DNA from: a virus
Direction: 5' to 3' (one strand)
Virus record (IMG/VR): IMGVR_UViG_3300034101_004559
Location: 1-30,931 of that record
Length of the DNA stretch: 30,931 nt
The translations under genes were made by a program, and so were the position numbers. Positions within the stretch are counted from its first letter, which is position 1; the number at the start of each line of letters is the position of its first letter. Under the pieces are notes generated by a model that ran no database searches, was not told the origin of the DNA, and worked only from the letters and a program-made list of their open reading frames with translations. Below are positions 1-30,931 of the stretch, piece by piece.

Positions 1-2
1 AA

Positions 3-791
3 GAAGACAAACATAAATACACTATGGTAGACACCAATGGTGAAGTAAGAGATGATTTCCCATCTGTTTCTAAAGTTATGAAGTTGTTTTATGACGAGTT
101 TCCTGCTGAAGACGTTGCAAGACAAATCGCAAAAGGTAGTCCGTATGTGATGCACTCTCTGTTAGAGGAATGGAAACAAAGTGGAATTGTATCGACAAAC
201 ATGGGTAGTAGAGTTCACTATGAGTTGGAGTTAGAAACCGTTAACAAGTTTAAAATTGATAAAGAAGTTAGACAACCTGTTTTTGAGTGTGACTTAGAAC
301 TTATTATGAAAGGTGATAGAATGATTAAAGGTGGTAAAAAGTTTTTAGAATTAATGGAAGAAAGAGGTGCAGTATTACTTGATACTGAAATTGTATTGGG
401 GCATCCAGAGCTTGGATATACAGGTCAACCCGATAAGGTTTGGGTTATGCTCAATAAACAAAAAACAGGGTTTGGGTTTGTAATTACAGATTGGAAAACA
501 AATAAAGAAAAAAACATGATGGTTAATGACTACACAAAACCGATGAAAGAACCCTTCCAAAATCTACCAAATAATGCTCTTGGTCACTACAACACTCAAC
601 TACCATTCTATGGTAAGTTACTTTTAAAAATGTTAGAAGGTACAAAATACGAAAATATTCCATTATTAGGTGGTGTTATTGTTCATTTGAAAGAAGATAT
701 GGAATTTAAAGAGTACCGAATACCAAAAGAAGTGGTTGATACTATTTTAGAAATGGATATGACAAAGTATTTGACAAAAACAAATGAATAA
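3..791 (+). CDS. PD-(D/E)XK (RecB/Cas4-like) nuclease, 5'-partial
   Basis: Probable exonuclease or endonuclease of the PD-(D/E)XK superfamily. The reading frame is open to the left edge of the window. The residues before the first ATG (position 24) include H-K-Y-T and run into a conserved-looking G-x6-PSVS segment, so the true start is probably upstream and 24 is not it. Counting from the ATG at 24, visible motifs are G61-S-R-V-H65 followed by E68 (the GxxxH..E helix of RecB-like nucleases), E122, G-Q-P-D137, and D156-W-K158, which supplies the catalytic D...(D/E)xK. The gene leads an operon that includes the sbcD/sbcC pair, which suits DNA processing or recombination. Fold confidence is high; the exact substrate is unknown. 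Confidence 0.75.
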   Translation, partial: EDKHKYTMVDTNGEVRDDFPSVSKVMKLFYDEFPAEDVARQIAKGSPYVMHSLLEEWKQSGIVSTNMGSRVHYELELETVNKFKIDKEVRQPVFECDLELIMKGDRMIKGGKKFLELMEERGAVLLDTEIVLGHPELGYTGQPDKVWVMLNKQKTGFGFVITDWKTNKEKNMMVNDYTKPMKEPFQNLPNNALGHYNTQLPFYGKLLLKMLEGTKYENIPLLGGVIVHLKEDMEFKEYRIPKEVVDTILEMDMTKYLTKTNE

Positions 792-804
792 ATTATATTT
801 TAAT

Positions 805-894
805 ATGGAAAAAAATATTACACCAGTATGGTATTCGAATACTAGTTGGGACCAAGAGGAATTAAAAATAAAAATTAACTATATTATAAAATGA
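805..894 (+). CDS. 29-aa mini-protein, translationally coupled
   Basis: A short frame begins MEKNITPVWYSN and ends in a TGA that overlaps the next ATG in an ATGA arrangement at 891-894. The start is 13 nt after the previous stop, behind an A/T-rich leader (TATATTTTAAT) like those of neighbouring genes. No domain is recognisable. The exact 4-nt overlap, repeated at the next junctions, is the main reason to call it a gene. Function unknown. Confidence 0.5.
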   Translation: MEKNITPVWYSNTSWDQEELKIKINYIIK

Positions 895-1109
895 GCGAAG
901 ACCTAATTCAACCAAGAATAAACTTGAAAGAACAACCAACTATTATTTGTGGTGATTGTGGAGGAATGTTCTTCAAAGAAGTTACACTTTTAAAAAAAGT
1001 ATCAAAAATTTTAACAGGAGCATCTGAAGACACAATTGTACCTTTTCCAACTTACATGTGTAACTCTTGTGGTTTCGTAAATGAAGAATTTCAACTTTTT
1101 GACAAATGA
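891..1109 (+). CDS. Small zinc-ribbon protein
   Basis: A 72-residue protein with two CxxC knuckles: C-G-D-C near residue 20 and C-N-S-C near residue 57. About 35 residues separate them, typical of a single zinc ribbon. The spacer is mixed basic and hydrophobic. The start overlaps the upstream mini-gene by ATGA, and the stop overlaps the next start in the same way. The family is not identified. By fold it could bind nucleic acid or stabilise a protein complex. Confidence 0.7.
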   Translation: MSEDLIQPRINLKEQPTIICGDCGGMFFKEVTLLKKVSKILTGASEDTIVPFPTYMCNSCGFVNEEFQLFDK

Positions 1110-1255
1110 AAGAGTTAAGTAAAATGACTATAAGTGAAGCATATCCACATTTGAAAACTGTTGCGTTAGCTTACGGATTAAAACTAAACAGAGCCAAAGA
1201 ATTCAAATTTGCAAGAATTGTATTGGTTAACCTTTATTGTAGAGAATTAATATGA
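1106..1255 (+). CDS. 49-aa hypothetical protein
   Basis: The frame begins MKELSKMTISEAYPHLKTVA and continues with a basic helix ending in YCRELI. Its ATG overlaps the preceding TGA (ATGA at 1106-1109), and its own TGA overlaps the next ATG (1252-1255). It fills exactly the gap between two longer genes. No domain is recognised. It is real by context, with unknown function. Confidence 0.6.
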   Translation: MKELSKMTISEAYPHLKTVALAYGLKLNRAKEFKFARIVLVNLYCRELI

Positions 1256-1506
1256 CACACAAAGAATTTTATATTTGGTTAGAAGGGTACCTTTACGGTA
1301 AACTTGAAAACAAAAATATTGACATAACTCCTATTGTTGAAAAAATGGGACAAGTTAAAGATGAACCTAAAATTGGTATTGCAGAACCTTATAGAGTGCC
1401 GATACCAATTAACCCATTTCCAACAAATCCAATCCCAAGTGACGACCCTTTTTATAAACCTTATCAAGAAGTATATTGCGGAGACAAAACACAATTAAAT
1501 GATTAA
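1252..1506 (+). CDS. Small phage protein with N-terminal EFxxWLxGxLxG motif
   Basis: An 84-residue protein. The N-terminus has E-F-Y-I-W-L-E-G-Y-L-Y-G, a pattern common in short uncharacterised tailed-phage proteins. The C-terminal half is proline-rich (P-I-P-I-N-P-F-P-T-N-P-I-P) and probably extended. It is coupled to the upstream gene by ATGA, and its end overlaps the sbcD start by 8 nt. Function unknown. Confidence 0.65.
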   Translation: MTHKEFYIWLEGYLYGKLENKNIDITPIVEKMGQVKDEPKIGIAEPYRVPIPINPFPTNPIPSDDPFYKPYQEVYCGDKTQLND

Positions 1507-2278
1507 AAAATTAATACACTTTTCAGATTTACATATTCGTCTTTTTAAAGACCATGATTTGTATAAATCAATATTAGAGACGGCAATTGAACAATGGAGA
1601 GAACTAAATCCAGATAGAATTGTATTTACTGGTGATTTAGTACACTCTAAAAATCAAATGACACCCGAACTTATTGAAATGGTTAGGTGGGTTTTAACCG
1701 AGTGTTCTTTTATTGCTAAAACAATTATTATTCCTGGAAATCACGACTTCTTGGTTAATAACACTGAAAGATTAGACGCACTTACACCAATTATTGACTC
1801 TTTAAGTGACCCTGATATAAAGTATTTTAAAGATAGAGGTGTATATGAGGATGATAATATTAGTTGGTGTGTGTATTCACAATATCAAGGTAATATTCCA
1901 CCTGACCTGACTGACGCTAAAGGGATTAGAATTGGATTATTTCATGGACCAATACAGGGGATGAAAACTGACCTCGGATTTGATTTTGGTGAAGAAGCGT
2001 ATGATGTTGAAAAGTTTGATGGACTTGAAGTTGTACTTTGTGGTGATATTCACAAAAGACAAGAATTCAAATTCAAAACAGGTAAAGGTTATATGATAGG
2101 TAGTCCAATCCAACAAAATATAGGTGAGAGTATTAAAAGACACGGGTATGGTATTTATGATGTTGAAACAAAAGAATACTCTTATGTTGATTTAGATAAT
2201 CCAAAACCTTTTTTAAAGTTTTCAATAAAATCATTCGAAGATATCGAAAATGGAACAGAAAAACTCCAAAATATTTAG
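1499..2278 (+). CDS. sbcD: SbcD/Mre11-like (T4 gp47-like) metallophosphoesterase
   Basis: The nuclease subunit that pairs with SbcC in double-strand-end processing; in T4, gp47 with gp46 drives recombination-dependent replication. The calcineurin-like phosphoesterase motifs occur in order: F-S-D-L-H near residue 8, T-G-D-L-V-H near 45, P-G-N-H-D near 80, L-F-H-G near 148 and C-G-D-I-H near 180. At 259 residues it is shorter than T4 gp47 (about 340), so the C-terminal capping region looks reduced. It overlaps the upstream gene by 8 nt and the next by 29 nt. Two small genes and a long coiled-coil gene separate it from sbcC. Confidence 0.92.
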   Translation: MIKKLIHFSDLHIRLFKDHDLYKSILETAIEQWRELNPDRIVFTGDLVHSKNQMTPELIEMVRWVLTECSFIAKTIIIPGNHDFLVNNTERLDALTPIIDSLSDPDIKYFKDRGVYEDDNISWCVYSQYQGNIPPDLTDAKGIRIGLFHGPIQGMKTDLGFDFGEEAYDVEKFDGLEVVLCGDIHKRQEFKFKTGKGYMIGSPIQQNIGESIKRHGYGIYDVETKEYSYVDLDNPKPFLKFSIKSFEDIENGTEKLQNI

Positions 2279-2894
2279 CAAGGAAACAATGCAGACGGTG
2301 TCTGCATTTTGTGATGATGAAAATATTAAAGATATTGATAATTTTATTTATCTATGTTTCAAACAAGGGTTTGATATTAAAAGGTATGGACTTTTGGGAA
2401 AAACACTTAATGATGGTGAAAAAGACTTAAAAACGGGTAGTATTGAAGAAAAACAGGTAATAAAAGAGGTAATTGTTGAAAAACGAGTGGAAATTCCTGT
2501 TGAAGTGATAAAAGAGGTGGAGAAAATCGTTGAGGTCATTAAAGAAGTTGAAAAGATTGTTGAAGTTCCAGTAGAAAAAGTTGTCACAAAAATTGAATAT
2601 ATAAGTGATAAAAGTGGTGAAAATGAACTGTTGTTAAAAATACAACAGTTGGAAAACGAAATGTCTAAAAAGGATGAAGAACTAGCTGAGCTTAGACGAA
2701 GTTTAGACATTTCTAAACAAAATGATGGAGGTGATAGGGTAAAACTTTTACAAGATACTATAGTAAACTTGAACACAGAAATTAGAAATTTAAAAAAACA
2801 AATTAAAGAATTAGAAAATAAAACATTTCAACAACCACAAACTGGTGAGTACGTCAAAGCTAGATTTCATGGTAGTTCGAATTTAAACGATTAA
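2250..2894 (+). CDS. Coiled-coil protein with VEV/KEVEKIVEV repeats, between sbcD and sbcC
   Basis: A 214-residue protein. The N-terminal 60 residues look globular. Residues of about 70-115 are a run of short repeats (V-I-K-E-V-E-K-I-V-E-V and variants). Residues of about 125-195 form a heptad-rich charged coiled coil, with a short Q/G-rich tail. The start lies 29 nt inside the sbcD end. Position suggests a partner or scaffold for the SbcCD nuclease, but no family was recognised and the repeats could equally be structural filler. Confidence 0.7.
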   Translation: MEQKNSKIFSKETMQTVSAFCDDENIKDIDNFIYLCFKQGFDIKRYGLLGKTLNDGEKDLKTGSIEEKQVIKEVIVEKRVEIPVEVIKEVEKIVEVIKEVEKIVEVPVEKVVTKIEYISDKSGENELLLKIQQLENEMSKKDEELAELRRSLDISKQNDGGDRVKLLQDTIVNLNTEIRNLKKQIKELENKTFQQPQTGEYVKARFHGSSNLND

Positions 2895-2904
2895 AAAAAA
2901 AGTT

Positions 2905-3246
2905 ATGATTATTATTACGTGGTTTATATTAAGTTATGGATTGATGAACATTATGGTATATGGTTCAATCTTTCAAGGTCTAAGAAATTTTTTCCAAAAG
3001 TGGGGAGAAAATGTATACTTACCTTTTAATGGGTTAGGTAAATTTATTTCAGGGATATTATCTTGTCCTATGTGTTTTTCAACATGGGGAGGGTTTGTTC
3101 TATCTTTGTTGATTTATTCACCAACAAATGATATTTTTGGTACATCACTATGGTACTCATGGTTTTTTGATGGAATACTATCATCAGGTGCTGTATGGGC
3201 AATTAATAGTGTAATTGAGTGGTACGAACAAAACAGACCAAAATAA
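2905..3246 (+). CDS. Membrane protein with CPxC motif (DUF1360-like)
   Basis: A 113-residue inner-membrane protein with probable transmembrane segments near residues 2-22, 50-72 and 85-105. The motif L-S-C-P-M-C-F-S-T-W-G-G-F precedes the second segment and resembles the C-P-x-C-x-x-x-W pattern of DUF1360-type proteins. It sits inside the recombination operon, 10 nt after the coiled-coil gene. Role unknown; membrane location is inferred from hydrophobicity only. Confidence 0.65.
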   Translation: MIIITWFILSYGLMNIMVYGSIFQGLRNFFQKWGENVYLPFNGLGKFISGILSCPMCFSTWGGFVLSLLIYSPTNDIFGTSLWYSWFFDGILSSGAVWAINSVIEWYEQNRPK

Positions 3247-3274
3247 AAAAAGTAAAAATTATAAATTAAATAAA

Positions 3275-3556
3275 ATGGGAAAAAAGGCAAAAGAACACAG
3301 AAAAAAAGTTGCAAAAAGAAATGAAAACATCAAACAAGAAGAAAAAAAGATGCAAAAAGTTTGGATGGATGCTATGCAAGAACAACTAACAAAAATGAGA
3401 GAGCAGTTTGAAAAAATGTCGGGAGATACAGAAAACGCTGAAGTCGTTGATGGTGTAGAAACCATTCAAGAAAGTATTAATATTGATGACCAAGTATTGG
3501 AAGATGGTACTAAAGTAGAAATCTCAGGTTTTCACAACGTGACTGAAAACGATTAA
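3275..3556 (+). CDS. Small basic/coiled-coil protein upstream of sbcC
   Basis: A protein of about 93 residues starting MGKKAKEHRKKVAKRNE. A strongly basic N-terminus is followed by a charged helix to about residue 55 and an acidic C-terminal part ending V-T-E-N-D. The frame also opens upstream, but only through a TTG inside the previous gene, so the ATG at 3275 after an A-rich leader is preferred. It ends 5 nt before the sbcC start. Function unknown; it may be co-translated with SbcC. Confidence 0.65.
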   Translation: MGKKAKEHRKKVAKRNENIKQEEKKMQKVWMDAMQEQLTKMREQFEKMSGDTENAEVVDGVETIQESINIDDQVLEDGTKVEISGFHNVTEND

Positions 3557-3561
3557 ATAAA

Positions 3562-5934
3562 ATGGATTTATTTAATCCACCAAAACATTTCAATTACAAT
3601 ATTATGATTAAAGACATTGATTTTTCAAAGTTTGTGAACCCGACCATTCAAGTAGTTTGGGAAGACTTTCCTGAAAACTTTACACAAGATAAAATAAAGT
3701 CGGTTAAACATTACTTTTCTAAAAAGTATAACACCACTAATGTTAATGTCTTAACTAAAGCAAAAACAACAAATACCGAGGAAACTCAAAGTGTTGATGT
3801 TTCGGTAAACATAACCGATACAAACTATCAACTTGGGTTGATTAAACAATTCTTGGAAAACAGAGGTCTTTTTTCTAATTTAGATGATGTATTAACAATT
3901 AATAGAATAGTTGAAAATAAGATTTTAGAAAAACAAGAAGAAACAACTCAATTTAAAAAATGGTATATTAAAAATATTGAGTTTTCTAACTTTTTATCTT
4001 ACGGGGAAAATCAAAAATTAGATTTTGAAAAACTTAATGGAATTGTAGTAGTTGAGTCAGACCCACCTAACTTTGGTGGGAAAACCGTTTTATCTGTGGA
4101 CCTTTTAATGTTTTTGTTCTTTAATGAAACAACAAAGACAACAAAGGCTGAGGAAATATTTAATCGTTTTACGACAAAAGATAAAGTACACGTTAAAGGG
4201 GAAGTTTCAATAGATGGTGAAGATTACGTTATAGTTAGAAACATTGAACGTAAAATGTCTAAAAAAGGTGAATGGAATGTAAAAACTGAGTTAGATTTCT
4301 TTAAAAAACTTTCAGATGGTAGTTTACAAAACTTTACAGGAGAACAAAGAAGAGAAACTGAAGCGTTCATCAAATCTTCTATCGGTACAAAAGAAGATTT
4401 TCTAATGACAATTCTCACGACAGCATCAAACCTTGAGGAATTATTGGAAGCAAAACCAACAGCAAGAGGTCAAGTCCTTTCAAGATTTATGGGATTAGAA
4501 TTTCTAAAGAAAAAAGAAGAAGTTGCAAAAGAAGTTTACGGTGAATTTTCAAAATCGAAAATGTCTAACGTTTATTCTTCACAACAATTAAAAGATGACA
4601 TTTTATCAAGTAAAGAAAAAATTAAAGAAATCAAAACTCAAATTGAAGAAAATAGACTAGAACTGATTAATATTGATTCTAACATTATGAAAGGTAAAAC
4701 TTATCGTGATGATATGTTGAAGAAAAAACATTCTAATATTGATAAAGAGTTATTACTTCTAAACCCATCAAAAACTCAAGAAGAAATCAATGCAATTGAT
4801 TTTGAAAAAAAAGGTTATATTTCTAAAATTAATGAACTTAAAGTTGTTGAACCAAGTGAGTATTATCATGAGGATAAACACGATGAGGTTAAAGAACAAT
4901 ACAACGAGGTCTATAAAGAAGTGGTTCAGATTGATACAGAAATTTCATCAATCAACAAACTGAAGTCTGAAGTAGAGGGCGGAATTAAATGTGAACACTG
5001 CGGAATTGAGTTAATGAATGCGGCAATCACAAATGCTAAAATCGCAGAACTTGATGGACTTATCGTGCATAAAAACACAAAAACAACACTTATGCATGAT
5101 TTATCCCGCAAAGAACAAAGTTTTGTTCAGTTAAAAAAAGAGTTTGATGAATATGAAAAAAACAAACTTATAAAAGAAAAGTATGAAGTGAGTGTTGAGT
5201 CTTGTGATTTAAAAATTGAAAACTTAAAACAAAAAATCAAAAGTTGGGAAGAAATCCAAGATAAAATTCAAGAAAATCAAAAAATTGATTCAATGTTAAT
5301 AAAGGCCGATTTAAGATTAGATGAACTTGAAATTCAAAAAAGTAATATTAATAACACAATATCCAACAACAAGTTTAGTATCACCACTATTGACGAAAAA
5401 ATAGAAAACAACAAAAAGTTGATAATAAGGATTAAAGAAGAGGAAGAAAAAGAAAAAATATACAAAATATATTTAGAGTTATTTGGTAAAAATGGTATTT
5501 CAAAAATGATAATGAAAACCATGATGCCACTTATCAACTCAGAACTTCAAAGGTTAATGGAAGACAGTTCATACTTCAAACTTGAAATTAGAATCTCAGA
5601 TAAAAATGAGGTGGAGTTTGTGATGATTGATAATGGAACAGGAATTGAAAAACTAATGATTTCTGGTTCAGGATTTGAAAGAACAATTGCGGCCCTTGCT
5701 CTTCGTTCTGTGTTAAGTAAGATATGTAGTTTACCCAAACCCAACGTGATTGTGTTCGATGAGGTATTCGGTAAAATTAGTAATGACAACTTGGAGATGG
5801 TTGCTGAGTTCTTTATTAAGATTAAAGAATACTTTGATAAAATATTCGTTATAAGTCACAATCCGCTCGTGAATCAATGGAATGATAGTGTTGTGAAAAT
5901 AAAAAAACAAAATAATGTGTCAAAAGTTTTGTAG
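3562..5934 (+). CDS. sbcC: SbcC/Rad50-like (T4 gp46-like) ATPase
   Basis: A 790-residue SMC-like ATPase partner of SbcD. Residues 1-130 are an extra N-terminal segment. The ATPase half starts near F-S-N-F-L-S-Y-G (about 141-148). The Walker A is unusual: S-D-P-P-N-F-G-G-K-T at 166-175. Long coiled coils flank a zinc hook, C477-E-H-C480. The C-terminal lobe has the ABC signature S-G-S-G-F-E at 701-706, Walker B V-I-V-F-D733-E734 and the H-loop V-I-S-H-N-P. It belongs to the recombination operon and is immediately followed by a nuclease gene with its own promoter inside the sbcC end. Confidence 0.93.
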   Translation: MDLFNPPKHFNYNIMIKDIDFSKFVNPTIQVVWEDFPENFTQDKIKSVKHYFSKKYNTTNVNVLTKAKTTNTEETQSVDVSVNITDTNYQLGLIKQFLENRGLFSNLDDVLTINRIVENKILEKQEETTQFKKWYIKNIEFSNFLSYGENQKLDFEKLNGIVVVESDPPNFGGKTVLSVDLLMFLFFNETTKTTKAEEIFNRFTTKDKVHVKGEVSIDGEDYVIVRNIERKMSKKGEWNVKTELDFFKKLSDGSLQNFTGEQRRETEAFIKSSIGTKEDFLMTILTTASNLEELLEAKPTARGQVLSRFMGLEFLKKKEEVAKEVYGEFSKSKMSNVYSSQQLKDDILSSKEKIKEIKTQIEENRLELINIDSNIMKGKTYRDDMLKKKHSNIDKELLLLNPSKTQEEINAIDFEKKGYISKINELKVVEPSEYYHEDKHDEVKEQYNEVYKEVVQIDTEISSINKLKSEVEGGIKCEHCGIELMNAAITNAKIAELDGLIVHKNTKTTLMHDLSRKEQSFVQLKKEFDEYEKNKLIKEKYEVSVESCDLKIENLKQKIKSWEEIQDKIQENQKIDSMLIKADLRLDELEIQKSNINNTISNNKFSITTIDEKIENNKKLIIRIKEEEEKEKIYKIYLELFGKNGISKMIMKTMMPLINSELQRLMEDSSYFKLEIRISDKNEVEFVMIDNGTGIEKLMISGSGFERTIAALALRSVLSKICSLPKPNVIVFDEVFGKISNDNLEMVAEFFIKIKEYFDKIFVISHNPLVNQWNDSVVKIKKQNNVSKVL

Positions 5935-5958
5935 ATTGAAAATTTATTTTTAAGTTTG
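5928..5958 (+). promoter_or_regulatory. Bacteroidota-type promoter before nuclease gene
   Basis: TTTG at 5928-5931, a 19-nt spacer, then TAAGTTTG at 5951-5958 match the Bacteroidota primary sigma consensus TTTG-N19-21-TAnnTTTG. The -7 element ends only 4 nt before the ATG at 5963, so a transcript would be leaderless or nearly so. Confidence 0.65.
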
Positions 5959-5962
5959 TGGT

Positions 5963-6490
5963 ATGGGAAAAAAAAGAAACAAATCTGGTGGTGGTGCAAA
6001 CACAAACAAAAACGGCTTAGCTTTTGAAAAAAAAACGTGCCTACTAACCAAATTGGAAAAAATAGACAACGTGTCTGTTAATGAAAATAATGAAGTATTT
6101 AAAAACGATACTTTAGTTGGTTTATACTGTCCAAAACATTCATTCTATAAAAAATTTTTGAAAGTTAATGGTATTAATTGGAAAGACAGAATATCATCAC
6201 AATTATTACCTGACATTGTATTTGTAAACTTCCAAAAAAAAATAATATATTTTGGTGATGATAAATTTCAGAAAGGACCTGGTTCTGCTGATGAAAAAAT
6301 ACAAACGGCACATTATAAACATTATGTATTTGGTAAACTATGTAAAGGATTGGGTTACGAGATTGATTATTTTTATTTACTCAATGATTGGTTTTTAAAA
6401 AAAAAGTATGATGACCTTAAAGAATATTTAGACTTACACGACTTCAAATATTATTTTAATGAAATACCATTAGAACACGTAGGCCTCTAA
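5963..6490 (+). CDS. PD-(D/E)XK nuclease resembling type II restriction endonucleases
   Basis: A 175-residue protein. N-G-L-A-F-E (17-22) resembles the first helix of restriction-type nucleases. L-L-P-D-I-V (81-86) supplies the PD. The strand I-I-Y-F-G-D-D-K-F-Q (94-103) supplies D/ExK, followed by G-S-A-D-E-K-I-Q-T (107-115), a pattern seen in type II restriction enzymes. The active-site acid is Asp rather than the commoner Glu. The N-terminus is basic and Gly/Asn-rich. It has its own promoter just after sbcC. Possible roles are host DNA breakdown or DNA processing; no cognate methyltransferase is adjacent. Confidence 0.65.
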   Translation: MGKKRNKSGGGANTNKNGLAFEKKTCLLTKLEKIDNVSVNENNEVFKNDTLVGLYCPKHSFYKKFLKVNGINWKDRISSQLLPDIVFVNFQKKIIYFGDDKFQKGPGSADEKIQTAHYKHYVFGKLCKGLGYEIDYFYLLNDWFLKKKYDDLKEYLDLHDFKYYFNEIPLEHVGL

Positions 6491-6524
6491 AATTCACCAA
6501 AAAAAATAATTTAAAAAGATATTT

Positions 6525-7115
6525 ATGAGAAAGAAAAAAACAGAAATGGAATCAGAAGGAAAACAATTTATGTTATTCATGTTTGGTGACTTCGTAGACA
6601 ACGAAAGTTTCATTACAGACGTATCTTATCAGTTGATTACCGTTGTAAGTTCAAAGTTCATGAAATTTAATTATGGGGAGTTTGGCATGGTTATTAACTT
6701 CAGAACCAAAGAAACTTTCGAAGACCTCAAAGAATATGTTGACATGTGTATGAATGAGGTAGTGGAACAGTATTTCTTAATGGAAGTAACATCCAACATA
6801 GATATCAAAATGGACCAAAAATTGAAGAGAGATTTTTTAAATATAGACGGAGTAAAAAAACCAACAAAAACAAAAGGAGTAAGCAAAGATGATTTATCAG
6901 ATGAAAAAAAGAAAAGAATAAGTGGTATGATGGAATTTATTTTTCCTTTAACAGAGGACGTTCTTAAATTCCCATTCAACAGAGAAGAAAAAAAAGAGAA
7001 ACCGACAGTAGACCAGATTTTAGATAAAATATCAGAAAAAGGAATAGAGTCATTAACAGAGGAAGAAAAACAAATATTAGACAATTATGGAAAGAGAGAA
7101 GACCGAGGAAATTAA
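6525..7115 (+). CDS. Conserved phage protein of unknown function
   Basis: A 196-residue protein. The first 100 residues form an alpha/beta-looking domain (Q-F-M-L-F-M-F-G-D-F-V-D-N-E). A lysine-rich linker and a C-terminal 30-residue tail follow. The tail, I-L-D-K-I-S-E-K-G-I-E-S-L-T-E-E-E-K, is a helical module also found at the end of Bacteroidota rhomboid-type proteins. TATTTAT at 6520-6526 overlaps the ATG used here; if it is a promoter, the in-frame ATG at 6546 is the better start. The 3' end overlaps the sigma gene by 29 nt. Function unknown. Confidence 0.6.
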   Translation: MRKKKTEMESEGKQFMLFMFGDFVDNESFITDVSYQLITVVSSKFMKFNYGEFGMVINFRTKETFEDLKEYVDMCMNEVVEQYFLMEVTSNIDIKMDQKLKRDFLNIDGVKKPTKTKGVSKDDLSDEKKKRISGMMEFIFPLTEDVLKFPFNREEKKEKPTVDQILDKISEKGIESLTEEEKQILDNYGKREDRGN

Positions 7116-7902
7116 ATCAACAAACCCAATTAACCAAGACGAGATTCAAATTTATTTAAAGGACATTAGAAAAATAAAAGTCATGACCCCCGAAAGGGAG
7201 AAGTTCTTGGCTGAAAGAATTTCTTCTAATGATTGTACTGAACGAGAAAAAGAACAAATCCAAAAAGAAATGTTGGAAGGTAACTTACGATTTGTAATTA
7301 CAGTTGCTAAACAATATCAAAATCAGGGAATTGATTTATCAGACCTTATTGCTGAAGGTAATTTCGGACTAATGAAAGCAATCAAGAATTTCGATTGGAC
7401 CAAAAAAAATAGATTTATATCTTACGCCGTTTGGTGGATTAAACAATCAATCTTACAATCACTTAACGACAACTCAAGAACAATTAGACTACCGGTCAAT
7501 GTTGTACAAGACATGCAAAAAGAAAAGAAGTTGAATGAAAAAACAAATGGCGAGTTGTCTGAAAAGTTTGCAACACTTCCACGTATTATAGATTTGGACA
7601 TGCACATTAATGAAGATGGTGATACTTTAATTGATGTTATAAAAAACGAAAACGTAGAGTCACCTGATGAAATGTTTTCAACAAAAGATATTCTAAAAGA
7701 AAAGATGTTAAGAATAATGTCAGTTTTGGATGAAAGAGAAAAAACTATAGTTGAAGATTATTACGGAATTACAGGAACTCCAAGAACATTAGAAGACATT
7801 GGTACAGATTTTGGTCTTACAAAAGAAAGAGTTAGACAAATTAAAGAAAAAGCTCTTAGAAAACTTCGTAACGAATGTTCAGATTTATTTGAATATTTAT
7901 GA
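7087..7902 (+). CDS. RpoD-like sigma-70 factor, compact
   Basis: A 271-residue sigma factor. Region 1.2 lies near residues 18-45. Region 2 starts at E-G-N-L-R-F-V-I-T-V-A-K-Q-Y-Q and includes the -10-reading helix F-I-S-Y-A-V-W-W-I-K-Q-S-I. Region 3 is shortened. Region 4 ends with the helix-turn-helix L-T-K-E-R-V-R-Q-I-K-E-K-A-L. Its size and layout are close to the small RpoD of Bacteroidota (about 287 aa) and unlike the divergent T4 late sigma gp55. It is the last gene before a strong terminator. It probably redirects host RNA polymerase to phage promoters; which class is not shown by sequence alone. Confidence 0.92.
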   Translation: MEREKTEEIKSTNPINQDEIQIYLKDIRKIKVMTPEREKFLAERISSNDCTEREKEQIQKEMLEGNLRFVITVAKQYQNQGIDLSDLIAEGNFGLMKAIKNFDWTKKNRFISYAVWWIKQSILQSLNDNSRTIRLPVNVVQDMQKEKKLNEKTNGELSEKFATLPRIIDLDMHINEDGDTLIDVIKNENVESPDEMFSTKDILKEKMLRIMSVLDEREKTIVEDYYGITGTPRTLEDIGTDFGLTKERVRQIKEKALRKLRNECSDLFEYL

Positions 7903-7984
7903 TAAAAAGTTTGGAAGTTATCAAAGTAAGTATTATCTTTGTTAAATAATCAAATAGTTCTTTTTGTCAGAATACATTTAGAAC

Positions 7985-8015
7985 AACCACGGTCAGAATA
8001 CCGTGGTTTTTTTTT
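7985..8015 (+). terminator. Rho-independent terminator after the sigma gene
   Basis: Stem CCACGG (7987-7992) and CCGTGG (8001-8006), extendable by two A-T pairs, with an 8-nt loop and nine Ts at 8007-8015. It ends the operon of 1-7902 and abuts the stop of the convergent gene at 8014. Confidence 0.88.
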
Positions 8016-8409
8016 ACACGTAAATTTGTAGTTGACCCTTACCGACAGTAAAATCTTCTTTTTTCATTACGGTAATAATTACAAGATTCCAATTAATCGA
8101 GTCAATCTTTTCAGGTAGTATAACTAAGTTTAAATTATCACCACCATCTCTACTTAATATAAATCTTCTACCGTTTTTTATATCACCATCTATTATGTGA
8201 TATATTATTTCATCTAAACCTGATTTTAGAAGTCTTATTATATCTAAATCATATATTTTATTTTCAGAACCATGTCTCCATTTTCTTTGTTGAGTATGAC
8301 CACCAGCATCGTGATATATTTCAAATGAAAACTTGATTTCCTTTTTTAAATCATGAAACTTTTCTTCCTTTAATAAGTTTTTTCTTATTATTTGATTGAT
8401 ATTTATCAT
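8014..8409 (-). CDS. DUF4258/BrnT-like protein with N-terminal packaging-type tag
   Basis: A 131-residue protein. Residues 1-17 (M-I-N-I-N-Q-I-I-R-K-N-L-L-K-E-E) form an amphipathic helix ending L-K-E, like a T4 capsid-targeting sequence with a prohead protease site. The rest has the layout of DUF4258/BrnT folds: H-T-Q-Q-R-x2-R, then D-I-I-R-L-L-K-S-G, then beta strands ending W-N-L-V-I-I-T-V-M-K-K-E-D-F. That fold is related to RelE-type toxins. It is a single gene with its own TATTTAT element 4 nt before the ATG. I infer a virion-packaged protein, possibly an injected nuclease-like effector; family assignment is by eye. Confidence 0.6.
   Translation of the reverse strand: MININQIIRKNLLKEEKFHDLKKEIKFSFEIYHDAGGHTQQRKWRHGSENKIYDLDIIRLLKSGLDEIIYHIIDGDIKNGRRFILSRDGGDNLNLVILPEKIDSINWNLVIITVMKKEDFTVGKGQLQIYV
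8400..8406 (+). promoter_or_regulatory. TATTTAT element on the plus strand, upstream of the candidate RNA
   Basis: TATTTAT (8400-8406) faces the minus-strand copy at 8414-8420 across 7 nt, forming an inverted repeat. It lies 29 nt before the first base of the structured RNA at 8436. It could start that RNA, or it could be coincidence because it lies within the minus gene's first codons. Confidence 0.3.
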
Positions 8410-8413
8410 AACA

Positions 8414-8420
8414 ATAAATA
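8414..8420 (-). promoter_or_regulatory. TATTTAT element before the DUF4258-like gene
   Basis: TATTTAT on the minus strand ends 4 nt before the ATG. The same element and spacing recur before other tagged genes (12506, 23666, 28717). Interpreted as a phage late-type -10 element. Confidence 0.5.
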
Positions 8421-8435
8421 TAAGTGAATTTAATA

Positions 8436-8565
8436 ATGGGTTGAACCGAGATTACCCATACAACTCGGCGGAATAAGACACGAAGTTCTTTGGGTGAAAA
8501 TCCTCAATTCTACTAATGTGATAGAATGAAACTACACTACCCCCACGGTACCAATGGGGGTTTTT
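8436..8565 (+). ncRNA. Candidate structured RNA: H-type pseudoknot, hairpin, terminator
   Basis: A non-coding stretch with dense, interlocked pairing. Stem 1 is ATGGGT (8436-8441) with ACCCAT (8454-8459). Stem 2 is CCGAG (8446-8450), inside the stem 1 loop, with CTCGG (8464-8468). Together they give an H-type pseudoknot with loops of 4, 3 and 4 nt. Further 3', ATTCTA (8507-8512) pairs with TAGAAT (8522-8527), and CCCCCA/TGGGGG before a T-run ends the unit. A second TGGGT at 8491-8495 could compete for ACCCA, giving an alternative fold. It may be a free small RNA or a leader controlling the membrane gene at 8601. No match to a known riboswitch or ribozyme consensus was recognised. Confidence 0.6.
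8540..8565 (+). terminator. Rho-independent terminator of the candidate RNA
   Basis: CCCCCA (8540-8545) pairs with TGGGGG (8555-8560) across a 9-nt loop, followed by TTTTT (8561-8565). No protein gene ends just upstream on the plus strand, so it must terminate an untranslated transcript or act as an attenuator for the gene at 8601. Confidence 0.8.
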
Positions 8566-8577
8566 ATTTATATTTAC

Positions 8578-8584
8578 TATTTAT
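8578..8584 (+). promoter_or_regulatory. TATTTAT element before the membrane/coiled-coil gene
   Basis: TATTTAT lies 16 nt before the ATG at 8601, the same distance as the copy upstream of the tagged gene at 18396. A second copy (8565-8571) overlaps the end of the terminator. Confidence 0.4.
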
Positions 8585-8600
8585 CTATTATAGTTGTGAT

Positions 8601-9794
8601 ATGAAAGATAAATTATTACCTTGGTTTTTACTGTTTTGTGCTCTTGGATTGTCAGGTACTGCTGCGTATTATAGTGTTATTGGATTATCTGTGGTTTTTG
8701 TTGGAGTTGCTATACCTGTAATAGTAATGGGTTCATTTTTGGAACTATCTAAGATTGCAATTGCAACATACCTTCACGATAAATGGAAGGAAACTTATGG
8801 TATTTTAAAAATATACATGACAATCGCACTTGTCACCCTTTCATTAATAACTTCCCTTGGAATATATGGATTATTGAGTACAGGGTTTCAAGGAAACATC
8901 GCAAAACTTGAAATCAACGAAAAACAGGTTAAAAATGTTGAAGTAAAAAAGAAACGTTTTGAAGAAATAAAAACTGAACTAACAAAAGAAAAAACAACCT
9001 TAGATGGGGATATAACAAAATTAAGGGACGGATTGTCAAACAACACAACCACACAATCTGTGGACCAAAGAACGGGGCAAGTTGTAACAAGAGCAAATAA
9101 CGCAAATAGAAAAACATTTGAGCTACAATTAAAAGATGCTCAAATAAGAAGAGATACCATCGCTAAAAGAATTGACAACATGAATGATAGTATTACAAAG
9201 TTAGATGTTGAAATACTCAATATGGAATCAAAAGAGATTTCAGGAAGTGAATTAGGGGCTTTAAAATATGTTAGTGAACTTCTTGATTGGGACATAAAAA
9301 GAACTGCAAATTTATTCATTCTAATTTTAATATTTGTTTTTGACCCATTAGCAATCACTTTGGTAATCGCAACAAACCAAGCATTCAAAACAAATAAAAA
9401 AGAAGAGGAGACCCCCCAAGTCACCCCACAAGTCACCCCCCAAGTCACCCCTCAAGTCGAAGAGATAGTTGAAATTCCACAGGAAGAAGAACCGAAGAAT
9501 GAAGAAGTTGTTGTACCTGAAAATTTATTGACTTTTGCTGAAAATTTCGAGTGGAATTTAACAGATACTACAGAAGAAAAAGAAGAAGAACCTATAATTG
9601 AAGAAATTGTTGAAGAGGAACCTATTGTTGAGATAATTGAAGAACAACCCGAAAAAAATGAAGAAGAAGTTAAAGAAGAAACTTTAGAAAGTAACACTGA
9701 GGTTGTAAACTATGAAGAACCAAGACAATTAAGAAAATTAACCTACACAAATAGAAATAATAATAGTGGTTCAATTCGAATTAACAGATTTTAG
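8601..9794 (+). CDS. Multi-pass membrane protein with coiled coil and acidic tail
   Basis: A 397-residue protein. An upstream in-frame ATG at 8526 would translate through the terminator, so the ATG at 8601 (M-K-D-K-L-L-P-W-F) is chosen. Residues of about 5-105 hold three or four transmembrane helices. A long charged coiled coil follows (about 110-235), then another membrane helix (L-F-I-L-I-L-I-F-V-F-D-P-L-A). Next come four T-P-Q-V repeats and a strongly Glu-rich tail ending in basic residues. It precedes the amidase-like and spanin-like genes, so a lysis or envelope role is possible. No holin family was recognised. Confidence 0.7.
   Translation: MKDKLLPWFLLFCALGLSGTAAYYSVIGLSVVFVGVAIPVIVMGSFLELSKIAIATYLHDKWKETYGILKIYMTIALVTLSLITSLGIYGLLSTGFQGNIAKLEINEKQVKNVEVKKKRFEEIKTELTKEKTTLDGDITKLRDGLSNNTTTQSVDQRTGQVVTRANNANRKTFELQLKDAQIRRDTIAKRIDNMNDSITKLDVEILNMESKEISGSELGALKYVSELLDWDIKRTANLFILILIFVFDPLAITLVIATNQAFKTNKKEEETPQVTPQVTPQVTPQVEEIVEIPQEEEPKNEEVVVPENLLTFAENFEWNLTDTTEEKEEEPIIEEIVEEEPIVEIIEEQPEKNEEEVKEETLESNTEVVNYEEPRQLRKLTYTNRNNNSGSIRINRF
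9411..9458 (+). repeat. Four tandem 12-bp repeats encoding TPQV
   Basis: Four units of ACC-CCN-CAA-GTC in frame, differing only at the third base of the proline codon (CCC, CCA, CCC, CCT). They form a short extended linker between the last membrane helix and the acidic tail of the protein at 8601-9794. Confidence 0.9.
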
Positions 9795-10359
9795 TCCGTT
9801 AGGGATAAATAAAAACAAAAAACAAATTGTTTTAGCGGACTCCAAAAGAGACTTAAAAAATTATATACAGTCTTTGAGGTATCGATACAATAAAAAAAAC
9901 CCCTACTTACCAAACTACATAATATCCAAAAATGGTGATATACATACCATAATGGAACCAACAAATTATTCTAACTTTTTACAAAATATTGAATTAGATA
10001 AAAACTCAATCATAATTGTTTTGGAAAACTTAGGTTCACTAAGAAAAATTCCAATGCACGATTATCACATAAATTGGATTGGTGATATTTATAAAAAAAA
10101 GGTATTTGAACGAAAATGGAGAGATGAATATTTTTGGGACCCTTACGAAAAAACTCAATTAGAAAGTTTAAGTAAACTAACCAAAAATTTGTGTGGTGAG
10201 TTTGAAATACCAGTTGATTGTATTGGACATAATGTAAAACAAGAAGGTGTTGAGTTTTTCAGAGGAGTTGTTAGTAGAAGTAACTACGATATTGACTTCA
10301 AAGATGTAAACCCCTCCTTCAATTTTAAACTTTTTAAAGAACTATTAGAAAATGATTAA
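9766..10359 (+). CDS. N-acetylmuramoyl-L-alanine amidase-like protein, possibly degenerate
   Basis: A 197-residue protein with the amidase_2 layout: Y-I-I-S-K-N-G-D-I near residue 51, S-I-I-I-V-L-E-N-L-G at 81-90, a Q-L-x-x-L helix near 131, then I-G-H-N at 153-156. The position where the first zinc His normally sits reads I-V-L-A-D-S (21-26), and the last zinc ligand region reads V-S-R-S-N-Y. Most metal ligands therefore appear to be missing. The start is a GTG at 9766 overlapping the previous gene by 29 nt, since no ATG is available. It is next to spanin-like genes, consistent with endolysin ancestry or a wall-binding role. Confidence 0.6.
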   Translation: MVQFELTDFSPLGINKNKKQIVLADSKRDLKNYIQSLRYRYNKKNPYLPNYIISKNGDIHTIMEPTNYSNFLQNIELDKNSIIIVLENLGSLRKIPMHDYHINWIGDIYKKKVFERKWRDEYFWDPYEKTQLESLSKLTKNLCGEFEIPVDCIGHNVKQEGVEFFRGVVSRSNYDIDFKDVNPSFNFKLFKELLEND

Positions 10360-10906
10360 TGAATATGATGAAATGAAGTTGATGTTAAAACGAGTTAGGG
10401 TGTTGTTAGAACAACCTGAAGCCGTTAATCTTGGTAAGAGTATAGAAGACAACATAGAAGATGATGAAAAAGAAGACAAGACACAAGATATTGACGTTAA
10501 CAAAGTAAAAAAAGATAAAAACAAAACATACCGTATTTCGGGTGGGTTATTAACTCTCCATGGAAAAGAAAAAAGAGATTTGGAACTTACAACTGATGAA
10601 AAAACAGCATTTCAAGAAACTATGGATGAATTTGTTGGAGAGGTCTCTGATTTATCTGACTTTGGGGTATTAAATATGTACCCGAATGAAGTTCAGTGGA
10701 GTGGAAAAGTTATTGATTTTGATTTGGAGTTTTTCTTCTCTATTGGAGAAAACAACGGTGTATATATCAACGGTGATATGATTAAACTAGATGACAAATT
10801 GACAGAGTTGATAACTAAATTGACAGGTTTTTATAATAAATTTAAAGCTAAATGGGCAAAAGTGATTGCCGTAAGAAGAAAAACAGCAACAACAGAGGAA
10901 AAATAA
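10352..10906 (+). CDS. Tagged putative virion protein
   Basis: A 184-residue protein. The N-terminus (M-I-N-E-Y-D-E-M-K-L-M-L-K-R-V-R-V-L-L-E) is an amphipathic helix ending in L-L-E, matching the tag seen in six other proteins here. An acidic/lysine-rich linker (about 30-60) leads into a globular domain of about 120 residues (Y-R-I-S-G-G-L-L-T-L-H-G). It overlaps the amidase-like gene by 8 nt and the next gene by 1 nt (TAATG). Function unknown; structural or internal head protein by inference. Confidence 0.6.
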   Translation: MINEYDEMKLMLKRVRVLLEQPEAVNLGKSIEDNIEDDEKEDKTQDIDVNKVKKDKNKTYRISGGLLTLHGKEKRDLELTTDEKTAFQETMDEFVGEVSDLSDFGVLNMYPNEVQWSGKVIDFDLEFFFSIGENNGVYINGDMIKLDDKLTELITKLTGFYNKFKAKWAKVIAVRRKTATTEEK

Positions 10907-11259
10907 TGAAAACTTACGTAGAAAAATATTGGAAACATGCTGTAGGGGTTATCTTATTTTTTTCCCTACTTTATTTAGTTGTTTACTTAGCAACTCCAAA
11001 ACCAAAAATGTCTGAATTAGATAAATACAAAATAGACCAAATAAACAAAAAAATTGAGGACCTAAAAAATTTACAAAAAAGTCTTAATGATTCTTTGAAT
11101 GTCTACCAACAAAAAATAGATAAAATTGATGATAAGATTTCAAATATCAAAATTGAAAAGAAAGAGGTGAACAATTACTACACACAAAAGAAAGAAGAAA
11201 TTAAAAAGGCCGACAATAAACAAATAGACAGTCTACTAAGAAAGAGATATAACTACTAA
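10906..11259 (+). CDS. Rz-like inner-membrane spanin candidate
   Basis: A 117-residue protein. One N-terminal transmembrane helix (about 13-30: G-V-I-L-F-F-S-L-L-Y-L-V-V-Y-L) is followed by a periplasmic coiled coil of about 80 residues ending R-K-R-Y-N-Y. This type II topology plus coiled coil is typical of i-spanins. The start at the TAATG junction is preferred over an in-frame ATG inside the previous gene. It sits between the amidase-like gene and a second envelope protein. Confidence 0.6.
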   Translation: MKTYVEKYWKHAVGVILFFSLLYLVVYLATPKPKMSELDKYKIDQINKKIEDLKNLQKSLNDSLNVYQQKIDKIDDKISNIKIEKKEVNNYYTQKKEEIKKADNKQIDSLLRKRYNY

Positions 11260-11262
11260 ACC

Positions 11263-11679
11263 ATGAAAAAAATTATATTTACCCTAATCATATTTTCTTT
11301 TTGTTTTATAGGGCTTTCCCAAAAAACAAAAACAATAGACACCTCAGAACTATGTATCCCTTATGGAGTTGCTCAAAAAATGTTATTAGACCTTAACGAA
11401 TATGACAAACTTAAAGAACTATCCAAATTAGATAAAGAAGAAATAAAACAATTGAACAATAAGATTTATTTTTTGGACAAAACAATAAGTACTTGGAAAG
11501 AAAAAGACTCTTTGAGTACTCAGATTGTCAATAAAACAGAAGAAAAATTCAAAATTATTTCAGACCAAAATGATGATTTGAGAAAAGAGGTAAAAAAACT
11601 TAAAGTAAAAAATACCATGACACAAATTATCAGTGGGGTTCTTCTAACAACATTAACAGTATTTAGTATAATGAAATAA
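11263..11679 (+). CDS. Signal-peptide coiled-coil protein with C-terminal membrane helix (spanin-like)
   Basis: A 138-residue protein with a signal peptide (K-K-I-I-F-T-L-I-I-F-S-F-C-F-I-G-L-S-Q), a segment with C-I-P, a charged coiled coil (about 45-115) and a C-terminal hydrophobic helix (about 119-137). No lipobox is evident at the signal-peptide end, so it is not a classical o-spanin lipoprotein. Similar small proteins occur near lysis genes in Bacteroidota phages. It is 3 nt after the Rz-like gene and overlaps the next start by 1 nt. Confidence 0.6.
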   Translation: MKKIIFTLIIFSFCFIGLSQKTKTIDTSELCIPYGVAQKMLLDLNEYDKLKELSKLDKEEIKQLNNKIYFLDKTISTWKEKDSLSTQIVNKTEEKFKIISDQNDDLRKEVKKLKVKNTMTQIISGVLLTTLTVFSIMK

Positions 11680-11927
11680 TGGCTTTTTCACAACAACAAA
11701 AAAAAGAAATAGAAAAAATAGTAAAAAGTGAAATCAAAACTTTTTTCAGCTCTTCTTTTGTGAAAAAACATGAAGAAACATTGATTAATAAAATAAAAAA
11801 AGAAATTAAAACAGGCTCATTAAGAGGAGATGTTAATGACATAGTTGTTAAAATTATGACTGAGTTTTATTACTTTTTATGGTCCAAGAAAAATCAATGG
11901 CAATCAACTTTGAAAAACGTAAAATGA
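11679..11927 (+). CDS. Small conserved phage protein
   Basis: An 82-residue, mostly helical protein with a lysine-rich first half and a conserved-looking end: R-G-D-V-N-D-I-V-V-K-I-M-T-E-F-Y-Y-F-L-W, then K-N-Q-W-Q-S. Proteins of this pattern recur in tailed phages without known function. It overlaps the previous gene by 1 nt and the next by ATGA. Confidence 0.65.
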   Translation: MAFSQQQKKEIEKIVKSEIKTFFSSSFVKKHEETLINKIKKEIKTGSLRGDVNDIVVKIMTEFYYFLWSKKNQWQSTLKNVK

Positions 11928-12496
11928 TAACACAAAAATATTTAAACAAGTTAGTTTTAGAATCTTTGAAAAAGAAAAAGGAAGAATCGAAAGAAGCCTT
12001 AGGAACAGGAGGAGGTTATGGTTATAGTGCACCTGCATTTAGTATGTTTTCAAAAGATGACGTTGCAAGAAGCGAATACAAAAGAAAACCTAAAATAGTA
12101 AGAGAAACTGAAACTTGCCCTGAATGTGGAGAATCAAATGATGAGTGTGTTTGTCCACAAAAAGTTGAAGCCACTGAAGCCACTACATCTGCATCGGTTG
12201 GAATTTATGATGTTCCTGGGTTTCAAGATGTGAACATGAGGGGTAATACGACAAAAGGAAAAGGAAGGTCTTGGAAAAAAACACAAATACCTGGCGGGAG
12301 TTTTGTATCAGTGAAAAAAGAATGCAAAACATTTCCTTATTGCAATCAAGGAGATATAAATGCTTTGAACATATATAAACCCAAAACAAAAAAATCAAAA
12401 CTTAGAGAAGCTATCCAAAATGTGGCAACTAAAACAGGTTTAAGTGTTGATGAAATAGAAAATATCATATTATCCAAAATTGATGGTATTTTATAA
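11924..12496 (+). CDS. Tagged putative virion protein with zinc-binding cluster
   Basis: A 190-residue protein using the ATG at 11924, which overlaps the previous TGA (ATGA); a longer frame from 11879 is less likely. The N-terminus M-I-T-Q-K-Y-L-N-K-L-V-L-E-S is an amphipathic helix ending V-L-E. A Gly/Tyr/Pro patch follows (G-G-G-Y-G-Y-S-A-P-A-F-S-M-F). Then comes a cysteine cluster (C-P-E-C-G-E-S-N-D-E-C-V-C), a basic middle and a helical C-terminus. Probably packaged in or part of the virion; function unknown. Confidence 0.6.
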   Translation: MITQKYLNKLVLESLKKKKEESKEALGTGGGYGYSAPAFSMFSKDDVARSEYKRKPKIVRETETCPECGESNDECVCPQKVEATEATTSASVGIYDVPGFQDVNMRGNTTKGKGRSWKKTQIPGGSFVSVKKECKTFPYCNQGDINALNIYKPKTKKSKLREAIQNVATKTGLSVDEIENIILSKIDGIL

Positions 12497-12505
12497 AACT
12501 AATGA

Positions 12506-12512
12506 TATTTAT
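12506..12512 (+). promoter_or_regulatory. TATTTAT element before tagged gene
   Basis: TATTTAT followed by 5 nt and the ATG at 12518. Same element and spacing as at 23666 and 30604 (minus). Confidence 0.5.
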
Positions 12513-12517
12513 TAAGT

Positions 12518-13954
12518 ATGAATAGAGAAATTAAAAACATAGTTGATAAAGTTTTAAATGAAGAACTTTATGTTAGAACAAACTCTGTGAAAAGAAGATT
12601 GTTTGAAAACAAAGAAATGTGTGAGGAATGTGGTGGAAACATGTCCGAAGGTGAATGCATGGAGTGTGGAAGTATGCGTGAAGGAGACATTCAAGAACTA
12701 GGAGGTATGGATGATGGACATCCACTTTTTGGTGACTTGAATTTTTCAAAAATGGACCCAGAAAGAAGAAAAAAAATTAATAAGTATCTTGGTATTGAAG
12801 ATGAATATTCCGATTATGAAGAAGATGATGATTATTATGATGACTTCAAGTTTAATGCACCATCACCGGATTACGATTATGAGGAGGAAGATGAAGATGA
12901 TTTAAGAATTCCTGATGACATGCCATCATACAAAACTAAGTATCGATATAGTGATGAAGACAAAAGTGGTTTGGATGAAGCAAAAAAATTATCTAAAGGT
13001 CAAAAGTACATTGCAAAACAAGCAAAACCATATGACAAAATAGATGGTGAAGATTTTAAAAAATTAAGGTCAAAAAAGAAAGAGGTAAAAGAAAAACTTT
13101 ACGGAAGACAAAAATCTATTGATAAAAATAAAAATAATAAAATAGATGCTGAAGATTTCGAAATTTTAAGAAAGAAAAAAGGAAAAGTAGATGAGTCTTA
13201 CTATAGTGTGGTATTAGATAACAGAAAATTTTTGTTTACTGAAAATGAAATGATTGACATAATTGAAAACATCATAAATGAGGAAAAAAAGAAAACATCT
13301 GGTTTGAAAAAAGGAAGAGTATCCGCTTCGAACGTTTTAAAATCTTCATTGAACAAGTCAGGTAAAGAAGAAAATGACTACATAGAAAGTGTAACCAAAA
13401 AAATGAAAGAGTACTTGAAAGGCGCATCTAAAGGTAATTACGAAACTAACCCAAGTAATTTTCCTGAAGGAAACTATGATTTAGATAAAAGAAAAGGTAA
13501 AATCAAAAAATATACACCATCTGAAGCGGTTGATGAATATATTGAAGCTTACTCTTACCCTGGTAATACAAATTTAGTTTTTGATGAAATTAAACCTGAT
13601 GATGAAAAAATTGAAAAGTATCTTAAGGGTCACAAAACTACAGGAAATGCTGAAATTGATGAAGATGGAAAACCTTACGGAAATGTAGTCCCAAGTAAGA
13701 CAGGAGAAAAATTTTATGACAATTATAAAAACAATTATTACGGACAAGAGCAAATGAACGCTTCTTACAAAAGATATCCGCAAGATACAATCGAAGTGGC
13801 TGGTGACGTAACAAAAAAAGGTAAGATTAAAAAAGGTGGAAAAACCGCTCAGAGTATTTTAGACAAAGTAAGTGAGTCAGTTGAGAATAAAAAAGTGATT
13901 TCTGAAATCGATAAGATGAAATCGTTAATTGGTTATAATCAAAAAACACAGTAA
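12518..13954 (+). CDS. Large tagged acidic virion-type protein with EF-hand-like repeat
   Basis: A 478-residue protein. The tag M-N-R-E-I-K-N-I-V-D-K-V-L-N-E ends L-N-E at residue 15. A CxxC pair follows (C35/C38, C47/C50), then a very acidic Tyr/Asp stretch (95-130). Next is a duplicated K-I-D-x-E-D-F module at 174-180 and 208-214. The second copy forms a full EF-hand loop, D202-x-N-x-N-x-K-I-D210-x-x-D213. Residues 240-256 (F-T-E-N-E-M-I-D-I-I-E-N-I-I-N-E-E) look like a second, internal tag. The remainder is lysine-rich and low in hydrophobics. Likely an internal or processed head protein; no family recognised. Confidence 0.65.
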   Translation: MNREIKNIVDKVLNEELYVRTNSVKRRLFENKEMCEECGGNMSEGECMECGSMREGDIQELGGMDDGHPLFGDLNFSKMDPERRKKINKYLGIEDEYSDYEEDDDYYDDFKFNAPSPDYDYEEEDEDDLRIPDDMPSYKTKYRYSDEDKSGLDEAKKLSKGQKYIAKQAKPYDKIDGEDFKKLRSKKKEVKEKLYGRQKSIDKNKNNKIDAEDFEILRKKKGKVDESYYSVVLDNRKFLFTENEMIDIIENIINEEKKKTSGLKKGRVSASNVLKSSLNKSGKEENDYIESVTKKMKEYLKGASKGNYETNPSNFPEGNYDLDKRKGKIKKYTPSEAVDEYIEAYSYPGNTNLVFDEIKPDDEKIEKYLKGHKTTGNAEIDEDGKPYGNVVPSKTGEKFYDNYKNNYYGQEQMNASYKRYPQDTIEVAGDVTKKGKIKKGGKTAQSILDKVSESVENKKVISEIDKMKSLIGYNQKTQ

Positions 13955-13975
13955 TTTATTATTCAGTTTTAATAA

Positions 13976-14030
13976 GACCCATGTTATAATTATCGAAATG
14001 GAAGGTAATAATAACATGGGTCGTTTTTTT
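13976..14030 (+). terminator. Long hairpin with T-run overlapping the next gene's start
   Basis: A perfect 12-bp stem, GACCCATGTTAT (13976-13987) with ATAACATGGGTC (14011-14022), a 23-nt loop, then G and seven Ts (14024-14030). It follows the stop at 13954, so it serves as that gene's terminator. It also contains both candidate start codons (13998 in the loop, 14016 in the stem) of the next gene, whose R-F-F-D codons are the T-run. Confidence 0.75.
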
Positions 14031-14489
14031 GATTGGTTAGCCAAACCATTAGATGATGGTGACCTAACTGCTTGGTATTTGGCAAATAATATCACAATCG
14101 AACATACCGAACTATTCAGAGATTTTTGTTTGTCTTTTCTAAGACTTATCAAAGAAACATACTTGGGTGAAAATAGTGACAGTAAAAACGAAACAAGAGT
14201 TGGAATGACAACCCAACAAAAAAAAGAACATTTTCATTGGTGTTGGAACAAAACAATCCAAAACTTTGAAAGAGAATCCATAATCTTCAAATTTGATGAT
14301 ACTGACGCATTCTTTTTTGAAAGTTTTTTCTTTGATGTTTTCTACAACCAACCTGACGAAGACGTTAAAGAACAAACGGAAAAGTTTTTTGAACAAATTT
14401 TTAACAGAAAAACAAAAAAATCAAAATCTGACGTTGAAATATTCACCGACATATATAAAGTGTTAGAAAGGTCATTGAAAATAAATTGA
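13998..14489 (+). CDS. Conserved phage protein of unknown function
   Basis: A protein of about 163 residues from the ATG at 13998, or 157 from the ATG at 14016. The core starts M-G-R-F-F-D-W-L-A-K-P-L-D-D-G-D-L-T-A-W-Y and is rich in aromatic and acidic residues (D-A-F-F-F-E-S-F-F-F-D-V-F-Y). The end is lysine-rich. The frame is open further upstream, but that part would be read through the terminator stem. No domain recognised. The hairpin probably limits its translation or its expression by read-through. Confidence 0.6.
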   Translation: MEGNNNMGRFFDWLAKPLDDGDLTAWYLANNITIEHTELFRDFCLSFLRLIKETYLGENSDSKNETRVGMTTQQKKEHFHWCWNKTIQNFERESIIFKFDDTDAFFFESFFFDVFYNQPDEDVKEQTEKFFEQIFNRKTKKSKSDVEIFTDIYKVLERSLKIN

Positions 14490-14555
14490 TGCCATTTACA
14501 AAACTTTCATTAAACATAAATTTAAATTGTATAATAAACTAATTTTTTAAAAAAA

Positions 14556-14741
14556 ATGGAAACTTTAGAACAAATCAAAACATTAGTAGAGACGTTATCC
14601 GCCGAGACTACTAAATTTTATAGCAAAGGAAATCAATCTGCAGGTACTAGAGCAAGAAAAGCGGCTCAAGAGTTAAAAGATTTGATGCATACACTAAGAA
14701 AAGAAATTCTCAATCACACCAAAAACGAAACTAATGAATAG
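14556..14741 (+). CDS. Histone H1-like (Hc1-type) DNA-binding protein
   Basis: A 61-residue protein matching the Bacteroidota histone H1-like family (Hc1). It has an N-terminal helix (L-E-Q-I-K-T-L-V-E-T-L), then T-K-F-Y-S-K-G-N-Q-S-A-G-T-R-A-R-K-A-A-Q-E-L-K-D-L, which contains the hallmark K-G-N-x-x-A-G-T-R-A-R-K-A. The family binds DNA non-specifically in host nucleoids. In a phage it could help compact viral DNA or remodel the host nucleoid. It starts a small operon with the next genes. Confidence 0.85.
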   Translation: METLEQIKTLVETLSAETTKFYSKGNQSAGTRARKAAQELKDLMHTLRKEILNHTKNETNE

Positions 14742-14928
14742 TATCGAAACATTGTACCTATTTATCTTTATTCTTTCTATACTGTCAGTAATAAGACTTG
14801 GGTTTAAATTCATAAAGGCTTTAAATTCTACACCACCAGAACCTCTTATTCTTTCATATACTGAAACAATAGTAAATGGGTTATTCTTTTCATATATAAT
14901 AACATACATCATAACACTAATAAAATGA
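14734..14928 (+). CDS. Small two-helix membrane protein
   Basis: A 64-residue protein with a transmembrane helix at about 6-26 (L-Y-L-F-I-F-I-L-S-I-L-S-V-I) and another at about 46-62 (G-L-F-F-S-Y-I-I-T-Y-I-I-T-L-I). They are joined by a proline-containing loop (S-T-P-P-E-P). It overlaps the H1-like gene by 8 nt and the next by ATGA. Two-helix topology would suit a holin, but it is far from the amidase-like gene, so function is left open. Confidence 0.6.
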   Translation: MNSIETLYLFIFILSILSVIRLGFKFIKALNSTPPEPLILSYTETIVNGLFFSYIITYIITLIK

Positions 14929-15353
14929 TATACAGTAAATTTATAACTAAAACGGAGAAGTATCTTAAATCGGTAAGAATATTAAAAAACTATGTTTCTT
15001 TCGATTTAATATTTCCTTCAACGTGGGTTATGGTTAAAAACGCACCTGAAGGTATTGAAATAATACAAAACGAAGACCAAGAAAATAAAATAACATCTTT
15101 TGTTTGTTTATGTAATCCTGAACTAATAAATAAGTTAGAAAGTGTTGTTGATATGGTAACCAAAACAAACATTGAAAGAGAGGAAAAAGAAAAGTTATTT
15201 AAAAGTAAGGTTCAAGAACTTAGAAACATATTCGAAAAGGAAAAATTAGAAAGTCTTAAAGGTTTAAAGTTTGACGTAGAGGAATTAACAAGTTTATTAC
15301 AAAATGAGCAAGATAACAACAAGATTGGAGAAGGAGTTCAATCAACTAAATGA
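14925..15353 (+). CDS. Conserved phage protein of unknown function
   Basis: A 142-residue protein. The N-terminal half has the pattern F-D-L-I-F-P-S-T-W-V-M-V-K-N and short beta strands. The C-terminal half is a charged helix (E-R-E-E-K-E-K-L-F-K-S-K) with E-E-L-T-S-L-L-Q near the end. It begins at an ATGA overlap and overlaps the next gene by 50 nt. No function recognised. Confidence 0.65.
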   Translation: MIYSKFITKTEKYLKSVRILKNYVSFDLIFPSTWVMVKNAPEGIEIIQNEDQENKITSFVCLCNPELINKLESVVDMVTKTNIEREEKEKLFKSKVQELRNIFEKEKLESLKGLKFDVEELTSLLQNEQDNNKIGEGVQSTK

Positions 15354-15510
15354 AGAAATAAAAAAAGGCAAGTTGGAGTCTGAAGACTATAAAAAAGAGT
15401 TGTCTTCTGAGTTAAAAAATTTAGGAAAAGAAAAAATTAAAAATACTGAACATATAGAACCAAAATACAGTTTATGGGAACGTTTGATGAGAGTTTTGGG
15501 GAAGAATTAA
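15304..15510 (+). CDS. Small coiled-coil protein
   Basis: A 68-residue helical protein (L-N-E-E-I-K-K-G-K-L-E-S-E-D-Y-K-K-E-L) with a basic end, R-L-M-R-V-L-G-K-N. It overlaps the upstream gene by 50 nt and the downstream gene by 37 nt. These long overlaps lower confidence a little, but the helix pattern recurs in Bacteroidota phage proteins. Function unknown. Confidence 0.6.
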   Translation: MSKITTRLEKEFNQLNEEIKKGKLESEDYKKELSSELKNLGKEKIKNTEHIEPKYSLWERLMRVLGKN

Positions 15511-15695
15511 GTAAACTAGCACAAATAGTTGAAACAATCGACAATAGCTTTCTTAAAAAAGGGGACGTTACTTTAAATATAAAATTGACGGAGAGAGATT
15601 TTGTTTATTTAACCCAAAAATTGGGAAATAGTTCTGAAGATAAAAGATGCACAATTTCGATAGAAAATGTAAATTTTATCTTTTCGAGAATGTAG
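15474..15695 (+). CDS. Small conserved phage protein
   Basis: A 73-residue protein starting M-G-T-F-D-E-S-F-G-E-E-L-S-K-L-A-Q-I-V-E and followed by beta-type segments (V-T-L-N-I-K-L-T-E-R-D-F). The ATG lies inside the preceding gene. It is the last gene of the H1-like operon and converges with the minus gene, their ends overlapping by 20 nt. No terminator is obvious. Function unknown. Confidence 0.55.
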   Translation: MGTFDESFGEELSKLAQIVETIDNSFLKKGDVTLNIKLTERDFVYLTQKLGNSSEDKRCTISIENVNFIFSRM

Positions 15696-16317
15696 TTTTT
15701 AATCTGTATAATCTTTTTTTGTCAAACCCTTTTTCTTCTAACATATTATAAATCCACTTTCTTTGTGCTATTGATATATCCCGAACGAACATTGCGTCAG
15801 TTCGGGATTTTTGTATGAAGTAATCTTGGAAGGACTCCAAAAATCGATAAGCCTCATCTTTATCTTTCAAAGAAAACGCAAACACATCTTCATTAATTTG
15901 AATACAAACTTTATTATTTAACGTGAAGATATTTTTTAGTTCGTTTGTTTTACAATAGTTTTCAACTATTTCACTAAGAGTGACTTTGTTTGACGTTTGC
16001 CAATCAAATATTGTCTCTTCCACTTTATATTTTTTTATTTCCAAAAAAACATAATCAGAGTGTTCTAAGTTTACCGGATTGTTCCTACCCATTTCATCAG
16101 TTACAAATAAACTTTTTTGAACATTTGTTGTACTAGTAATTAAACCTAACTCATAATCTACTTCGGTTGCGTTTTCTATTTTTTTTTCGAAGTCAACTTG
16201 ATTACTTTTAATTAATGAGTTAAAATAGTCGTACGCTCTTTTTTCTGTAGAAAAACGTTTGATAATTTTTTTTCTTTTTCTATTCTTAAATAAGACTACT
16301 AAAAAGTTATTACTCAT
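15676..16317 (-). CDS. Conserved phage protein of unknown function
   Basis: A 213-residue protein. A basic N-terminus (F-K-N-R-K-R-K-K-I-I-K-R-F-S-T-E-K-R-A-Y-D-Y-F) is followed by an alpha/beta middle with N-Y-E-L-G-L-I-like strands. The C-terminal part, D-I-S-I-A-Q-R-K-W-I-Y-N-M-L-E-E-K-G, resembles a small helical recognition segment. Its ATG overlaps the dnaJ ATG on the other strand by 2 nt, so its promoter must lie inside dnaJ. Similar proteins occur in Bacteroidota phages without assigned function. Confidence 0.65.
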   Translation of the reverse strand: MSNNFLVVLFKNRKRKKIIKRFSTEKRAYDYFNSLIKSNQVDFEKKIENATEVDYELGLITSTTNVQKSLFVTDEMGRNNPVNLEHSDYVFLEIKKYKVEETIFDWQTSNKVTLSEIVENYCKTNELKNIFTLNNKVCIQINEDVFAFSLKDKDEAYRFLESFQDYFIQKSRTDAMFVRDISIAQRKWIYNMLEEKGFDKKRLYRLKTTFSKR

Positions 16318-17323
16318 GAAAAATTATTATGAAATTTTAGGTGTATCGGAAAACGCATCACAGGACGAAATTAAAAAAGTATATAAAAAATTAAGTAAAC
16401 AGTATCACCCAGATGTAAACCCAAACGGTGAAGAAAAGTTTAAAGAAATTAACGAAGCCTACAGCATTATAGGTGATGAAAATAAAAGAAGTCATTACGA
16501 TAATCAAAAAAATAATCCATTTTCTGATTTTGGTAGTGGGGATTTCGATTTCAATTCAATTTTTGAGCAAATGATGGGGGCAAAAAGAAGACCACAAAAA
16601 CCTAAAGCTCCTGATAAAATCATAACAATTAAAATAAGTCCCATTGAATCATTTGTTGGCGTAAAAAAAGAAATTATTTACGAACGTAATAATGAGTGTA
16701 CACCATGTAATAGTACGGGAGGTGAACATAGAACTTGTACTAATTGTAATGGGCAAGGAGTGATTACACAAAAGTTTGGGACAGGTATGTTTCAACAGTT
16801 AATACAAACCCAATGCCCTTCATGTAAAGGAAAAGGGCAGACTATTGTTAAACCTTGTAATGTTTGTCACGGAAATGGTTTTACAAGAGCAAATGAGAAA
16901 CTCACAATAGACATTCCAAAAAATGTAGACAATGGTGATTTTATGAGAGTACCTAATGTGGGGGACTATAATGTTTATTCGAGAACAAGAGGAGATATAG
17001 TTCTCAAAGTTGAATTAACACCCAAAGATAACTTTGAAAAAATGGGACTAGATTTAGTTTACTATCAAACTTTGAACTTGAATGTTTTGCTTGGCGAAGA
17101 AGAAGTTGTTTTACCACATCCAGAAGGACTACTTAAAATTATAATACCTAAGAATTTTTCAACCGATAAACCATTAAGGTTAGTAAATAAAGGTTATCGA
17201 ACACAAAACGAAAATGGGGATTTCTATGTTAAAATTTCTGTTGTTAATAATTTGGATGTTTCTGATGAAATAAAAGAAAAGATTAAGTCTTTAATTAAAG
17301 AACCCAATCAAATTTTTAATTAA
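16316..17323 (+). CDS. dnaJ: DnaJ co-chaperone (Hsp40)
   Basis: A 335-residue type I DnaJ. The J-domain (1-63) has the H-P-D motif at 31-33. A very short Gly/Phe region (67-80) is followed by a client-binding domain and four CxxCxGxG-type zinc motifs: C128/C131, C141/C144, C167/C170 and C181/C184. The two C-terminal beta domains are present. The length is slightly below the bacterial norm because of the short G/F linker. The ATG at 16316 is chosen over an upstream in-frame ATG because homology starts exactly there. It probably recruits host DnaK for phage replication or capsid assembly. Confidence 0.95.
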   Translation: MKNYYEILGVSENASQDEIKKVYKKLSKQYHPDVNPNGEEKFKEINEAYSIIGDENKRSHYDNQKNNPFSDFGSGDFDFNSIFEQMMGAKRRPQKPKAPDKIITIKISPIESFVGVKKEIIYERNNECTPCNSTGGEHRTCTNCNGQGVITQKFGTGMFQQLIQTQCPSCKGKGQTIVKPCNVCHGNGFTRANEKLTIDIPKNVDNGDFMRVPNVGDYNVYSRTRGDIVLKVELTPKDNFEKMGLDLVYYQTLNLNVLLGEEEVVLPHPEGLLKIIIPKNFSTDKPLRLVNKGYRTQNENGDFYVKISVVNNLDVSDEIKEKIKSLIKEPNQIFN

Positions 17324-17449
17324 TTCTATAGTTCCATAAATTGAACTAATTAGAATGTATGCAGAAACCACAAGTAAACCAATTTGAGTATTACTCAAAC
17401 CTCTTTTACAAGCTTGACATTTAACTTCTGTTGCTTTTTCTTTTTTCAT
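17291..17449 (-). CDS. 52-aa zinc-knuckle membrane protein
   Basis: A short frame. M-K-K-E-K-A-T-E-V-K leads to C-Q-A-C-K, then a transmembrane helix (I-G-L-L-V-V-S-A-Y-I-L-I-S-S-I-Y-G) and a short amphipathic end. Its last 33 nt overlap the dnaJ 3' end on the opposite strand. A TATTTAT element lies 30 nt upstream. The CxxC-plus-single-helix layout is typical of small Bacteroidota phage proteins. Function unknown. Confidence 0.65.
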   Translation of the reverse strand: MKKEKATEVKCQACKRGLSNTQIGLLVVSAYILISSIYGTIELIKNLIGFFN

Positions 17450-17479
17450 ACCTATAATTTAATTATCAGTTAGTTGAAA

Positions 17480-17486
17480 ATAAATA
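17480..17486 (-). promoter_or_regulatory. TATTTAT element, minus strand
   Basis: TATTTAT on the minus strand, 30 nt before the start of the 52-aa gene. The mini-gene starting at 23572 (minus) has the same element at 31 nt, suggesting a common promoter with a leader of about 20-25 nt. Confidence 0.4.
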
Positions 17487-17508
17487 TAAAAAAAACTATA
17501 TTTAAAAC

Positions 17509-18348
17509 ATGTTAAGTTATATAGGAGGTAAAAGTAAAATTGGAAAGTGGATAGTCCCTTTCTATGATAAAAATATGGAAGTCTATTTAGAGACTTTTGG
17601 AGGGATGTTTTGGTGTTTCTACAACATGGACCTAAAACAGTACCCAAACCTAAAAAAAGTTGTTTACAATGACTTTAATCCACTAAATTACAATTTGTTT
17701 AAGTGTGTACAAAATCCCGGTGAATTGTTAAAGGCAATAAACTCTATCGATTGTCAAAAACAAGGGGTTGATGTTACACCTGAAATTTATAAAGAACAAT
17801 TTGTAAGCTTTCAGGCTGAAATTTTTAACGAAGGTTTTAGCGTAAACGCTTACGATTATGAAGTTGCTGCAAAATATGTTTATATTTTGACACAAGTTTT
17901 TAGTGGTAGTAAACCTGAAACAAGTTCGTTTATTGACTTAAAGGGTAAGTACAAATCAAAGTATCTTACTTTTCGTGACAAGCTATCTAAACCTGATTGG
18001 GTGGACCACTTTCTAAAAATAACAGATGTTGAAAACATGGACTTTGCAGAAGTTATTGAAAAATATGACTCACCATCAACATACATCTATTTAGACCCAC
18101 CTTATTGGAAAACTGAAAATTATTATTCCAATCATGATTTTGATAGACAAGACCACGAAAGACTTGCTAATGTATTACATAATGTTAAAGGTAAGTTTTC
18201 TTTATCATATTATGATTTTGAATTATTACACCAATGGTTTCCTGAAGACCAATACACTTGGGTTAAAAAAGAATTTGCAAAAGCTGCGGCAGCAAAGAAG
18301 GGGGAGAAACAAAACATGGGTGAAGAATTACTCATTATGAACTATTAA
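17509..18348 (+). CDS. dam: DNA adenine N6-methyltransferase, Dam/D12 class
   Basis: A 279-residue protein. It has the D12-class N-terminal motif Y-I-G-G-K-S-K-I-G (4-12), the SAM-binding F-G-G-M-F (30-34) and the catalytic motif Y-L-D-P-P-Y at 194-199. The target-recognition region between them is typical of orphan Dam-like enzymes. No cognate restriction gene is adjacent. It probably modifies phage DNA, giving protection from host restriction or marking replication. A TATATTTA sequence 5 nt before the ATG resembles the TATTTAT elements but differs at the last base. Confidence 0.9.
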   Translation: MLSYIGGKSKIGKWIVPFYDKNMEVYLETFGGMFWCFYNMDLKQYPNLKKVVYNDFNPLNYNLFKCVQNPGELLKAINSIDCQKQGVDVTPEIYKEQFVSFQAEIFNEGFSVNAYDYEVAAKYVYILTQVFSGSKPETSSFIDLKGKYKSKYLTFRDKLSKPDWVDHFLKITDVENMDFAEVIEKYDSPSTYIYLDPPYWKTENYYSNHDFDRQDHERLANVLHNVKGKFSLSYYDFELLHQWFPEDQYTWVKKEFAKAAAAKKGEKQNMGEELLIMNY

Positions 18349-18372
18349 TCACCATTTTTCTTTTAATCATAA

Positions 18373-18379
18373 TATTTAT
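18373..18379 (+). promoter_or_regulatory. TATTTAT element before tagged LRR gene
   Basis: TATTTAT lies 16 nt before the ATG at 18396. The gene belongs to the tagged set, like those with the 4-5 nt spacing. Confidence 0.45.
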
Positions 18380-18395
18380 ATATAAAATAATTAAG

Positions 18396-19757
18396 ATGGC
18401 TATTAAATTTACCAATATTTTAAGAGATATAATTGTTGAAAGTTCAAGATTTGAAATTCTTTTTAACAAGTATGTTAAACCGAAGGAGAGAGGACAAAAA
18501 GGCATGATGCCATTACAGGTATTATTCAAAATTATCGCAGGAGACCCTACATCAAAAATTCCTGAAGGTATGAGTGAAGAAAATGTAACGGCTGACAAAA
18601 TGGAAAATATCAAAATTGGTAAGTACACACAGTGGTTACTCAAAAATTTTGTATCACCAAAAATTGATTTAGAAAGTGGTATAACTGACCCTAACAGCCC
18701 CGTAGTTAAACAAGCCGTTAAAGAATGGCAAGAGTTGTTTTTAGAAGATTTATATAAAACAACTCAAGATTTGATGAAGTACGAAAGGAACAAGAACAAG
18801 TTACCACAAGAGTACAGAGACATCAATAAGTTAACACCACAAACACTTTACGACCAAGTGAAAGATTTTAGTTTAGAAAAAACTAAAGCGTCTAAAGAAG
18901 AGAAAAAAGAAGCTTCACAAACATATTCACATCCAGGAGCTGACAATGTTACAAGACTTTCTAATTGGACAGTAGTAAAAATTACAAGAACTGACGATTT
19001 AGGAAAAGATGCCGCATGTTTTTACGGGGGTTCTCACATGGAACCAAGTAAAGGCGAAACAAGATGGTGTACATCTTCACCTGGTCTAAGTTATTGGAAA
19101 TCATACTTATCAAGAGGACCTCTTTATGTTGTTATTCCTAATACACCTACTAAATTCAAAGGTTTTGATAAAGAGGTTGGAGACTTATCAGGTTTACCTG
19201 CAAATAGATACCAATTCCATTTCCAAGACAAACAGTTTATGGATGCAGATGACAGACAAATTGACCTTGTTGCGTTTTTGAAAGATAATCCGGATTTAAA
19301 AGATTACTTCAAACCTGAAATGATGGAAAATATTTTACAAGGTGTTGATAAAAACAAAGCGACCGTTGATTATCCAAGAGACCCGGCATCCAAATTCATG
19401 GCATTATACGGAACTGAAGAATTTATTAACAGTTTACCTAAGACCATTTCAAGACTTGAAATTATTGCTAAAGGTGGTGAATTAAAATTCAAATTCCCAT
19501 CAACTCTTGGTGAATTGACAAATCTTACAGCTATCCACTTAGTTGGTTGTGTTGTGTCGTTACCTGATTCAATTTGTAATCTTCAAAAACTACAATTCTT
19601 ATCACTACCCGATAACCCAGAATTACAAAAATTACCTGATTGTATTGCGGACCTTCCAAGACTTTCTATCATCAATCTTAAAGGAAGTAATAAGGATGCT
19701 CTACCTGAAAGATTACAAAATGTTGATGACGAATCACCGTTACATATTTTCTTCTAA
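18396..19757 (+). CDS. Tagged protein with WCTS domain and leucine-rich repeats
   Basis: A 453-residue protein. The tag M-A-I-K-F-T-N-I-L-R-D-I-I-V-E-S ends I-V-E at residue 15. The central domain has W224-C-T-S, then G-P-L-Y-V-V-I (241-247) and Y-Q-F-H-F-Q-D-K-Q-F-M-D (272-283), a pattern seen in several phage proteins and similar in layout to the PcfJ core. Residues of about 366-442 hold leucine-rich repeats (L-T-N-L-T-A-I-H-L, L-Q-K-L-Q-F-L-S-L-P, L-P-R-L-S-I-I-N-L). LRRs are protein-binding modules. I infer a packaged protein that recognises a host or virion partner. Confidence 0.65.
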   Translation: MAIKFTNILRDIIVESSRFEILFNKYVKPKERGQKGMMPLQVLFKIIAGDPTSKIPEGMSEENVTADKMENIKIGKYTQWLLKNFVSPKIDLESGITDPNSPVVKQAVKEWQELFLEDLYKTTQDLMKYERNKNKLPQEYRDINKLTPQTLYDQVKDFSLEKTKASKEEKKEASQTYSHPGADNVTRLSNWTVVKITRTDDLGKDAACFYGGSHMEPSKGETRWCTSSPGLSYWKSYLSRGPLYVVIPNTPTKFKGFDKEVGDLSGLPANRYQFHFQDKQFMDADDRQIDLVAFLKDNPDLKDYFKPEMMENILQGVDKNKATVDYPRDPASKFMALYGTEEFINSLPKTISRLEIIAKGGELKFKFPSTLGELTNLTAIHLVGCVVSLPDSICNLQKLQFLSLPDNPELQKLPDCIADLPRLSIINLKGSNKDALPERLQNVDDESPLHIFF

Positions 19758-19762
19758 AATTT

Positions 19763-19793
19763 TTTACATTTCACAAGAATTTTATTAAGTTTG
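19763..19793 (+). promoter_or_regulatory. Bacteroidota-type promoter, leaderless spacing
   Basis: TTTA (19763-19766), a 19-nt spacer, TAAGTTTG (19786-19793), then only 4 nt to the ATG at 19798. The -7 element is a perfect TAnnTTTG; the -33 has A in place of G. Confidence 0.6.
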
Positions 19794-19797
19794 TACC

Positions 19798-20085
19798 ATG
19801 AGTAGTGTTGATATTGAAATTTATATGGCAAACCTTGTTAAATTTTTTGACAAGAATCCCGAACAGTTAAAAATACTTATTGGTGAAATCGACGGTAATG
19901 TTTTCTTTCAAAAAGTAAGAAACATTTGCGAGTTGAATGAAAAAGATGAAAAAGAGTTAGCCCCAACAAGAAAACAAATGATTGACATCATTCTTGAAAT
20001 TAAACAAGGACCCGACAAAAAAAATATAGAAAAAAACGTCACACTTTTCATGGACCACCATATGGGTAAAGTTTTCTTAAACTAA
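19798..20085 (+). CDS. Small conserved phage protein
   Basis: A 95-residue, mostly helical, acidic protein. Features are Y-M-A-N-L-V-K-F-F-D-K-N-P-E-Q-L near the start, R-K-Q-M-I-D-I-I-L-E-I in the middle and M-D-H-H-M-G-K at the end. It stands alone between two Bacteroidota-type promoters and is probably expressed early by host-type RNA polymerase. Function unknown. Confidence 0.65.
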   Translation: MSSVDIEIYMANLVKFFDKNPEQLKILIGEIDGNVFFQKVRNICELNEKDEKELAPTRKQMIDIILEIKQGPDKKNIEKNVTLFMDHHMGKVFLN

Positions 20086-20117
20086 TTTGTTTTTTTTCTA
20101 AAAATTACCTATATTTG
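20086..20117 (+). promoter_or_regulatory. Bacteroidota-type promoter before PcfJ-like gene
   Basis: TTTG (20086-20089), a 20-nt spacer, TATATTTG (20110-20117), then 5 nt to the ATG at 20123. Both elements match the consensus. Confidence 0.7.
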
Positions 20118-20122
20118 TAATT

Positions 20123-21844
20123 ATGTTAGAAGTAGAAGGTAAAACATTTCACAAATTTGTCGAAATCAAAACATTCAATACAAGAGTTTTTAAAAACTAT
20201 TGCCCTATTGAACTCGTAGATAATTTTGATAGCTATATCACAAAAAAAGAATCACAATATTTTAATGATTATCAATCTTTTGATGAAGTAGACTACGAAA
20301 AAAACTATGGTAATTTGATGGCTGAGCTGCACTTTCAAAGAAAAAGAATATTTGTTGAAGAAAGTGAAGATTCAATTTCCTTAAAGGCTCAATTTTATAC
20401 ACGTTATAGGGTTTTATCAAATCGATATTTTGTAGTTAGAAAACAGACCAACTTTTTGTCATTCAATTTTAAAACAAAGATGTTTTATCTTGGAACGTTT
20501 AATGGTAAAAACAAAAAGAAAATCGGAACTTCGATGAAAGTCAACCCAACTCCCAATAATATTCATAATATAACTTATGCGTTACAAATTCACGAAACTA
20601 TTGATTCAAATAGTTATCTGTACTTTTTTTTAGGAAAAATTTGGGAAAAGCTAGAACTTAAAAATCCTCAAAATTTTAAAACAAATAGTGTTTTTTCATT
20701 TTATAGTCTAACAAAATATTTGATACAAGGAGTGAAATTACCAAACGAATGGGTTAAATTTTCTGGCACCTTTGTTTCCATTAAAGATTTAAGAAAAAAT
20801 GATATGAATCTTGTAGACACATTTATGAGTTCATTAAAAATTAAAGGAAGTAAAGTTAAAAAAATACTCAATGAAGTTAAGTCTTTAGAGTTTGAAAGAA
20901 TGATATATTTGTATCGAATTTTAGGAATTGATAGGTTTAATAAATTAGATGTAAAAATTTTTGATGAAACTCTAAAAAGACAATTGAAACCTGGAGATGT
21001 CGAGTCACCAAGTGATTGGTATCATCTAACACAACCACACCAAGACAACTACTTGTTCGAAGGTTTAGAACTAACAGATAAAGAAAAAGATAGGATTGTT
21101 TTGTTGTGCGAACACATGGACAATTATTTGTTTTCAACATTATGTGAACACATCAACTTCAAAAGAAAATTGAAAAAACTTGGAGAAAATGTAAAAATGA
21201 AATTCAATTCCATTCACGAGTTCAACGCCGAACATGAAGAGTGGAGTAGATTAATTCAGTCTTATAGAACAGGAGAAATTGAAAGATTTTATGGGGATAT
21301 AGACGACTTAGAAAAACCAATAGAGTACAATGGTGAAACCTACTACCCTGTTTTATTAAAAACATCTTACGATTACGAAAAAGAATCGCAACATCAAAAA
21401 AACTGTGTAAGAACATATGTCGAAAGAGCGGATAGTATAATATTTTCCATTAGAAAAGACTCTATTGATGGAGAAGATAGAATTACTGTTGAGTACCAAT
21501 TTAGAAGTGATGAAGTTTTGAATGTTCAAGAAAGAGCTAAATACAACTACCAACCATCTTTAGAATTTTCAGAAGTAGCAAACATTCAATTGGCGAATAT
21601 TAATTTACTTTATAAGTTGGGTACCTTAAAACTACCTAAAATGGTTAAAAAATATAGAAATGGAAAAGTTGTTGAACAAGTTTCTAAATTTAAAAGTTCT
21701 GAACATTTAGGAACAAGAATAATTGCTCTAACACCAAGATGGGAAAACGAAACTGAAGAATTTAGTACTTGGCAACATCAAATATTGGAAGAACAATATA
21801 TACATGTAGGGGTTAACGATTTTTTTGAAGATTTACTTCCTTAA
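20123..21844 (+). CDS. PcfJ-like protein
   Basis: A 573-residue protein. The C-terminal part carries the PcfJ signature: E-S-Q-H-Q-K-N-C428-V-R-T-Y, then I-I-F-S-I-R, then I-T-V-E-Y-Q-F (454-460) and a Q-x-R-A-K-Y-N segment. The N-terminal 350 residues are mixed alpha/beta with F-N-F-K-T-K-M-F-Y-L-G-T near 113. PcfJ proteins are common in plasmids and phages and have no settled function. It has its own consensus promoter. Its core resembles the WCTS domain of the protein at 18396-19757, suggesting a shared fold. Confidence 0.75.
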   Translation: MLEVEGKTFHKFVEIKTFNTRVFKNYCPIELVDNFDSYITKKESQYFNDYQSFDEVDYEKNYGNLMAELHFQRKRIFVEESEDSISLKAQFYTRYRVLSNRYFVVRKQTNFLSFNFKTKMFYLGTFNGKNKKKIGTSMKVNPTPNNIHNITYALQIHETIDSNSYLYFFLGKIWEKLELKNPQNFKTNSVFSFYSLTKYLIQGVKLPNEWVKFSGTFVSIKDLRKNDMNLVDTFMSSLKIKGSKVKKILNEVKSLEFERMIYLYRILGIDRFNKLDVKIFDETLKRQLKPGDVESPSDWYHLTQPHQDNYLFEGLELTDKEKDRIVLLCEHMDNYLFSTLCEHINFKRKLKKLGENVKMKFNSIHEFNAEHEEWSRLIQSYRTGEIERFYGDIDDLEKPIEYNGETYYPVLLKTSYDYEKESQHQKNCVRTYVERADSIIFSIRKDSIDGEDRITVEYQFRSDEVLNVQERAKYNYQPSLEFSEVANIQLANINLLYKLGTLKLPKMVKKYRNGKVVEQVSKFKSSEHLGTRIIALTPRWENETEEFSTWQHQILEEQYIHVGVNDFFEDLLP

Positions 21845-21861
21845 TTTTGTACATAACTTTA
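21832..21861 (+). promoter_or_regulatory. Weak Bacteroidota-type promoter
   Basis: TTTA (21832-21835), an 18-nt spacer, TAACTTTA (21854-21861), then 4 nt to the ATG at 21866. The elements deviate from consensus, but the 4-nt distance matches the other members of this group. Confidence 0.35.
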
Positions 21862-21865
21862 CTTT

Positions 21866-22207
21866 ATGGAAAACAAAAATTTAATTCCTGAAAAAATATT
21901 TGAAATTTATAAAAATAAGTTCAACTCGAATGTACATCCAAATATTATTAGACTTAAAAACATTACTCAAAAAGGTCTTGATACCTTAATTGAAAAAAAT
22001 AATTTAGAATGGTCTTATAGTATTTTTAACAACGGACACATTTTCCAAGAAGGACTGATAACATGGGGTAGTTTTTTGGTTTTAATTTATTTTCAAAAAA
22101 TTGAAAACGATACCAGTTATAAAATATTTATATTAACCGATAAACTAACAGATGTAGATTTATTGATTGTTGGTTTAAATAAATTTTTCACAATAGATAA
22201 AATATGA
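21866..22207 (+). CDS. Hypothetical protein preceding glutaredoxin
   Basis: A 113-residue alpha/beta protein (E-W-S-Y-S-I-F-N-N-G-H-I-F-Q-E-G, then hydrophobic strands F-L-V-L-I-Y-F and Y-K-I-F-I-L-T-D-K-L-T-D). No domain recognised. The stop overlaps the glutaredoxin ATG (ATGA at 22204-22207), so the two are probably co-translated. Confidence 0.65.
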   Translation: MENKNLIPEKIFEIYKNKFNSNVHPNIIRLKNITQKGLDTLIEKNNLEWSYSIFNNGHIFQEGLITWGSFLVLIYFQKIENDTSYKIFILTDKLTDVDLLIVGLNKFFTIDKI

Positions 22208-22491
22208 AAATTGCCGTAGTATATACAATGAAAGGTTGTCCACATTGTATACATATTAAAGAAGAGTTAAATAAAAATAATTTACCATTCGTCGAAAGAG
22301 ATATCGATGATTTTGAAGAGGAGTATGATGAGTTTGCAAAAATTGTACAAAATGAATACGTACCCGCAATGATGTTAATTACTTTGGATGAAAATGAAGA
22401 AGCAACTAATGTTAAATTTTTAGCACCTGACAGAGACTATCAAGATATTATCGAAGGGGTGGAAATGGTAAAAAACTATATATCAGAATAA
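22204..22491 (+). CDS. Glutaredoxin-like thiol oxidoreductase
   Basis: A 95-residue thioredoxin-fold protein. V-V-Y-T-M-K-G-C12-P-H-C15 gives the CPxC active site at the end of strand 1. F-V-E-R-D-I-D-D follows, then V-P-A-M-M with the cis-proline typical of the fold, and a C-terminal helix. T4-like phages use glutaredoxin to reduce ribonucleotide reductase; no such enzyme is in this window. The stop lies inside a long inverted repeat shared with the convergent gene. Confidence 0.85.
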   Translation: MKIAVVYTMKGCPHCIHIKEELNKNNLPFVERDIDDFEEEYDEFAKIVQNEYVPAMMLITLDENEEATNVKFLAPDRDYQDIIEGVEMVKNYISE

Positions 22492-22513
22492 AACAAAGTC
22501 TGATATATAGTTT
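22473..22513. terminator. Bidirectional terminator shared by convergent genes
   Basis: A perfect 12-bp inverted repeat, CTATATATCAGA (22476-22487) with TCTGATATATAG (22499-22510), extendable by three A-T pairs, with an 11-nt loop at its core. It has TTTTT on the minus side and a weaker TTTAGTTTATT on the plus side. Both stop codons (22489-22491 plus, 22483-22485 minus) lie inside it. Confidence 0.75.
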
Positions 22514-23361
22514 AGTTTATTAAAACTAATCTTCCCATTTGACATTAAATCAAAATCTGAAGTTAAAACTTCATTGTAAGTTTCAAGCAATTTTTCATTT
22601 TCAAAAGGAAACACATCGAGTATCAAAGACTCCAACCAATCTTTTTTAACAATATAATTGTCATTTAAAATATCTAAGGATACGTTCAGATTATCAATTT
22701 CTTTGACATTCATACCAGAAGACATATTACAAATAAAACTACCACCTAAACCAAGTTTATATATATGATTTTCGATATCTTTTAGAAGTATGTCATAAAC
22801 TCTTGATGTTTTGCTTTTACCATACAAGGAATTCGAACAATATATTTCATTTGACATATCGTGTTTAAAAAACTGATACCCTTCGAATTTGTTTTCTAAA
22901 ATGTCTAACACTTTCGCAACCGAGTTTTCATTACAATCATACATAACATTTTTACTAACACTATTAATCTTAATGTTGAAAAAAATGTTATTTTTTGTAA
23001 AAGAGTTAACAAATTCAGTTAAGGAATTAATTTTTTCACCTACAAGTTTTTCAGAACAATGTGATAGATTTAATGTTTTGAATTCAAAATCAGGATTATG
23101 AATTACAAGATTAATTACTTTTATATCTTGTGTCATTTCCATATTATGTTTTGAAACAAAATTTTGGAAAAGTTCAGTTATATTGCAAAGTTCTTCACAT
23201 GAAGTGACTCCTCTTACTACAAAAAAGTTTCTAAGATTTATAACCTTTATATCAGTTTTAGAGTTTGGAGATAACTCTTCGTACTTATTAACTAATAAGT
23301 TTGCAAAAATATTACACAGGTTGTTACCGTCTAAAAAATTATACACTTCAAAGTAATTCAT
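22483..23361 (-). CDS. Conserved phage protein of unknown function
   Basis: A 292-residue alpha/beta protein. Visible landmarks are I-N-L-R-N-F-F-V-V-R-G-V-T-S near residue 41, a cluster of Asn/Cys-rich segments, G-L-G-G-S-F-I-C-N-M-S-S-G-M near 203 and D-F-D-L-M-S-N-G-K near the end. No catalytic motif is recognised. It ends at the bidirectional hairpin. Its leader (A/T-rich, no TATTTAT or TAnnTTTG near the start) differs from the neighbours. Function unknown. Confidence 0.65.
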   Translation of the reverse strand: MNYFEVYNFLDGNNLCNIFANLLVNKYEELSPNSKTDIKVINLRNFFVVRGVTSCEELCNITELFQNFVSKHNMEMTQDIKVINLVIHNPDFEFKTLNLSHCSEKLVGEKINSLTEFVNSFTKNNIFFNIKINSVSKNVMYDCNENSVAKVLDILENKFEGYQFFKHDMSNEIYCSNSLYGKSKTSRVYDILLKDIENHIYKLGLGGSFICNMSSGMNVKEIDNLNVSLDILNDNYIVKKDWLESLILDVFPFENEKLLETYNEVLTSDFDLMSNGKISFNKLNYISDFVLF

Positions 23362-23434
23362 TTTGTTTTAATTAAATTTTTATTAAAACAATTTTATATA
23401 AAATAAAAATTACTCTAAATAGTAAAAAAACAAA

Positions 23435-23572
23435 TTACTTCTTTTTAGCGTAGTACTTCTCAACAATTCTAGTAACTGCTTGTTTTACTGAATTATTATT
23501 TTGTTGACTCTGAGTTTGTGTTTGAGTCTGCGTTTGAGTTTGAGTTTGGTTGTTTTTGCATCCACATCCCAT
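23435..23572 (-). CDS. 45-aa mini-protein with CGC motif and (QT)6 repeat
   Basis: The frame reads M-G-C-G-C-K-N-N, then six Q-T pairs and Q-S, Q-Q-N-N-N, and a helical basic end (V-K-Q-A-V-T-R-I-V-E-K-Y-Y-A-K-K-K). Codons in the repeat vary silently (CAA/CAG, ACT/ACG/ACA), which argues that the protein is maintained. Small M-G-C-G-C-K proteins with a low-complexity centre recur in Bacteroidota T4-like phages. Function unknown. A TATTTAT element lies 31 nt upstream. Confidence 0.7.
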   Translation of the reverse strand: MGCGCKNNQTQTQTQTQTQTQSQQNNNSVKQAVTRIVEKYYAKKK

Positions 23573-23603
23573 GGCTATAATTTTTTATTTAGTTTAGTTT
23601 ATT

Positions 23604-23610
23604 ATAAATA
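23604..23610 (-). promoter_or_regulatory. TATTTAT element, minus strand
   Basis: TATTTAT on the minus strand, 31 nt before the (QT)6 mini-gene, paralleling the 30-nt spacing of the element at 17480-17486. Confidence 0.4.
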
Positions 23611-23665
23611 TCTTATACAATTACTTTAAATTAATTATCAAATTAATCAATTCTATTTTTTTAAA

Positions 23666-23672
23666 TATTTAT
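23666..23672 (+). promoter_or_regulatory. TATTTAT element before tagged gene
   Basis: The leader AAATATTTATAAAATATG has TATTTAT, 5 nt, then the ATG at 23678. It is nearly identical to the leader of the DUF192 gene on the minus strand at 30599-30610. Confidence 0.5.
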
Positions 23673-23677
23673 AAAAT

Positions 23678-24877
23678 ATGTCCTATAAAAATATTATAAG
23701 AAAAATAATTTTAGAAAACGAACAAGATGAAGTAATTATCTCGTCTAGCGAATTTTTAGAACTTTTAAAGTATGTAAATAATGACGTTGCAAACATTCTT
23801 AGAATACCTCAATATAGAAATAAAAAAATTATAATTGACGGGGACTTAAATCTTAACTATAATCAAGAAATACAAAATCTTAATTTATTGTCCAAAATAA
23901 ACGGTCGTTTAGATATATCATATTCCAACGTTGACGTTTTTGACGAAGATAAGGCCAAAAGTATAAATGACTGGGGAAGTAGAAGACAAATAATTAGAAA
24001 ACAAAATGAATTAAGAAAAAAAATTAATTATTTAGACCAATTAAGAAAAGAAGATGCTTGGAATATAAATAATAAAAAATTAATATCTTACCAAACAGAA
24101 GCTTTATACGAATACTTAGTAAATAATAATTACCCCCGAGAAATTGAAGAAGAGGATGAAATAGTTTTGGAGGACAAATATAATATCTACCCCAATAATT
24201 ATGGCCATTATGGTGGTAAATCATTTACGTGGTTAGGAGAAGAAGGTACGGAAAATGAATACATAGTTTTTGATTCAAGAACAATTGAACAAAATGCTCG
24301 TGAGGCTATTGAATCAAGAATTGATGAACTAGGTTATGATGCATTTTCAGATTGGGTATGGAATGACCACCTTGATTCAGAAAGTGTTAGAGATTGGTTA
24401 CGATGGTATATAGAAGAATCTATTTATGATAGTCCTGAAGATTTTGGAATAGAAGAAAAACTTACAAAAGAACAAGAAAATTATATTAGAATTTATGAAG
24501 AAAAAATGTCTAAACTACAATACAGAATTGATAACGAAGATTTAGATGAAGAGACTGAAAATAGTTTGGAAGAAGAAATATCTGATTTAGAAGAACTTAT
24601 TGAAGACATTAAAGAAAATCCCAAAGGTGGTTTTGACGAAAATGAAATTGAAGAAGCTATTGAAATGTGGGTAAATGATAATGAAGATGAATTTTTACAT
24701 TATTTCAAAGATACTGGTCGTAGTAATAGTGATATTTTGGATTATGTTGACCAAAATGCTGTTATTGATTATATAGTTAACTATGATAATTGGGGAGACA
24801 TATTTGGAAGTTATGATGGCGATAGTGATGAGGTTAGCGTAAATGGACTTGATTTTGTTATTATTAGATTCAACTAA
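23678..24877 (+). CDS. Tagged acidic protein of unknown function
   Basis: A 399-residue, very acidic protein. The tag M-S-Y-K-N-I-I-R-K-I-I-L-E-N ends I-L-E at residue 13. The middle contains D-W-V-W-N-D-H-L-D and W-L-R-W-Y-I-E-E-S-I-Y-D. A charged coiled coil spans about 265-310. The C-terminal domain ends G-D-I-F-G-S-Y-D-G-D-S-D-E-V with short beta strands. The high negative charge could mimic DNA, but this is only inference. Single gene with its own TATTTAT leader; likely packaged. Confidence 0.6.
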   Translation: MSYKNIIRKIILENEQDEVIISSSEFLELLKYVNNDVANILRIPQYRNKKIIIDGDLNLNYNQEIQNLNLLSKINGRLDISYSNVDVFDEDKAKSINDWGSRRQIIRKQNELRKKINYLDQLRKEDAWNINNKKLISYQTEALYEYLVNNNYPREIEEEDEIVLEDKYNIYPNNYGHYGGKSFTWLGEEGTENEYIVFDSRTIEQNAREAIESRIDELGYDAFSDWVWNDHLDSESVRDWLRWYIEESIYDSPEDFGIEEKLTKEQENYIRIYEEKMSKLQYRIDNEDLDEETENSLEEEISDLEELIEDIKENPKGGFDENEIEEAIEMWVNDNEDEFLHYFKDTGRSNSDILDYVDQNAVIDYIVNYDNWGDIFGSYDGDSDEVSVNGLDFVIIRFN

Positions 24878-24881
24878 TTTA

Positions 24882-24912
24882 TTTACAGGTAACAAAGTTT
24901 TTATTACTTTTC
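24882..24912 (+). promoter_or_regulatory. Weak Bacteroidota-type promoter
   Basis: TTTA (24882-24885), a 19-nt spacer, TACTTTTC (24905-24912), then 4 nt to the ATG at 24917. Imperfect elements, but the spacing fits the leaderless group. Confidence 0.4.
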
Positions 24913-24916
24913 TTTT

Positions 24917-25666
24917 ATGGAAACAAGTTGGATATTTCATGAACCCATAGATTTTGAACACAAACAATATGTTCTTCTTGGTTATTTACAAAAAATAAGA
25001 AAAAATCTAAATAGTTTAAAACTTTACCCAAACTTCCAACAAATTTCTCTACACTTAGCAAATATAAATCTTGTTATCGAAAAAGGACAATACGTTACTC
25101 TCAACCGACAAATAAAAGACCCTGACGATGAGATACTAATAACTGATTTAACACCACTAAACGTTCCAATTTTTTCGAAAGAGGAACTCGACGAGTTGTT
25201 TAAAATATGTATGTATTCGTCTGAAAAACTCAAAGATGAGTTCAATCAAGCAAAGGCCATATGGGAGATTGCAAATGATTCGATTTCTATCGAAGTGATA
25301 CAAAACAAAAATGCAACTGTTAAAAAACAAGGTCTTTTTTATATTGAGAATAACGATAAGTACACATTATATGAGTTTATTGTAAAACCAATAAAAAAAA
25401 ACTCAGTAGAAACTAAAAACTTAATTAAAAAAGTTTGTGTGTCAGAAGACAATACTTTCGAAGGGTGTTTTAATGGACTTAAAAAAACTTTGATAAAAAA
25501 TTTAGAACAAGAAGAGGTCCACAAAAATTTAATACTATTTAAGGTAGTTCACACAAATCAGTTCCCACTCAAAGAAACATTAATACCAATAGCAAAAAGA
25601 AAAGTTATGAACTACATTAATCAGTCTAAGTTTATTGAGGTAAAAAATTTGACAAAAAAAATATAA
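24917..25666 (+). CDS. Conserved Bacteroidota-phage protein of unknown function
   Basis: A 249-residue protein starting M-E-T-S-W-I-F-H-E-P-I-D-F-E-H-K, followed by Y-V-L-L-G-Y-L-Q-K-I and F-Q-Q-I-S-L-H-L-A-N-I. The N-terminal half is helical. The second half is alpha/beta with F-I-V-K-P-I and F-K-V-V-H-T strands. I recall this pattern from phage hypotheticals but know no function. Expressed from an early-type promoter. Confidence 0.65.
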   Translation: METSWIFHEPIDFEHKQYVLLGYLQKIRKNLNSLKLYPNFQQISLHLANINLVIEKGQYVTLNRQIKDPDDEILITDLTPLNVPIFSKEELDELFKICMYSSEKLKDEFNQAKAIWEIANDSISIEVIQNKNATVKKQGLFYIENNDKYTLYEFIVKPIKKNSVETKNLIKKVCVSEDNTFEGCFNGLKKTLIKNLEQEEVHKNLILFKVVHTNQFPLKETLIPIAKRKVMNYINQSKFIEVKNLTKKI

Positions 25667-25679
25667 AAAACTATTATTG
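25648..25679 (+). promoter_or_regulatory. Promoter of the glutamine synthetase operon
   Basis: TTTG (25648-25651), a 20-nt spacer, TATTATTG (25672-25679), then 4 nt to the ATG at 25684. The -7 element differs from TAnnTTTG by one base. The -33 lies in the end of the preceding gene. Confidence 0.55.
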
Positions 25680-25683
25680 AACT

Positions 25684-25923
25684 ATGGAAATTAATTTTTA
25701 CGACATTTTAAAAAAACTATCAAAAGATTACCCAAATGATAGTGAGTTTGGTTCTAAAGTCAGAAGAGTCCTTTTAGAGTTAGATGGTGAAGTTGAAAGT
25801 GATATTTTAACTATCGTTGCCGGTAAATTGGAAGTTGAAAGTGAAGACATCAAAGTTAAACCGACAGAAGAAGAGTTGAACAAATTAGAAAGTTTTTTGA
25901 AAAATGTTAAACACACGAGTTAA
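25684..25923 (+). CDS. Small conserved phage protein
   Basis: A 79-residue acidic helical protein (F-Y-D-I-L-K-K-L-S-K-D-Y-P-N-D-S-E-F-G-S-K-V-R). It is the first gene after the operon promoter, and the next ATG follows its stop directly. No domain recognised. Confidence 0.65.
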   Translation: MEINFYDILKKLSKDYPNDSEFGSKVRRVLLELDGEVESDILTIVAGKLEVESEDIKVKPTEEELNKLESFLKNVKHTS

Positions 25924-26106
25924 ATGGGGTTGAACAAAAGATTTCTAAAAAAAGAAAACATTCTAAATAATATTGATAATATATTAAATTATTTTAACGT
26001 CGATATACTATTCTGTACCGACGAGTTTTCTATGCAAGTCTATAACTTTTACAAAAAAGGTAAAACCAAAGAAGAGATAATAAATTACATAAATAAAATC
26101 AAATGA
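25924..26106 (+). CDS. 60-aa hypothetical protein
   Basis: A basic helical protein (M-G-L-N-K-R-F-L-K-K-E-N-I-L-N-N-I) with a C-terminal helix-turn-helix-like segment, V-Y-N-F-Y-K-K-G-K-T-K-E-E-I-I-N-Y-I. It starts directly at the previous stop, and its own stop overlaps the glutamine synthetase ATG (ATGA). It may be a small regulator; evidence is weak. Confidence 0.6.
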   Translation: MGLNKRFLKKENILNNIDNILNYFNVDILFCTDEFSMQVYNFYKKGKTKEEIINYINKIK

Positions 26107-27224
26107 AAGTTAAATTAGAATATGTTTGGTTAGATGGTTACAAACCAGAACCTAACTTACGAAGTAAAGTCAAAATCGCTGACTATAATTCAATATACGA
26201 TAAGAGAACAGGAGATTTAGTTTTCCCAATGTGGAACTTTGACGGTTCATCAACAAACCAAGCCGACACTGGTAATTCAGACAGATTATTAAAACCTGTT
26301 AGACACTATATGACAGATTTACAAAATACAATTTACGTTTTGTGTGAGGTATTGAATCCTGATGGTAAACCACATGAAACAAACCAAAGAGCAAGACTTC
26401 AAAATGAGGAGGAAGATTTATGGTTTGGATTTGAACAAGAATACTTTATTCGAGAAGAAATTGGTGGAAGTATGTTAGGGCACAAAAGAAACATTTTGAA
26501 AGGTCAAGGAGAATATTATTGCGGTGTGGGTCATAATGTTGTTGGTCGTGATTTTGTTGAAGAACACTTAGAAATGTGCCTATCTCATAAAATTGACATT
26601 ACAGGTACTAATGCTGAAGTGGCTTTAGGTCAGTGGGAATATCAAGTTTTTTCGAAAGGTAAATTGAAAGGAGGTGATGACCTTTGGATGAGTAGATATT
26701 TCTTATATAAGATTTCTGAAAAATACGGATATCATATTGATTTACATCCAAAACCATTAACACACGGAGAATGGAATGGCTCAGGTCTTCATACAAATTT
26801 TTCGAACGATAAAATGAGAAACAAAGGTGGATATGATTACTTTATGGCTATCTTTAGTGCATTTGGTTCAAGACACGAAGACCATATTAAAGCATATGGG
26901 TCAAACAACAATCTTCGTTTGACTGGTGAATATGAAACACAATCAATTGATAAATTCAGTTGGGGGGTTTCTGATAGAGGGGCATCCATTAGAGTTCCGC
27001 AAGAAACTTCAGTTGAGTGGAAAGGTTATGTTGAAGACCGACGCCCAGGTTCAAACGCCGACCCATACAAAATTATTCGTGAGATTGTCAATTCATTAGA
27101 CACCACACATCAAATTTATGAAATGAAAAATATGATGAATACTTACGTTGATGCAAAAACATTGGAGGGAAAGTATGGAACAAAATCTAATGATGAGTTA
27201 TTAAAAGAATATCGAGAAGAATAA
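26103..27224 (+). CDS. glnA: Glutamine synthetase, type II (eukaryotic-like)
   Basis: A 373-residue enzyme that makes glutamine from glutamate, ammonia and ATP. Length and motifs fit GSII: V-W-L-D-G near the start, P-M-W-N-F-D-G-S-S-T (beta-grasp), F-G-F-E-Q-E-Y (metal-binding Glu pair near 110), H-P-K-P-L, then N-G-S-G-L-H-T-N-F-S with the ATP-site His, and R-G-A-S-I-R-V-P. It appears complete. It is coupled by ATGA to the preceding gene and by TAATG to DUF3310. As an auxiliary metabolic gene it could raise glutamine for nucleotide synthesis or DNA base modification. Confidence 0.95.
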   Translation: MKVKLEYVWLDGYKPEPNLRSKVKIADYNSIYDKRTGDLVFPMWNFDGSSTNQADTGNSDRLLKPVRHYMTDLQNTIYVLCEVLNPDGKPHETNQRARLQNEEEDLWFGFEQEYFIREEIGGSMLGHKRNILKGQGEYYCGVGHNVVGRDFVEEHLEMCLSHKIDITGTNAEVALGQWEYQVFSKGKLKGGDDLWMSRYFLYKISEKYGYHIDLHPKPLTHGEWNGSGLHTNFSNDKMRNKGGYDYFMAIFSAFGSRHEDHIKAYGSNNNLRLTGEYETQSIDKFSWGVSDRGASIRVPQETSVEWKGYVEDRRPGSNADPYKIIREIVNSLDTTHQIYEMKNMMNTYVDAKTLEGKYGTKSNDELLKEYREE

Positions 27225-27448
27225 TGGAACACGTTAATCACCCAAAACATTACGGAGGAGAAGATAATCTTTATGAAGCAATCAAAGTTATTGATGCTTG
27301 GGATTTAGGGTTTAGTTTAGGAAATACAGTAAAATATATAAGTCGTGCAGGAAAAAAAGGAAAAGATAAAGAACTCGAGGACCTCAGAAAAGCTCTATGG
27401 TACCTCCAACACCACATCGAAACACTTGAAGAAAAAAACAGGAATTAA
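27224..27448 (+). CDS. DUF3310 family protein
   Basis: A 74-residue protein with the DUF3310 hallmarks: N-H-P-K-H-Y at the start, I-E/K-V-I-D-A-W-type helix, N-T-V-K-Y-I-S-R-A-G-K-K-G and E-D-L-R-K-A-L-W-Y-L at the end. The family is frequent in phages, sometimes fused to nucleotide-metabolism domains. The gene follows glutamine synthetase with a 1-nt overlap. Confidence 0.88.
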   Translation: MEHVNHPKHYGGEDNLYEAIKVIDAWDLGFSLGNTVKYISRAGKKGKDKELEDLRKALWYLQHHIETLEEKNRN

Positions 27449-27740
27449 TAGAGAAATAACAGTTTGGGATGCACTAACAACACCAAAAGAATTAATAAGA
27501 GAAACTTTAATTAATTTTTCTTGGGGATTTTTAGGAAACTCTGTTGTTGTATTTGTTGCAAAAGAACTGGACTTTATGGTTTTGATAAACTATATTGTTT
27601 ATTACATACTAATATCTTACATTGTGAATAGGAAAAAATATGATACCATACTTGGAAAGTTTATAGTACTTCCTGGTTCAGCTGCCGTAGGAGCTTTCAC
27701 AGGTTATAAGTTGGCTCAAATAATAGTTAATATAATTTAA
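27426..27740 (+). CDS. Membrane protein, start uncertain (TTG)
   Basis: A protein of about 104 residues. The conserved-looking part is W-D-A-L-T-T-P-K-E-L-I-R-E-T-L-I-N-F, followed by three hydrophobic helices (F-L-G-N-S-V-V-V-F-V-A; L-I-N-Y-I-V-Y-Y-I-L; G-S-A-A-V-G-A-F-T-G-Y). No ATG lies near the domain start. The only in-frame ATG (27345) is deep inside DUF3310, so the TTG at 27426, overlapping by 23 nt, is preferred. Function unknown. Confidence 0.6.
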   Translation: MKKKTGINREITVWDALTTPKELIRETLINFSWGFLGNSVVVFVAKELDFMVLINYIVYYILISYIVNRKKYDTILGKFIVLPGSAAVGAFTGYKLAQIIVNII

Positions 27741-27743
27741 TAA

Positions 27744-27842
27744 ATGGAAACAAGATACAGAATAATTGCCACATGTATATCCATAGTTTGGTTGGTGATG
27801 GTATGGACATTAGTATATGAATTAATAAAAATGATATTTTAA
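27744..27842 (+). CDS. 32-aa single-helix membrane protein
   Basis: Starts M-E-T-R-Y-R-I-I-A-T and is nearly all one transmembrane helix (I-S-I-V-W-L-V-M-V-W-T-L-V-Y), ending K-M-I-F. The ATG is 3 nt after the upstream stop, and the stop is 1 nt before the methyltransferase start, so it fits exactly into the operon. Function unknown. Confidence 0.6.
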   Translation: METRYRIIATCISIVWLVMVWTLVYELIKMIF

Positions 27843-27843
27843 A

Positions 27844-28692
27844 ATGATAGAAACAGGAAAAATAATTAATGGTGATTGTATTGAAGTAATGAAAACATTA
27901 CCTGAAAGTTGCGTTGATTTAATTGTCACGTCACCACCTTATGGGGTTGGCATTGATTACGATGTACACGAAGATGATATGGAATTTAATGATTATGTTG
28001 AGTTTGCCAAATCTTGGTTAAGTGAAGCTTATAGATTGTTAAAAGATGATGGACGAATTGCCTTGAACATTCCTTATGAGATTAATAGACAGAAAAAAGG
28101 TGGACGTATCTTTTTTGTTTCAGAGATGTGGCAAATTATGAAAGAGATTGGTTATGGTTTTTTTGGTATTGTTGACCTTGAAGAACAATCACCCCATAGA
28201 AGTAAGACCACGGCATGGGGTTCTTGGATGAGTCCGTCATCACCATATATCTATAACCCAAAAGAGTGTGTTATTTTAGCTTACAAAAACAAACACATCA
28301 AAAAAGTCAAAGGAGAACCACAATGGACCGGAGTTCCAACTGAAATAGAACAAGAAGACGGTTCAATAAAAAAGAAAATGGTTTATGATGAGAATGATAA
28401 AAAAGAGTTTATGGAACTTGTGTTTGGTCAGTGGAATTACTTTGCAGATACTAAGTCACTCACCAAGGCTACGTTCTCGATGGACATACCAACTAAGGCA
28501 ATTAAGATATTATCCTACAAAAACGATATAGTCTTAGACCCATTTGCAGGAAGCGGTACTAGTTTAGTGGCTGCTGAGGTATTAGGTCGTAGATGGTTAG
28601 GAATAGAACTATCACCAAACTATTGTGATATAGCTAAAACAAGAGTTGAATATTTCAAAACTTTAGAAACAATAATAGAAACCCCAATTTAA
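27844..28692 (+). CDS. Beta-class DNA methyltransferase (N4-cytosine or N6-adenine)
   Basis: A 282-residue enzyme. I-V-T-S-P-P-Y (27-33) is the catalytic motif, placed before the SAM-binding motif D-P-F-A-G-S-G-T (232-239), so the order is beta class. The close of the fold, W-L-G-I-E-L-S-P-N-Y, is also present. S-P-P-Y is more common in N4-cytosine enzymes but also occurs in N6-adenine ones, so the modified base is not decided. It is the last gene of the glutamine synthetase operon, and its stop codon lies inside the terminator stem-loop. Confidence 0.9.
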   Translation: MIETGKIINGDCIEVMKTLPESCVDLIVTSPPYGVGIDYDVHEDDMEFNDYVEFAKSWLSEAYRLLKDDGRIALNIPYEINRQKKGGRIFFVSEMWQIMKEIGYGFFGIVDLEEQSPHRSKTTAWGSWMSPSSPYIYNPKECVILAYKNKHIKKVKGEPQWTGVPTEIEQEDGSIKKKMVYDENDKKEFMELVFGQWNYFADTKSLTKATFSMDIPTKAIKILSYKNDIVLDPFAGSGTSLVAAEVLGRRWLGIELSPNYCDIAKTRVEYFKTLETIIETPI

Positions 28693-28705
28693 TTTGGGGT
28701 TTTTT
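28680..28705 (+). terminator. Rho-independent terminator of the glutamine synthetase operon
   Basis: AACCCCAA (28680-28687) pairs with TTGGGGTT (28694-28701) around a 6-nt loop, followed by Ts to 28705. The loop contains the methyltransferase stop codon. Confidence 0.88.
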
Positions 28706-28716
28706 ATTTTATAAGG

Positions 28717-28723
28717 TATTTAT
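28717..28723 (+). promoter_or_regulatory. TATTTAT element before tagged DHH gene
   Basis: TATTTAT, 4 nt, then the ATG at 28728, directly after the preceding terminator. A transcript for the DHH gene must start in this short gap or by read-through. Confidence 0.55.
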
Positions 28724-28727
28724 TAAT

Positions 28728-30245
28728 ATGAAAATCATCATCACAGAAAATCAACTAAAGTCTCTTATTTCAGAATCTGGTATTCGAGATATAAATGATT
28801 TATTGAAAAGATATAAAAAGGCGAAAATATATTTTCATCAAGATTTAGATGGTGTAGCTACTGCAATTGCAATGAAAAAATATCTTGAAAATCAAGGGTT
28901 CAAAGTTGTTGATTGTGAGGTTATACAATATGGTGAAAAAGAATGGGCAATAAAAAGAGCAGACATCAGTGATGAGGCTCGTGGAGAAGTAATGCCGGTA
29001 CTTGTAGATTTTGCACACGGAAAACCTATGTTTGAAATTCATACTGACCACCACGACAGTCAAGTTGGTGTTGAAAAAGAAACATCAACCAGTTTTAAAA
29101 GTGCTAGGTCAAATGTTGAAACAATATCACAATCAGTATCACCAATAGAGTTATTTTCCTCTTCTGATTTATCTATCATTTCGATGGTGGACTCAGCTAA
29201 TTACGCGATAGATGATATAACACCTAAAATGGTAATGAATTTCATTTATAAGTTTGATGAAACAAAAACAAGTCGAGATAATATGATTATGTTAGGTTTA
29301 GTAACTAACAAATTATTATTAGCGTATAAAAATTACCCCAATTTTATGGAAGATTTGGTTATGAAAGCCGAACCCTCTATTAAAAATATCTACAACATCA
29401 TAAAACAATTTGCTATTGAAAGAAACTACGCAGATATTAATACCATGATTGCAAATCAAGAAAAATACCTTATAGATAGAAAAGAAGGAACTAAAAGTAA
29501 TCGTGGTGTTGAAGTGGTTGGTAATATTTTAACACAGATGGATTTGGGGTCAATGAGAAAAGGTTCGTATGATAGATATGTTCCATTTGAACTTTATCCC
29601 GACGCAGACTTTTTGGTTACAGGTTTAGGAGGTCAAGTTGGTATGGTCCAAGCGTCTTGTAATCCATTTAAAAAGGAAAGAGCATTAAAAGGAATTGATT
29701 TAGGTGAAATTAAAAATGAGGTGTTAGATTTTTTCAAACCTGAATTAGAAAATGAAATATTAACATATCGTTTAATAAAGAAAATTGCAGAAAAAAAGGC
29801 AACAGATGAATCCGTTGGTTTTACCATGAGAGATTTTGAAGCCATTTATGGGGACCTACCTTCATTTAAAAATAATTCGGTAAATGCTTACGATTTTTTA
29901 AAGGCTAATTCGGGAGGACACAAGTGTATTACAAATATATCAGGAATTAATTATGTGTATAGTGGATATGATAAACCATACACAAAAGATTTACCTGAAG
30001 AGTTATTACCAATTGCAAATTACACAGGTGATAACAATTTTGTTAATAACATCAAAACTCAACTTCTAAAATATAGAAAACTATCTGAAAAACAGAGAGA
30101 AGCTGCAATGAGACAAATCGGAAAAGAAAATAAATTTGATTTGGATGACGTACAAACTTCAAGTTCAAGAACTAGTAGAGATTTAGTAATTGATATGAGA
30201 AATAAATTTATTGATATTCTACAAAGAAAAATAGATAAAAATTAA
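28728..30245 (+). CDS. DHH-family phosphoesterase with N-terminal packaging-type tag
   Basis: A 505-residue protein. The tag M-K-I-I-I-T-E-N-Q-L-K-S-L-I-S-E-S ends I-S-E at residue 16. The DHH domain follows: F-H-Q-D-L-D-G-V-A-T-A (36-46), V-D-F-A-H-G (93-98) and T-D-H-H-D (106-110). These are the metal-binding motifs of RecJ, NrnA and cyclic-dinucleotide phosphodiesterases. A later G-G-Q-V-G and G-G-H-K-C segment recalls the DHHA1 substrate domain (G-G-H). Possible substrates are nano-RNA, single-strand DNA or cyclic dinucleotides. It stands alone behind a TATTTAT leader and I infer that it is packaged. Confidence 0.8.
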   Translation: MKIIITENQLKSLISESGIRDINDLLKRYKKAKIYFHQDLDGVATAIAMKKYLENQGFKVVDCEVIQYGEKEWAIKRADISDEARGEVMPVLVDFAHGKPMFEIHTDHHDSQVGVEKETSTSFKSARSNVETISQSVSPIELFSSSDLSIISMVDSANYAIDDITPKMVMNFIYKFDETKTSRDNMIMLGLVTNKLLLAYKNYPNFMEDLVMKAEPSIKNIYNIIKQFAIERNYADINTMIANQEKYLIDRKEGTKSNRGVEVVGNILTQMDLGSMRKGSYDRYVPFELYPDADFLVTGLGGQVGMVQASCNPFKKERALKGIDLGEIKNEVLDFFKPELENEILTYRLIKKIAEKKATDESVGFTMRDFEAIYGDLPSFKNNSVNAYDFLKANSGGHKCITNISGINYVYSGYDKPYTKDLPEELLPIANYTGDNNFVNNIKTQLLKYRKLSEKQREAAMRQIGKENKFDLDDVQTSSSRTSRDLVIDMRNKFIDILQRKIDKN

Positions 30246-30268
30246 AATAAAGAAGTCTTAATTTTATC
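30234..30268. terminator. Weak AT-rich bidirectional hairpin at convergent stops
   Basis: GATAAAAATTAA (30234-30245) pairs with TTAATTTTATC (30258-30268) with one unpaired A. It sits exactly where the DHH and DUF192 genes converge. Low GC content makes it a weak terminator. Confidence 0.35.
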
Positions 30269-30598
30269 CCCCTCATTTATTCCTAATTCTTTACAAGTTC
30301 CACCATCAAGCTCTAAAACAATATTACCAAACCCCTCAAACATTTTACAATTTTCCTTATCATCACAAGGAGGACAGCTATGATTGATTTTTGTTATTAC
30401 ATTTCCATCAATCATAATAATATCTAAAGGAATTAAACAATCGTACATCCAAAATGTTTGATTTTTTTTATCTGGCATCATAAACAACATACCATCAAAA
30501 TTACTATCAAATTTTTTACCCATCATACCCTTCTGAATAGACTCAGGGTTGGCGGCCACTTTACAATTAAAAACGTTATCGTTCACTAAAATTTTCAC
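30242..30598 (-). CDS. DUF192 family protein, GTG start
   Basis: A 118-residue protein. DUF192 motifs are G-M-M-G-K near residue 23, G-M-L-F-M-M, then F-W-M-Y-D-C-L-I-P-L-D-I-I-M-I-D, a C-P-P-C near the middle and V-L-E-L-D-G-G-T with I-N-E-G-D-K-I at the end. The GTG at 30598 (V-K-I-L-V-N-D) is chosen because it follows TATTTAT by 5 nt, as at other genes here. A longer frame from another GTG at 30673 would add 25 Lys/Phe/Ile-rich residues. The DUF192 function is unsettled. Its stop overlaps the DHH gene end by 4 nt. Confidence 0.8.
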   Translation of the reverse strand: MKILVNDNVFNCKVAANPESIQKGMMGKKFDSNFDGMLFMMPDKKNQTFWMYDCLIPLDIIMIDGNVITKINHSCPPCDDKENCKMFEGFGNIVLELDGGTCKELGINEGDKIKTSLF

Positions 30599-30603
30599 AT
30601 TAT

Positions 30604-30610
30604 ATAAATA
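30604..30610 (-). promoter_or_regulatory. TATTTAT element before DUF192 gene
   Basis: On the minus strand, AAATATTTATATAATGTG gives TATTTAT, 5 nt, then the GTG start at 30598. This closely matches the leader at 23664-23680. Confidence 0.5.
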
Positions 30611-30702
30611 TTTGAAAAAAAATTTAAAACCAATAAAACTTTTGATTAACAACGATATATTTATATTTATCACAAAAATTTCAATAAATTTTTATTGTAG
30701 TA

Positions 30703-30734
30703 TTTGACAAATCAGAATATTAGTTCTAAATTTG
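30703..30734 (+). promoter_or_regulatory. Consensus Bacteroidota promoter
   Basis: TTTG (30703-30706), a 20-nt spacer and TAAATTTG (30727-30734): a perfect match to the primary sigma consensus. Unlike the other promoters of this type here, it leaves a leader of about 45 nt before the ATG at 30783. Confidence 0.75.
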
Positions 30735-30739
30735 TAAAA

Positions 30740-30760
30740 CAATTGGGAAACGACCCATTG
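30740..30760 (+). promoter_or_regulatory. Hairpin at the predicted 5' end of the mRNA
   Basis: CAATTGGG (30740-30747) pairs with CCCATTG (30754-30760) with one bulged T and a 6-nt loop. It starts about 5 nt after the -7 element, so the transcript would begin with this hairpin, which may protect it from decay. Confidence 0.4.
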
Positions 30761-30782
30761 TATAAGTTGAAAAATTAAAATT

Positions 30783-30926
30783 ATGAGTGAAGATTTAATC
30801 ACCACTTCAGAGATTTTCTATTATTTTGATGATAAAGGAAGAAAACTTTATACTTCAAATGAAGTCTTTGCAAGTGTTAGAGCTAAGTACTACGGAACAG
30901 TAAAAGTTTTTGTAGAAAATGTTTAA
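30783..30926 (+). CDS. 47-aa hypothetical protein
   Basis: A short complete frame starting M-S-E-D-L-I-T-T-S-E-I-F-Y-Y-F-D, with a second half V-F-A-S-V-R-A-K-Y-Y-G-T-V-K-V-F. It has a perfect promoter and a structured leader, so it is probably well expressed early after infection. No domain recognised. Confidence 0.7.
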   Translation: MSEDLITTSEIFYYFDDKGRKLYTSNEVFASVRAKYYGTVKVFVENV

Positions 30927-30931
30927 AAAAA

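Follow-up and report, generated by a model that had tools for sequence, protein, structure and literature searches.

Between two genes of a viral DNA of 30,931 nucleotides (IMG/VR record IMGVR_UViG_3300034101_004559; this whole stretch is called the window here), a compact RNA with two interlocking stems had been noticed, and the initial annotation left two readings side by side: a phage small RNA, or a switch controlling the membrane gene at 8601. Which of the two does this locus encode? The small-RNA reading has held up, as the element, here called RNA-A, was found in many contigs with covarying helices and its own terminator, in some of them with its own promoter, and without any match in Rfam. 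Judged from comparative sequence analysis, we put the probability that RNA-A exists as a family independent of the next gene at about 75%. RNA-A is a folded noncoding RNA of about 125-140 nt, located at about 8426-8565 of the window, with the following parts:

8437 to 8468, plus strand: H-type pseudoknot, near-invariant over 47 sequences, its outermost S1 pair covarying
8437-8441/8454-8458, plus strand: stem S1, extended in the window to 8436-8459 (8436-8441 ATGGGT with 8454-8459 ACCCAT)
8446-8450 (CCGAG)/8464-8468 (CTCGG), plus strand: stem S2, interlocking with S1
8442-8445, 8451-8453 and 8459-8463, plus strand: pseudoknot loops L1, L2 and L3
8475 to 8490, plus strand: hairpin P3 (8475-8478/8487-8490), with 4 of 4 pairs covarying over 47 sequences
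8492 to 8504, plus strand: hairpin P4 with the T-loop-like loop UGAAAAU (8495-8501); outer pair A-U, G-U or G-C, GG/CC and most of the loop conserved
8505 to 8528, plus strand: hairpin P5 (the 8507-8527 hairpin plus the pair C8505-G8528), with two-sided changes in 4 of 9 pairs and 98% of cells paired
8539 to 8565, plus strand: intrinsic terminator CCCCCACGGTACCAATGGGGGTTTTT, a stem (8539-8545/8555-8561) and a T run, with 7 of 9 stem pairs covarying

The two interlocking stems, the 8507-8527 hairpin and the 8540-8565 terminator were all found where the initial annotation had placed them; P3 and the T-loop-like P4 are two further hairpins that it had overlooked. Its statement that no open frame runs through the RNA needed correction, as an ATG at 8526 opens a frame that continues in phase into the 8601 gene; this frame is regarded as incidental, since relatives carry another gene downstream of the RNA. 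In the single window sequence the pseudoknot is only mildly unusual at most: of 300 dinucleotide shuffles of the opening 45 nt of RNA-A, 4 had pseudoknot stems as long, and the plain minimum free energy fold of the window RNA is ordinary (z = -1.1). The reality of the fold was decided by conservation among relatives.

When the protein gene at 8601 was used as query, 80 related viral loci were retrieved, and in many of them a blastn search revealed an RNA region about 74-86% identical, lying immediately before the membrane gene or some 500 bp upstream. One pattern, in which the middle of stem 2 was unconstrained, matched 71 IMG/VR contigs, all of which were recognised as members by a profile, and a few variants (L003, L056, L075) lie beyond these 71. 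Weak model matches in L008 and L064 were rejected as low-scoring, the one in L008 falling inside a coding region. Looser patterns, with either S2 or the 3′ strand of S1 left free, returned known members and chance matches only, so that they provided no diverged member in which S2 could be tested by covariation. RNA-A is single-copy in the whole records searched and absent from several large ones, although these records may be incomplete. No similarity to RNA-A was found in E. coli, in plasmids or in the annotated phage isolates searched; a pattern scan of GTDB contigs gave six matches, all due to chance, and no member; and none was obtained by the model under strict filters from 395 genomes of the phylum of a Bacteroidales assembly, a set that held no positive control. 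In Flavobacterium phage immuto and other isolate relatives of the membrane gene, the intergenic space ahead of this gene is too small to hold the RNA. Covariance models of the 4227 families of Rfam 15 gave no match in the window at gathering score, in line with the initial remark that no known class was recognised. A permissive Rfam search over 7900-8700 produced sub-threshold matches only, none of them spanning RNA-A convincingly; those such as MicF and sraA were rejected, being located on terminators and AT-rich sequence. No description of RNA-A was found in the open-licence literature, and on these comparative grounds RNA-A is a real, previously undescribed RNA family.

The fold was evaluated in an alignment of 47 distinct full-length RNA-A sequences. 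Over S1, S2, P3, P4, P5 and the terminator, 98.0% of the cells are paired, and two-sided changes occur in 17 of the 35 pairs of the structure. The covariation score was 0.305 as compared with 0.168 in shuffles, none of 500 shuffles scored as high, and the signal was destroyed when the pairing partners were slid against each other. Besides P3, P5 and the terminator, covarying pairs were found in P4 (1/3) and S1 (1/5) and none in S2 (0/5); covariation among homologues is thus strong in the three hairpins and the terminator and, within the pseudoknot, confined to the outermost pair of S1, all other bases of S1 and S2 being invariant. This outermost pair is T-A in 16 sequences and A-T in 25, and it switched at least 7 times on the tree of the neighbouring gene, a count that recombination may inflate. 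No more than four independent row pairs could be formed on well supported branches, 3 or 4 of them going the same way (sign test 0.125), which is suggestive of S1 pairing and no more. S2, which never varies, has no covariation support within the family. RNAalifold, a program unable to represent pseudoknots, retains S2 and swaps S1 for GGTT/AAAC(T), pairing columns 3-6 with 95-98; this closing helix also fits the RNA-A sequences and its formation would exclude S1, so that the pseudoknot is likely but short of proven. The second TGGGT (8491-8495), which had been proposed to compete for the ACCCA of S1, is indeed present. The family does not conserve a pairing between it and ACCCA, though: of the 47 sequences, 23 have C-A at columns 21-56 and 22 have a pair at columns 22-55. 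A nested minimum free energy fold that joins the two was rejected for this reason.

The surroundings of RNA-A in the window are as follows:

7087 to 7902, plus strand: gene of a sigma-70 family factor (family C1; Pfam Sigma70_r2/r4/r1_2, PHROG 351), which marks the RNA slot
7910 to 8010, plus strand: RNA-C, with a promoter TTTG-N20-TATCTTTG and two hairpins having the same loop GTCAGAATAC, the second being a terminator
8014 to 8409, minus strand: small gene of family C8, an open reading frame divergent from the RNA in the window
8391 to 8422, plus strand: degenerate promoter-like element TTTG-N20-TAAATATA, with 14 nt between it and the RNA core downstream
8578 to 8592: motif TATTTATCTATTATA ahead of the membrane gene; most relatives have it, whether or not they carry the RNA
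8601 to 9794, plus strand: membrane-type protein gene of family C0, without Pfam or PHROG match

Elsewhere in the window (1-30931) are genes for an SbcC/SbcD-like pair, an exonuclease, two DNA methyltransferases, a PcfJ-like protein and an amidase-like protein, besides the sigma-70 family factor; there are no tRNA genes. The small C8 and C12 proteins that flank the slot (for example window 8014-8409 and L111) start alike, with a Leu/Lys-rich stretch that closes with LLE or ILE and may be a common N-terminal signal.

A full promoter, TTTG-N-TANNTTTG, was found in 8 of 50 distinct sequences upstream of RNA-A (0.02 expected by shuffling) and the -7 box in 12 of 50 (1.1 expected), at a distance of 14 or 22 nt upstream of the core. 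The consensus of the Bacteroidetes primary sigma factor is -33 TTTG / -7 TAnnTTTG (PMC7366714), and the match to it is the main evidence that the uncultured carrier phages probably infect Bacteroidota. In the window, spacer and 14-nt distance are identical to those of the relatives' full promoters TTTG-N20-TANNTTTG. The window element matches the consensus at 8 of 10 bases (P about 0.006 for this fixed position), a score that was reached somewhere in 263 of 500 shuffles, and it is a weak candidate for the promoter of RNA-A. From these signals we infer that RNA-A would be made as a discrete transcript.

RNA-A behaves as an accessory gene of a slot that follows the sigma-factor gene, its upstream neighbour in most contexts, and precedes the membrane-protein gene. 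The slot was followed on a tree of the neighbouring gene with 82 rows, three truncated loci being left out; the loci had been collected via the membrane gene and via the RNA itself, so the sample is biased in this respect. RNA-A stands alone in 46 rows and together with B, C or B and E in 11, and the remaining 25 hold B, C, D, E, F/G or none. On this tree the presence of RNA-A changes, by gain or loss, at least 13 times and the slot content at least 26 times; even near-identical relatives differ, L040 being without RNA-A and L036 and L038 with it. The other RNAs outside the window are:

L008:3701-3860; also L006, L060, L110, L111, L119, L158, L165-L167 and L175: RNA-B, a second conserved RNA
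L044:3272-3460: RNA-D, one copy, with the element order of RNA-B and different stem sequences
L012, L026, L034, L046 and L052 at about 3410-3600 (L012: 2840-2977); also L119 and L152: RNA-E
L045:3345-3510 and 2440-2650, L123:2780-2960: RNA-F and RNA-G, intergenic, behind the same promoter type as that of RNA-A

RNA-B has its own promoter, a 5′ leader or hairpin, interlocked stems, a T-loop-like hairpin and a terminator, in the order S1 CGGGA/TCCTG, S2 GCTTAC/GTAAGT, P3, GGGTTTAAATTCC, P5 and terminator; in RNA-D the order is S1 AAATGG/CCATTT, S2 TGACTTG/CAAGTCG, P3, GGTTTAAATACC and P5. The two have the unpaired CGGTTA and TTTAAAT in common, and their helices change sequence yet stay paired, as far as an alignment by eye can tell. 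For their S1/S2, 11 of 300 and 0 of 300 shuffles, respectively, did as well; the end pair of S1 in RNA-B goes from C-G to T-A in L167 and is broken in L166. A search with the D-loop/T-loop pattern revealed one more RNA-B variant (L175, L182) and otherwise coding sequence. RNA-B and RNA-D share with RNA-A the slot, the promoter type and the order S1/S2, hairpin, T-loop-like hairpin, hairpin and terminator. Neither is in Rfam. No sequence similarity to RNA-A was detectable, however, and common descent is for that reason not claimed; interlocked stems of quite different sequence nevertheless lend indirect support to the RNA-A pseudoknot. RNA-C shares the slot with RNA-A but is separate from it; in L008, L056, L073 and others its stems vary while the loop GTCAGAATAC is largely kept, so RNA-C may represent a further small RNA or two loops for protein binding. 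RNA-E is conserved, has the look of a three-way junction with the loop ATGGAAGACGATTMAGATAC, and reaches or enters the end of the opposite gene C8. The RNA-F of L123 lies about 10 kb away from RNA-A; a check of one RNA-F stretch turned up no interlocking stems of 5 or more pairs each, and RNA-F is therefore not claimed to share the RNA-A design.

We propose that RNA-A would be an independent, trans-acting noncoding RNA, built of a 5′ H-type pseudoknot, three hairpins (one T-loop-like) and an intrinsic terminator. A host-type promoter would drive its transcription, or the RNA would form the tail of the upstream gene's transcript, and it would end at its own terminator. The near-invariant pseudoknot could well be the surface that a protein recognises, most likely one of the host, and the swapping of RNA-A for other RNAs at one site would fit a host-specific effector or decoy. 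Trans action, protein binding via the invariant pseudoknot and a host-directed role are what we infer from this pattern, and the role as a protein-binding effector or decoy is put forward tentatively, as the less probable part of the proposal.

A somewhat less favoured possibility is an antisense-type small RNA that pairs with mRNAs, for which the length, terminator and own promoter would be typical and for which the conserved stretches between the helices could serve; the most conserved bases, however, sit in compact pseudoknot stems and loops and not in one long single-stranded seed. It is rather unlikely that RNA-A is a 3′ UTR element stabilising or ending the mRNA of the sigma factor or another upstream gene. 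In many other contigs the RNA core does start 3-6 nt past a stop codon, which belongs to the sigma gene or to a different one, and there, barring a promoter within the gene, the RNA would be the 3′ end of a longer transcript. But the upstream gene varies, other contigs have an own promoter, and in the window both RNA-C, with its terminator, and the opposite gene stand between the sigma gene and RNA-A.

Still less probable is a special case of the protein-binding model, in which P3 and P4 would be look-alikes of the D-arm and T-arm and the RNA would mimic a tRNA elbow. P4 of RNA-A has the T-loop-like loop, and RNA-B/D has CGGTTA in its P3 loop and GGTTTAAATNCC as its P4, as in D- and T-arms; the P3 loop of RNA-A, however, is without the D-loop motif, there is neither acceptor stem nor CCA end, and ARAGORN found no tRNA or tmRNA.

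The membrane gene is downstream of RNA-A in almost all contexts, often with C8 between, and in many relatives C8 lies downstream of RNA-A and convergent with it. The TATTTAT..TATA motif before the membrane gene, TATTTATCTATTATA in the window, is perhaps a phage promoter class; it was found in 14 of 21 distinct upstream sequences with the RNA and in 18 of 23 without. The second reading of the initial annotation, in which RNA-A would regulate the membrane gene at 8601 in cis as a riboswitch or attenuator, is highly improbable. The core does end 63-96 nt upstream of this gene, with the terminator between, in the window and in roughly half of the contexts. But the constant same-strand position of a cis-leader is lost in 27 of 66 contexts, where convergent C8 separates RNA and gene, and phages without RNA-A retain both the membrane gene and its upstream motif. 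Of the alternative pairings that an aptamer and its expression platform might use, TGGGT/ACCCA is disrupted in about half the sequences, GGTT/AAAC being one that could serve.

As an extension of the proposed protein-binding role, the slot behind the sigma gene might be an island for interchangeable counter-defence RNAs, RNA-A, -B/D, -E and -F among them, each being a structured decoy for a different host defence protein, such as RNA-held toxins, which phages would exchange as hosts change; we regard this as speculative and rather improbable. Exchangeable protein cassettes in phages are a well-known source of host take-over and counter-defence genes, and a comparable exchange site for RNAs would offer a direct route to RNA effectors and their host targets. 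What is new here is a widely distributed phage noncoding RNA family with a nearly frozen pseudoknot, absent from Rfam, together with a fixed genome site at which different structured RNAs replace one another behind one type of host promoter.

Among known systems, H-type pseudoknot riboswitches (preQ1, SAM-II and the like) have a compact 5′ pseudoknot followed by a terminator. RNA-A has the same arrangement, but it has no fixed downstream gene and no Rfam match, and it is not a leader. The pseudo-ToxI of phage PhiTE is a pseudoknot RNA that counters a defence system (PMC3475682), and RNA-A, compared by description, is likewise a small, intergenic, phage-encoded pseudoknot RNA; unlike ToxI, it is single-copy, has a longer fold with three extra hairpins and lacks an adjoining toxin gene. 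Type III antitoxin RNAs (ToxI, CptI, TenpI) are recognised by tandem repeats of the antitoxin unit (PMC12373285); no tandem repeat was found over RNA-A, which is therefore not filed under them, and no type III toxin gene lies directly downstream, the place being taken by C0 or, in other contexts, by C8. The AbiF-type antitoxin RNA RCd22 is also structured, terminator-bearing and carried in a phage genome, but abiF motifs are repeated hairpins adjoining an abiF gene (PMC12373285), whereas RNA-A has no repeats, no adjacent abiF gene and no Rfam match. With covarying helices and its own terminator, RNA-A has the marks of a structured phage noncoding RNA.
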